Virus record (IMG/VR): IMGVR_UViG_3300037068_000040
Location: 1-46,188 of that record
Length of the DNA: 46,188 nt
Source of the DNA: a virus
Reading direction: 5' to 3' (one strand)
Under the pieces are notes generated by a model. The model searched no databases. It had not been told where the DNA came from and saw only the letters and a program-made list of their open reading frames with translations. Shown here in pieces: positions 1-46,188 of this stretch. Made by a program: the position numbers and the translations under genes. Positions within the stretch are counted from its first letter, which is position 1. Each line of letters opens with the position of its first letter.

Positions 1-127
1 TCGCGCCAAGTCGACCAGATCCTATGGCGCGAGTTGCGCATGCTGCGCTCGCGCGCTGGCCGATGCGTCGACTGCAAAACAGAAGACCCGGACGGGCTGC
101 TCATTCGCGCGCCGTGTCCGCACAGCA
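1..127. repeat. Terminal overlap, left copy (circular contig join)
   Basis: These 127 bases are identical to 46062-46188. The open frame entering from the right end continues in phase at base 1, so the two copies are one genomic segment seen twice. The length matches a common maximum assembler k-mer, which favours an assembly overlap of a circular or circularly permuted genome over a true packaged terminal repeat. Confidence 0.95.
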
Positions 128-1293
128 CCATCATCGAAGGTGAACAGGGCGAGCTTGCTCGAACCGGATTGAAGTCGCCCGACTTCCGCGAGGTGCTCGG
201 CTTCACTGCGAAGGAAGCGGAAGCCGTGTCCGGGGTGAGCGGCCGTCACTTGCTTTACATCGTCGACGAGGCGAGCGGCGTCGATGAAGAGATCTTTCAA
301 GCCATCGAAGGCAACCGCGCAGGCGGCGCAAAGATCGTCATGTTCAGCAACGGCACGAAGAACGAAGGCGAGTTCTACGAAGCGTTCTACGGCAAGTCGG
401 CGTTCTACAAGTCGCTGCGCATCTCGTCGGAGGAAACCCCGAACGCGGTAAGCGGACGTTTACTTATCCCTGGCCTCGCGTCTCGCGAATGGATCGAAGA
501 GAAAAAACTCGAATGGGGCGAGACGTCCGCGCTGTACCGCGTCCGCGTGAAAGGCGAGCACGCGCTGCACGAAGAAGGTCGCATCTTCACGATCCACGCG
601 ATCGGCCAAGCGGAGGCGCGCTGGGCCGACACTGCCGAGTCAGGCCGGCTCTACATCGGGCTCGACCCCGCCGGCGAGAGCGGCACTGGCGACGAGACTG
701 TGCTCGTGGCGCGTCGCGGTCTGAAGATGCTCGAACTGCACGCGCATCGCGGTCTGAACGATGAAGGACACAAAGCGTTCCTGCTTCAGGTGATCAAGCG
801 CTTGCGCCTGCCACGCGAGACCCCGGTCGTAGTCATCGATCGCGAAGGCTCGATCGGAGCGTCGCTCTCCGGAGCGCTGAACGCGCACGTCGCGCTGCAC
901 CCGAACGACTTCGAGCTTGTGTCGCTGCGCGCAAGCGATGGAGCGATCCGCCAGCCGCAAGTGTACGACCGCATACGTGATGAGCTCGCCGCGAACCTCG
1001 AGATCTGGTTCAGAGACGGCGGCGCGATCCTCGAAGATGCGAAGCTCGCTCGCGAGCTCCACGTGCTCGAATGGCTCTTCACACAGCGCGGGCGCGTGAA
1101 GCTCATTCAGAAGGACAAGCTGCGGAAGATCTTGGGCCGCTCGCCCGACCGCTACGATGCGCTCGCCATGTCGGTCTGGGAGCCGCTCTCGCTCGCAGAT
1201 ACACCGCAGAGCATGCTGCCCGCGGTCGATGACTCCGATCGGATGGAGCACGTGCTCGACCCGTACGAAGGCGCGAAGATATGGGAAAGCTGA
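1..1293 (+). CDS. terL: Terminase large subunit, C-terminal 430 residues (gene split by the contig ends)
   Basis: This is the DNA-packaging motor and headful nuclease. Joined to 45702-46061 it makes a 550-residue protein. Numbered in the joined protein, Walker A (SGHKVSKS) lies near residues 88-95 and Walker B with the catalytic acid (YIVDEAS) near 204-211. The RuvC-like nuclease acids are probably D342 (GLDPAGES), D400 (VVIDREG) and D506 (DRYDALAM). The usual ATPase-then-nuclease order is intact. The 3' end overlaps the start of the next small HTH gene by 13 bases. The match to the large terminase family is clear from motifs, length and position directly before the portal gene. Confidence 0.95.
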   Translation, partial: SRQVDQILWRELRMLRSRAGRCVDCKTEDPDGLLIRAPCPHSTIIEGEQGELARTGLKSPDFREVLGFTAKEAEAVSGVSGRHLLYIVDEASGVDEEIFQAIEGNRAGGAKIVMFSNGTKNEGEFYEAFYGKSAFYKSLRISSEETPNAVSGRLLIPGLASREWIEEKKLEWGETSALYRVRVKGEHALHEEGRIFTIHAIGQAEARWADTAESGRLYIGLDPAGESGTGDETVLVARRGLKMLELHAHRGLNDEGHKAFLLQVIKRLRLPRETPVVVIDREGSIGASLSGALNAHVALHPNDFELVSLRASDGAIRQPQVYDRIRDELAANLEIWFRDGGAILEDAKLARELHVLEWLFTQRGRVKLIQKDKLRKILGRSPDRYDALAMSVWEPLSLADTPQSMLPAVDDSDRMEHVLDPYEGAKIWES

Positions 1294-1511
1294 AGACGTC
1301 CACGCGTGGCCGACGATCGCTGCTCGCGCTCCTACAGCTCGCGAGCGAGACCGACATTGCTGCGCGCTGTCGCGTCGCACAGCAATCCGTGAGCGACTGG
1401 GCCGCTGGCAACAAGCGCCCATCGGAGCGCGCGCGCGCTGCGCTTGAGCACTGCTACGGGATCACCGGAGCGCACTGGGATCAACCGCTTCGCGCGCACA
1501 CGAACAGGTAA
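1281..1511 (+). CDS. Small HTH protein, paralogue of the HTH in the putative small terminase
   Basis: A 76-residue protein whose ATG lies inside the last codons of terL, implying translational coupling. Residues about 20-65 form a Cro/YdaS-like helix-turn-helix (DIAARCRVAQQSVSDWAAG) followed by a GI...WD ending. The same pattern (IAQ...ISSIHDWKTGKRQP, then FGIPIESWD) occurs in the 233-residue protein directly upstream of terL at 45017-45718. The two HTH domains therefore look paralogous and flank the large terminase. It could be a packaging accessory factor, a late-operon regulator, or a decayed small-terminase domain. The gene is probably real; the role is inference. Confidence 0.75.
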   Translation: MGKLKTSTRGRRSLLALLQLASETDIAARCRVAQQSVSDWAAGNKRPSERARAALEHCYGITGAHWDQPLRAHTNR

Positions 1512-1552
1512 ACACTGCACACGTGCCCAGTCTCTCGTGAGAGAGCCTGCGC

Positions 1553-3262
1553 GTGGCGTCGATCACCCAGCGGATCAGTCAGTCTGCGCGCGCTGCCCTC
1601 ATGGGCATAAGCACGTACGCGCCCGATGACAATCCGACTTACGCCTACGACATAGACAGCGACAACGTTCGCCACATGCGTGAAGCGCTGGGCGGGCAAC
1701 TCGTCCCGGCGACCATCTCGAAGATCCGCTGGTACATGAGCGACCTCGAGGCGGCCGAGCGCCTCGCGGATACTGGAGACTTGAGCCAAGCGGGCCGCTT
1801 GATGCTCGCTGCTCGAAAAGACGGCGTGCTGTCCGGCGTACTGTCCACGCGCACGAGCGGTCTCGTGCGGCTGCCCAAGCGCTTCCGCGGCGACCCGAAG
1901 ATCTGCGCGGAGCTCGAAGCGGGGCACGAGTCAGTGCGCTCACGCTTCGATGAGATGTGCCCGCCGTCGGAGCTCGCGCTCATGGCCGCAGACGGCATCC
2001 TGTGCGGCATCGCAGTCGGCGAACTGCTCCCGGTGCAAGGCCGAACTCACCCCGTGCTCGTGCGGCTCGATCCGCAGTATCTCCAATACGTTTGGAACGA
2101 GAACCGTTTCTACTATCGCAGCGCAGTCGGGCGGCTGCCCGTCACGCCAGGCGATGGCCGTTGGGTGCTTCACGTTCCCGGCGGTCGTGTCGCTCCGTGG
2201 CAGCACGCGCTCTGGCGTTGCGTCGGGCGCGCGTACATTCGGAAGGAGCACGCGAACCTCCAGAAAGACAATTGGGAGTCGAAGCTAGCGAACCCCGCGC
2301 GCGTCGCAGTCGCTCCGCAAGGTGCAGCGGAAGCGCAGAAGCAGAGCTTCTTCGCGCAGGTGATGGCGTGGGGCATCAACTCCGTTTTCGGCATGACGCC
2401 CGGCTATGACGTCAAGCTCATCGAAAGCAACGGCCGCGGGTTCGACTCGTTCAACAAGACGATCACCCAGCAGAATGAAGAGTTCATCATCGCGATCGCT
2501 GGCCAGATCGTGACCACGACGGGCGGCTCCGGGTTCGCGAACGCTGACATTCACAAAGCGATCCGCGCGGATCTCATCAAAGACACTGCGGACGGGCTCG
2601 CGTACACAGTCAACACGCAGATCATCCCTGTCTACATCGCGCTGTCGTACGGCGAAGACGCCATCGAGACGATGAGTGCAGCGATGGAATGGGACGTAAC
2701 GCCGCCGCAAGATCTGAACGCGCAAGCGAACAGTGTGCTCACGCTCGCGAACGCGATAATCCAGATGCAGCAAGCGCTCGGCACTGCGGGCTACGCGCTC
2801 GATGTCACCACGATGGCGGAGCGCTACGGCGTGCCGCTCGAAGGCGACTATGACGGCGACGGCGTACCCGAATCCGGGAAGAAGCCAGCGCTGCGCGTCA
2901 TCGAAGGCGGCAAGTCGACCGTGCCCACTGCGGACACGGGCACGGATGCAGACACGCTCGGAGCTGTCGCGCCTACGGAGGGCGCTGTCGCATCCGACAA
3001 AGCAGCGCAGGACACAGCGCTCAACGGCGCGCAGATCGCGTCGCTGCTCGAGATCATTCGTGCAGTCGCCGATGGGCTCATTCCTCGCGACTCCGGCCTC
3101 GCCATCATCAAGCGTGCGTTTCTCGTCGATGACGCTGGAGCCAATGAACTCATGGGCAGCGTCGACAAAGGCTTCGTGTCTGCGACCGCGCCCGCTGCGC
3201 AGCCCACTGCGCCCGACGCACCTCCGCAGCCACCCGCTGCACCCGCGGAGCAAGCAGCATGA
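1553..3262 (+). CDS. Portal protein, DUF935 / Mu gp29-like
   Basis: A 569-residue protein forming the dodecameric portal at the head vertex through which TerL pumps DNA. It has the Mu gp29/DUF935 pattern: an N-terminal segment listing an unloading or sampling domain, a tryptophan-rich middle, and a QIVTTTGGSG...ADIHKAIRADLIKDTADGLAYTVN region before IIPVYIALSYG. The C-terminal 120 residues are Ala/Pro/Thr-rich and probably disordered. The start is a GTG at 1553 preceded by a purine-rich GAGAGAG. An in-frame ATG at 1601 is the alternative. The stop overlaps the protease start by four bases (ATGA). Family assignment comes from residue pattern and gene order. Confidence 0.87.
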   Translation: MASITQRISQSARAALMGISTYAPDDNPTYAYDIDSDNVRHMREALGGQLVPATISKIRWYMSDLEAAERLADTGDLSQAGRLMLAARKDGVLSGVLSTRTSGLVRLPKRFRGDPKICAELEAGHESVRSRFDEMCPPSELALMAADGILCGIAVGELLPVQGRTHPVLVRLDPQYLQYVWNENRFYYRSAVGRLPVTPGDGRWVLHVPGGRVAPWQHALWRCVGRAYIRKEHANLQKDNWESKLANPARVAVAPQGAAEAQKQSFFAQVMAWGINSVFGMTPGYDVKLIESNGRGFDSFNKTITQQNEEFIIAIAGQIVTTTGGSGFANADIHKAIRADLIKDTADGLAYTVNTQIIPVYIALSYGEDAIETMSAAMEWDVTPPQDLNAQANSVLTLANAIIQMQQALGTAGYALDVTTMAERYGVPLEGDYDGDGVPESGKKPALRVIEGGKSTVPTADTGTDADTLGAVAPTEGAVASDKAAQDTALNGAQIASLLEIIRAVADGLIPRDSGLAIIKRAFLVDDAGANELMGSVDKGFVSATAPAAQPTAPDAPPQPPAAPAEQAA

Positions 3263-4731
3263 GCGCGCAGAAGACAGCGATGCGATACGAGCGCCGCGGC
3301 TATCTCGCGATCGCCCCGAAGGCGTTCTTCGAGCTCTTCTTCATGGACGCGCGGCCGCCGGAGAACTCGGAGGTCGGCGACGCGGTCATCGTCGACATCC
3401 GCGGCCCGCTCGAACAGCACGCGCACTACTGTTACGACTCCTACGAAGCGATAAGCGCGCGGGTTGCTGCAGCGTGCGAGACCGCAGCGCGCACTGTGAT
3501 CCTGCGCTTCGACAGCCCCGGCGGCGAAGTCGCTGGCTGCTTCGAGACTGCGCGCGCGCTCCGCACGATGTGCAGCGCTGCAGGTAAGCGTCTCTTCGCG
3601 TTCGCGGAAGGCGATTGCTGCAGCGCAGCGTACGCGCTCGCGAGCGCAGCGGAATGCATCGTGCTCGCCGAGTCTGCACTCATCGGCTCGATCGGCGTGC
3701 TGGTCGAGCGCTGCGATGTGAGCGCACGCAACGCTGCAGACGGCGTGCGCGTCCAGTTCATCACGAGCGGCGCGCGCAAAGCGGACGGCCACCCCGAGCA
3801 GCCTGTAAGCGACGCAGAGATCGAACAGATGCAGAGCATCGTCGATTCTATGGCCGGCAGCTTCTTCGCGCTGGTCGCGGAGCAGCGTCCGCGCATGAGC
3901 GCAGAACTGCTCGCAGGGCTGCAAGCAAAGATCTTCCACGGCAATGGCGCCGTGGCTGTGGGGCTCGCCGACCAAATCGGCAGCCTGTCGGATGTGCTCG
4001 CGCTGGCGAGCGTGACTCAACCCGGAGCGACTGCGATGGCTGATAAATCACCTTACGAGGTTGCGCGCGCTGCGCTCGAAGAAGCAGCGAAGGGCGAAGA
4101 TGCAAACGCTGCAGCCGCGAAGCGCGCGCTCGCTGCGCTCGGCGAAGGCGGCGGCGACGAGCCCAAGAAAGAAGAGGATCCCGCGAAGGATCCCGCCGCA
4201 GTGAGCGAAGACGATGAGCCCGCTGCAGTAAGCGAGGTGGATCCGGACGATGACACGGAACCGCCGGCGAAGAAGAAAGAGAGCATGGCTGCAGCCGCGT
4301 ATCGCGTTGCGATCGCAGCGCAGAAGACGTCGGAAGCGACGCAAGCGGAGCTCCGCAAGCGCGATGAACGGGACGAGCGCGCGCGCTTGATCTCTTCGCG
4401 TCCGGACCTGTCTGCGGAGATGAGCAAGATCCTGCAGAAGGCGCCGATGGACCTCGTGCGCGAGCACATCGCAGGCATGCCGAAGCTGACGGGCACGCTC
4501 GCATCGAACCCGCGCGCGAACGCTGCAGCCGGCGGCGGCGGCGTTGCACCCACGCGTGGCGCGGAAGAGGGCGATCCGAACGCGTCGCGCCTTCCCGCGA
4601 ACGAGAAGCAAGCGCTCGACATGCGCATGGGTCTGCTCGGCGAATCGACTGGAGTCGAAAACTCCGCCTACAAGCTGCGGCTCGGCGTCGTGAAGCCCAG
4701 CGCAGCGTCGGGCGCTCCACCCGCCAAGTGA
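3259..4731 (+). CDS. Head maturation protease (S49/SppA-like) fused to scaffold
   Basis: A 490-residue protein. Residues 40-250 are an S49 signal-peptide-peptidase-like serine protease, like lambda C. A VDIRGPL strand is followed by RFDSPGGEV (oxyanion region), the likely nucleophile Ser122 in GDCCSAAYA and the likely general base Lys174 in SGARKADGHP. Residues 260-490 are highly charged and Ala/Glu/Lys-rich with helical stretches, as expected of a scaffold. It should cleave the scaffold and other head proteins during prohead maturation. It lies between portal and decoration genes and overlaps the portal gene by four bases. The catalytic residues are read from motif spacing. Confidence 0.9.
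   Translation: MSAQKTAMRYERRGYLAIAPKAFFELFFMDARPPENSEVGDAVIVDIRGPLEQHAHYCYDSYEAISARVAAACETAARTVILRFDSPGGEVAGCFETARALRTMCSAAGKRLFAFAEGDCCSAAYALASAAECIVLAESALIGSIGVLVERCDVSARNAADGVRVQFITSGARKADGHPEQPVSDAEIEQMQSIVDSMAGSFFALVAEQRPRMSAELLAGLQAKIFHGNGAVAVGLADQIGSLSDVLALASVTQPGATAMADKSPYEVARAALEEAAKGEDANAAAAKRALAALGEGGGDEPKKEEDPAKDPAAVSEDDEPAAVSEVDPDDDTEPPAKKKESMAAAAYRVAIAAQKTSEATQAELRKRDERDERARLISSRPDLSAEMSKILQKAPMDLVREHIAGMPKLTGTLASNPRANAAAGGGGVAPTRGAEEGDPNASRLPANEKQALDMRMGLLGESTGVENSAYKLRLGVVKPSAASGAPPAK
4036..4731 (+). CDS. Possible separately initiated scaffold (nested in the protease gene)
   Basis: An in-frame ATG at 4036 (Met260 of the protease-scaffold) sits exactly where the protease domain ends and the charged helical segment begins. 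GGAG at 4024-4027 lies eight bases upstream, a good ribosome-binding distance. Initiation here would give a 231-residue free scaffold, as lambda Nu3 is made inside gene C. The sequence supports the site. Use of the site is inference from the lambda precedent. Confidence 0.5.
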   Translation: MADKSPYEVARAALEEAAKGEDANAAAAKRALAALGEGGGDEPKKEEDPAKDPAAVSEDDEPAAVSEVDPDDDTEPPAKKKESMAAAAYRVAIAAQKTSEATQAELRKRDERDERARLISSRPDLSAEMSKILQKAPMDLVREHIAGMPKLTGTLASNPRANAAAGGGGVAPTRGAEEGDPNASRLPANEKQALDMRMGLLGESTGVENSAYKLRLGVVKPSAASGAPPAK

Positions 4732-4776
4732 GCCTCACAAGGGACTAACAACTAACAACTCACTTCCGAGGGCAAC

Positions 4777-5175
4777 ATGGCAGAGCGAACTATTCGTGAG
4801 GCTCACTGGGGCTACTACAGCTTCGTGGTGAAGAGCGGCGAGGTCTGCGAAAAAGGCAACGTCGCAGCGTTCAACGCGACAGGCGAAGTGGTCAACGCGC
4901 CAGGCGCGATGCAGATCGGCTACTGGCACGAAACGAAGAACGCGGACGGCATCATCAAAGTGCAAGTGAAGCTCTGGCGCGAGATTCAACTGCAGTGGAT
5001 GGACAACGAAACGGTCTCACCTGTCGCGATCACCGATCGCGGCAAGCTCTGCAATATGAAGACCAATCACAGTGTGACGATGGACGTCGCTGTTACCACG
5101 AAGGCCGGGATCGTCTTCGACGTGCAGGCAGCCAAGGGCGTCTTGGTCTTCTTCTCATACGACACCGCGGCTTGA
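4777..5175 (+). CDS. Probable head decoration / cement protein
   Basis: A 132-residue protein between the protease-scaffold and the major capsid gene, the slot usually held by lambda D or DUF2190-type capsid-stabilising proteins. The pattern KGNVAAFNATGEVVNAPGA resembles the beta-rich start of such cement proteins, in which a flexible arm is followed by a short beta-tulip. There is no signal peptide or membrane segment. GAGGG precedes the ATG by six bases. The assignment rests mostly on position, with modest sequence support. Confidence 0.7.
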   Translation: MAERTIREAHWGYYSFVVKSGEVCEKGNVAAFNATGEVVNAPGAMQIGYWHETKNADGIIKVQVKLWREIQLQWMDNETVSPVAITDRGKLCNMKTNHSVTMDVAVTTKAGIVFDVQAAKGVLVFFSYDTAA

Positions 5176-5210
5176 GCGCGCGCTAGTTCACCTGGAAGGA
5201 CACAACCTAG

Positions 5211-6248
5211 ATGGCAACTCTCACCCCGTCATTCCTATTCGATCTCGAATCGAACATGCGCACGATCACCGCTCGCGAATACGAGCGTCTTACGAGCAAG
5301 CTCTGGTGGGGCACAGTCTGCAAGACTGGCCCGACGTCCGGAGCGAAGAAAGAGCGCGTTACGTGGCTGCTCGACACTGCGCGCATCCAAAAGACCGGAC
5401 GCGGCGGCAACGTTGAGTTCGAAGACATCGTGTCGCAGACCACAGAGGTGGAGCATGAGAACGCCGCCGCCGGTCTGAAGATCAAGAAAGAGCAGTTTGA
5501 AGACGTCGACGGCCAGGGGATCGACTTCGCGACGCACTGGAGCCGGCAGATGGGCAGTTACGCTGCCTACTGGCCCCAAAAAATGACAGCGCTCGCGCTG
5601 CTCGCGAACGGCAACACGTACGACGGGCTCTCGTTCTTCAACCAGAACCACAAGGTCAATCCGTTCAACGTGAATGCTGGCGTCTACGCCAACATCTTCA
5701 CGGGCGCAGCGGCAGGCATCTACCCGGGCGCGCTTCCGATCGACACGAGCGTGAGCGTGGAAGTTGCGATCGCGAACATCGCGAAGGCCATCGCGTACAT
5801 CTCCGGCGCGCTCAAGATGCCGAACGGCGAGGATCCTCGCTTCCTACGCGTTGCGAACATCCTGATCCCGCCGACGCTGGTTGCGAGAGCACAGCAGATC
5901 ACCAACGCGAAGTTCATCGCGCAACTCGCAGCGACCGGCGCAGCGGGCAGCGGCGACGTCGAAGCAGTCGTGCGCAACTTCGGCCTGGGTCAACCCGTCG
6001 AAGCCCCGGAGCTCGGCGCAGCGTTCGGCGGCAGCGACACGACCTATTACATCGCGGTCGAAGAGATCACCAACAACGAACTCGGCGCGTTCGCTTACAT
6101 CAATCGCGAGCCGTTTTCGGTGCTGTACTACGGCCCGCAGAACGACGGGCAGCTCGCACGCATCCGCGAGTACCAGTGGCTGACTGAAGGTCGTAACAGC
6201 ATCATGAACGGCCATCCGTATCTGCTCTTCAAGTGCATGGCGACTTGA
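5211..6248 (+). CDS. Major capsid protein, Mu gpT-like
   Basis: A 345-residue protein forming the icosahedral shell. The opening LTPSFLFDLESNMRTITAREYERL and the W..GTV...SGAKKERVTWL pattern, followed by a middle FENQNHKVNPFN-like loop (FFNQNHKVNPFN), match the Mu gpT major head family. Length is slightly above Mu gpT. It has a strong ribosome site (GGAAGG) and is followed by a stem-loop that could trim or insulate the abundant capsid message. Position after protease, scaffold and decoration genes agrees with the call. Confidence 0.9.
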   Translation: MATLTPSFLFDLESNMRTITAREYERLTSKLWWGTVCKTGPTSGAKKERVTWLLDTARIQKTGRGGNVEFEDIVSQTTEVEHENAAAGLKIKKEQFEDVDGQGIDFATHWSRQMGSYAAYWPQKMTALALLANGNTYDGLSFFNQNHKVNPFNVNAGVYANIFTGAAAGIYPGALPIDTSVSVEVAIANIAKAIAYISGALKMPNGEDPRFLRVANILIPPTLVARAQQITNAKFIAQLAATGAAGSGDVEAVVRNFGLGQPVEAPELGAAFGGSDTTYYIAVEEITNNELGAFAYINREPFSVLYYGPQNDGQLARIREYQWLTEGRNSIMNGHPYLLFKCMAT

Positions 6249-6285
6249 ACGCTTGAGCGCTCGCACTCTTCACGCACGCACGAAG

Positions 6286-6307
6286 CGGCGCCGATCGGTC
6301 GGCGCCG
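6286..6307 (+). terminator. Stem-loop after the capsid gene (attenuator or RNA end)
   Basis: A perfect 9-bp inverted repeat, CGGCGCCGA and TCGGCGCCG around a TCGG loop, lies 38 bases after the capsid stop and 37 bases before the next start. No U-tract follows, so it is more likely a partial terminator or an RNA-stabilising or processing structure than a full intrinsic terminator. Confidence 0.5.
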
Positions 6308-6343
6308 TGAGTTGCTCCGCTTCATGTCGAGACTCCGCCAGCC

Positions 6344-6832
6344 ATGACTGCCTACCTCGCGATCGCAGACTTCAAGCTCACCACGGACATGCCGTCGGCA
6401 TTCGTGGACGAGATCGAAGTCTCCGAGCCGGGCTGGGTGGACAAAGCGCTCGACATGGGTTCCGCGTACATCGATTCGCGACTCGCGAAGCGCTACGCCG
6501 CGCCGTTCGAAGCGCCGTATCCGATCGCAGTCATCCGCTGGCTCACTGACCTCGTGACGCTCCGCTGCTGGCGCAAGCGCGGCGTTGTCGCGACCGATGA
6601 ACAGATGATCGACTATCGCGCTGCAGCGGATGCTGCGATGCGCGAGCTCACGGAAGCAGCGAACAGCGATACGGGACTGTTCGATCTGCCGCAGCGCGCG
6701 GACGTCGACACGAGCGGCATCACCCGCGGCTTCCCGCGCAGCTACAGCGAGCAGTCTCCGTACGTGTGGGCCGACGTGCAGGCCGACGTCGGGCGCGATG
6801 AAGACGTCGCCGGAGAGGGCACGTTTCTATGA
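6344..6832 (+). CDS. Head-tail connector, DUF1320 / Mu gp36-like
   Basis: A 162-residue protein in the head-completion slot directly after the capsid gene. The N-terminal half is helical with DKALDMGSAYIDSRLAKRYAAPF followed by a P..I..W..DLVTLRCWRKRG stretch. This is the typical DUF1320 (Mu gp36) pattern of a helical connector that closes the portal after packaging. The Gly/Asp-rich C-terminal 50 residues are probably surface tail. It overlaps the following gene by four bases (ATGA). Confidence 0.8.
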   Translation: MTAYLAIADFKLTTDMPSAFVDEIEVSEPGWVDKALDMGSAYIDSRLAKRYAAPFEAPYPIAVIRWLTDLVTLRCWRKRGVVATDEQMIDYRAAADAAMRELTEAANSDTGLFDLPQRADVDTSGITRGFPRSYSEQSPYVWADVQADVGRDEDVAGEGTFL

Positions 6833-7236
6833 GCGACTCTCCAGAGAACGACGCTGCGATGATGGAGCTGCAAGCGATGATTGCGAAGATCATCGAGCTG
6901 CCGAACCTTGGGAAGAAAGCAGCGCCCGACGTCGCGAAGGTCATGCGTCGCGACATCGAAGGCACGATCGCGCGCGGCACGACATCCGAGGGCCACCCGT
7001 GGAAGCACACCCAGGAGGGTGAGAAGCCGCTCCAGCATGCTGCGGATGCGCTGCGCGTCGCTGCGATCGGCGATGTCATTTACACGCGCATCGTCGGCGT
7101 CGAAGCGCGCCACCACAAAGGCCACGTCAAAGGCGGGCTGAAGCGCACGATCTTGCCCGTGAAGAAAGTGCCGCCGCGGATGGCTGCGCTCATTCAGAAA
7201 GTTCTGTCGGACGCGTTCCTCGAGGCTGTCCGATGA
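6829..7236 (+). CDS. Tail completion protein, Mu gpG / virion morphogenesis-like
   Basis: A 135-residue protein. After a helical N-terminal region it has KVMRRDIEGTIARGTTSEGHPWKHTQEGEKPLQHAADAL. The 'G.PW......G..L' arrangement is characteristic of phage virion-morphogenesis (HK97 gp10 / Mu gpG) tail completion proteins. A conserved hydrophobic beta segment follows (VIYTRIVGVEARHHKG). It lies between connector and tail terminator and overlaps both by four bases, so the three are translated together. Confidence 0.75.
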   Translation: MSDSPENDAAMMELQAMIAKIIELPNLGKKAAPDVAKVMRRDIEGTIARGTTSEGHPWKHTQEGEKPLQHAADALRVAAIGDVIYTRIVGVEARHHKGHVKGGLKRTILPVKKVPPRMAALIQKVLSDAFLEAVR

Positions 7237-7847
7237 GCCAGGTCCTAGCGCTTGAGTATCTGTTCGCGGCCGTCAAGCTGCAGTTCGCAACGGACGGGAT
7301 CAATGTCCCGAACCTCTTCGGCTGGCGCGTGCCCGCGCAGCACATGACGGGCAAGACACGCATCGCGTGGGTTCCTGGAGACCCGACGTCGAATGCAGGC
7401 AACGTGCTTCCCGCGCGCAACCCCGGCCAAGTGCCACGCGTGCTCGCTGTGCTCGATGAATACTTCACCGTCTACATCACGGGGCAGGACGCGTCCGACC
7501 CGGAGAACGAGCAGAAGCAGTACCACATAGCGCGCGTCGTTCGTGACCAGTGGTACCGCGCTGTCTATCTCGCAGCACACGGCACGTTCGCAGTGCGGAA
7601 CGAGATGTGGCTCGTCGACAAGATCGAGCGTCGCTGGGGCGCGTCGCTTCGCCTCATCTGCTCGGTGCAAGCGCCCGTGCTCGATGCCATCGATGGCGAC
7701 AGCGGGATCATCGATGCGGGCGAAGACGCAGCCGCGAACGACACGACGCTGGGCGCGGAGATCCCCACCCAGCTGAACGAGAGCGAGCCCGAAGTGATGA
7801 GCATCCCGCCCGGAGAGCTTCCGCCCGAGCCGGAGCCTGAAGTCTGA
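7233..7847 (+). CDS. Probable tail terminator protein (Mu gp37-like position)
   Basis: A 204-residue protein directly upstream of the sheath, where phages place the ring protein that ends tail polymerisation and docks the head. Residues 1-150 are mixed alpha/beta. The last 50 residues are acidic and Pro-rich (ending PPEPEPEV) and look disordered. I do not recognise a diagnostic motif, so the call depends on gene order. Overlap of four bases with the upstream gene implies coupled translation. Confidence 0.65.
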   Translation: MSQVLALEYLFAAVKLQFATDGINVPNLFGWRVPAQHMTGKTRIAWVPGDPTSNAGNVLPARNPGQVPRVLAVLDEYFTVYITGQDASDPENEQKQYHIARVVRDQWYRAVYLAAHGTFAVRNEMWLVDKIERRWGASLRLICSVQAPVLDAIDGDSGIIDAGEDAAANDTTLGAEIPTQLNESEPEVMSIPPGELPPEPEPEV

Positions 7848-7871
7848 ACCTCGACACAAGGAAAGAAGACC

Positions 7872-9314
7872 ATGACGCAACCGAGTGTGATCATCACCGA
7901 GCTAGACGGCGCGCTCGGCGTCTTGCCTCCAAGCGCTGGGCGACTGCACGCGATTATCGGGCCGACATCGATCGGAGTCGCGAACGTGCCCGCGACGTTC
8001 GGCCGCATTCAGGACATACAAGCGAACTTCGGCGAGGGACCCGCCATCGAGTCTGCAGCGCACTACATGGCGCTGTACGGTCGGCCCGTGCTCTTCACGA
8101 AGAGCGAAGCGAGTGCGGCCGCTGTCGTCGAACCGATCGACATAACCGGCGTGACGGGCACATCTGTCATCACGCAAACCGGCGTCCCGGTCGATGACTA
8201 TCAGATCGTCTTCAAGGTCAAAACAGGCGGCACGATCGCCACGTCCGGGATCAAATACGTCTACTCGTTCGACGCCGGGCGCACGTTCTCTCCGGAGCAG
8301 TCGCTCGGCGTCGCAGTGACCGCAGCGCTTGGTAGCTCGGGCATGACACTGCACTTCGGGCCGGGCACGCTGCTCGCGGGCGACATCGCGATGCTCAACG
8401 TGTTGGCGCCGTCGTCGGATTCGAGCGATCTAACGCCCGCGCTCGATGCGCTCAAAGCAACGCAAGTGCTTTGGGAGATCTGCCAGATCGTGCCTGCGAT
8501 TGACGCTGACATGCTGGACGCGATCGATCTCGCGTTCGCCGGCATGGCGAACGCGGGCAAGTACCGCGCATGGATCGGCAACGTGCGGATCCCCACGGCC
8601 GGCGAGACAGAGTCGGCGTACCTCACGTCTCTCGAGAGCATCTTCGCTACGAAGTCATCGAAGTTCGGCTCGCTTTACGCTGGCGCGTGCAAGCTCACTT
8701 CGAGCATCAGTGGGCGCAAGTACCGCCGCCCAGTGTCGTTCTCCACCGCTGCGCGTGAAGCGTTCGTGTCGCAAGAGATCGACATCGCGGACGTAAATCT
8801 CGGCACCCTCGAGGGTTGCTCCATTCGGGACGTCAACGGAAACCCGGACGAGCACGATGAGTCGCTCAATCCCGGGCTTGACGATCTGCGCTTCGGCACG
8901 CTGCGCACTTGGGACGGCGAAGGCATCTACGTCAATCGGCCGCGCCTGTTCTCACCGACAGGCTCCGACTTTCAACTCATGCCGCACCGGCGCGTGATGA
9001 ATCTCACGCTCGAGGTTCTGCGGTCGTACTTCATCCGGCGGCTCAACAAGCCCGTTCTCATCAGCTCGACCACGGGGTTCATTCTTGAAGCGGAAGCGCT
9101 CGAGATCGAAGGCGGCGTGATGGCGCTTCTGCGCTCGCAGTTGCTCGCGAAGCCCAAAGCGTCCGCTGTCTACTTCAAGCTCTCGCGCACTGACAACTTG
9201 CTAAGCACGCGCACGCTGACAGGCGAAGCGCGAGTGACCCCGCTCTCGTATCCGGAATCCATCGAGCTTACGGCTGGATTCTACAACCCAGCGCTGCAAG
9301 TGCAGGCGGCTTGA
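7872..9314 (+). CDS. Contractile tail sheath protein
   Basis: A 480-residue protein, close in length to Mu gpL. The N-terminus (PSVIITELDGALGVLPPSAGRLHAIIGPTSIG) is the usual sheath opening, followed by FGEGPAIESAAHYMALYGRPVLFTK. The C-terminal third (GEGIYVNRPRLFSPTGSDFQLMPHRRVMNLTLEVLRSYFIRRLNKPV) is the conserved sheath core that forms the extended mesh between subunits. It shows the phage is a myovirus. A strong AAGGAAAG ribosome site precedes the ATG, consistent with a protein made in many copies. Confidence 0.92.
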   Translation: MTQPSVIITELDGALGVLPPSAGRLHAIIGPTSIGVANVPATFGRIQDIQANFGEGPAIESAAHYMALYGRPVLFTKSEASAAAVVEPIDITGVTGTSVITQTGVPVDDYQIVFKVKTGGTIATSGIKYVYSFDAGRTFSPEQSLGVAVTAALGSSGMTLHFGPGTLLAGDIAMLNVLAPSSDSSDLTPALDALKATQVLWEICQIVPAIDADMLDAIDLAFAGMANAGKYRAWIGNVRIPTAGETESAYLTSLESIFATKSSKFGSLYAGACKLTSSISGRKYRRPVSFSTAAREAFVSQEIDIADVNLGTLEGCSIRDVNGNPDEHDESLNPGLDDLRFGTLRTWDGEGIYVNRPRLFSPTGSDFQLMPHRRVMNLTLEVLRSYFIRRLNKPVLISSTTGFILEAEALEIEGGVMALLRSQLLAKPKASAVYFKLSRTDNLLSTRTLTGEARVTPLSYPESIELTAGFYNPALQVQAA

Positions 9315-9343
9315 CCCAACGACCGCACTAGGAGGCACGTGTC

Positions 9344-9820
9344 ATGTCCGACCAGATACTCGTAAACGGAAACCAGATCAGCTGGGGCAGCATCATTCTC
9401 AAGGTGCGCGCCGAGCGCTTCTACGGCTTCACCGGCATTTCTTTTGCCGATAAAAGAGAGCGCGTGAAGGGCTACGGGCAAGGCCGACATCACGCACCGC
9501 GCGGGCGCAGCGCGGGCAAATACTCCGTAGAGAACGTGAAGCTCACGGGCTGGAAAGCGAGCGTGCAGCAACTGCGACAAGAGCTCGCGCTGCAGTCGCT
9601 CGTGCCCGGCAGTTACGGCGATGTCGAGTTTCAGATCGACGTCCAATACATCGAAGCGGATGAAGTGCCGATCCAGGTGCTCATCGAGCGCTGTGTCTGG
9701 GCTGGTAACAGCTCCAGCGATGAAGAGTCACCCGACCCACTGAAAGAGGAGATCGAGATCGACTGCATGCTGATCCGTCGAAACGGACTGGTGCTGTTCG
9801 ACACTCGCATGGCCATATGA
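9344..9820 (+). CDS. Tail tube protein, Mu gpM-like
   Basis: A 158-residue protein directly after the sheath, with a strong TAGGAGG ribosome site. The sequence opens with short beta strands around VNGNQISWGSIILKV and contains the GF..ISF..KRERVKGYGQGR loop, followed by QRDV-like beta segments, as in tube proteins that stack as hexameric rings inside the sheath. The four-base overlap with the tail chaperone gene is usual for this cassette. Confidence 0.85.
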   Translation: MSDQILVNGNQISWGSIILKVRAERFYGFTGISFADKRERVKGYGQGRHHAPRGRSAGKYSVENVKLTGWKASVQQLRQELALQSLVPGSYGDVEFQIDVQYIEADEVPIQVLIERCVWAGNSSSDEESPDPLKEEIEIDCMLIRRNGLVLFDTRMAI

Positions 9821-10251
9821 CCGACACCGCCAAAAACGTAACCGAGCTGCGCGCCCTACACGCGCAGCTACAAGCTGCACGCGAAGAAGCGGACGAGCGC
9901 GCGAAGGAGACCTTCGAGACTGCGCAGCTCGAACAGGCGATCGCAGATGAAGAAGCGCTCGCGAAACTAATCGCCGAGCACGGCACGCTCGGTCAGAAGA
10001 TCGAAGCCGTGCACACTGACATGGGCTTGATCGTCGTTCAGCGTCCGCACACGCTGAAGTTCCGGCGCTTTCAAGACCGCGGGAAGTTCGATACGGACGA
10101 GATCTCGCAGCTGATCCGGCCGTGCGTCATCTACCCGCCGCTGCCGCGCTTCGACACGATCCTAGAAGAACTGCCTGCGACGCTCGCTCGCGTGGGCAGC
10201 GCAGTCATCGCCCTTGCGGGCCATCGTTCGGAGAAGCTAGGAAAAAAATAG
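9817..10251 (+). CDS. Tail assembly chaperone, short (zero-frame) product
   Basis: A 144-residue protein between the tube and tape-measure genes, the standard place for the Mu gp41 / lambda G class of chaperone. Residues 1-55 are a charged coiled coil, followed by a compact domain containing VVQRPHTLKFRRFQDRGKFDTDEISQLIRPCV. The frame ends at TAG directly after a run of seven A residues, where a -1 shift would continue into a second open frame. The chaperone should hold the tape-measure protein in an assembly-ready state. Confidence 0.88.
   Translation: MTDTAKNVTELRALHAQLQAAREEADERAKETFETAQLEQAIADEEALAKLIAEHGTLGQKIEAVHTDMGLIVVQRPHTLKFRRFQDRGKFDTDEISQLIRPCVIYPPLPRFDTILEELPATLARVGSAVIALAGHRSEKLGKK
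10242..10248 (+). other. Programmed -1 frameshift site (A AAA AAA)
   Basis: The heptamer A AAA AAA lies in correct phase (codons GGA AAA AAA TAG) immediately before the zero-frame stop. A -1 slip gives AAA AAA ATA GAG GAG and enters an open frame to 10442. The AGGAGG just downstream could act as a stimulator or pause element, although stimulatory Shine-Dalgarno sequences usually lie upstream. The arrangement matches the chaperone frameshift conserved across tailed phages. Confidence 0.85.
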
Positions 10252-10442
10252 AGGAGGTCCGCACGCGGGCACGCGGCAACGATGGGCTCGCTGCAGCGTG
10301 TTTGCTCGCCGCGTTCGGAGTCGCCGAGAGCGAGCTAGACGGCCAGGCCGCGCGCCAGTACGTGGGCGCGATCTTACTGCTCGAAGCGTTTGCTGACCTG
10401 CGCATGCTGCGAAAAGCGCTGACCAAGAAAGCGAAGTCGTAA
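10248..10442 (+). CDS. Tail assembly chaperone, frameshift extension
   Basis: This open frame adds 64 residues to the 144-residue chaperone, giving a product of about 208 residues. The translated stretch (IEEVRTRARGNDGLAAACLL, then an Ala/Leu-rich helical part ending LTKKAKS) looks like a real protein and has no credible start codon of its own near its beginning. Its stop TAA abuts the GTG of the tape-measure gene, linking translation of the long form to tape-measure synthesis. Confidence 0.82.
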   Translation: MEEVRTRARGNDGLAAACLLAAFGVAESELDGQAARQYVGAILLLEAFADLRMLRKALTKKAKS

Positions 10443-12785
10443 GTGGCAGACGATACGACCACAGCCGAGTTCATTCTCCGCCTCAAAGATGAGATGAGCG
10501 GCTCGGCTGCGTCCGCTGCAGAAGCGCTCTCTGACTTGAAGAGCGAGATGGAGGAGGATCAGAAGGCGCTCGCCGAGATGGAGAAGGCGATGCGCAACCT
10601 GAAGAAGGCCGCGTCGGGCAACGAAGGCGCGATGAAGACGCTTGCGGAAGCCATCAACACGAAGCGCGAAGCGATAGCGCGCGCGCAAGCGGCTTACGTG
10701 TCACTGGGCGGCGAGTTCGGCCACTCGAAGGCCAAGGGCGGCGAACTCGTCTCGCGCCTTCGTGAGATGGAGGAACAGCTAGCGAACTTGCCGGGCCCGC
10801 TCGCGGAGGTGACGGGCTCGCTCGTAAAGCTCGCCGACATGGCGGGCGGCGCTGGCTGGCTCGCGCTGTCGGCCGGCCTGGCCGCTGTCGCTGCGGGCGC
10901 GATCGTCGCTGCGAAGTCGCTCTTCGAGCTTGGTCTCGCGAACGCGGACGCGGGGCGCAATGAACTGCTTCATCTCGAAGCGCTCACGAAGATGCGCAGC
11001 TGGATGGGCGCCATGCCCGGCAACGCGAAGGAGATGGTCAGCGCGATCGATGAAGTCTCCGAACGCGTGTCCATCAGTCGCGAAGAGGTCGTGCAGTTCA
11101 ATGACACGCTCTACAAGTCTGGTCTGCGCGGCGCGAGTCTGAAGACAGCGCTCGAAGCGACAGCGATCAAAGCGTCCGCACTCGGCAGCGCAGCGGGCAA
11201 CGCGTTCGCAGAGATGGCCGGCGCGGCGAACGCGTCCGGAGTCTCCGTCGATCGACTCGCGAAAGACGTCAAGAATCGCTTCGGCGGCATCGTCGAAAAG
11301 CAGATGAGTTCGCTCGAGGTGCAGTCGAAGAAACAGAAGGAAGCTTTCTCTGCGATGTTCACGGAGCTCGATGCTGAGCCGCTGCTCGATGCGCTGCGCG
11401 ACGTCCGCAAGCTACTCGGCCAAAACAGCGAAGCGGGCAAGGCGCTGAAGTTCATCTTCACGACGCTCATTCAACCGCTCTTCGACGCTGCGACGCGAGC
11501 GCTGCCGTACCTCGAACTCTTCTTCGACGGCATCGTCGAAGGCTCGCTCGATGTCGAGATTGCTTTCCTGCGCGTTCGCAACTGGTGGATCAAGACGTTC
11601 GGCCCCGCGCAGAAGGCGACGACCGACGACTACATGAACGCGTTCGACCTCGGCAAAGACCTGGTCGACGCGTTCGCTGTGGCCATCATCGGGCTCTCCG
11701 CGCTGCTCATGGGAAAGTTTTTGATCGCTGTCATCTCGTCCGGCGCGGAGTTCATCGCGACGCTTGCACGCATGAGCGCTTCTGCAGTCGCAGAGATCAT
11801 CGGAGTCATCACGCCGGCCATCGTCGCGTCGGGCGAAGCGTTCATCGAGTTCGCGCTGTCGAGCGTTGCGTCCGCGGGCACTGCGCTCACGGAAACGCTG
11901 ATCCCAGGCATCGTCAAGGCGTCGGAAGCGCTGAAGACGATGACAGTCGGCGACCTCGCTGGAGCTGCGAAGGGGTTCGGCTCAACGCTGGCTGACGGCG
12001 TAGGCAGCGCAGCCAAGGCGATGAAGGGTCTCACGCTCACGGAGATCCCCGGGCTCGTAAAGGGGCTCAGCAAGTCGCTTATCGCGTCGCTGCTCGAAGC
12101 GGGCGGCGCGATCGTTACGTTCGGTGCGTCGGCGTGGACTACGTTTACGACTGTGGTCGTGCCTGCAGTGGGCGCTGCGATCGCAGAGTTCGCTGCGCTC
12201 GCAGTCGAAGTGCTGGTTGCGTTGTGGCCGTTTGCGCTGCTCGCTGCCGCTCTGTACGGCGTCTACAAGATCTTCGAGCTGCTTTACACGATCTGGGATG
12301 AGCTCGATTGGTCCGAGATCGGCAGCTCGATGTGGAAGGGCATCGTCGACGGGCTCTCCGCGGGGTGGAACGCCATCAAGACAGTGATGACGGATCTCGC
12401 GCACGGCGCGATGGACGCATTCAAAGGCGCGCTGAACATACAGTCGCCGTCAAAGGCGTTCGCCGATCTCGGCATTGAGATTCCTAAGGGTGTTGAGCAG
12501 GGCGTCGCCCAAGGAACGCCGGAAGCGCAGCGCGCGGTCGATGACATGGTCACCGTGCCGACGATCGCGACCGCCCCGGCGGCTGCACGCTCGGGCGCCG
12601 AGTCTCCGTTGGCGGCGGCAGGCTCGGCGTCCGGCGGCGGCGCAACGATCAACATCGGCGAGATCGTCATCAAGTCAGACTCGAAGAACCCGCGCGAACT
12701 CGCGAACGCGTTTCGCCGCGAGCTTGAATCCGTGCTCGAAGGCGTCGCGCTCCAGATGGGCGCGCGCGTCGCGGGTGCTCCATGA
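10443..12785 (+). CDS. Tape measure protein
   Basis: A 780-residue protein that sets tail length. Residues 1-115 are a charged coiled coil. Hydrophobic, Ala/Gly/Val-rich segments near residues 135-165, 410-490 and 565-625 could insert in the host membrane during injection. The C-terminus holds the typical motif IQSPSKAFADLGIEIPKGVEQGV. The start is GTG, directly adjoining the stop of the frameshift extension with no clear Shine-Dalgarno, so it is probably coupled to the chaperone. The length suggests a tail of about 110-120 nm by the usual rule of 1.5 angstrom per residue, which is inference. Confidence 0.92.
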   Translation: MADDTTTAEFILRLKDEMSGSAASAAEALSDLKSEMEEDQKALAEMEKAMRNLKKAASGNEGAMKTLAEAINTKREAIARAQAAYVSLGGEFGHSKAKGGELVSRLREMEEQLANLPGPLAEVTGSLVKLADMAGGAGWLALSAGLAAVAAGAIVAAKSLFELGLANADAGRNELLHLEALTKMRSWMGAMPGNAKEMVSAIDEVSERVSISREEVVQFNDTLYKSGLRGASLKTALEATAIKASALGSAAGNAFAEMAGAANASGVSVDRLAKDVKNRFGGIVEKQMSSLEVQSKKQKEAFSAMFTELDAEPLLDALRDVRKLLGQNSEAGKALKFIFTTLIQPLFDAATRALPYLELFFDGIVEGSLDVEIAFLRVRNWWIKTFGPAQKATTDDYMNAFDLGKDLVDAFAVAIIGLSALLMGKFLIAVISSGAEFIATLARMSASAVAEIIGVITPAIVASGEAFIEFALSSVASAGTALTETLIPGIVKASEALKTMTVGDLAGAAKGFGSTLADGVGSAAKAMKGLTLTEIPGLVKGLSKSLIASLLEAGGAIVTFGASAWTTFTTVVVPAVGAAIAEFAALAVEVLVALWPFALLAAALYGVYKIFELLYTIWDELDWSEIGSSMWKGIVDGLSAGWNAIKTVMTDLAHGAMDAFKGALNIQSPSKAFADLGIEIPKGVEQGVAQGTPEAQRAVDDMVTVPTIATAPAAARSGAESPLAAAGSASGGGATINIGEIVIKSDSKNPRELANAFRRELESVLEGVALQMGARVAGAP

Positions 12786-13327
12786 CGTGGAACCCGATCG
12801 ATGAGCCTCGAGACTGGGTCTCGCTCGGCGGTCTGCGCACGCCTGGACTGTGTGAGATCCTTGACGCTGCATCGCCGCGCCGATGGGACGAGCGCGAGAG
12901 CTATGGCTACAGCGGCGCAACGGTCGTCTTCCACGGTCTCAAGCTCGCGCACTTCGCGCTGCGCTTGCGCTTCTTCGACCAGAAAGACTGGTCCGACTGG
13001 TACGCGTTCAAAACTTCGATCGACAAGCCGCCGCTTGGAACGAAGCAAGGCCCGCTCGACATCGAGCACCCGCTGCTCGCGCAAGTCGGCATCACATCCG
13101 CTGTCGTCGAAGACGTGCTCGCGCCGACGCAAACAGACCACGGCGAGTGGACCGTCGAGATCAAGCTCATCGAATATCGTGCGCTGAAGTTCGCGATCGC
13201 GAAGCCGGACGCGAGCGCAGCGAAGCCGCCGGACCCAGCGCTGCAGAGCGCTCGCGAGAAAGCAGCGCAGCGCATCAAGGACAAGCGGGAGCTCGCAGAC
13301 CATCTAGCGACGGATCCGCAGCCATGA
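12782..13327 (+). CDS. Baseplate / tail-hub adaptor, unknown family
   Basis: A 181-residue protein between tape measure and hub-spike genes, overlapping both neighbours by four bases. The first 130 residues are beta-rich with TPGLCEILDAASPRRWDERESYGYSG and a W..W..F element. The last 40 residues are a Lys/Arg/Ala-rich helix. Proteins in this slot usually link the tape measure or tube to the central hub. I do not recognise a named family, so the role is inferred from position. Confidence 0.7.
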   Translation: MTWNPIDEPRDWVSLGGLRTPGLCEILDAASPRRWDERESYGYSGATVVFHGLKLAHFALRLRFFDQKDWSDWYAFKTSIDKPPLGTKQGPLDIEHPLLAQVGITSAVVEDVLAPTQTDHGEWTVEIKLIEYRALKFAIAKPDASAAKPPDPALQSAREKAAQRIKDKRELADHLATDPQP

Positions 13328-14496
13328 GCGAGGTGTTCCTCACGCTCGGCGGCCATGAGCTGCAAGCGCTGTGTCTGCGCGTGGGCGCTGTCGGCCCGTG
13401 GATTGCGGACTGCGATCTCACCGACGACACGCCGCTCGCAGGGAAGCAGACACTCAAGATCGGCGCGCAGAGCTTCGTGGGCACTGTCGTGCCGCAGCAA
13501 GCGGGCACGTTCGCGCTGACCCGCTCTCTGCGCTTGGTGGCGGGCGCTGGTGGATGGAGCAGTCACCTCGCTCCGCGCGCGTACCACAGCGACGCTGGCG
13601 TCCGCTGCAAGCTACTCGCGCAAGACGCTGCGCGAGAGTCGGGCGAGTCGCTCGACCAGTTCGCGCCCGCTGCAGACACTGTCGGCAAGGACTACGTGCG
13701 CGGGCACGAACTCGCATCCGCTGTGCTCGAACACGCCGCCGGCGGCGTGCCGTGGTGGGTCGACTACGCGGGGTTGACCCAGGTCGCGCAGCGGCCCGCG
13801 CCCGTGCTTGCAGCTGCGGACTACACGCTGCTCGGCTTCGACGGCCGCTCGCGCATCGCAGTGCTTACGTCGGATGACCTCGACAAGCTTCCCGTGGGCG
13901 CAGTCATCGAAGACAAGCGGCTCGATGCGCCGCAGACGATACGCGATCTCGAATACACGTTCAGCCGCGGGCAGCCGCCGCGCATCGTCGCGTGGTGCGG
14001 CGGCAGCTCGAGCTCGGCGTCGCGCCTCGCGGAGCTCCTTCGCGCTGTCATCGATCGCACGCACGATGAGCCGCTGCACGGCGTGTACCGTTATCGCGTT
14101 GTCAGCGAAGCAGCGGACACGCGCTGCGACTTGCAAGCCATCCGGAAGAGCGTCGGGCTTCCGGACCTGCGCCACATCTCGCAGTGGCCCGGCGTGGCGG
14201 GCGTCGCGTCGAAGCTCACGCTCGGCGCGGAAGTGCTCGTGCAGTTCATTGAAGGAGACCGGGCCCAGCCCGTGTTGACGGGCTACGCGGGCAAGGATGG
14301 CGTCGGGTTCGTGCCGCTCGAGACCGTCATCGGCGGAGAGCCCGCGCCCGCAGCTGCGCGCGTCGGCGACCATGTGACTCTTCCGTCCGGCATATTCAAC
14401 GGAGCGATCATCGGGGTCGGCCCAGCGACGGGCACGATCGTCTTCACGAGCCCCGGCACGATCTCTAGCGGGTCGTCGAAAGTGAGGATCGGATAA
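13324..14496 (+). CDS. Baseplate hub with OB-fold spike region (Mu gp44/gp45-like)
   Basis: A 390-residue protein. Residues 1-250 look like the hub fold (gpD/Mu gp44 class), with alternating beta and helical parts. Residues about 290-340 carry the gpV-type OB-fold signature WPGVAGVASKLTLGAEVLVQF followed by GDRAQPVLTGY. The end is Gly/Thr/Ser-rich beta (GTIVFTSPGTISSGSSKVRIG), as in spike trimerisation tips. This may be a fused hub-spike. An open frame extends upstream to 12883, but the ATG at 13324 overlapping the previous stop (ATGA) is the natural start. TAATG joins it to the next gene. Confidence 0.78.
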   Translation: MSEVFLTLGGHELQALCLRVGAVGPWIADCDLTDDTPLAGKQTLKIGAQSFVGTVVPQQAGTFALTRSLRLVAGAGGWSSHLAPRAYHSDAGVRCKLLAQDAARESGESLDQFAPAADTVGKDYVRGHELASAVLEHAAGGVPWWVDYAGLTQVAQRPAPVLAAADYTLLGFDGRSRIAVLTSDDLDKLPVGAVIEDKRLDAPQTIRDLEYTFSRGQPPRIVAWCGGSSSSASRLAELLRAVIDRTHDEPLHGVYRYRVVSEAADTRCDLQAIRKSVGLPDLRHISQWPGVAGVASKLTLGAEVLVQFIEGDRAQPVLTGYAGKDGVGFVPLETVIGGEPAPAAARVGDHVTLPSGIFNGAIIGVGPATGTIVFTSPGTISSGSSKVRIG

Positions 14497-14981
14497 TGCC
14501 GCTCCCACCCGACGCGCAAGCCGCGTTCGACGCGGACCTCGCGACGATGACGCGAGTGCAGACCGTCCCGATCGATCCGCTCAACTACGGGCGCGATCTC
14601 TCGTGCGTGCTCGATGTCACGAACGACTTCGCGGAGGTCGATCCGAACTCTCCGCTCGGCATCGCGCAGGCCGTAACGCGCAGACTCATCACCAACCGCG
14701 ACGATCTGCTCGATGACGGCACGTACGGCTTCAATGTGCGAGGGATGCTCAACCACCCGCAGACGGTCGACGAACTGCGCAGCCTCGAGATCTCATGCAT
14801 CAACGAAGCCAACAAGGAAGAGCGAGTGCAGCGCGCTGACATCTCCGTGACCATGAACGCGCTCGGGTCCGAGATCGCGATCGCAGTGGCCATCACTCCA
14901 GCGGACCCCGTGCTGCGGCCGTTCCGCTTCGTGCTCGCGGTCGCCGACGCGCAAGTGCTCATCGAACTGATCGGAGCTTGA
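14496..14981 (+). CDS. Baseplate wedge protein, gp25/W-like (Mu gp46)
   Basis: A 161-residue protein with the gp25/W lysozyme-like fold pattern: GRDLSCVLD...FAEVDPNSPLGIAQAVTRRLITNRDDLLDDGTYGFNVRGML. It includes the conserved 'R..TPRG.L..DPDYG' analogue seen here as NRDDLLDDGTYGFN. It nucleates sheath assembly at the baseplate. One base is shared with the preceding stop (TAATG). It forms a typical set with the following baseplate J and gp48-like genes. Confidence 0.85.
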   Translation: MPLPPDAQAAFDADLATMTRVQTVPIDPLNYGRDLSCVLDVTNDFAEVDPNSPLGIAQAVTRRLITNRDDLLDDGTYGFNVRGMLNHPQTVDELRSLEISCINEANKEERVQRADISVTMNALGSEIAIAVAITPADPVLRPFRFVLAVADAQVLIELIGA

Positions 14982-14986
14982 TCCCT

Positions 14987-16168
14987 ATGGCGCTCTTCAC
15001 CCTCGGCGACCTCACCAAGCCTGCGACACGCGAAGACATACAGACTGCGATCTATCAAGTCTTCGGCGTGCTGGGCGTGAACACCACTTCGTGGGGCACG
15101 GGCGCGGTCGTCCGCACGATGGTTGTCGCGACATCCGCAGTGCTCGCTGCGCTCTCGACATTGCAAGCGCAGATCGCAGCGTCCGGCTTCATGGAACTCG
15201 CCGAGGGCAAGTGGCTCACGCTCACTGCGCGCTACGTTTACCAAGTCGAGCGCCTCGATGCGACGTATGCCACGGGGCTGCTCACACTCATCAACTCCGG
15301 CGGCGGCGTCTTCGATGTCCTGCCCGGTGACTTGCTCGTGTTCAATCCTGACCCGAGCAGCGGGAAGAACTATCGGAACGTCGACCACTTCGTGCTGAAC
15401 GCTGCGACGTCGCTCACGATCGCGATCGAAGCGATCGAAGCGGGGGCTGCGAGCAACGCCGCGCCCGGCGCTGTCACCGGGATGACCACTGTGCTGCTCG
15501 AGGTCACGTGCACGAACCCGGATCCGATCGTCGGTGCGGACGAGCAGAGCGACGAGAGCGTCCGCGAGCTCTGCCGCGAAAAGCTCGGCTCGCTCTCGCC
15601 CATGGGGCCATGGGATGCGTACGCGTATGCAGCGCGCACTGCGACGCGCCCGACTGGAGAGAACATCGGCATTACACGAAGTCGCGTGCTCAAAGATGGT
15701 TACGGCAACGTGCGGCTCATCGTCGCGAATGCGTCCGGAGAAGTCGGGCCGGGCGACGTCGACATCATCAACGAAGACATTCAACACGAAGCGACGCCGC
15801 TCGCCGTGTCGAGCAGCACGGAGTCTGCAGTCGCCGTGCCACTCACCGTCTCGTATGAAGCCTGGGTCTACAACACGAGCGGCAATAACGATGAGCAGGT
15901 CCGCGAGATCATCCGCGCGAAGGTCGTCACGTTCTTCGCAAAGCAGCCCATCGGCGGCAACTTGCTCTCACCGACGCCGCCGGGGTTCATCTTCCAGGAG
16001 GCTATCCGCAGCACCATCGCGAGCGCGCTGCAGCCGCAGATCTTCCACGTGCTCGTGACCGACCCGGCTGGCGACACAGCGCTCGCAGTGACCGAAGTCG
16101 CTGTGCTCGTCGCGTTCGGCACGGAGACCATCCATCAAGTGCCCGTGCCCGAAGGTGCTTCGCTATGA
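14987..16168 (+). CDS. Baseplate J-like protein (Mu gp47)
   Basis: A 393-residue protein forming the wedge arm of the baseplate. The N-terminus is helical. The middle is the baseplate-J beta domain with VTCTNPDPIVGADEQSDESVRELCREKLGSLSPMGPWDAYAYAAR. The C-terminal part is helical-beta with QIFHVLVTDPAGDTALAVTEVAVL. ATG 14987 is preferred over an in-frame TTG at 14978 because GGAG lies ten bases upstream. The downstream stop overlaps the next ATG by four bases. Confidence 0.88.
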   Translation: MALFTLGDLTKPATREDIQTAIYQVFGVLGVNTTSWGTGAVVRTMVVATSAVLAALSTLQAQIAASGFMELAEGKWLTLTARYVYQVERLDATYATGLLTLINSGGGVFDVLPGDLLVFNPDPSSGKNYRNVDHFVLNAATSLTIAIEAIEAGAASNAAPGAVTGMTTVLLEVTCTNPDPIVGADEQSDESVRELCREKLGSLSPMGPWDAYAYAARTATRPTGENIGITRSRVLKDGYGNVRLIVANASGEVGPGDVDIINEDIQHEATPLAVSSSTESAVAVPLTVSYEAWVYNTSGNNDEQVREIIRAKVVTFFAKQPIGGNLLSPTPPGFIFQEAIRSTIASALQPQIFHVLVTDPAGDTALAVTEVAVLVAFGTETIHQVPVPEGASL

Positions 16169-16860
16169 CGACCAGCCCCGATGCAGTCTTCGTGACTCCG
16201 ACGTTCCGCGATCGGATGCGCCAGTTCTGCCCGCCGTGGCTGCGCACGGGTTGGGCCGAGCGCTACTTGTACCCGTTTGGCTTGATGTGCGACGCGCTCG
16301 CGGACGGGCTCACTGCGGGCGTCAAGTTCCGCTTTCCGGGTTACTACGCGCCCGACTCGCTCGCAGTCATCGGCCGCGAGCGTCGCATCTCTCGAGGCTT
16401 GAGCGAGACCGATGCAACGTACGCGGAGCGCTTGATCCCTTGGCTCGATGGCCACCGACATCGCGGCGGCCCATACGCGATGCTCGCGATGATCTTCGCG
16501 TACTACGCGCCCAACAACTTCCCGGTTGCACTCATCTACCGAAACGGTAGGCGCTTCGACATGGACGCTGCAGGCGTCATCACGCGCAGCGATGACTCTG
16601 CATTCTCACCCGATGCTCGCCCGGAGCAGTGGGCGCGCTGGTGGCTGTTCTATTACACGAGCGTGTTCGCGAGCCCGACGCCGGAGCAGGTCGCGGAGCT
16701 GCGCTTGATCCCGAACGAATGGAACGCGGCGCACTGCCAGGGAAAGATCGTCGTGCTTCCGCCCGGCGCGGAGCTTTGGAACTTCCCTACGTCGGGCGTG
16801 TGGGACGAGCCGGGAAAGCTTTGGGACATCCCGGGCGCAGTCACGATCGATGTGCACTGA
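16165..16860 (+). CDS. Baseplate protein, Mu gp48 / P2 gpI-like position
   Basis: A 231-residue protein after baseplate J, in the slot of P2 I / Mu gp48, which completes the wedge and anchors fibres. It is rich in Trp, Tyr and Arg, with repeated aromatic turns near the end (LWNFPTSGVWDEPGKLWDIPG) that may be a trimerisation or fibre-docking element. I see no diagnostic signature beyond order and size. Confidence 0.7.
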   Translation: MTTSPDAVFVTPTFRDRMRQFCPPWLRTGWAERYLYPFGLMCDALADGLTAGVKFRFPGYYAPDSLAVIGRERRISRGLSETDATYAERLIPWLDGHRHRGGPYAMLAMIFAYYAPNNFPVALIYRNGRRFDMDAAGVITRSDDSAFSPDARPEQWARWWLFYYTSVFASPTPEQVAELRLIPNEWNAAHCQGKIVVLPPGAELWNFPTSGVWDEPGKLWDIPGAVTIDVH

Positions 16861-16878
16861 CACGCGGAAGGACACAAG

Positions 16879-17997
16879 ATGATCAACCTCATAGAGACTG
16901 CGACGTTCGATACTCCCATCACAGTGCCCGAGGGCACTGACACGCACGCTATCGCCGCGGAGAACGTCGAAGACATCGCGCAGCGCCTCGCGAACCGCAC
17001 TGCATACTTGAAGGAGCGCGCGGACAATGCAGCGCAGCTCGACCAGGACAACACGTTTACCGCAGCGCCGCAAAGTGTCGACAGCGCGGACAATGGCGTG
17101 GCGCTGTGGGAAACGTCGAGCCATGCGGGCGGCGGGGCCGGACCATGGAAGCTGATCCTAAACTACAAAGCTGACCCTGCGCGATACGTGCGCTTGTACA
17201 CCGGCATCGACGATGTTCGTGGACACTTGGCCATCACGCTGAACGCGCACTGGCATATATCTGACAGCAAGTGGCGCCCCGATAACAGTGCGTATGACAG
17301 CTTTGGGCTTTTCGTTATCAACGAAACGATGGTGATCAGGCGGCAGCCGGCCGGCGTGTTTGACTGGACAACGTGGCCCGCGAACCAGGGCGACATCCTT
17401 GCTGGCAACGCTGTGACAGCCACAACGATCAGTGCAGTAGGGAACGTCAACGCGTTCGGAGATTGCAACGTAGCCGGGAACGTGGTGCTGGCAGGCGAAG
17501 TCGTATATCCGCTCGGCGGCGCAACGCCCGGATTCAAACAACGCGTCACACTGATCCCTCTCGTGAGCGTGATGACAGCGAGCGCTAACAGTCCGCTTGT
17601 AAACGGTGCTGGCAATGTCGAGTCAGCGAACGCGGGCGGTTTTCACTGGTGGCCGATCTTGTTACCGCGCGGTGCGCAGCTACTAAAGATCGAGTGGATC
17701 ATCAACCAGTTCAACGCAGGCGCAGCGAGCGCGTGTGATGGTCAGTATCGGGCAGCCGCAGACTACAGCACGACAACACCGCCACTGCCCGTGTTCGCGT
17801 CCATCGCAGGCGGCGCGACTGGTCCCGCTGCGAGCGGCTTTCGATTGATCACGAATGACTACACGAGCGCGTCGATCATCATCGATCCTAACTTTGAGTA
17901 TCGGGCGCTGTGGCTCCCCGGCACGCCTGGCCCGGGGAAAGACGCTGTCGGTCAGATCCGACTCACGTTCCTCGACCCCGGGCCGCGTAACAACTGA
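16879..17997 (+). CDS. Tail fibre or virion structural protein
   Basis: A 372-residue protein opening the receptor-binding section. Residues 1-60 contain a short helical segment (AENVEDIAQRLANRTAYLKERADNAAQL) typical of fibre attachment ends. The rest is beta-rich and Gly/Asn/Thr-rich with no known catalytic motif. A strong GGAAGG ribosome site is present. Third-position base choice here is less GC-biased than in the head genes, in line with host-range modules that have been exchanged. Confidence 0.72.
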   Translation: MINLIETATFDTPITVPEGTDTHAIAAENVEDIAQRLANRTAYLKERADNAAQLDQDNTFTAAPQSVDSADNGVALWETSSHAGGGAGPWKLILNYKADPARYVRLYTGIDDVRGHLAITLNAHWHISDSKWRPDNSAYDSFGLFVINETMVIRRQPAGVFDWTTWPANQGDILAGNAVTATTISAVGNVNAFGDCNVAGNVVLAGEVVYPLGGATPGFKQRVTLIPLVSVMTASANSPLVNGAGNVESANAGGFHWWPILLPRGAQLLKIEWIINQFNAGAASACDGQYRAAADYSTTTPPLPVFASIAGGATGPAASGFRLITNDYTSASIIIDPNFEYRALWLPGTPGPGKDAVGQIRLTFLDPGPRNN

Positions 17998-18006
17998 GGT
18001 CACACA

Positions 18007-19464
18007 ATGAGCTTTCTCGACAACGTTCTCAGCGGCATCGCACGCGAGCTCAAAACGCTCTCGGGCGTGGTCGACGTCTCGCAATCTCCCGCGCCCGTGC
18101 CGGGGCAAGTGCTGACAGCGATCGATGCAACGCATGCGCACTGGGCCGACCCCACGGGCGGCGGCGGCGGCGGGGGTGGCTACATCATCGCGGACGCGCT
18201 CAATACGGGCAGCGGCGACCCAGCGTTTGCAGTTGACGTAAGCGGCTCGCCGATACCTTCACCGGGGCAAGTGCTGCTTGCAGTTGGTACGGACGCTGCG
18301 ACATGGAGTGATCCGCCATGGCTGTCGCTGGATGAGTTCACCACTGCGAACACTGTGATCGCAGCGATCGATGGCGATGGCGGGCTCGGGCCGGTCGCTG
18401 TGTACATGCCGCCGTCAACCGTACTCATGCGCGCGGAGTTCGGCGATCTGTTTGCGGGTGAGCCCACCGATGTTGCAGCGCTGCTAAGGGGTCAAGCGCT
18501 GAACGACAGTGCCTCCGTGCCGAAGGCACTGTTTGACGCGAACACTGTGCTCACTGCGGATGTCGACAACACACCGCACGCACTCACGATGCCGCCGTCC
18601 ACTGTGCTAACGCGCCTCGCGAGCGGCGCGATCAAGGCGGGTACGGTTGCCGAGCTGCAAGCGCTGCTAGGGATTGCGCCCGCTGCAATCGGAAGCGCGA
18701 CACTTTGGCAACAACCGGCATCACCACACGTTGACGATGTCGAGTTTACGTCGACGTCAACGACGGGTTGGGATTGCCGTGTCTGCGATAACAGCAACGG
18801 CCAGATGGCTATGACGCTTGGCACAGCCGCGCCTAACGCGTATGCGCGACTTTCGCAGGGCGTCGGAAACGTCGTGTTCAACAGTCAGCGTGCAAGCTGG
18901 ATGCACTTGCACAGTTGGCCAACGAACCAAGCTAACAACGCGCTTCCCGCAATCTACTGTAAGCCGCTTACAGCGCCCGCAACAAACATGTTCATATGGG
19001 CAAGGCTCGGCGCGTTCTTTCCATACTCAACAACGGATGGCGCGGAAACCTTTCGCCTCTGTTTCGCGGCCGATGTTGGCCCAGGTCATCCCGATGCTAC
19101 GAAATGGATAGGCGTCGGGTATGGCTCGTTTTCAGCGGTACGCGTCTACAACGGTTGCGTGTGCACAGTCGGTGGAACTTCCGGGGCGTGGACACAATTC
19201 GGTGGCACGACGCCCCAACTAGTTGGGACGCCGCAAGCCTACGAATATGTGGCCGTCCATAAGATCGGAACGGTCTATCACTTTTGGTTGTTCAACGAAG
19301 GTGGCCAGCGCTTGTACTTGGGAGGGACCACGCAAGCCACGTTTGTACCCGCGTGGTTTGGGTTTCAGTGGACGTGCGGCAATAGCGGTACAACACTGCC
19401 AGGCACGCCGGTTCTATGCGCTGACTTCATTCGCCGCATAGACACGGCTGTATTTCCGTTCTGA
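18007..19464 (+). CDS. Tail fibre with PGQVL repeats and a C-terminal lectin-like beta domain
   Basis: A 485-residue protein. Two N-terminal repeats (PVPGQVLTAIDATHAHWADP and PSPGQVLLAVGTDAATWSDP) are separated by an eight-glycine run, and a second repeat pair has the form MPPSTVLMR / MPPSTVLTR. These are typical shaft repeats of fibres. Residues about 240-485 are beta-rich with many aromatics and could be a jelly-roll carbohydrate-binding domain. A helical N-terminus (FLDNVLSGIARELKTL) may attach to the baseplate. The ligand cannot be read from sequence. Confidence 0.75.
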   Translation: MSFLDNVLSGIARELKTLSGVVDVSQSPAPVPGQVLTAIDATHAHWADPTGGGGGGGGYIIADALNTGSGDPAFAVDVSGSPIPSPGQVLLAVGTDAATWSDPPWLSLDEFTTANTVIAAIDGDGGLGPVAVYMPPSTVLMRAEFGDLFAGEPTDVAALLRGQALNDSASVPKALFDANTVLTADVDNTPHALTMPPSTVLTRLASGAIKAGTVAELQALLGIAPAAIGSATLWQQPASPHVDDVEFTSTSTTGWDCRVCDNSNGQMAMTLGTAAPNAYARLSQGVGNVVFNSQRASWMHLHSWPTNQANNALPAIYCKPLTAPATNMFIWARLGAFFPYSTTDGAETFRLCFAADVGPGHPDATKWIGVGYGSFSAVRVYNGCVCTVGGTSGAWTQFGGTTPQLVGTPQAYEYVAVHKIGTVYHFWLFNEGGQRLYLGGTTQATFVPAWFGFQWTCGNSGTTLPGTPVLCADFIRRIDTAVFPF

Positions 19465-19500
19465 CGTCGAGACTCATCAAACAGTTAGGAGCGCGTTACC

Positions 19501-19851
19501 ATGCCATCGACATCCGTAAGCCAATACTTCGCAGGTCAGCACCAAGCGGGAAGCGAAGGCGTGCTGCGCGACGCTGACCTCGTGTGTCCTACGCCTTGCA
19601 TGCTGCAATGCGTTGCGGGATACAACGCTGCAGCGGGCTTGCTGTACGTGCAGCTCTTCGACAAGTCGACTGCGCCTGTCAGTGGTGACATCCCGGAGGT
19701 TTCGATTCCCGTACCGGGCGGTCGAACTCCGTTCTCTCTGTCCATCCCGTATGTGTTCACGCTCGGCTGTTCGATCGGGCTTAGCTCGACCGAGCTCACA
19801 TACACATCGGGCGGAGCTTCGCTCATGTACATCGCGACGGTGCAGTCATGA
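19501..19851 (+). CDS. Small structural protein of the fibre cluster, unknown
   Basis: A 116-residue beta-rich protein between two receptor-binding candidates, with a TTAGGAG ribosome site. Composition is Ser/Thr/Gly/Pro-rich with no charged helices, no signal peptide and no Cys pairs resembling a metal site. It overlaps the following spike gene by four bases, so it is translated with it and may be a fibre cap or an assembly partner. Confidence 0.65.
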   Translation: MPSTSVSQYFAGQHQAGSEGVLRDADLVCPTPCMLQCVAGYNAAAGLLYVQLFDKSTAPVSGDIPEVSIPVPGGRTPFSLSIPYVFTLGCSIGLSSTELTYTSGGASLMYIATVQS

Positions 19852-21353
19852 GCGACGACAAGTTTTACGGTGGCCTGCGCGTAGGCGCAGCGGGAGGTGG
19901 CGGTGGATCCGTGGCTCCGGGCGCTGGGTTCTTGCGTGACTGGTACTTGTCACCGACCGGCAATGACAACGCGAACGGTTCGATCTCTGCGCCATGGCTC
20001 ACGCTCGCTCGCGTGCAAGCGGAGTTCAACAAGTACAGCCGCGGGACCTTGTCGATGGTGCGTCTCTACGCTGCGGCAGGAACGTATACCGCGTGTAGCT
20101 TCGATGGCTCAGCGTTTGCGCTCGGCGGTCGTTTCGTCATTCAAGGGTTGACCACTACGACACTGCTTGCAGGAACGGTCATTGCTGGCTCGACTGTTAG
20201 TGTGATGAACACGTCCGCACTCGGTGGCACCAACAACTATTCGCGCAAGTGGATGCGACGCCGCAATCAAGCTGGCGTGCTACTCGATGAGCGGCAGATC
20301 GGACAGAACACCGCGACAACCATCACCCCAACCGTTTCGTTTCTGTCAGTGCCTGCGACCACGGACACCTTCGAGATCTATGAGCCCGCATTCATAATCG
20401 ACGGCTCTGCGGCGCTGTATAGCTTTTCGAACTTCCCCGGCATGACTGCGTACGGTAGTCGGTTTCTCATTACGCCAGCTGATCCTGCTGGTTTGGGCGG
20501 CGGCGTGTACATGGCCGACGTTAGATGGATCGCTAGCAACACCGCGCTCTACCTGCGCAACACTTTCCTTTACACGAAGGCGCTGCAGCTTACCGGCGCT
20601 GCTGGTTTGGGAAACGTGACAGTGAACCTAGACGCTGTCAGTGGCTGGGGCTGCGGCATCAACGCGCCCGGCAGTGCCGTGACAACGACGCAGTTCTTGT
20701 CGACATTCATGAACGTCGCGAACGATGATATGTGGTTCGGGTGTGGCGTCGCAGCCGAACCACTCAATCAATACACGCTTCGAATCAATGGCGGCGCATG
20801 GTTCGGCTACGCGTGCTGTAACTCGCTCTATTTCAACTTGGCGCCTATCGACACCAGCGCGCCAAACGCGGTTCTGTGTGGCGGTTTTATAGATGCTCCA
20901 ATCGCTTGGAGCACAGCACTCGTGCTCGGCTACGGTTCGAACACCGTTCGCTTCCCGCAGCTTCCGCCTTACAACCCAATGCAGATCTCCGAGGCCGGGA
21001 ACTTTCCCGCGGTATCGGTTGGAGGAGCGCTAAGCGGCTACGGTATAGCTTTCCTTGGTTATGCGAACATTCTAAACACATTCGCAGGAGCCGTTGACTG
21101 TGTGCGTGCGGATGCCGGTGCGACGGTGGCCATCGGCTCAACCTGCATTGGTAACTCAACGTCGGGCTTTGGAATCCAAGCGCGCAATGGAGGCGTAATC
21201 CAGTTGGCTGGCGCGCTGAACATCGGCGGAACCGCCGGCGACAGTCGCGTCGATGGCGCGAACATTCAGACCAAAGCGTTCTACTCGGCAACCGGAATCG
21301 CAAACCCAGCCGCGCCGCTTGCTACTGGCAGTAAGATTATTCGGGTCTCGTGA
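19848..21353 (+). CDS. Tailspike / parallel beta-helix receptor protein
   Basis: A 501-residue protein. A short head-binding end with a GGGGG linker is followed by FLRDWYLSPTGNDNANGSIS, APWLTLARVQ. This 'YLSPTGNDANNG....PW.TL' start is the familiar opening of right-handed parallel beta-helix spikes and DUF1565-type proteins. The rest carries repeating Gly/Asn/Val-rich strands consistent with coils. A depolymerase function is possible, but I cannot identify catalytic acids. The third-position composition is less GC-rich than in the core genes. Confidence 0.8.
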   Translation: MSDDKFYGGLRVGAAGGGGGSVAPGAGFLRDWYLSPTGNDNANGSISAPWLTLARVQAEFNKYSRGTLSMVRLYAAAGTYTACSFDGSAFALGGRFVIQGLTTTTLLAGTVIAGSTVSVMNTSALGGTNNYSRKWMRRRNQAGVLLDERQIGQNTATTITPTVSFLSVPATTDTFEIYEPAFIIDGSAALYSFSNFPGMTAYGSRFLITPADPAGLGGGVYMADVRWIASNTALYLRNTFLYTKALQLTGAAGLGNVTVNLDAVSGWGCGINAPGSAVTTTQFLSTFMNVANDDMWFGCGVAAEPLNQYTLRINGGAWFGYACCNSLYFNLAPIDTSAPNAVLCGGFIDAPIAWSTALVLGYGSNTVRFPQLPPYNPMQISEAGNFPAVSVGGALSGYGIAFLGYANILNTFAGAVDCVRADAGATVAIGSTCIGNSTSGFGIQARNGGVIQLAGALNIGGTAGDSRVDGANIQTKAFYSATGIANPAAPLATGSKIIRVS

Positions 21354-21574
21354 GTTCACTCCGCCATGCACTGCTCGCGCTCACGCTCTGCGCATGCGCG
21401 CCCGAGTTCGCGCTGCAGCGTCCGACCGCGATTCGCTGTGACTGCAGCTGCGGGCGTACGCCTTGCGATGACGTGCTGCTCTGCATCGAGCCCGAGATCG
21501 AAGCGCTATCGCTGTCACCATCATCCGATGCAGGCGCAAGCGATGCGAGCGCCGCAGACGCTGCGCTCCGCTGA
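21350..21574 (+). CDS. Small lipoprotein-like or secreted protein (possible Rz1-type)
   Basis: A 74-residue product from a GTG overlapping the spike stop by four bases (GTGA). The N-terminus (SSLRHALLALTLCACAPEFA) has a short charged region, a hydrophobic stretch and a lipobox-like LTLC or LCAC, then a Cys-containing segment and a Ser/Ala/Asp-rich end. It could be a lipoprotein spanin subunit (Rz1) or a surface-exclusion lipoprotein. There is no Pro-rich stretch typical of Rz1, and no partner spanin is visible. Confidence 0.55.
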   Translation: MSSLRHALLALTLCACAPEFALQRPTAIRCDCSCGRTPCDDVLLCIEPEIEALSLSPSSDAGASDASAADAALR

Positions 21575-21783
21575 ACAGAAAGAAGCCGCGCGGGTCCTCG
21601 ACCAGGGGGGTGGAGAGAACCACACGCGGCTCGGATCAAGAGCTACGCTTGAAGCGTGCGACCGTCAATCCTCTGCGCGGATTATATCCCGTGGGACACT
21701 GACATGCACCAGACCTGCGCTTCGCAGCGCGAGCGCTGCGAGCATCGCGAGTATCGCCATCAAGAGACACGCGACCTCGAGCT
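21575..21783. other. Gene-free stretch between convergent late and leftward operons
   Basis: About 200 bases with no convincing gene. It holds a branched RNA-like structure at 21584-21631, a second short hairpin ACGCT-TGA-AGCGT at 21644-21656, and an ATTATATCCC / GGGACACT pair at 21681-21700 resembling motifs in other control regions of this genome. Convergent transcription from both sides would end here. Confidence 0.6.
21584..21631 (+). terminator. Three-way-junction-like structure at the end of the late operon
   Basis: An outer 7-bp stem (AGCCGCG with CGCGGCT) encloses two small hairpins: GGTC-CTC-GACC and GTGG-AGAGAA-CCAC. The whole begins ten bases after the last late gene. There is no U-tract, so it may stabilise the 3' end of the message, act with Rho, or be a structured RNA. 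The pairing is seen directly; the function is inference. Confidence 0.4.
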
Positions 21784-22140
21784 TCATGGCAGCTCTTCCG
21801 CGCTCTCGGCGATCAGCCTCGCGAACTCGCGCGCCTGCTCTTTACTGAGAGCGATCCACATGAGCGGCGTCCCGAAGTCTACGAACACAATCCCGCGCAG
21901 CTTGACGGGCGCGATGCGAACATCGAGCTCACCCTGGTCCGCGCAGAGCCGGCCGTCCGGATGCAGCACTTGATAGCTCCGCTGCGGGTTGCTGCGATGA
22001 CTCTCGACCCGCGCGCGCATGCACGGCTCGCACTGCTCATACAGCAAGTCGTGCGAGCACACGCCGCAGCCCCAGTGCCCGAACTGGCCTGCGAGTTCGC
22101 AGGTGCGGCGCTCGCCTTCTTCACGCTGGTCCGAGTTCAC
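21784..22140 (-). CDS. Small Cys-rich zinc-binding protein, unknown
   Basis: A 118-residue protein. The GTG at 22140 is chosen because GAGG lies at ribosome-binding distance and the start overlaps the previous gene by 20 bases. Upstream codons in the same frame are Arg/Ser-rich shadow sequence. The core CELAGQFGHWGCGVC then CEPC looks like a zinc ribbon (CxxC plus CxxC). The C-terminal half is a compact domain ending LSKEQAREFARLIAESAEELP. It is the last gene of the leftward run and probably a host-takeover or anti-defence protein, by position only. Confidence 0.65.
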   Translation of the reverse strand: MNSDQREEGERRTCELAGQFGHWGCGVCSHDLLYEQCEPCMRARVESHRSNPQRSYQVLHPDGRLCADQGELDVRIAPVKLRGIVFVDFGTPLMWIALSKEQAREFARLIAESAEELP

Positions 22141-22840
22141 AGTCTTCCTCGCCTTCATGGAACTTGTTGCACGCGCCGCAGTACCGCATCGCGATGTCAT
22201 ACGGGTTGTGGCTCTTGAGATGACAATCGTTACACACGATGAACGGCGGCTCGCTCTCCGCCCGCTCCGGCGGCAGCATCGGCGCATACATCGCGAGCGC
22301 CATCCGGAAGGCGTTGTAAGCGTGTTCGATCTTCTCCACGTGCACCTTGCCTATGATGCCGTGCGCGACGCTCTGCACGTCCATCGTGCTTACGAGCAAG
22401 CATCCGATGCGATGCAGCTCGCGCAAGCGCACCCGCACAGCGTACGTCTCTGCGCTGTCGGGGCCGTGCGGGCGCGGTCTGCCGCTGCGAGCAAGCTCTA
22501 GTGCGCTCAAGTGCTCGCGCATGTAATACAGCTGGTCGTCCGTCGCGTTGCGCCACTTGCCGCAGTCGCACGCATAGAGGTCAGCGGGGGCCATCGCACG
22601 CACGCTCAAGCCCGGCAGGAACGAGTCGCTGCCGTGGGTGACATCGATGCCCACGGGGCCAGGCGAGCCGTCCGCACGCTTGACGCTCTCGACATACGAC
22701 CGAATCCAGTAGTGCCCGTGCGTCCGTACGCGCTCGCGATAGCACGTGTTCGGCGGATGCGAGCGCACAACGGCCTGCACTTCGGGCGGGAACTTCGCGA
22801 TGTCTTTTTCTTCGAGCTCCGGTGTCGTGACCTCGGGCAT
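22121..22840 (-). CDS. Hypothetical protein with C-terminal zinc ribbon
   Basis: A 239-residue protein with a clear AGGAG ribosome site. The middle (ADLYACDCGKWRN..., then LHRIGCLLVSTMDVQSVAHGIIGKVHVEKIEHAYNAFRMALAMYAP) is mixed alpha/beta. The C-terminus has CNDCHLK...YCGACNKFHEGEEDC, two CxxC pairs 16 residues apart, a typical zinc-ribbon spacing. No catalytic motif is recognised. It is co-transcribed with the small leftward genes on either side. Confidence 0.72.
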   Translation of the reverse strand: MPEVTTPELEEKDIAKFPPEVQAVVRSHPPNTCYRERVRTHGHYWIRSYVESVKRADGSPGPVGIDVTHGSDSFLPGLSVRAMAPADLYACDCGKWRNATDDQLYYMREHLSALELARSGRPRPHGPDSAETYAVRVRLRELHRIGCLLVSTMDVQSVAHGIIGKVHVEKIEHAYNAFRMALAMYAPMLPPERAESEPPFIVCNDCHLKSHNPYDIAMRYCGACNKFHEGEEDCELGPA

Positions 22841-22851
22841 GGGCAGTTCTC

Positions 22852-23151
22852 CTATGATGCTTCGTTGGGTGGCGTTTCGTAGTGCTGCAGTTTTTCGCGC
22901 AGCTTGATCACCTCGTCCAAAAGTTTCAGCGCAGCGAGCGGCAGGTCCGGGTGCACATAGTTTTCATCGCCGTTCGCCATGCGTGTGAGCGTCGCGAAGA
23001 GCACGGCTTCGGCGTCGATCTTCTTCATGCGCGGCACGACAGCGCGCAGATAGTTCTCCGCGCGCCGTTCCTGGTCGCGCAAGATCTCCGCGAGTGTCGA
23101 GCGCAGCGGCTCGGGCAGATTCACGATCCATTTGTATTCGTAGTCCGGCAT
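22852..23151 (-). CDS. Hypothetical helical protein
   Basis: A 99-residue, mostly helical protein. It starts at ATG 23151, which shares one base with the preceding stop (TGATG), so it should be translated by re-initiation. An open frame continues upstream to 23451, but that part is the shadow of neighbouring genes. Sequence: charged helices around LPEPLRSTLAEILRDQERRAENYLRAVVPRMKK and a C-terminal coiled-coil-like LKLLDEVIKLREKL. No metal or catalytic motif is seen. Function unknown. Confidence 0.68.
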   Translation of the reverse strand: MPDYEYKWIVNLPEPLRSTLAEILRDQERRAENYLRAVVPRMKKIDAEAVLFATLTRMANGDENYVHPDLPLAALKLLDEVIKLREKLQHYETPPNEAS

Positions 23152-23363
23152 CAGTTCGGACCTTCGTACTTGCAGCGGGTGATCTCCGCTTGGCACTGCA
23201 GGTGATAGCCGCAGCCTTCCGACATGCTGACCATCACGAGTTCGGACGGGCCGAAGTGCTGCCCGCAGAACCCGCAGCGCGGAGAGATGTACAGCCCGCA
23301 CACGTGAATGGGCACGTCTTGCGGGATGCCGAGCGCGTGTTCGAGTAGCTGTCGCAGTTTCAT
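23151..23363 (-). CDS. Small zinc-finger-like protein
   Basis: A 70-residue protein with a strong GGAGG ribosome site and a four-base overlap (ATGA) with the gene before it. Cysteines and histidines are arranged as HVCGLYISPRCGFCGQHF and CGYHLQC, which fits a treble-clef or zinc-ribbon fold. It probably binds zinc and a nucleic acid or a protein partner. It belongs to a run of small Cys-rich genes in this leftward operon. Confidence 0.7.
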   Translation of the reverse strand: MKLRQLLEHALGIPQDVPIHVCGLYISPRCGFCGQHFGPSELVMVSMSEGCGYHLQCQAEITRCKYEGPN

Positions 23364-23656
23364 AGCTCGCCTCCGGATGGGCCGTGTGTCGCTTCGTAGT
23401 GTGCCACTTGCGCCATGATGACGGTCGCGCGGCCGTCCACGCTGCTATCAAGCGCTTTCAAGAACACGCTGCCCGCAGCGTTGCACGCAACCGTTTCGAC
23501 GTATTGGGTCAGCGAGCCGATGATCTGCACGCCTGCTTGGTCGAGCCACTGCATCTTGGGAACTTGTCCGCCACGATGCTCCGCGAACCACTGACGCGCT
23601 GCAGAGATCATCGTGTCGAGATCGCGCCCGCGCCCGTAGCCTCTATACGTTGTCAT
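23360..23656 (-). CDS. Hypothetical protein
   Basis: A 98-residue protein starting at ATG 23656. The start lies inside the end of the upstream gene (14-base overlap). The longer frame to 23800 is Arg/Ser-rich shadow. The sequence starts MTTYRGYGRGRDLDTMISAARQWFAEHRGGQVPKMQWLDQAGVQ in two helical blocks, then a helical domain ending IMAQVAHYEATHG. No known family is recognised. Confidence 0.65.
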   Translation of the reverse strand: MTTYRGYGRGRDLDTMISAARQWFAEHRGGQVPKMQWLDQAGVQIIGSLTQYVETVACNAAGSVFLKALDSSVDGRATVIMAQVAHYEATHGPSGGEL

Positions 23657-23951
23657 CGTCGCGGCTCGTTTCCCGGTCGAGCGCAGCGAGCCACTCGCGC
23701 ACACGCACTGTGCCGAGGCGCCACACGAGTTGGCTGAACTCCGCGCGCGCCGGATGCTCGGCCTGCGACGGCTGCGCCGCACGTCTGACAGTGCGAACAA
23801 TGAGCGTGCGCGGCGGTTGCTGCGCGCGCACCTTGCCGATGTACGACCTCGAGAGCGAGATTCCTTGCTTCGTAGCCTCCGTGATGATCTCCGCTGGCGA
23901 CTTGTCGCTGTGTCTCATTACGAATGCTGCCTTCTTCGCTCTCCTGGCCAT
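23643..23951 (-). CDS. Putative HTH DNA-binding regulator
   Basis: A 102-residue protein with an AAGGAAGAG ribosome site. A basic N-terminus (MARRAKKAAFVMRHSD) leads into KSPAEIITEATKQGISLSRSYIGKVRA at residues about 17-43. This is a helix-turn-helix-like module of the 'SAKEVVAKAKAAGIKLSPAYVYKVR' type that is widespread in proteobacterial and myxobacterial proteins. It may regulate this operon or bind host DNA. The middle is Ala/Pro/Arg-rich linker and the end is a short helical region. Confidence 0.68.
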   Translation of the reverse strand: MARRAKKAAFVMRHSDKSPAEIITEATKQGISLSRSYIGKVRAQQPPRTLIVRTVRRAAQPSQAEHPARAEFSQLVWRLGTVRVREWLAALDRETSRDDDNV

Positions 23952-24394
23952 GTGTTCTCTTCCTTGTTGGCGGTTGTGTCTTCTGGGATGTCGCCGCGCT
24001 TGATGAGCACAGCGCGCGCAAAGCTTGCTACGTCGCGATGGCCGATGCGCGCTTCGCGCTCATAGCTCCATCGCCATTCGAGTCGCCAGCCATCGATTAT
24101 TGCAACGCTGTTTCCATCGAAGACGAGCGTCTCGAAGACGAGCGGCGGGCCGCTGTTCATCCCGTAGCGTCGATCGATGCCGAGCCAGATCGTGGACACG
24201 GACCACGGGCCGACCGTGGACTGCGCGATCAAGCGCGCGTCGGCGTCTTCGAAGAGATCCCGCCACGTGTCCATGCCTATCAGGCGCATCTTCCGATCGT
24301 AGGCGAGCAGCGCTGGCCCGCGTGGCGCCCAGCGCTCCTTCCGTATGCGATTGAGGTAGATCGTGTCTAGCCGCCCCTTGCGTCGTGTACCCAT
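23918..24394 (-). CDS. Conserved phage protein of unknown function
   Basis: A 158-residue protein from ATG 24394. An in-frame TTG at 24415 adds seven residues and is less likely. The core pattern is AYDRKMRLIGMDTWRDLFEDADARLIAQSTVGPWSVSTIWLGIDRR...GPPLVFETLVFDG, followed by W.YEREARIGHRDV. From memory this resembles a family seen in many phages and mobile elements of GC-rich bacteria, with conserved VST.WLGID and FET.VF motifs but no known role. There is no obvious ribosome site, so initiation may rely on a short leader. It overlaps the next gene by 34 bases. Confidence 0.7.
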   Translation of the reverse strand: MGTRRKGRLDTIYLNRIRKERWAPRGPALLAYDRKMRLIGMDTWRDLFEDADARLIAQSTVGPWSVSTIWLGIDRRYGMNSGPPLVFETLVFDGNSVAIIDGWRLEWRWSYEREARIGHRDVASFARAVLIKRGDIPEDTTANKEENTWPGERRRQHS

Positions 24395-24458
24395 GAAGTG
24401 CGCACAAGACCCCAAAAGTATCTTTCACGCAAGCGTCCCGTGCAGGTTATACCCGAGC

Positions 24459-24472
24459 GTGAGCTAGCTCAC
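24459..24472. promoter_or_regulatory. 14-bp perfect palindrome at the operon boundary
   Basis: GTGAGCTAGCTCAC is a perfect palindrome spanning the stop codon of the ParB-methyltransferase gene, 65 bases before the next leftward start. A TATAAC-like element (minus strand, 24443-24451) and a GATACT element (minus strand, about 24416-24421) follow, so an internal promoter with an operator is possible. Neither has a clear -35 partner. Confidence 0.4.
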
Positions 24473-25950
24473 TGCTTCCGGAGCACGAGCAGATCCTCCG
24501 AGATGCCAGCGGAGTTCATCTGGCCTTTGCTCGAGCCGCCCACGTCGACCTTGCCGCGGGATTCAATGAGTGCGTTCGCGCTCTGCGCGATGCGAACTGC
24601 ATCGTCTGCGATCGCGTGCTTCCCTGCGTCCGATACGTTCAGCACGAACGCGCAGCCGGGCTTGAGCGCTTCGAGCGTCTTGCAGATGAGCGACGCGAGG
24701 AAGTTGTCGCGCCACTCTTCGTACGTCTTGTAACGGATGCAGCTCTGCTCGCTGTCGTCGGAATACTGTTCGACGTCGAAGTACGGCGGCGACGTGAACG
24801 CGAAGTCGAATGACGCTGGCTCAAGCTTCACGTCTTCGAACGCGCTGTGCCGGATCGTTGCGCGCTCGATGTTCAGGTCGCCGATCATCCGCGCGAAGCT
24901 CGCGCATGTCTGCGCGGATGCGTCCACGCCGAAGTAATGGCCGTCGTGAAGCGAGCAGAGCCAGCCGAGCAAGCGCCCGCCCCACCCAGCGCACGGGTCG
25001 AGCACGCGGGCGTGTTCGACGGAATACTCTCGGAAGATGTCGCGAGCGACATCGATCGGGAACTGCCGCGCGCACTGTCGGCCGCGATAGATGAGTAGAA
25101 CGGAAAGCAGGGCAGCGCGAAGCGGATGCTGGCCTTGCTCCGCGGAGACACGCGCTGCACCTGCGATGGCCTCTGCGCTTGCAAGTGACTCGTTCGGAGT
25201 CATCGGAGACTTGCCGGCCTTCACATCGTAGCGGTGCGGGAACCACCGATCGGCAATCCCGATGCGCGGGCGCCCGCCGGCGGCGCAGCGGTTCAACTCG
25301 ACCATCACGTCGCCCACGCTCAAAGCGAAGTCGCTGTAACTCATTCCGAGCAGACAGCGCGCTTGCGTGAGCGCGACCGTCTCGAGGTCGAACACGTCGA
25401 AGCGCGCTTCATCCGCGCTCGCAGCTTCCTCGCCGAGCTCGGTGGCGTCTTGCTCTCCGAACAGTGTGCCGAACTTGTTGAGGTCCGCGTCGCTCCAGCC
25501 TGCGAGTTCGAGCTCTTCGAGCTTGAAGTCTGCGAGCACAGCGCCCAGCGCTTCTGACCACTGGGTGAGCTCTGCGATGCGATTGTCTGCGAGCGCGAGC
25601 AGGTGCGCTTCGCGCTTCGAGATGTCGAGATAGCGCACGGGCACGCGTTCGAGCTCCATCGCTTGCGCTGCTTTGAAGCGTGCGTGTCCTGCGATGATCT
25701 CGCCGTCCGCTTTGCGTGCGAGGATCGGCGCGCCCCAGCCAAAGCGCTTGATCGATCTCATGACGCGCTCGACCGGCTCGCCATCGTTGTCGCGTGGATT
25801 GTCCGGCCAGAGTCTCAAGCGCGAGAGCGCGACCCACTCGGCCGCTGGCTCGCTCTGCTTCGCGCTCTGCTTCGCGCTCTGCTTCGCGGATGACTTCACT
25901 GCGCGCGGACGAGCGCGCTCTTTGTCCAGTTTCTTGGCGGATGCTTTCAT
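24469..25950 (-). CDS. ParB-like domain fused to a DNA methyltransferase
   Basis: A 493-residue protein from ATG 25950. Residues 1-35 are Lys/Ala/Ser-rich with a threefold AKQS repeat. Residues 38-135 are a ParB/sulfiredoxin-like domain with LRLWPDNPRDND and the GHARFKAAQ motif (88-96). After a linker of about 170 residues comes an AdoMet-dependent methyltransferase: motif I VLDPCAGWGGRLLG (316-329) and motif IV TSPPYFD (386-392), the SPPY class usual for N4-cytosine and some N6-adenine enzymes. It likely methylates phage DNA against restriction. No clear ribosome site is seen before the start; the frame is open further upstream to 26073. Confidence 0.85.
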   Translation of the reverse strand: MKASAKKLDKERARPRAVKSSAKQSAKQSAKQSEPAAEWVALSRLRLWPDNPRDNDGEPVERVMRSIKRFGWGAPILARKADGEIIAGHARFKAAQAMELERVPVRYLDISKREAHLLALADNRIAELTQWSEALGAVLADFKLEELELAGWSDADLNKFGTLFGEQDATELGEEAASADEARFDVFDLETVALTQARCLLGMSYSDFALSVGDVMVELNRCAAGGRPRIGIADRWFPHRYDVKAGKSPMTPNESLASAEAIAGAARVSAEQGQHPLRAALLSVLLIYRGRQCARQFPIDVARDIFREYSVEHARVLDPCAGWGGRLLGWLCSLHDGHYFGVDASAQTCASFARMIGDLNIERATIRHSAFEDVKLEPASFDFAFTSPPYFDVEQYSDDSEQSCIRYKTYEEWRDNFLASLICKTLEALKPGCAFVLNVSDAGKHAIADDAVRIAQSANALIESRGKVDVGGSSKGQMNSAGISEDLLVLRKQ

Positions 25951-26171
25951 CGCGCAAGCGTGCCGCAGTGCGCGCGCGCAGTCGATTGTGCAGCGCTTGC
26001 TGCGCGGGTAAGAGTAGGCGGTCCCCCGCTGACTGGTGGAACTCGCAACGTTTGCGGCTGTGGCCTCGGTCACGCTGCAGCGTCGCCACCGGGCGGGGGA
26101 TGTTCTTGCCGCTGGAACTCGCAGCGCACTAATCCCAAGCGCATCCGCTCGCGCTCGCGGAGAGTGTCCCG

Positions 26172-26210
26172 CTAGTCAGTCCATAGACTAGTGACGCTGT
26201 AGCTACAGCG
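26172..26210. promoter_or_regulatory. Two adjacent dyads (candidate operators or integration/partition site)
   Basis: CTAGTC-N8-GACTAG (26172-26191) is followed four bases later by the 16-bp perfect palindrome CGCTGTAGCTACAGCG (26195-26210). Two closely spaced dyads in a divergent intergenic region are typical of repressor or Cro operators, or of a centromere-like or recombinase site. Which protein binds is not known. Confidence 0.55.
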
Positions 26211-26413
26211 CTATCACGCTACGCACGAAAACAAGCGCATTCTGAACGAGCGCATGCTCCATCGTGAAGTAGGGAGTAGGGGAACTGTAGTATCCCACAG
26301 GATGTTTTATGTTCCCGTCTCGTGTGGTGTCGCATGGTTCGGCGAGCCTGGGAAGGCTGGAAAGCGTCAAAGTATCCCATAAGTTCGCTCTCGCAGGAGA
26401 CGATTTCTCTCCT

Positions 26414-26440
26414 ATGAGTGCGCTGGACGCAGTCCTGTAG
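26414..26440 (+). CDS. Possible leader peptide (eight codons) before the integrase operon
   Basis: An ATG at 26414 opens a tiny frame MSALDAVL ending in TAG. AGGAGA (26395-26400) upstream can pair with TCTCCT (26408-26413), which touches the ATG, forming a hairpin that could hide or position the ribosome site. It lies upstream of the main predicted promoter, so it would need another promoter. It may be chance. Confidence 0.2.
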   Translation: MSALDAVL

Positions 26441-26441
26441 G

Positions 26442-26478
26442 TTGACGTTCTGTAAATGCTCCATCATACTAAATGGAG
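26442..26478 (+). promoter_or_regulatory. Sigma70-type promoter with overlapping dyad, driving the integrase operon
   Basis: TTGACG (26442-26447) and CATACT (26465-26470) are separated by exactly 17 bases, a good match to the -35/-10 consensus. The -10 is flanked by the inverted repeat CTCCAT (26459-26464) and ATGGAG (26473-26478), which would place a bound repressor directly on the -10. The leader to the first start at 26527 would be about 50 bases. Confidence 0.6.
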
Positions 26479-26526
26479 AGAGCAGCACACGAGACGCTGC
26501 TCGGAAGAACGAAGGAAGAAGCACAG

Positions 26527-26874
26527 ATGTCGACACACACCCACGCACTTATCCGGATGATCGAAGCGCACAACGCGAGCGAGCTTCCCGTCAACGTGAC
26601 TCGCATCACGATGCGCACGTTCGCAAACGGAACTCTCGCGATCGATGGGAGCTTGAGCGAAGTCACGAGCGCGCTTACTGCGATGCTCTCTCGCGCTGTC
26701 GGCCTGACTGCGGATGATGTCGTCGACATCGAACTCGCGTTGAGCGAGACGAAAGTCACGCTCGCAGGGATGAATCGCGTTGTCTCGTTCCCGCACGTTG
26801 CACGCGCTTGCGGACGCTGCGATCGCTGTCTGTTCGGGGAGCGCTGCGAACTCGTCTCGAAGGAGAACGTATGA
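26527..26874 (+). CDS. Hypothetical protein with C-terminal Cys cluster
   Basis: A 115-residue protein. ATG 26527 is preferred over an upstream in-frame ATG at 26473 because AAGGAAGAAG precedes it and because 26473 lies within the predicted transcription start. The body is alpha/beta (NVTRITMRTFANGTLAIDGSLSEVTSALTAMLS...) and the end has CGRCDRCLFGERC, four Cys of a likely zinc site. It overlaps the next gene by four bases. First gene of the integrase operon; role unknown. Confidence 0.68.
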   Translation: MSTHTHALIRMIEAHNASELPVNVTRITMRTFANGTLAIDGSLSEVTSALTAMLSRAVGLTADDVVDIELALSETKVTLAGMNRVVSFPHVARACGRCDRCLFGERCELVSKENV

Positions 26875-27251
26875 CACGCACTCTCTGGACGACACGCGGA
26901 GCGCGCAGCGGAAGCTGCGGACACGAACACAAGACGATGCGCGAAGCGTTCGATTGCTGCTCCGCGGAATGGGAAGCAGCGGAGCAGCGTCTAGTGCGCA
27001 GCGATCGCGACGTGCGTCCCATCGGACGCGAACTTACACACGCTGAATGCATCGCGCTCGATGCGATGATCTCCGCGCACGCAAAAAAGCAATGGATTGT
27101 GATGTGCGTCCCCGGACGCTCGGACGCGGACGCGTCCAGCTACTTTGCTTTCGACACGGAGACGCGACGCTCCGTTAGCGCGCGCTCTCGCGAAGACGCT
27201 GAACGTATCTGTAAGACACGGAACACATCAACAAAAGGAAACGGAAACTGA
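26871..27251 (+). CDS. Hypothetical protein, integrase operon
   Basis: A 126-residue protein beginning at ATG 26871 within the previous stop (ATGA), with AAGGAG upstream. The N-terminal part has CGHEHKTMREAFDCCSAEW, a possible Cys/His metal site. The C-terminal half is Arg/Ser/Thr-rich beta-like sequence. It ends three bases before the integrase start. I see no excisionase-type HTH, so its part in integration is unclear. Confidence 0.65.
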   Translation: MTRTLWTTRGARSGSCGHEHKTMREAFDCCSAEWEAAEQRLVRSDRDVRPIGRELTHAECIALDAMISAHAKKQWIVMCVPGRSDADASSYFAFDTETRRSVSARSREDAERICKTRNTSTKGNGN

Positions 27252-27253
27252 CT

Positions 27254-28600
27254 ATGGACGGATCCCTGCACGCTCTCTCTGATACGAAGAAGCTCAAGCG
27301 CAGCGCTAAGCGCTTCGAGCGCGGACGCTCTCCGCACCCGGGGGTGGTCGTCATCCCTCCCAAGCTGGACGCTAGGACGCATCGTCCGCTTCCCGGACAT
27401 CGCTACAGACTGCGCATCGAAGGAGAGTTCGCAGCGCACGCAAAGGACTGGAGCGGAGCTATCCCGGACGAGTACGGAAGCAGCGCAGAGAAGCGCGAAG
27501 AGTACGCACTGCTAGCGTTCGAGACGATGCGCTCGCGTTTGGGATTGCGTCCAGGACAAGCGCTGATCCCCGGACAGATCTTCCTCTCGGAAGCGCTCGC
27601 GGAATACAACGCGAGCAAGCATCGCAAGACTGACAACACGCAAGACAACGTGCGACGCAATCTTGCGCGCTTCGAAGCGTGGGCCAAAGCGAACGCGCTC
27701 GCGTACGTCGAAGACATCACGCAAGCGACGCTCGCGAAGTATCGCGTGCACTTGGACCAAGCGCCGAACCAGACGAGCGACGGGAAGTGCAAAGCGTCGA
27801 CCGTCAACCAGTACATGAAAGACGTGCGCGCTTTTCTGTTCGCGCTGTCGGATAGCGGGATGCTGAAGAACATCACGCGGGATCAAGTTCGCGCAGCGCT
27901 CAAGCGCGTTGAGATCCCGGATGGAGAAGACTTCGACGCGCGCGCGCTCACGCTCGCAGAGATCGCCGCGCTCATCGAAGCAGCGCTCAAGCTGGACGCG
28001 GAACCGCTGCGCGCGAACTCCGTACAGATGGCCCCGTGGGTCGTAATAGGGATCCTCGCAGGGATGCGACGCTCGGAGCAGCGCTCGCTTCTGGTGGGTG
28101 ACATCGCACTCGGGGTCAAGATCGAAGGAGAGACGCGCAACTTGATCAAGCTGCGCATCTCGAAGACTGGACCTCGAGCAATCGAGATCGACGACTACAG
28201 CGTGCAGCTGCGCGAACTGCTCGCACGCATGTGCGAAGGCCGCGAGACTTCGGACAAGCTCTTTCCCATCGGCCAGAAGGGTCTCGGGTACGCGTGGACG
28301 CGACTTCGCGCGCTGCGCATCGGAGAGAAGAACGACATCGCAGGATGTCCGGAGGACGTGTCGATCAAGACGCTGCGCTCGACATGCGCGACGTTTCAAG
28401 ATGCGCTCGACATCGGAGTCGCTGCGCGCGCTGCTCGCTTGGGTCACTCCATCCGCGTTGCAGAGCGCTACTACTTCGACCACGGGATGCCCATCAAGCG
28501 CAAGCGCGCTGCGACTCTCGAAGCGGCGATGCAATGCGCGGAACTAATCCGCGAAGTCATCGCACGCTATGAGTGGCGTCCGGGCGCACGCAAGCGCTAA
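27254..28600 (+). CDS. int: Tyrosine recombinase (phage integrase)
   Basis: A 448-residue site-specific recombinase. Residues 105-220 are a SAM-like core-binding domain (EYNASKHRKTDNTQDNVRRNL...). The catalytic domain carries Arg272 (AGMRRSE), Lys304 (ISKTG), Arg375 in IKTLRSTCAT, His398 (LGHS) and nucleophile Tyr407 (RVAERYY). The usual first His of the HxLR box is replaced by Lys372. The basic N-terminus could be an arm-binding region. It should integrate the phage at a host attachment site, so the phage is temperate. AAGGAAA precedes the ATG. Followed by a strong terminator. Confidence 0.92.
   Translation: MDGSLHALSDTKKLKRSAKRFERGRSPHPGVVVIPPKLDARTHRPLPGHRYRLRIEGEFAAHAKDWSGAIPDEYGSSAEKREEYALLAFETMRSRLGLRPGQALIPGQIFLSEALAEYNASKHRKTDNTQDNVRRNLARFEAWAKANALAYVEDITQATLAKYRVHLDQAPNQTSDGKCKASTVNQYMKDVRAFLFALSDSGMLKNITRDQVRAALKRVEIPDGEDFDARALTLAEIAALIEAALKLDAEPLRANSVQMAPWVVIGILAGMRRSEQRSLLVGDIALGVKIEGETRNLIKLRISKTGPRAIEIDDYSVQLRELLARMCEGRETSDKLFPIGQKGLGYAWTRLRALRIGEKNDIAGCPEDVSIKTLRSTCATFQDALDIGVAARAARLGHSIRVAERYYFDHGMPIKRKRAATLEAAMQCAELIREVIARYEWRPGARKR
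28537..28553. repeat. CGCGGA-ACTAA-TCCGCG inverted repeat (copy 1 of 2)
   Basis: This 17-base inverted repeat inside the 3' end of the integrase gene has the same ACTAA spacer and nearly the same arms as the centre of the downstream terminator (CGTGGA-ACTAA-TCCACG, 28657-28673). The two start exactly 120 bases apart. It could be a recombinase site or a chance echo. Confidence 0.35.
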
Positions 28601-28646
28601 GCTCCGCACTCGTCTCTGTCTTCCGTTCTCCGTTCTCCTGAACGAC

Positions 28647-28683
28647 AACGCCCCCGCGTGGAACTAATCCACGCGGGGGCGTT
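28647..28683. terminator. Strong bidirectional terminator between int and the leftward operon
   Basis: Perfect 16-bp arms (AACGCCCCCGCGTGGA and its complement) surround an ACTAA loop. It lies 46 bases after the integrase stop and 21 bases from the end of the converging operon, so it can stop transcription from both sides. AA and TT flank the stem, but no long U-tract is present on either strand. Confidence 0.8.
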
Positions 28684-28704
28684 CTGCTTTGCTGCGCAGA
28701 GGAA

Positions 28705-29112
28705 CTAGCGCCAGCGCTTCTTCTTCGCGTGCTCGTGCTCGTGCTCGCGCTCGTGTGGCGGGTCCGGAGCTGCGGGCGGAGCGTGCTCCGGAGCTGCGGG
28801 TGCAGCGGGAGCTGCGAGCTCCGGAAGCTCTCGCAGCGCTTCGCGCGCGGGCGGCGCCTCTCCTTCCGGCGGTAGTGCGTTGTCGATGACGTCCGGCGGT
28901 TCGCGCGGCAAGTCGTTCATCACGACAAGCGGAGCTTTGAACACAGCGCAGAAGCACGCGGGCGGCGACCCCGGCGGGGGCTGCGGCGGCACAAGTTCCT
29001 TCCACGGCACCATGCAGTGCCCGCCGTTATTCCTTTTGTGCCAGGAGTACGCGTGTCCGCATGACTCGCAAACGTCAGTCGGGTTCGGGGCTGTCGGGGT
29101 TGGGATGTCCAT
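28705..29112 (-). CDS. Zinc-ribbon-like protein with Pro/Ala and His/Glu-rich tail
   Basis: A 135-residue protein with an AAGGAG ribosome site. Residues 14-60 contain CESCGHAYSWHKRNNGGHCMV and CFC, a plausible metal site. The second half is disordered Pro/Ala/Glu sequence ending in HEREHEHEHAKKKRWR, a metal-binding and basic tail. Last gene of the leftward early operon, overlapping its upstream neighbour by 38 bases. Confidence 0.65.
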   Translation of the reverse strand: MDIPTPTAPNPTDVCESCGHAYSWHKRNNGGHCMVPWKELVPPQPPPGSPPACFCAVFKAPLVVMNDLPREPPDVIDNALPPEGEAPPAREALRELPELAAPAAPAAPEHAPPAAPDPPHEREHEHEHAKKKRWR

Positions 29113-29575
29113 TCTGCCGTATCTCCTTCAGGTCGAGAGCGTTGTTGTCTCGCATCTTACGCCGTCCGCGGAGTCTCCGGACCTCGATGCGCGCGCCCGC
29201 CTTCACGGCCGCAAGATGTGCAGCGCTCATGCCGGAAGAGAACCCGCGGTCGATGTAGAACGCGAACACGGTCGCTTGCGTCGACCACGCGAGGCCGGCC
29301 GTCATCCCGGAGCAGCGCTGGTTAGGATCCGCGTCATCGAGCAGCCCGCGCCGGTCGAAGAAGACGTGACTCGCATACGGGAACTCGCCACGCGAGAGCG
29401 AGTCGCGCACGCACGCGAGCGCGTACTTCAAATTGCGCCAGCGATCGAAGCGCTCGAATAGTGCAGCGAGCCAGCGCGAGCGCACCCATGATGGCACGCG
29501 CCCGCGCAGCGGTGACTCGATGGACACGAGCACGCTCACTGCGCTCTGCTCGATGAGGTCGATGGGCTGGGTCAT
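29075..29575 (-). CDS. DUF7768 / nucleoside deoxyribosyltransferase-like protein
   Basis: A 166-residue protein. The pattern VLVSIESPLRG...NLKYALACVRDSLSRGEFPYASHVFF, then LLDDADPNQRCSGMTAGLAW...ATVFAFYIDRGFSSGM and GARIEVRRL, matches the Rossmann-like nucleoside 2-deoxyribosyltransferase relatives often carried by phages (DUF7768, DUF4406-like). Such proteins are thought to bind or hydrolyse nucleotides; activity is not established. An insertion of about 30 residues (SPLRGRVPSWVRSRWLAA...) separates the first strand from the conserved Asn. A good GAAAGGTG ribosome site precedes it. Confidence 0.75.
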   Translation of the reverse strand: MTQPIDLIEQSAVSVLVSIESPLRGRVPSWVRSRWLAALFERFDRWRNLKYALACVRDSLSRGEFPYASHVFFDRRGLLDDADPNQRCSGMTAGLAWSTQATVFAFYIDRGFSSGMSAAHLAAVKAGARIEVRRLRGRRKMRDNNALDLKEIRQNGHPNPDSPEPD

Positions 29576-29607
29576 GTGTTTTCACCTTTCTTACATGTGT
29601 AAACGTT

Positions 29608-29997
29608 TCAGATGTCGTCGCTAAATGGGCGGCAGCGCTTGTGCATGACGCCGTGACCTGGTCGCCACCAGACGACATCTCCGATGTGCACGCGCCCCAT
29701 GCAATGCTTGCAGCGCGTTGCGAACTTCGAGCGGATGGCGCGCAGCTCATCCACAGGCGGAGGCGGAGGCGGCGGCGGAGGCGGAGGCGGCGGCGGCGAA
29801 GGACGTGGCGGCGGAGGCGGAGGCGGAGGCGGAGGCGGAGGCGGCCGGTAACGGGTGGGTGCAGAGACCGAGAGATTGTGTTTGGCGATAAGCCTGCACG
29901 CGATGAGCGCAGCGTTGCGCGCCTCGGAGTCTGCCGCACCGGCGTCGACCGCGAGGCGAATCAGATCCGCAACGCGCTGCACCACGATGTCAGTCAC
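29608..29997 (-). CDS. DUF2786-like and zinc-finger protein joined by a polyproline linker
   Basis: A 129-residue protein. Residues 1-45 (VADLIRLAVDAGAADSEARNAALIACRLIAKHNL) resemble a DUF2786-type helical segment. Residues 51-82 are two proline runs of 13 and 14 joined by RPS. Residues 85-129 hold CKHCMGRVHIGDVVWW...HKRC, a zinc finger. The linker is rigid and should act as a spacer. It may require EF-P for translation. It overlaps its upstream neighbour by eight bases. Confidence 0.7.
   Translation of the reverse strand: MTDIVVQRVADLIRLAVDAGAADSEARNAALIACRLIAKHNLSVSAPTRYRPPPPPPPPPPPPPRPSPPPPPPPPPPPPPPVDELRAIRSKFATRCKHCMGRVHIGDVVWWRPGHGVMHKRCRPFSDDI
29755..29847. repeat. GGC/GGA triplet tract encoding the polyproline linker
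   Basis: About 93 bases of near-pure GGCGGA/GGCGGC repeat (plus-strand view) broken once. It encodes 27 prolines on the minus strand. Such tracts can gain or lose units by slippage. The plus-strand frame reads polyarginine and is a shadow. Confidence 0.85.
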
Positions 29998-30442
29998 TTG
30001 CCCCAGCCGGTAACATCTTCTGCTTCTCCATGTGCGAGAGCACAGTCTCGCCGCTCGCGAGTAGGATCTGACCTAAGAACGCGCCTTCGAACGTCACGAT
30101 GCCCATCTCGACCGCGGTGATCTGACCCTTTATCCAGTCGCGCAAGATGCTGTAGACAGCCATCGATGCGACGCGCAGCGCTTCGCGCTCGTGCTCGACC
30201 TTCGTGTGACGCATCCGATTAGACCACGGGTGCGTGCGCAGCCACGCGGCCGCGTATCCCTTCATGCTGGCTTCCACATGCACGAGTCGGTCACGATGCT
30301 TGAACTGCACAATGATGGCGGCGCGCTCGAAGTCTTGCTGCGAGCCGAAGGACTGACAGCCAAAGCGATGCAGCACGCGCTCGATTTCCGCGAGCGCGCG
30401 CTGCCCGCTCGAAGCGTTCTCATATGGCAGTGATGGGGTCAT
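29990..30442 (-). CDS. Hypothetical phage protein
   Basis: A 150-residue protein. ATG 30442 overlaps the stop of the HTH gene (ATGA). The longer frame to 30547 is Arg-rich shadow. It has a globular alpha/beta domain (ALAEIERVLHRFGCQSFGSQQDFERAAIIVQFKHRDRLVHVEASMKGYAAAWL) and a helical end (VASMAVYSILRDWIKGQITAVEMGIVTFEGAFL). It resembles uncharacterised proteins often found near phage recombination genes. Function unknown. Confidence 0.68.
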   Translation of the reverse strand: MTPSLPYENASSGQRALAEIERVLHRFGCQSFGSQQDFERAAIIVQFKHRDRLVHVEASMKGYAAAWLRTHPWSNRMRHTKVEHEREALRVASMAVYSILRDWIKGQITAVEMGIVTFEGAFLGQILLASGETVLSHMEKQKMLPAGASD

Positions 30443-30816
30443 CGTCCGTTCTCCGATCCGAGTAGCTGTAAGACTGCGTCTCGTGTGATGAGTAGCCGGC
30501 CGTGGTCGCCGTGCTGGCTCGCTGTCAGCTTGCCGTCTTCGATCCATTTACGGAGCGTCTTCGCGCTCACCTTCAGCACGTTACGAACTTGTCGCGCTGT
30601 CAGCACAGGCGGAAGCGCGCGCGCGATCGAGCGCAAGTGCACGGGCAGACCCGCAGCGGGGTCGGCCTGGCCGTGCTCTGTCTGCATCTTCACGCGCTCG
30701 CGTTCGAGTTCTGTGCGCGTTCGCTCGAGGTCGTGACGCTCTCGCGTTTCCGCTTCCGATAACAACTGCCGGAGCGTCGCGACTGACAGCGCGTTGACGT
30801 CAATGCAGCCTTCCAT
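30439..30816 (-). CDS. Excisionase-like / MerR-type HTH protein
   Basis: A 125-residue protein. Residues 15-50 are a charged coiled coil and residues 70-118 a winged helix of the excisionase/AlpA type (LTARQVRNVLKVSAKTLRKWIEDGKL, then HGRLLITRDAVLQLL). It could help excision or regulate early genes. It starts inside the end of the RecD-like gene (17-base overlap) and is co-transcribed with it. Distance from int (over 2 kb, opposite strand) leaves an Xis role open. Confidence 0.78.
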   Translation of the reverse strand: MEGCIDVNALSVATLRQLLSEAETRERHDLERTRTELERERVKMQTEHGQADPAAGLPVHLRSIARALPPVLTARQVRNVLKVSAKTLRKWIEDGKLTASQHGDHGRLLITRDAVLQLLGSENGR

Positions 30817-33127
30817 GTGCGGCCTCCGTGGCGAGTTCGAGTTCGAGCTGCTTCACGTTCATGCGGTCGACGAGGCGCGTGAAGCGTTGCTTGTCCGCTG
30901 TGTTCGCGATCGCTTGACGCACAGCGTCAGTTGTTCCGATGAGGATCACGCCTTTCTTGGCACGCGTGACCGCTGTGTAGAACAACCGCCGAGTGGTCAT
31001 GTGATGCGAGTGATGGCAGACAACGATGACCCAGTCGTATTCACTGCCCTGCGCTTTGTGCACAGTGAAGCAGTAAGCGAGCTCCAGATCTTTCTTCGCT
31101 TGCAGGACGCTGTAGCTATGCACCTTGCGCTCGTTGTCGCCGTCGATCTCGCCCACGAACAACTCCGTAACCTCGTCTTTGTCATTCGTTTCGATGTGGA
31201 CGACGCGGCCCGTGTCGCCGTTGACCAGGCCGCGGGATGAATCGTTGTGCCTGATCATCACTTTCGACCGCAGGCGCAGCTCCGCGTGTGCGGAGATCTC
31301 GACCCGCGCGGGCGCTTCCGGATTGATTGGGTTGAGCGTGTCGTGAAGAACAGCGTTGAGGGCGATGACGCCCGCTGGGCCTTTGTGCTGCGGGCTCAGC
31401 GCTGCGACGCTGACCTTGGTGATCCACGATGTCTCATCGCGCACGAAGAGATCGCGCAGCGCGCCGGGAATGGCGGACGCGTTGCGGCATTCGATGAGCA
31501 TGAAGTCTTCCTCCTGCTCCGGCGGAGGCGGCTCGCCCGGCGCGCGCTCTCGCGGCTTGAATGCGAGCGCGGGCATGTGGCCGGCCAGAATGACTGGCGC
31601 ATTCACTGCGATCCATGAGTCAGCCGCAGAGCGATGCAGTTGCGTGAGTCGCGTAACAGGGATGTGTCCGCTCTTGATGAGGTCGCTGAACGGCTGGCCC
31701 GCTCCGACCGGCGGCAGCTGATTCACGTCTCCGATCAAACGCAAGCGCGCATGCCCGAGCCGCTTGATCACCTGCGCCATGAGCATCGCGTCGATCATCG
31801 AAGCTTCATCGATGAAGACGAAACGCGCCTCGGTGCGCGGCCCTTCCGAGACCCCAGTGCCGTAGAACCATGCGTCGGACGGTCGGATCTTGAAGAGCGA
31901 GTGAAGCGTGACAGCATCACGGCTCGTCGCCTTGCTCATCCGCTTCGCAGCTTTGCCCGTGGGCGCAGCTAGGACATAGCTCGCCCCGACTTCATCGAGC
32001 GCATCGAGCGCAGCGCGGAGCACGCTCGTCTTGCCCGTGCCGGGGCCGCCTGTCGTTATCGCGATGCGCGTGCGCTCGCTTATCATGCGCTGCGCTGCAA
32101 GCGTCTGGCTGCAATCGAGTTCGAATTCCTCGGAATACATCTCCATCCGCCAGTGGTAGTTCCTGCACTGCGGGCAGCCCCCGTCCGAAGTCGACATCTC
32201 GAACGGCACATCGTCATCTTCCGGCGTCGGGTGATGCTCCATCGCGTAACTCGCGATGGTCGTCTCTGCGCTGTGCAGTGCAGTCAGATACACATACTTC
32301 TGTTCATCGAGCACGACGCGCTTGCGCTCGATGAGTGCGTCCAGCGCAGGCTTGAGCTGCGAGACGTAGTCGAGCTTGTGTTCGCCGCAGATCCATTCGA
32401 GCAGTTCGCGCTCGCCGTACATGTGGCCTTCGTTCTCCGCTGCTTCCTTGAGCGTGAAGAGCACGAGCGCTTCGACCCTGCACGGGTGGTCGTTCGGGAT
32501 GCCCATCTTGGCGCGGATCTCGTCCGCGGTCTTGAAGCCGATCCGCTCGATGCGATACGCGAGTTCGTATGGGTCGCAGCGGATTGCCTCGAGCGCTTCC
32601 GGCAGCGTCGTCCACTCTTCTTTGCAGCGCTTGATCTGCAGCGGCGTCAGCCCCCAGCCGCGCAGCGCTGCGCGATGGCCGGCCCCGTCGGCGTCTTCAT
32701 CCACTACATCGTGGATGCGCTGCGCGAGCTCCGCGCTAATGCCCGCTTCGCATAGCTGCTCGTGCTCGTGAAGGATCGTGTGCCAGAACGCTTGCACGTC
32801 TTGCGCGAAGTGCTGCGCGAGGCGCTGCGCCGTGACCTCGCCGACCCCCTCGACTGCATCGCGCAGATACGTCACGAGCCCATGCATCGAAGCGGGGCAG
32901 CAGCATTCGTAGTCGCTCACATCGAACTGCTCGCCCCAGCGGGCGTGCACAGTGAAGCGACCTTCGAGCACGACGCCGACGCCGGGACGGGGCAAGTGAT
33001 AGCCCTGCAGCTTCACTTCGCGCCCGTCCGCAATGCGCAGCCAAGCGATGTGCCAGCCGCTGTCGGCGGCGGGTTCGTCCTTCCATCGGGAGATCTCGCC
33101 GCTGAGCTTTTCGCTTGGCTGCGTCAT
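30800..33127 (-). CDS. RecD2-like superfamily 1 DNA helicase
   Basis: A 775-residue helicase. The N-terminal 80 residues form a small beta domain and residues 85-220 hold tandem helix-hairpin-helix-like parts (VEGVGEVTAQRLAQHF, YRIERIGFKTADEIRAKMG), as in RecD2. A CPQC pair lies at 318-321. Helicase motifs: Walker A GGPGTGKT (360-367), Walker B FVFIDEAS (436-443), motif III GDVNQLPPVG (466-475), and near the end HKAQGSEYDWV (690-700) and YTAVTRAKKGV (717-727). It probably unwinds 5'-to-3' in phage recombination or replication restart. Preceded by GGGAG and only two bases after the upstream gene. Confidence 0.92.
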   Translation of the reverse strand: MTQPSEKLSGEISRWKDEPAADSGWHIAWLRIADGREVKLQGYHLPRPGVGVVLEGRFTVHARWGEQFDVSDYECCCPASMHGLVTYLRDAVEGVGEVTAQRLAQHFAQDVQAFWHTILHEHEQLCEAGISAELAQRIHDVVDEDADGAGHRAALRGWGLTPLQIKRCKEEWTTLPEALEAIRCDPYELAYRIERIGFKTADEIRAKMGIPNDHPCRVEALVLFTLKEAAENEGHMYGERELLEWICGEHKLDYVSQLKPALDALIERKRVVLDEQKYVYLTALHSAETTIASYAMEHHPTPEDDDVPFEMSTSDGGCPQCRNYHWRMEMYSEEFELDCSQTLAAQRMISERTRIAITTGGPGTGKTSVLRAALDALDEVGASYVLAAPTGKAAKRMSKATSRDAVTLHSLFKIRPSDAWFYGTGVSEGPRTEARFVFIDEASMIDAMLMAQVIKRLGHARLRLIGDVNQLPPVGAGQPFSDLIKSGHIPVTRLTQLHRSAADSWIAVNAPVILAGHMPALAFKPRERAPGEPPPPEQEEDFMLIECRNASAIPGALRDLFVRDETSWITKVSVAALSPQHKGPAGVIALNAVLHDTLNPINPEAPARVEISAHAELRLRSKVMIRHNDSSRGLVNGDTGRVVHIETNDKDEVTELFVGEIDGDNERKVHSYSVLQAKKDLELAYCFTVHKAQGSEYDWVIVVCHHSHHMTTRRLFYTAVTRAKKGVILIGTTDAVRQAIANTADKQRFTRLVDRMNVKQLELELATEAAHGRLH

Positions 33128-33129
33128 GG

Positions 33130-33984
33130 CTAGATCTCCCGTGCTGGTGCGCCGCTCGGGGTGAAGCCCGACGAGGGTTGCCCATCGTCTTCGCGCGGAG
33201 CTTCCTCGGCTTCAAACTGGTTCATGAGCGGCAAGATCGTCCGCGTAAGCACGTCCGCTTCCGCGGCGTAGTCGCGAATGCGATCGACTGACACGACCGC
33301 TGTGCGCGTGATGGTCGGCACTGCATAGCTGCTCGTCTTCGAGCGCGTTACGATCGCAGCGCCGAGCTGCACTTCGAATGTGCAGAGCGGCAAGTTCGAT
33401 GCGATTCCGTTGCGGCGAAGCTGCGCGATGTGGAAGCGCTGCTGATAGCCGCGAAGCACATCGAGCGATGTGCGCTTGTACGTGGTCGTGAAGAGCTCGC
33501 CCGTCTCGAGGTCCTTCGCATACATCCGATAGATCTCATCGCAGGGAAGCTTCCGCTTGCCTTCGATGGTCGTCCATCGAGCGAACTCGCAGCCCTTGCA
33601 CGGCCGCTTCGTTTGCGTCGCTTGCCACATGCCAGTGATGCGATCGCTGGAGCGGCAGATCACCTCCTGCTTATCGAAGTTCGAGTAGATGCGGATTTTC
33701 TTCTCCGCGAGGAAGACACAGCGGATGGTCGGGTACTGCTTCTGCGCGAGCTTGTCGTAATAGAAGTCATCGCGCACGGGGGCGCCGTCGCCGTCGACTG
33801 CTTCGCCGCCCTGGTTCAGCAAGCGCCGAGGGATCCGAATGTCATCGGGGTCGACCTCGATGCCGTCCGGGATCTGGTCGAACACGCCCGCGCTCGCGAG
33901 CTCCGCAGTCTGCTCTTCAAGCGATCGCACGAGCGCGCTCGAGGTCGATGTCTGCTCTGTCTCTGTCGGTTTCTTCGTGGCCAT
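33130..33984 (-). CDS. Putative ssDNA-binding protein with a Cys site
   Basis: A 284-residue protein from ATG 33984. The core contains IPRRLLNQGGEAV...YPTIRCVFLAEKKIRIY, then C110, CKGC (129-132) and C148, a plausible zinc site, followed by the beta-rich TGELFTTTYKRTSLDVLRGY, and an acidic disordered C-terminal tail. Placement between a RecB-like nuclease and a RecD-like helicase, with the acidic tail, suggests a single-strand binding or recombination mediator protein. No named family is recognised. The codons upstream of Met33984 are shadow. Confidence 0.65.
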   Translation of the reverse strand: MATKKPTETEQTSTSSALVRSLEEQTAELASAGVFDQIPDGIEVDPDDIRIPRRLLNQGGEAVDGDGAPVRDDFYYDKLAQKQYPTIRCVFLAEKKIRIYSNFDKQEVICRSSDRITGMWQATQTKRPCKGCEFARWTTIEGKRKLPCDEIYRMYAKDLETGELFTTTYKRTSLDVLRGYQQRFHIAQLRRNGIASNLPLCTFEVQLGAAIVTRSKTSSYAVPTITRTAVVSVDRIRDYAAEADVLTRTILPLMNQFEAEEAPREDDGQPSSGFTPSGAPAREI

Positions 33985-34114
33985 TTGGTCGGGTTCTCTT
34001 TCGGGACAACGGGTAAAGGAAGGCCGCGCGCGCACGCCGGGTGCAGCGCCGCGCGCGGGTCAGCGCCGCTCGGAGCCCCAGTGCCCGAGCGCGCGAACTC
34101 TTATGGGGGTGACT

Positions 34115-35350
34115 TCAGTCGCCGAGTTCTTCAGCTGCGGCGATCGCGTCTCTCGGCAGCACGCGCAGCACTTCGCGTATGCGCAACTGCTCCGCTCCGC
34201 GCGGTTCGTAACCACTGTTCAGACACGGCTGCGCGAACGGGCAGCGCTTGCAGTGCTCGGCGACGAGGTCGATGAACTGGCCCATCCGGACCATCCCGAT
34301 GACCTTGCGCAGGCGCGAGCCGAGGCGCGGCAAGTCATGCGCTGCGACACGCACGGGCAGCCACGCGGGGCCGCGCGGTTCATCGGCGTAATACTTCACG
34401 GCCCCGCCGCTCGTGTAGCGTGGCCGCTCCGGCGTGTCGGCCATCGTTGCGTAGTACGCGACGTCTTCCGGCCGCGTGGGCTTCTTCGTGCCGCTCTTCG
34501 TATACGGAACGTAGTCGGCGAGCTGCACGGTGAAGATCTCATCCGGGAACTGGTCGAAGCGATGCACGAGCGGCCCGCTGCTTCCGTTGGCGACGCTGCA
34601 CAGCGCAAGCTCGAGGCACTCGCGCTCCGCGCGGAAGCGTGAAGCGTGGATGAGTTCGTAGCCAAAGCACTGCGCGCGCCAGCCTGCGTCGCACTTCGTG
34701 AGCACGCACTGCTCGCGCTCGATGAACAAACCCGAGTGCAACGCTGCAGCATAGAAGCCCGCTTCCCAGCCGTGGTCGAGCGTGATCTGGTCCGGCTTCT
34801 GGCCGCCTGTTTTCCAGTCTGCGAACGCGAGCGCTTGCGGATTGCTGCGCGGCCGATAGACGAGATCGCAGTGCCCAGCAATCCAGTAGCCGTCGATCTG
34901 CGAGATGAACGCGCCTTCGACCAGCTCGATGGACGCGACATAGTTCGGGAGGTCAGCGAGCAGCCCGAGGATCATCGCAACGCGGTCAGCGTTGACCTCG
35001 TCGGGGTCTTCGCCGCGCCAGTCGACGGTGCGCCCGCCGAGTTCACGCTGCAGCTCATCCATGTAAACGCGTGTGACGTTGTCTCGCGACAGCCGCCCGC
35101 CGCCCAGGATGAACTTGCGGGACGGCTCCAACTTCAGCGCACGATAAATCGTCTCGTGCACTGCAGTGCCTGTCGCTGCGCTCGCGTAGACAACGCGCTC
35201 CGCTGCTTCTTCAGCAGTCGTATTCCAAAGCGCGTTCTGTTCGTACCAGAAGCGTTTCGGACATCCGTACGGCCCCGTGAGTTGGTTCAGCTGCGACTTG
35301 TGCACGGGCTGCGCGAGCGAACCGAATGCGCGATTGTTCCACGCTGTCAT
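34115..35350 (-). CDS. PD-(D/E)XK nuclease with Fe-S cluster cysteines (RecB/Cas4-like)
   Basis: A 411-residue nuclease. ATG 35350 is chosen because AAGGGG lies upstream; the frame further up is Pro/Cys-rich shadow. Motifs: Cys30 (PYGCPKRF), His65 (GTAVHE), Asp162 (GHCDLVY) and Asp178-Trp-Lys180 (ADWKTG) forming the PD-(D/E)XK core. Cys367, Cys370 and Cys376 (CKRCPFAQPC) complete a four-Cys [4Fe-4S] set with Cys30, as in Cas4 and AddB. It likely acts as a single-strand or end-processing exonuclease with the SSB-like and RecD-like neighbours. Confidence 0.88.
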   Translation of the reverse strand: MTAWNNRAFGSLAQPVHKSQLNQLTGPYGCPKRFWYEQNALWNTTAEEAAERVVYASAATGTAVHETIYRALKLEPSRKFILGGGRLSRDNVTRVYMDELQRELGGRTVDWRGEDPDEVNADRVAMILGLLADLPNYVASIELVEGAFISQIDGYWIAGHCDLVYRPRSNPQALAFADWKTGGQKPDQITLDHGWEAGFYAAALHSGLFIEREQCVLTKCDAGWRAQCFGYELIHASRFRAERECLELALCSVANGSSGPLVHRFDQFPDEIFTVQLADYVPYTKSGTKKPTRPEDVAYYATMADTPERPRYTSGGAVKYYADEPRGPAWLPVRVAAHDLPRLGSRLRKVIGMVRMGQFIDLVAEHCKRCPFAQPCLNSGYEPRGAEQLRIREVLRVLPRDAIAAAEELGD

Positions 35351-35658
35351 GTGTGCCCCTTCGCGATCGCACGTTGGCGGTTGCGTTCGCTGAGGTGGCG
35401 ATCTCTCGCCTGCAGGACAGCCCGCGGTCAATAGCTCTTCATCCCAAAAGAGAACTTTTAGTGTCTTGCGCGCACAGACTGGCGTCGCGTGGGTATATCC
35501 GGCCATGCGCTGCGCGTGTTGGCTGGCGTGCGTGTCTCACCCGCCCCGGCATGTAACCCCAGATCGAACGTGGTACAGAACGTCGCAGCGTTTAGGCCCT
35601 TCCGTCCGGCGCACGATCTGGTTTACTGCGCCGACATACACGGGAGGGCCACGGCGAC
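35351..35658. other. Gene-free stretch upstream of the leftward nuclease operon
   Basis: About 308 bases. It must hold the promoter for the leftward early operon, but I find no convincing -35/-10 pair. Seen: AAAAG-AGAA-CTTTT (35446-35459), CCCAAAAG (35443-35450, also present at 24411-24418 upstream of another leftward start), AGTGTC (35460-35465) and GGTATATCC (35492-35500). A frame from 35505 reads MRCACWLACV and on, but it overlaps the better gene at 35659 in another phase and is not called. Confidence 0.5.
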
Positions 35659-36195
35659 ATGCACACCGCAGAGAGCTTGTATGGGATCTTCGAGCCGCTA
35701 CTACAGACCAAGCGCTTGCCCGTGAATGGCTGGGATTTCATCCGGCTGCACTGCTCGCGTGTCATCTGCGTCTCGCGGGCAGGGATGAAGCCGGGGCTGC
35801 ACGAGAACCGCGACGCGGAAGATGATGAGCATCGCTGGTCGCTGCGCTTCGACGCACGCGATAGCTACCCGCAACGCAATCGCGCAGCCATCCGCGGAGC
35901 GATTCATATCCTCTTGCACGACCGCTTCGGCATCTCGCTCAAAGACATACCCAGCGAAGCGCTCGCGGAGCTTGAGCTTCGACTCGAAGTGCTCATGCTC
36001 GGCGACGGCTCTTATGTGCCGTTCGCGGAGCTCTGCGACACGACGCCATCACTTGCGCTTGCGCGTGCTCTGCCCCTTCCCGTTGCTCGCGTGCGATTCA
36101 TCCGACCCAAGCACCCGAGCGAGAGACATCTCGAACGCCACGCTATCGCCCTCGCCAAGATGCATGGCGTACTCCGCGCAGAACTCGGCCATTAG
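35659..36195 (+). CDS. Hypothetical protein, converging on the repressor gene
   Basis: A 178-residue protein with GGGAGGG upstream of the ATG. Residues 1-130 look like a real globular protein: MHTAESLYGIFEPLLQTKRL, then RNRAAIRGAIHILLHDRFGISLKDIPSEALAELELRLEVLML. The last 49 codons run through the antisense of the repressor 3' end (147-base overlap), which is unusually long. The position next to the repressor is where temperate phages often keep exclusion or superinfection genes, but nothing in the sequence shows this. Confidence 0.55.
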   Translation: MHTAESLYGIFEPLLQTKRLPVNGWDFIRLHCSRVICVSRAGMKPGLHENRDAEDDEHRWSLRFDARDSYPQRNRAAIRGAIHILLHDRFGISLKDIPSEALAELELRLEVLMLGDGSYVPFAELCDTTPSLALARALPLPVARVRFIRPKHPSERHLERHAIALAKMHGVLRAELGH

Positions 36196-36609
36196 GTCTT
36201 CGTTCACCGCGAAGAGAGCAAGCTCCTTCCGATCAAGCGCGCGGGTGAGCGCCCCGCGGACCTTGTTCGGGATGAGTTGACGGTCGAGATACGCGCGCTG
36301 CTCTTCCGTGCTGAGGCTCATGCCGTTCGACTTGCCGTTCACAGGCGCGGGCGCTGCAGCGTCCAGCCCGAACACGAGTTGGTCGAGCGTGAAGCCCGTG
36401 AGCTTCGCAATCTTCACGAGCGGCTCGAGCCCGATGTCTTGCTCGCCGCTGAGCCATCGCTTGAGGCTCGTCCAGTGCACCCCGAGTGTCTTCGCGAATG
36501 TTGCGTGCGTATACCCGCGAGCAAGCATGCATGCGTGGATGCGGTTGTGTCGCTCCTTCTCCGCGAGCGGGTTGGCGATGTTCAGATTCGACGGCGCTGC
36601 TTTCGTCAT
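36049..36609 (-). CDS. Putative lysogeny repressor (HTH, non-LexA type)
   Basis: A 186-residue protein. ATG 36609 is chosen since GAGG lies six bases upstream; the frame is open to 36681. Residues about 20-75 are a Cro/CI HTH (MLARGYTHATFAKTLGVHWTSLKRWLSGEQDIGLEPLVKIAKLTGF). The rest is helical (TEEQRAYLDRQLIPNKVRGALTRALDRKEL) with a basic tail, and has no S24 peptidase serine/lysine pair or Ala-Gly cleavage site. It diverges from a Cro-like gene across a 229-base operator region, the layout of an immunity switch. Confidence 0.78.
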   Translation of the reverse strand: MTKAAPSNLNIANPLAEKERHNRIHACMLARGYTHATFAKTLGVHWTSLKRWLSGEQDIGLEPLVKIAKLTGFTLDQLVFGLDAAAPAPVNGKSNGMSLSTEEQRAYLDRQLIPNKVRGALTRALDRKELALFAVNEDLMAEFCAEYAMHLGEGDSVAFEMSLARVLGSDESHASNGKGQSTRKRK

Positions 36610-36838
36610 ATGAGCCTCATTGAACGCATCGGAGGTTCGCTTTGCAACCGGGATATATCCCATCGATGGCACATTTAGCATCTTCTGAGTACCTTTGAGC
36701 AGTAGGCGCTGCGCGCATCAGGTGCGCAATCAACCCTAGGGATAGGGTGTTTCCTGGCTACACGAGAGCGCGCAGTGTCCGACGCGCCACTGGGATTGTC
36801 TTGCAGGACACTCGCGCCCGGGTGTATCCCCGGCTGCC
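36610..36838. promoter_or_regulatory. Immunity control region with several dyads
   Basis: Between repressor and Cro-like gene lie: the perfect palindrome GGGATATATCCC (36650-36661), ACCCTA-GGGA-TAGGGT (36733-36748), and AGTGTCC...GGACACT (36774-36780 and 36806-36812, 25-base spacer). These are candidate operators. GGGATATATCCC lies about 40 bases upstream of the repressor start, where its -10 would be expected. Confidence 0.6.
36801..36830 (+). promoter_or_regulatory. Possible promoter of the Cro-like gene, near-leaderless
   Basis: TTGCAG (36801-36806) and TATCCC (36825-36830) are 18 bases apart. The -10-like element ends eight bases before the ATG at 36839, so a transcript from here would start at or next to the start codon. 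No ribosome-binding sequence precedes the ATG, consistent with a leaderless message. The -35 half overlaps the right arm of the AGTGTCC/GGACACT dyad. Confidence 0.4.
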
Positions 36839-37120
36839 ATGACGCTGCTCGAATGGATTGAACACGCTTACGGCGGGAACATCTCGCGCTTCGCATGCGC
36901 GGCCGGACTGCCCTACGGCCTCGTCTTCCTCTATGCGAAGGGAAAGAAGACGCCCGGCCCCGAGATGGCGAAGCGCTTGCGTCGCATCACTTCGAACGCG
37001 TGCACGATCGAAGAGCTGCGCGCGCCCGACCGTCGCACGCTCAAGCGCCTTCAAGCGCTTCGCAACAAACGCTTGAAGCGTAAGACCAAGCTGCACTTCG
37101 GACCCGCTGCGACCGCGTAA
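36839..37120 (+). CDS. Cro-like HTH regulator
   Basis: A 93-residue protein. Residues 1-62 form an HTH of the Cro/YdaS kind (MTLLEWIEHAYGGNISRFACAAGLPYGLVFLYAKGKKTPGPEMAKRL) and the last 30 residues are strongly basic. It diverges from the repressor and leads the rightward replication operon, the position of Cro. No Shine-Dalgarno is visible, so translation may be leaderless. Confidence 0.75.
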   Translation: MTLLEWIEHAYGGNISRFACAAGLPYGLVFLYAKGKKTPGPEMAKRLRRITSNACTIEELRAPDRRTLKRLQALRNKRLKRKTKLHFGPAATA

Positions 37121-37235
37121 GAGCGCTCTGCCGCCCCAGGGTCCGAACATCCGCGCGCGCTCTCGCGCTGCGCGTTCGAGTTGTCGCGTCTCTGCTGAAC
37201 CCCCCCCCCAACCGCCACGCGAAGGAGAACGAAGC

Positions 37236-37622
37236 ATGACCGCCGAACTGATCGAACGACTGTGCCCCGTGAAGCTGAACGATGAAGAGGTGATCGACCG
37301 CGGCGCGAAGATGGCCGAGGAAGAGCTGCAGATCGATGAACTCAAGCTCGAACGAAAAGCGCTGAACGCGAAGATCGCAGAGCACGTCGCCGAGCGCTCG
37401 AAGCTCGCGCACGTCATCGAGTCGCGCACGGAGTCACGAACCGTGCGCTGTCACTGGGAAGTGAACACGAAGGCCGAACTCGTGATTCTCCTACGCGATG
37501 ACACGCGGGAAGAACTCGAATCGAGGCCGCTAACGGCGGCGGACCGCCAGCTCGCGCTGCCGGAGATGGAGACGGAGAAGAAGGCGAAGAGGTCACGCAC
37601 GAAGAAACAACCGCAATCCTGA
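37236..37622 (+). CDS. Coiled-coil protein of the replication operon, unknown
   Basis: A 128-residue protein with a strong GAAGGAG ribosome site. Residues 20-70 form a long charged coiled coil (DRGAKMAEEELQIDELKLERKALNAKIAEHVAERSKL), followed by a short beta segment (RTVRCHWEVNTKAELVILLRDD) and a basic tail. A nine-C run lies in its leader (about 37200). It sits between Cro and the primase-helicase; similar small coiled-coil proteins occur in this place in many temperate phages, role unknown. Confidence 0.7.
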   Translation: MTAELIERLCPVKLNDEEVIDRGAKMAEEELQIDELKLERKALNAKIAEHVAERSKLAHVIESRTESRTVRCHWEVNTKAELVILLRDDTREELESRPLTAADRQLALPEMETEKKAKRSRTKKQPQS

Positions 37623-37639
37623 ACCTCGGGGGCTCGCTC

Positions 37640-40255
37640 GTGCGTGAAGAAGACTTGATCCCATGGGACACGCAAGATCTCTCGCAGCCGTGGCAGCCTC
37701 CGCGTCCGCTCGAGCGGATGGGAGTCGGCAAACCTGATCCGCTATTCGATGACTTGACCGTGGCGTCCGCGCTCGAGGTCGCGCTGCTCAATGAAGCGCG
37801 GATCACGATCGTGCGCCATCACAAGTACATCGCGAAAATGCTCGGATGGAAGGGCTTCTCCGGCGAAGCTGCGATCGTCTTCCCGATGTTCGAGCCCGGC
37901 GCGCTGCACCCGTACGGGTTCCGCTTCAAGCCCCAAGCGCCACGACTGCGCAAGCGCGGCGACAAGTTCGACAAGATCAAATACGAGCAGCCCGCCGACA
38001 CGGGCATCTTCGTGTACTTCACGCCGCGCGCATCGCGTGACGGCGGGTACATGAACCTCGAGCGGCCGCTCGTGTGGGTCGAGGGTGAGAAGAAGGCGCT
38101 CGCAGCGGAGCAGTGCGGCTTCGTTCCGCTCGGCCTAACGGGCGTCGACAACTGGCACGACAAGCCCGCGAAGGCCGCGCACGAAGGCACGAAGCTGCAC
38201 GCGATGGCCGTGAAGCACTGCGCGATCGCTGGGCGCAGGCACATCATCTGCTTCGACGCCGACGCACGCGACAAGCCGCAAGTGATGAGTGCAGCGCAGC
38301 GCCTCGCCGGCGCGCTGCTCGCAGCGGGCGCGCGCGAAGTGCTCTTCTGCTGCCCGCCGGACATGAACGCGAAAGGGCTCGATGACTATCTCGCCGCCCA
38401 CGGCCCCGACGCTGTGCGCGCTCTCATCGCGAGCGCGGGCCCGATCGAAGCGACCGAACCGAAGCAGGCCTCGCTGCGAGTGCGCGACTGCTTCGACAAG
38501 TCGTGCCCGCTGCGACCCGCGCTGCTCGTGCCGGACGGGTACTCGTTCAATCGCAACGCGCTCTGCAAGGTCGAGATGGTCAAGGGCGACGACGGCTGGG
38601 CGGAGGAAGAAGTGCCGTACTTCCCTAGCTGCATCGTCATCACGCGTCGCTTCATGGACCTCGAGACACGCGACCAGTCGGCCGAGGTGACATTCAGAGA
38701 CCCGGACGGCACGTGGCGCAACTGCATCCTGACACGCGACAAGACCGGCAACCGCACGCTCTCAGACGCTCTGCGCTTGCAGGGCGCGCGGGTAACCATG
38801 CTGAACAACGGCAAGCTGACCGAGTGGCTTGATGAGTTCGAAGCATTCAACGCGAGCGCGCTCAAGCTCGAATGGCTCGCAGAGCGCGCGGGCTGGTTCG
38901 AACTGAACGGCGAGTGGCACTTCGTGTGCGGCAGCGATCTGCGCTTCGAGAGTTGTTCAGATGTTATCCACCGCTCCGACACGCACGAGCGCGCGTTCGC
39001 AGCGCTGGGCATGCGCGAGGGTGCGCGGCTCGCGGACCATCTCGCAGCGCTCAAGCGCGCATGGGAAGCGAGCGACGACTGCGCGCTCATGATAGCGGGC
39101 GCGCTCGCTGCTCCGCTGCTCAAGGCGCTCGGTGCGGCGAACTTCGCGCTTCATCTGTGCGGCGACACTTCACGCGGGAAGACTTCGATGCTGCGGATCG
39201 CTGCGAGCATCTACGGCGACCCGCGCAACCAGCAGTGGGTCGCTCCGTGGCTTGGCACGCTCACTGCGACCGAGCTCCGCGCCCAGTTCTACTGCGATCT
39301 CCCGCTCTGCTTCGATGAGTCGGGCACGGTCGACCCCGAGTTCATGGCCCGAGCGGTCTACATGCTCGTGAACGGCGAGGGCCGCCCGCGCGGCACCAAA
39401 GAGCTGCACATGCGCCCGACAGCGCAGTGGCGGACCGTGGTCTTGTCCACAGGCGAGGTCGAACTCGCGAGCGAAGACGCCATGGGCGGGCAGCAGGTGC
39501 GCGTCATCAGTGTGCCTATCACGGGCTTCGGCACGCTCGATGCTGCGGGCGTCGACGACCTGCGCGACGCATGCGCCGACAATGCGGGCGCAGTCGGCGA
39601 GCTCTGGCTGCGCGCGCTCACGGAAGGCAACGAAGACGACCGCGCGGAGTGGCGCGCGGACTATCGAACGCTGCTCGCAGAGCTGCGCGCCATTGCGGGC
39701 GGCAACTCTACGCTCGCTCGAACCGCGATGAGCTTCGCAGTGATGGCGCTCGCAGCGCAGGGCGCGCGCAGCGAGTTCGGCCTCGGCTCGAGCCAGACCA
39801 TCGTCGACATCTTCCGCAAGCGCTGCGAGACCTCCAACGGCGTGCGCCCGATGCATGAGCGGGTCGTCGATGCGCTGAACGAGTGGGTCATGAGCAACCC
39901 GCGGACGTTCCCGATCACCACGAAGCAGCTAAACGGCATGCGCACGGCAGCCGTGCACGATGGCGTAGTCGTGAACGGCTACCGCTTGGAAGACACGGGC
40001 CTCGTCGCGTTCGCGCCGCGCAAGCTCCGCGAAGAACTCGCTCGCTGTGGTCTGCCGTGGACGAAAGCGGTGTGCGACCAGTTGGTCGACCTCGGGCGAC
40101 TCAAGCGAGAGAAGAACGACGTTGAAACGCGGCTCCGCGTCAACGGCAGGCGCGAGCGGCTGTATCAGCTCCAGCTTGCGGAGGGTGGGACGGGTGACCC
40201 GTGGGTGGGCCAGGACACCCGTCCCAGCGAATCCGACCCAAAATCATACAGTTAG
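37640..40255 (+). CDS. Primase-helicase: TOPRIM-like (DUF3854) plus DUF927-type ATPase
   Basis: An 871-residue replication protein. The N-terminal part has a TOPRIM-like fold with Glu149 in VWVEGEKKALAAEQCGF and CFDADA (204-209), then LFCCPPDMNAKGLDDYL, as in DUF3854. The C-terminal part has the DUF927 ATPase pattern: HLCGDTSRGKTSML with Walker A Lys514, and Walker B LPLCFDE (554-560). It likely primes and unwinds phage DNA. The start is GTG 37640 after CGGGGG; an internal ATG at 37718 is the alternative. Its last codons already contain copies of the iteron found downstream. Confidence 0.87.
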   Translation: MREEDLIPWDTQDLSQPWQPPRPLERMGVGKPDPLFDDLTVASALEVALLNEARITIVRHHKYIAKMLGWKGFSGEAAIVFPMFEPGALHPYGFRFKPQAPRLRKRGDKFDKIKYEQPADTGIFVYFTPRASRDGGYMNLERPLVWVEGEKKALAAEQCGFVPLGLTGVDNWHDKPAKAAHEGTKLHAMAVKHCAIAGRRHIICFDADARDKPQVMSAAQRLAGALLAAGAREVLFCCPPDMNAKGLDDYLAAHGPDAVRALIASAGPIEATEPKQASLRVRDCFDKSCPLRPALLVPDGYSFNRNALCKVEMVKGDDGWAEEEVPYFPSCIVITRRFMDLETRDQSAEVTFRDPDGTWRNCILTRDKTGNRTLSDALRLQGARVTMLNNGKLTEWLDEFEAFNASALKLEWLAERAGWFELNGEWHFVCGSDLRFESCSDVIHRSDTHERAFAALGMREGARLADHLAALKRAWEASDDCALMIAGALAAPLLKALGAANFALHLCGDTSRGKTSMLRIAASIYGDPRNQQWVAPWLGTLTATELRAQFYCDLPLCFDESGTVDPEFMARAVYMLVNGEGRPRGTKELHMRPTAQWRTVVLSTGEVELASEDAMGGQQVRVISVPITGFGTLDAAGVDDLRDACADNAGAVGELWLRALTEGNEDDRAEWRADYRTLLAELRAIAGGNSTLARTAMSFAVMALAAQGARSEFGLGSSQTIVDIFRKRCETSNGVRPMHERVVDALNEWVMSNPRTFPITTKQLNGMRTAAVHDGVVVNGYRLEDTGLVAFAPRKLREELARCGLPWTKAVCDQLVDLGRLKREKNDVETRLRVNGRRERLYQLQLAEGGTGDPWVGQDTRPSESDPKSYS

Positions 40256-40402
40256 CTTCGGTGGGACGGGTGGGACGGCTGGGCCAGGGGTTCATGCACG
40301 CCATACGAGAAATGAAAATTGGAATTGGAGATCTAGCCAATGCAGGTGGTGTGACTTGTCGGCACACGGTGAACCGCGCGCGCGCACACGAGAGCAAAAC
40401 CA

Positions 40403-40429
40403 ACCCGTCCCACCCGTCCCACCCGTCCC
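40403..40429. repeat. Three tandem ACCCGTCCC iterons
   Basis: Three uninterrupted, identical 9-base units, ACCCGTCCC, are followed by AGCGATTAGCG and the CT tract. They are the complement of the GGGACGGGT units on the other side of the AT-rich core, so the array is symmetric around it. Confidence 0.85.
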
Positions 40430-40460
40430 AGCGATTAGCGCTCTCTCTCTCTCTCTCTTC

Positions 40461-40518
40461 TAACTATATGAATAAACCTAACTATATCTATCTAACAGAT
40501 GCAGCTAAAAGCTGCATC
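40461..40518. other. AT-rich unwinding element and hairpin
   Basis: About 40 bases of very AT-rich sequence, with TAACTATAT at 40461-40469 and again at 40479-40487, are followed by GATGCAGCT-AAA-AGCTGCATC (40498-40518), a perfect 9-bp-arm hairpin. In this GC-rich genome the AT content stands out sharply. Confidence 0.7.
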
Positions 40519-40562
40519 GCTGGGACGGCGCTGGGACGGGTGGGACGGATTGGGCGGTCCGG

Positions 40563-41153
40563 ATGAAGCGCAAGCCGCGAAAGTGGACCGCAGATCGCGC
40601 TCTGCTGCCGGGGTTCGCGCCCGCAGTCGCCGTCCCGCCACCCGTCCCACCCCCCGTCCCGGCCCCCGTCCCGGCGGATGACGGCGCGGAACGTGAGCGC
40701 ATGAGCTCACGTTCGCTCGACCCACTGGAGTACTTCGCGCCGCTGGAGCTCGCAGTGCACGAGGTGAGCGGCTTCCCTGCTCTTCTGCTCCCCGATCTGC
40801 CCGCGCCGTGGCTGTTGCTCGCGGAGAGTCTGCCGGCCGTCCACGGGGCTGCAGAGCGCATCCGCTTCGCGTTCGCGAGCAGCGCCGACTTCTATCGCTC
40901 CGCGCGGGCGCTGGGCCTGCCCACGTTCAATGCATCCGAGTGGGCCACGTTCGCGCTCGCTGCAGAACTCGAACGTGTGAGCTACCCCACCACTGCGCGC
41001 TGGCTCGCTCGCAAGACAGCTGAGCCCGACCTGCTCTTCACACCCGAGCGCTGCATCGGGGTCGAACCCAGCCAGCCCGACCGCCGATCTCTCTCAGTGG
41101 GTCAGGTCATGACCTGCATTGGCTGTCGACTAGTCAAAGCGGAGAGCGCGTGA
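40563..41153 (+). CDS. Hypothetical protein, N-terminal Pro/Val repeats encoded by iterons
   Basis: A 196-residue protein. Residues 22-40 (AVAVPPPVPPPVPAPVPADD) are encoded by complementary iterons, so the origin extends into the gene. The rest is a globular alpha-helical domain (ALGLPTFNASEWATFALAAELERVSYPTTARWLARK) ending in a CIGC pair. It overlaps the resolvase gene by four bases. No family is recognised. Position next to the origin suggests a replication accessory role, as inference only. Confidence 0.66.
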   Translation: MKRKPRKWTADRALLPGFAPAVAVPPPVPPPVPAPVPADDGAERERMSSRSLDPLEYFAPLELAVHEVSGFPALLLPDLPAPWLLLAESLPAVHGAAERIRFAFASSADFYRSARALGLPTFNASEWATFALAAELERVSYPTTARWLARKTAEPDLLFTPERCIGVEPSQPDRRSLSVGQVMTCIGCRLVKAESA

Positions 41154-41755
41154 CCAAAAGAGATACAATCGTAATCCACTCTAGGACGTCGCCGATCGGA
41201 CCGCCGCTCGTGCGGCCAGCCGCGATCGCACTGCTGGTCATCGATGCAGCGCGATGCAGCGGCCTCGCGTACTACCTCGGCGGGCGGCTGCATTACTTCG
41301 CGCAGTGCGACGCGGACGAGCCGGCGGCGCGCTATCGCGCAGTCCAAGATCTCATCACGATGGCGAAGCGCTTCGACATCCCGGCGGCGATTGTCTGCGA
41401 AGCTCCGGGCGGCGGGTTCTCTCGCAAGCGACTGCGCGCAGCGATCGGCCTATCGGAGATCGTCCGCCTCTGGCGGGACACTTGGCGCGTGCAGTGCGGC
41501 CGGCCAGAGCGCTTCTTCACGTGGACGGCTGCGGACTGGCGGCGGCAGTTGTTCGGCCGTCGACCGCTTCCACGCGAGCAAGCGCGCGCGCTCGAAGCAG
41601 CGTGTGCGCGCGCGACCGTCGCGCTTGATCGTCCCGTCAATCTGGGCAGCGTCGTCGGCCCCGACGCTGCAGCTGCGATCGCTATGGGCCAAGTGGCGAT
41701 CCGCTCCAGCGCAGTGGCCGCAGTGCTGATCCCGAAGGTGCGCCGCAATGGATGA
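41150..41755 (+). CDS. RuvC-like Holliday junction resolvase
   Basis: A 201-residue protein with an RNase H fold. Asp32 is in ALLVIDAARCSGLAYYLGGRLHYF, Glu84 in AAIVCEAPGGG and Asp172 in VVGPDAAAAIAMGQ. These match the catalytic acids and spacing of RuvC-like phage resolvases, which resolve recombination or replication junctions before packaging. Its end overlaps the following small gene by eight bases. Confidence 0.8.
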   Translation: MTKRDTIVIHSRTSPIGPPLVRPAAIALLVIDAARCSGLAYYLGGRLHYFAQCDADEPAARYRAVQDLITMAKRFDIPAAIVCEAPGGGFSRKRLRAAIGLSEIVRLWRDTWRVQCGRPERFFTWTAADWRRQLFGRRPLPREQARALEAACARATVALDRPVNLGSVVGPDAAAAIAMGQVAIRSSAVAAVLIPKVRRNG

Positions 41756-41942
41756 CGAAAACGAGATCTTCGATCGTGACTGGACCCACTGCATCTACCA
41801 CGCGGCCACGTGCCGCTGCGACGGATGCGAGGAAAGCTATCAGCGCATGAGGCGGCGACGTGCCGACGGTCTCAAGTGCACGTGTCTCGACCCGCGCGGC
41901 ACATGGTGCGACTTGCACGAGGTGACGCTGAACAATGGATGA
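41748..41942 (+). CDS. Small Cys-rich protein
   Basis: A 64-residue protein with HCIYHAATCRCDGCEESYQRM and CTCLDPRGTWCDLH, seven Cys and several His, so probably a zinc-binding domain. Start overlaps the resolvase end and its stop overlaps the next gene by eight bases. Role unknown. Confidence 0.65.
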   Translation: MDDENEIFDRDWTHCIYHAATCRCDGCEESYQRMRRRRADGLKCTCLDPRGTWCDLHEVTLNNG

Positions 41943-42243
41943 GCCCGTCCGCCCAGCGACTGACTACGAGCAACTCACCCGCGCTTACGAACGTCACTCC
42001 GCCGACGCGCACGTCCGGGAGGTGATGTCCGTTTACGCTGCCGCACATCTCGCACTTGAGCGCGCTGCAGCTGCACTCGTCGCCCTGGGCGAGCATCGGA
42101 TGGCACACGCGATCGGCTCGCGAGCGCACGATCTCTTCCTCCAAGCGATTCGCCACCTGGACATCATCATCCGCCGCGCAGAAGATGAATCCACCCCGCC
42201 AACCTCCGAGAGCCCACCACATGACCCTACACGGCCACGATGA
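41935..42243 (+). CDS. Hypothetical helical protein
   Basis: A 102-residue, almost wholly helical protein (YEQLTRAYERHSADAHVREVMSVYAAAHLALERAAAALVAL) with a Pro-rich end. It overlaps the previous gene by eight bases and the following membrane-protein start by 23. No motif is recognised. Confidence 0.65.
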   Translation: MDEPVRPATDYEQLTRAYERHSADAHVREVMSVYAAAHLALERAAAALVALGEHRMAHAIGSRAHDLFLQAIRHLDIIIRRAEDESTPPTSESPPHDPTRPR

Positions 42244-42397
42244 TAACTGCCTCTGTGATGACTGCATCCGCAGTGCCATCGAGCACGTGACGCAAGCGCA
42301 GCAAGCGCGACCCGATGCGACCGATCGGCGCGTGCTCCTACTGCTCGCGCTCGTGCTGCTCGGTTATCTCCTACTCACGCAATGGAGCGGCCAATGA
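42221..42397 (+). CDS. Tiny protein with Cys pair and one C-terminal membrane segment
   Basis: A 58-residue protein. Residues 4-17 (HGHDDNCLCDDCIR) may bind a metal, and residues 39-54 (VLLLLALVLLGYLLLT) form a single membrane helix followed by a short tail. It is too short and too polar at the N-terminus for a typical holin but could be a membrane regulator of lysis. It is translationally coupled to the next gene (ATGA). Confidence 0.58.
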   Translation: MTLHGHDDNCLCDDCIRSAIEHVTQAQQARPDATDRRVLLLLALVLLGYLLLTQWSGQ

Positions 42398-42597
42398 TCT
42401 GGCAGCCCGGCACGCTGCGCCTGAACTTCGCGCAGCTCACACGACCCAAGCGCGCCTACATCGCGATGCTCGTGCTACGCGGGCGCATCGTCGAAGTCAC
42501 GGAAGCTAAACCCTGGTGGCGCGCTGTCGCCGCTGCAAGCGCGGACGTCGGCGGATGGCATCCGCCCGAGCGCTCGCGTGACCCTGACGCGTCGTGA
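42394..42597 (+). CDS. Small hypothetical protein
   Basis: A 67-residue protein. ATG 42394 overlaps the previous stop and has GGAG six bases before it; an ATG at 42382 would add four residues. The N-terminal part is a beta-rich fold (IWQPGTLRLNFAQLTRPKRAYIAMLVLRGRIVEVTEAKPWW). Function unknown. Confidence 0.6.
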   Translation: MIWQPGTLRLNFAQLTRPKRAYIAMLVLRGRIVEVTEAKPWWRAVAAASADVGGWHPPERSRDPDAS

Positions 42598-42650
42598 ACC
42601 GCCCGCGGCGCGTGTCTCGCTGGGGCATGCGTCCGCACAAGGAGAGACCG

Positions 42651-43034
42651 ATGATCAAGCGCGACTCACTCACGCAAGCGTTTCGCAACGGATGGGCCGA
42701 TCGCTACCAGTTTGGTCTGCTTCGCGTGGAGCAACTCTACGCGGACCCGCTGCGCGGCAGTCGCGCCGCGTGGCGCGTCGGCTGGGACCTCGCGCACGTG
42801 CTCTGTCTCATCATGGGGCGCCCGTTGCGTAACTCGCGTCGCCGCAGCCACGGCTCGCATCCGCTTCCGCATGTGACCCCGACCGTGGACGAGGTCAATG
42901 CGTACATCGATGGGCACGGGTCCGGACCTGCATACGATCCGCTCGCCCGCGGGCGACGTCGCAATCGCATCATCGCTGCAGTGCTGCTCGTGCTCGCGCT
43001 CTTCTGCGCGCGCTGGGTCGTGAGGCACCCATGA
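42651..43034 (+). CDS. Small protein with one C-terminal membrane segment
   Basis: A 127-residue protein. ATG 42651 is preferred because of the strong AAGGAG before it. Residues 1-55 are helical (QAFRNGWADRYQFGLLRVEQLYADPLRGSRAAWRVGWDLAHVL). The end is RRRNRIIAAVLLVLALFCARWVVRHP, a basic stretch and a single membrane helix, so the body probably lies in the cytoplasm. It overlaps the PLP enzyme gene by four bases. Confidence 0.62.
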   Translation: MIKRDSLTQAFRNGWADRYQFGLLRVEQLYADPLRGSRAAWRVGWDLAHVLCLIMGRPLRNSRRRSHGSHPLPHVTPTVDEVNAYIDGHGSGPAYDPLARGRRRNRIIAAVLLVLALFCARWVVRHP

Positions 43035-43933
43035 TTGTCTGCACGTCGGTCGACGCGCTCACTCCATGCGAGCAGCACGATGGCACTTGGTACAAGCGCG
43101 ATGATCTCTTCGTGCCGTTCGCCGACGTGCCGCTCTCGGGCGGCAAGGTGCGTCAAGCGATGGCGCTGCTCAAGCCGAAGGCGATGGAGATCCGCAGGCG
43201 CGGCGGCGTCGTGCTCACTGCTACGGGCGTGCACTCGCCCCAGGGGTTGATCATCGCTCGCGTCGCTCACGAGTATGGCCTGCGTACGGTCATCTTCGTG
43301 GGCGCGACGAGTGAAGCGCGCGCGCTGCGCCATCCGATGCTGAAGACGGCGATGCGCTTCAATGCGTCGCTCGATTGCAGCGCGCGCGTTGCATACGAGA
43401 GCGCGTTCACGAAGCAGATCGAGCGCTGGCGCGCCGTCCATCGCGGCGGCTTTCACGTGAAGTTCGGGATCAATCTACGCGACGCTCCGGATGCGATACT
43501 CGGGTCGACTGCAGAGCAAGCGCGGAACGTGCCCGCTGAGGTCACTACTGTCGTGGTTCCCGTGGGCGCGGGTATAACTGCGGCCGGGATCTTGCTCGGC
43601 CTGAAGAAGCACTGCCCGCAAGTGCAGCGCGTCGTCCTAGTGCAGATCGCTGGATATGACCGCAGAGCGGAGATCGATGCAGTCGCATGCGGACTGCGAT
43701 ACGACTATCACGCTATCAGTCGCTATCCGTACGGACACGAGTTGCGTCGCAGCGTCGCGAACACGTTCGTACTTGATCCCATCTACGAAGCGAAGGCACA
43801 TCAGTACATGTGCGAAGTGCTTCGACTACACGGACCGACTGTTCTCTATTGGATCATCGGAGACTCCAGTGCAGTGCGCACTGCGAGCGCACGTGTAGGT
43901 TCGTTCCCATCTCGACTAGAGCGCGCGCCATAA
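43031..43933 (+). CDS. PLP-dependent enzyme, ACC deaminase / D-cysteine desulfhydrase fold type II
   Basis: A 300-residue protein. WYKRDDLF...PLSGGKVRQA gives the likely PLP lysine Lys39, in a shortened form of the 'GNKxRK' motif of fold-type II enzymes. TVVVPVGAGITAAGILLGLKKH fits the phosphate-binding glycine loop. It is shorter than typical cellular enzymes (about 330 residues). Substrate is unknown. It could act on an amino acid used to modify DNA bases, or alter host metabolism. Located directly upstream of the MT-A70 methyltransferase. Confidence 0.8.
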   Translation: MIVCTSVDALTPCEQHDGTWYKRDDLFVPFADVPLSGGKVRQAMALLKPKAMEIRRRGGVVLTATGVHSPQGLIIARVAHEYGLRTVIFVGATSEARALRHPMLKTAMRFNASLDCSARVAYESAFTKQIERWRAVHRGGFHVKFGINLRDAPDAILGSTAEQARNVPAEVTTVVVPVGAGITAAGILLGLKKHCPQVQRVVLVQIAGYDRRAEIDAVACGLRYDYHAISRYPYGHELRRSVANTFVLDPIYEAKAHQYMCEVLRLHGPTVLYWIIGDSSAVRTASARVGSFPSRLERAP

Positions 43934-44046
43934 CGATGGAGCGCAGGCCCCATCTCAACAGTGGTGGGGATGGCGAACCCCGCTGGAGCTGCACCGTCCG
44001 ATTCGATCGTTTTCCCCGCGAAAATCAAACGAATGCGACTCGACAA

Positions 44047-44601
44047 ATGAGCAAGCCTCGATCAAGCGAACCTGCACGCGTACTAGTCGCAGATCCTCCA
44101 TGGAAGTTCGGGGACAAGCTTCCCGGACGTGGACGCGGAGCTGCGAAGCATTACGCGTGTCTTACAACTGCGGAGATCTGCGCGTTCGAGCTTCCGCCGC
44201 TGCATCCGGATGGAGCGCTGCTCTTTCTCTGGCGCGTCGCTGCGATGCAGCAAGATGCGCTCGATGTCGTCGAAGCGTGGGGTTTCAAAGTGAAAGCGGA
44301 GCTTGTGTGGGTGAAGCAGACCTCGACCGGCAAAGCGCTGCACTTCGGAATGGGACGCTACACTCGCGCAGCGCACGAGACGTGTTTGATCGCAGTGCGC
44401 GGACGAGCGAGCGTGCGTGTGCACGACCAGCGTTCGATCTTCTTCGCGCCTGTCGGTCGACACAGCGCGAAGCCGGATGCGTTCTATTGGATAACGATGC
44501 GACTCGCTGCCGGACCATACGCGGAGCTCTTCGCGCGGCGACGTCGCGCAGGCTGGCGCTGCTTCGGCAACGAACTCGCTCCGCAGCGAAAGGCAGGCTG
44601 A
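44047..44601 (+). CDS. MT-A70 family adenine-N6 DNA methyltransferase
   Basis: A 184-residue protein. VLVADPPWKFGDK carries the DPPW catalytic motif (16-19), followed by GALLFLWRVAAMQQDALDVVEAWGFKVKAELVWVK and HETCLIAVRG, the usual MT-A70 order with the AdoMet site near the C-terminal FGNELAP. It likely methylates adenine in phage DNA, protecting it from host restriction. The start is uncertain: ATG 44047 fits the family, ATG 43936 is the alternative, and neither has a clear ribosome site. The 113 bases before it hold no other gene. Confidence 0.87.
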   Translation: MSKPRSSEPARVLVADPPWKFGDKLPGRGRGAAKHYACLTTAEICAFELPPLHPDGALLFLWRVAAMQQDALDVVEAWGFKVKAELVWVKQTSTGKALHFGMGRYTRAAHETCLIAVRGRASVRVHDQRSIFFAPVGRHSAKPDAFYWITMRLAAGPYAELFARRRRAGWRCFGNELAPQRKAG

Positions 44602-44602
44602 T

Positions 44603-45016
44603 ATGGGTGGTGTTGGTTCGAGTCGCAGGCCGAAGTACAGCCCTGAGGTTCATCGCAAGATTGTCGAAGCGCTCAAGCGTGGACTGCTGAAGCCGCACGC
44701 TGCGCAGCTCGCCGGCATCCACGCGAACACTCTGGAGACGTGGATCGAAGCGGGCAACGCAGGCGATGAACGTTACGAAGCATTCGCGATCGAAGTCGAG
44801 AAAGCGATCGCAGAAGACGCACTGCGCAATCAAGCCGTCATCTCGATGGCAGCCGTCGCCCCCATCAAAGGCGACTGGAAAGCCGCAGCGTGGAACCTCG
44901 AGCGGAAGTTTCCGCGCCTGTACGGAGCGCGCATGGCCGCTGTGCTTACACCGCAGACCGAGCGTCCGTTCAGCCCGTGGAAGACGCCGGAGCAGCCGCG
45001 GAAAGTGCTCTCGTAA
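44603..45016 (+). CDS. Helix-turn-helix protein, candidate small terminase or packaging factor
   Basis: A 137-residue protein. KYSPEVHRKIVEALKRGLLKPHAAQLAGIHANTLETWIEAG is an HTH, followed by YEAFAIEVEKAIAEDALRNQAVISMAA...GDWKAAAWNLERKFPRLYG. The pattern of an HTH, then a helical stretch and a WKAAAWxLERxxPxxYG ending is typical of phage small-terminase-like DNA-binding proteins. The next gene is a second candidate. Only two-base spacing to the methyltransferase stop. Confidence 0.72.
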   Translation: MGGVGSSRRPKYSPEVHRKIVEALKRGLLKPHAAQLAGIHANTLETWIEAGNAGDERYEAFAIEVEKAIAEDALRNQAVISMAAVAPIKGDWKAAAWNLERKFPRLYGARMAAVLTPQTERPFSPWKTPEQPRKVLS

Positions 45017-45718
45017 ATGGCGAAGCGTCCGCACAAAGCGACGCCCGCAGCGAAGGAGCGCGTGATTAGTTCGCAGCTCGAAGCGCGCAGCTTCGCAGCG
45101 GAGCAGCGCACGGAAGACGCACGCTTCGCGGGGCCTACGCCGTTCATCCCGAGCGGCATCGTTGTCCGCACTGAAGGTCAACGAATGTTCCTGCACGTCA
45201 CCGGTTCGTACGCTGCGATCGCTCAAGAGATTCAGTGCCGGACGATCAGCTCGATCCACGACTGGAAGACAGGCAAACGCCAGCCGAACGCGGATGCGCG
45301 CGCGAAGATGCATTACTCGTTCGGGATCCCGATTGAATCATGGGACCTCGAGCCGAGCGGAACGAAGTTGCCCGACGTGCTGCCCGTGACTGGGCAGCGT
45401 CGCTTGTCCACGCTGGAGCACTGCATCGTGTTACTCGACACGATCTCGAAGCAGCGCTCGCACCCAGCGTTGACGAACCCGGAGCGTACGAAGCTAGCGA
45501 TCGCAGAAGCGCAGATCCTCGCGTTGCGCGCTCGGCTCGAGCAGTCCGCCGAGCTCGCCGAGGATCGCTACATCCGCGAGCACCCCGGCTGGCTCAAGCT
45601 CCGTGATGCGCTGACCCGCGCGCTGCTTCCGTATCCCATCGCCGCGAAGGCCGTGCTCGATGTGCTCGCGAAGCTGAACATGGGCGACGAGGCGCCGACC
45701 AATGGTTCAGCTGGTTGA
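45017..45718 (+). CDS. Putative terminase small subunit (HTH domain)
   Basis: A 233-residue protein directly before TerL (overlap of 17 bases). Residues about 55-110 contain an HTH (GSYAAIAQEIQCRTISSIHDWKTGKRQP) and a FGIPIESWD motif, followed by helical sequence of the oligomerisation type (EDRYIREHPGWLKLRDALTRALLPYPIAAKAVLDVLAKLNM). Position and shape fit TerS, but the 44603 gene is a rival. The HTH part is shared with the 76-residue protein downstream of terL. Confidence 0.7.
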   Translation: MAKRPHKATPAAKERVISSQLEARSFAAEQRTEDARFAGPTPFIPSGIVVRTEGQRMFLHVTGSYAAIAQEIQCRTISSIHDWKTGKRQPNADARAKMHYSFGIPIESWDLEPSGTKLPDVLPVTGQRRLSTLEHCIVLLDTISKQRSHPALTNPERTKLAIAEAQILALRARLEQSAELAEDRYIREHPGWLKLRDALTRALLPYPIAAKAVLDVLAKLNMGDEAPTNGSAG

Positions 45719-46188
45719 TCGCACGCTCTCGAAGCCGCAGTCGCGCCCGAGCACACTGCGCACTCCACGCACCAACTTCGTTGGCGCGTTCTTCGAGCAC
45801 TTCTCTTATGAACTTTCGATGTCGACTCGGATCCGTTTTCCGAGCCCAGCATTCCAGCGTGACCCCGTTGCGTTCTTTCGCCAGATCCTCGGCGTCGAAC
45901 CGTGGGCGCGCCAGATCGAAGTCATCGAAGCCGTGCGCGACCACTCGCGAGTCGCGATCTGCTCCGGGCACAAGGTCTCGAAGTCGCACAGCGCCGCGGG
46001 GCTCGCGCTCTGGTTCTACTGCTCATTCGAAGATGCGCGCGTCGTGATGACTTCGACGACATCGCGCCAAGTCGACCAGATCCTATGGCGCGAGTTGCGC
46101 ATGCTGCGCTCGCGCGCTGGCCGATGCGTCGACTGCAAAACAGAAGACCCGGACGGGCTGCTCATTCGCGCGCCGTGTCCGCACAGCA
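45702..46188 (+). CDS. terL: Terminase large subunit, N-terminal part (continues at base 1)
   Basis: The first 120 codons to 46061, plus the repeated bases, belong to the TerL gene that continues at 1-1293. The start is ATG 45702, inside the previous gene, with GAGG about nine bases upstream. Residues 82-100 contain VAICSGHKVSKSHSAAGLAL, the Walker A region, and RVVMTSTTSRQVDQILW follows. Read with the other half, the motifs are complete. Confidence 0.95.
   Translation, partial: MVQLVDRTLSKPQSRPSTLRTPRTNFVGAFFEHFSYELSMSTRIRFPSPAFQRDPVAFFRQILGVEPWARQIEVIEAVRDHSRVAICSGHKVSKSHSAAGLALWFYCSFEDARVVMTSTTSRQVDQILWRELRMLRSRAGRCVDCKTEDPDGLLIRAPCPHS
46062..46188. repeat. Terminal overlap, right copy
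   Basis: Identical to bases 1-127. The unique genome length is therefore 46,061 bp. The repeat lies inside the terminase gene with no sign of a cos-site overhang or of gene ends, which is why it reads as a circular-assembly overlap. Confidence 0.95.

Follow-up and report, generated by a model that had tools for sequence, protein, structure and literature searches.

An iteron array behind a primase-helicase gene as a probable SaPI/PICI-type replication origin in a complete temperate myophage

An array of short repeats that begins in the end of a primase-helicase gene and continues into the following gene raises two questions, namely what the array does and which protein reads it. The window analyzed here, i.e. 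the whole 46,188-nucleotide stretch of the IMG/VR record IMGVR_UViG_3300037068_000040, is the genome of a phage called W below, and L-numbers denote the other viral loci compared with it. An earlier note, made from the letters alone, proposed a likely replication origin with the primase-helicase as the first candidate for its binding protein. Both proposals gained support: in relatives the gene, the position, the layout and the AT core are all retained and the units change together, the pattern to be expected of an iteron origin, and the units covary with the C-terminal winged helix of the primase-helicase, which points to this protein as the probable binder. By computation we establish the anatomy of the array, its conservation, the concerted change of its units and their coupling to the winged helix. 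It is very probable, by analogy with known systems, that the array is a replication origin at which this winged helix would bind the units, so that the enzyme would melt the core, load itself and prime. We conclude that in this array a complete phage carries a self-loading-helicase origin of the SaPI/PICI type, for which we infer the binding and the origin activity.

The array and the genome that carries it

A repeat of 127 bases is common to both ends of the window, as would fit a genome of about 46.06 kb that is circular or terminally redundant. The genes of W include those for terminase, portal, protease, capsid, tail sheath, tape measure, baseplate and integrase, which mark it as a temperate phage of 46 kb with a contractile tail (myophage). 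Elsewhere in the genome, a pyridoxal-phosphate-dependent enzyme gene (PALP; 43031-43933, plus strand) is also found in the L067 genome and has no match in that of L005, and its 3' end is overlapped by a gene for an MT-A70-type DNA adenine methyltransferase (43810-44601, plus strand). The features of the locus are as follows.

37640-40255, plus strand: primase-helicase with DUF3854 (Toprim-like), DUF927 (MCM-like AAA+) and a C-terminal winged helix (Pfam, PHROG 8841, PDB)
39977-40183, plus strand: C-terminal winged-helix domain, residues 780-848, proposed iteron reader (AF2 model, HTH_56, covariation)
40064-40090, plus strand: predicted recognition helix, residues 809-817, in which 809, 812, 813 and 816 vary among sisters with different iterons
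40186-40194, plus strand: iteron TGGGACGGG inside the helicase gene (exact-site search; changes in concert among sisters)
40218-40226, minus strand: iteron TGGGACGGG inside the helicase gene (exact-site search; changes in concert among sisters)
40262-40279, plus strand: two tandem iterons with a 9-bp period; L067 has a third unit TGGGACCAC here
40404-40430, minus strand: three tandem iterons left of the core (exact-site search; concerted change)
40441-40458, plus strand: CT tract beside the core, kept in W, L005 and L067
40459-40500, no strand: AT-rich core, 42 bp, 76% AT, probable unwinding element (base composition)
40461-40469 and 40479-40487: two copies of TAACTATAT in the AT core
40498-40518, no strand: perfect hairpin GATGCAGCT-AAA-AGCTGCATC, kept in L005, absent in L067
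40521-40549, plus strand: three iterons right of the core (40521, 40532, 40541), the first degenerate in L005 and L067
40630-40673, minus strand: four units resembling the iteron, of which one is exact, translated as Pro/Val (AVAVPPPVPPPVPAPVPADD) within the 40563 gene
40563-41153, plus strand: downstream gene without family match, which does not track the iteron (Pfam, PHROG, W/L005 comparison)

The exact TGGGACGG occurs at 12 sites window-wide, 11 of which fall within 464 bp at 40186-40649 in both orientations; dinucleotide shuffles contain on average 1.0 and at the largest 4 exact sites per whole window. The former count of at least a dozen units in the array, where 11 are exact, holds only if units with one mismatch are included, and there are four of these (at 40233, 40630, 40654 and 40666). 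Along the plus strand the order is one forward, one reverse, two forward and three reverse units, the AT core, and then three forward units and one reverse. The inversion of units on the two sides of the AT-rich stretch is thus confirmed (minus strand at 40404-40430, plus strand at 40521-40549), the triplets flanking the core on the left and on the right are both directed outward from it, and the spacing inside the unit sets is mostly a 9-bp tandem. The array starts 70 nt 5' of the helicase stop codon (stop at 40255), with two units inside the primase-helicase gene. The two TAACTATAT copies, the CT tract and the AT core are all present where they had been described, and the core is 76% AT against a genome of 63% GC. 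The hairpin has a perfect stem of 9 bp and a loop of 3 nt (z = -5.3). A GC-skew change at the array, suggested earlier as a check, gave no signal in three sister genomes and is uninformative: in W and two sister genomes the GC/AT skew amplitude did not exceed that of block permutations, and the minimum did not lie at the array.

Concerted change of the units among sister phages

An origin was expected to keep its repeats in relatives, and three sister phages, whose helicases are 92% (L005), 81% (L067) and 75% (L144) identical to that of W, do keep arrays, together with the gene order and the position and layout of the array. The unit is TGGGACGGG in W, TGGGACTGG in L005, TGGGACCAC in L067 and TGAGACCAC in L144, all units of a phage being altered alike. 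Between W and L005, position 7 differs in 11 of 11 units (10 of them G to T), while 36 of the 512 remaining bases differ, 3 of 88 at other unit positions and 33 of 424 outside the units (Fisher, position 7 against other bases, 1e-12). Since W, L005 and L067 have the same AT core over all 42 bp, the units were altered singly within a conserved frame and not by block replacement; the core of L144 has diverged, yet is AT-rich. A search for relatives through the AT core returned just the known sisters and chance AT-rich matches.

The same sisters separate the constant parts of the array from the variable ones. The perfect hairpin is present in W as the earlier note described, and it was rejected as an essential part of the origin because it is absent in L067. 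The run of the array from the helicase gene end into the next gene, where units are read as Pro/Val, is likewise real in W, and the coding units were rejected as essential because they are deleted in L067 and missing in L144. Judged from these genomes, the hairpin is optional and the Pro/Val units likewise are no conserved part of the origin. What is added here to the earlier note is the concerted change of specificity, the match to SaPIbov1 Rep and Cch set out below, and the finding that hairpin and coding units are not conserved.

The winged helix and the units

The primase-helicase has 871 residues and matches DUF927 at E 1.5e-35 (Pfam); DUF3854 and DUF927 are the only Pfam families matched by the gene adjoining the array, and PHROG 8841 (primase/helicase) matches its product too. 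Its closest solved relatives by sequence are 8tch (E 2.6e-17), deposited as a pathogenicity-island protein, and 5dgk, the SCCmec Cch. For residues 440-871, an AF2 model from an alignment of 43 sequences (mean pLDDT 85) was used in place of one from 5 sequences (pLDDT 37), and the best PDB folds for it in Foldseek are again 8tch (E 5e-15), described there as the initiator of SaPIbov1 replication, with helicase activity, and 5dgk (E 1e-14). The predicted winged helix consists of helices 793-802 and 809-817 and strands 829-834 and 837-844, an order HH-EE over residues 793-844 with block pLDDT 83-93. The family HTH_56 ('Cch helix turn helix') matches W below threshold (E 8e-4, 19.9 bits vs a Pfam cutoff of 26.2), and it matches relatives with E down to 4.5e-17, among them 17 of the 43 proteins in the alignment (E up to 0.01).

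Changes between the helicases of W and L005 concentrate in this domain, with 9 of 28 residues in 805-832 changed vs 4 of 329 in the AAA+ region 462-790. Among them K809S, C812H, D813S and V816A have the spacing i, i+3, i+4, i+7, and lie on one face of the predicted recognition helix (AF2). The residues at 809, 812, 813 and 816 are H, Q, S and I in L067 and P, Q, Q and H in L144. These two phages have in common Q812, the wing EGRHFA and the unit suffix CAC, and differ at 809, 813 and 816 and at unit position 3. From four sequences we put forward an assignment of residues to bases as a hypothesis. The most divergent part of the helicase between W and L005, residues 326-410 in the N-terminal stretch of DUF927, was rejected as the unit reader because its alleles do not follow the unit. 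Two divergent alleles exist there, one shared by W and L067 and the other by L005 and L144, and this crosswise distribution suggests recombination.

At the family level, a scan for DUF927 helicases yielded 80 viral loci, and at 66 of them (redundant loci included) one 8-mer occurs at least five times within an 800-base stretch about the helicase stop codon, the arrays usually beginning about 20-30 nt 3' of this stop. Units in annotated phages are GGTAACCGA in THSA-485A, TAGGTGAAAC in FP_Epona, GGGGAACAG in phiAH14b and TGAACCAAC in Klebsiella P12620-1, and the SaPI-like PT1028 record has GGGAACT; no clear array was seen at some DUF927 relatives, e.g. Rollin, L201 and L231. For 47 non-redundant DUF927 helicases, compared in the 250 pairs whose AAA+ cores have an identity of 0.6 or more, the similarity of the iterons tracks winged-helix identity once core identity is removed (partial r 0.76, peak 0.82 at the wing), against 0.03 for AAA+ core identity and a maximum of 0.41 for any window in 300 label permutations. 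A joint model of core, linker, winged helix and downstream DNA puts weight on the winged helix only (beta 0.90, 0 of 1000 permutations), and R2 falls from 0.66 to 0.28 when the winged helix is dropped, figures to be read with the non-independence of helicase pairs, since permutation handles kinship only in part. Single pairs illustrate the relation: L214 and L237, with an identical core, agree in 44% of the winged helix and differ in their units, while L217 and L235 have the same unit at 74% identity of the core and 79% of the winged helix. This covariation strongly supports the view that the initiator binds its own iterons via its C-terminal domain. Cassette exchange of adjacent DNA could be behind part of it at the family level; a simple block swap is excluded by the series of W, L005 and L067. 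As an observation in its own right, L214 compared with L235 and L237, and L220 compared with L228, combine AAA+ cores 97-100% identical with winged helices 30-44% identical and with different iterons, and these PICI-sized contigs look like natural domain swaps.

Arrays of this kind reach beyond DUF927. Three tandem TGGGACNNN units occur in at least 120 stretches, with 40 bidirectional arrays among the matches listed, and once the loci collected earlier and the window are added to these matches, 39 of 49 bidirectional arrays are no more than 250 nt away from a large ORF's 3' end. The helicases beside the arrays examined include VapE-like, DUF5906, DUF3987, AAA_25 or DUF927 proteins (Pfam). The control hexamer CAGGGT gave 10 bidirectional arrays in 120 vs 40 in 120 for TGGGAC, again among the matches listed, so that TGGGAC is common, not unique; it was rejected as a universal core, CAGGGT arrays being found behind DUF5906 primase-helicases as well. 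Iteron origins behind primase-helicases thus look general, with TGGGAC as one frequent unit. Bidirectional TGGGAC arrays stand beside VapE-like, DUF5906/D5, DUF3987 and AAA_25 primase-helicases in L006, L019, L026, L029, L075, L076, L093 and others; many extend into the 3' end of the helicase gene, and the unit is common to several helicase families.

Other functions and other binding proteins can be weighed against these data. The array might be an operator whose units are bound by a repressor or regulator of the early operon while replication starts elsewhere, for operators can be arrays between genes and an HTH_3 (Cro/CI-like) protein is encoded at 36049-36681; that protein, however, is about 98% identical between W and L005 while all units changed, the units track the winged helix of the helicase itself, and such an array follows the helicase gene in many unrelated phages and satellites, which together make an operator very improbable. 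A partition site (centromere) bound by a phage ParB-like protein is extremely improbable. Centromeres can be inverted short repeats, and at 24469-26073 (minus strand) W encodes a ParB-like domain fused to a DNA methyltransferase-like region, but this product is 96% identical between the two phages in which every unit differs, its gene lies some 14 kb from the array, and arrays of the same kind stand beside the helicase gene in PICI-sized contigs.

It is, further, highly improbable that the array is an origin whose units are bound by the 40563 product, the RecD-like protein, the 26469-26930 product or a host factor, with the winged helix binding elsewhere. The RecD-like protein (68% identity) and the 26469-26930 product (45%) also differ strongly between W and L005. 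The earlier suggestion of the 40563 product as binder, however, is disfavoured by its 94% identity, and near-constancy means that neither it nor the 36049 and ParB-like proteins follow the units; no DNA-binding family was found by Pfam or PHROG in the 40563 or 26469-26930 products; and over the 47 loci it is the winged helix, and neither the linker nor the downstream DNA, that accounts for the similarity of the units. The RecD/exonuclease V-like helicase gene (30800-33127, minus strand) is 68-69% identical between W and both sisters, with neighbours 94-97% identical in L005, and is probably a swapped module.

Proposed mechanism and known systems

Reading by the primase-helicase remains the preferred explanation. 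The protein encoded just upstream would bind the TGGGACGGG units through its C-terminal winged helix, helix 809-817 reading the unit's TGGGAC-type core, with the suffix read or supported by the wing (about 820-845). Copies of the helicase would assemble on the inverted unit sets flanking the AT core, melt it and load themselves as hexamers, one per strand, after which the fused Toprim-like domain would prime and the forks would be bidirectional. All of these steps, from physical binding and melting to hexamer loading, priming and the bidirectional forks, are proposed here by analogy with SaPI Rep. More tentatively, phages may re-specify their origins by first altering the winged helix slightly and then converting all 9-11 inverted units in concert, each time by a single base or a three-base suffix, making close relatives separate replicon groups and perhaps escaping satellites or nucleases that exploit the origin. 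If so, replicon groups would resemble plasmid incompatibility groups, and the four sisters would be a natural series for a recognition code (812 and the wing for positions 7-9; 809, 813 and 816 for position 3). As close initiator-origin pairs with different units, the sisters make recognition rules and incompatibility groups directly testable.

In an incomplete literature search, no earlier report was found of the winged-helix/iteron link in the DUF927 family or of such a sister series, nor a paper joining the W unit with 'iteron' and 'primase'; the point-by-point sister series and the statistical link in this family thus appear to be new. Phage P4 alpha is a primase-helicase whose own C-terminal domain recognizes origin repeats, with a different helicase family and different repeats from those of W. 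The SCCmec Cch (5dgk) is a DUF927 homologue with HTH_56 as in W, unlike W without a fused primase. In SCCmec Cch2 the C-terminal domain binds direct repeats just 3' of its gene, but the helicase is of another family and the putative origin has only three AAGTG iterons. In the Vibrio cholerae PLE, the DNA-binding domain of RepA and the iterons covary, only cognate pairs replicate, and the selective force proposed there is a phage nuclease directed at the origin (PMC8263062). This covariation with an otherwise conserved initiator is like that of W, whereas RepA itself is unrelated (RepA_N at the N-terminus, no helicase) and its iterons are semi-palindromes of about 30 bp; an origin of this type was rejected for W, whose adjacent gene is DUF3854/DUF927 only and whose units are 9 bp.

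The closest counterparts are found in satellites. SaPI Rep recognizes through its C-terminal domain an iteron origin directly 3' of its gene, apparently as two hexamers (PMC7581432). SaPIbov1 Rep of the S. aureus pathogenicity island (8tch) shares with W a homologous MCM-like AAA+ helicase with a C-terminal DNA-binding domain, and the SaPIbov1 origin shares iterons directly 3' of the gene in inverted sets around an AT-rich region; it differs in belonging to a satellite with a separate primase of the AEP family. In PICI origins an AT-rich region always lies between two sets of iterons, a layout described by the authors as occurring in no other known bacterial replicon (PMC6092414). The pri-rep-ori of Gram-negative PICIs resembles W in having these two sets 3' of rep, and pri and rep are sometimes fused, as in the primase-helicase of W. 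W itself was ruled out as a PICI by its full virion gene set, integrase and 46 kb, for PICIs are helper-dependent satellites without the full virion gene set, whereas W is a complete temperate myophage. A layout described as unique to satellites is present in such a phage, and behind DUF927 helicases it is seen again in many phages and in contigs of PICI size. The kind of origin is known, namely the SaPI/PICI self-loading-helicase origin, and W is a member of it outside satellites.
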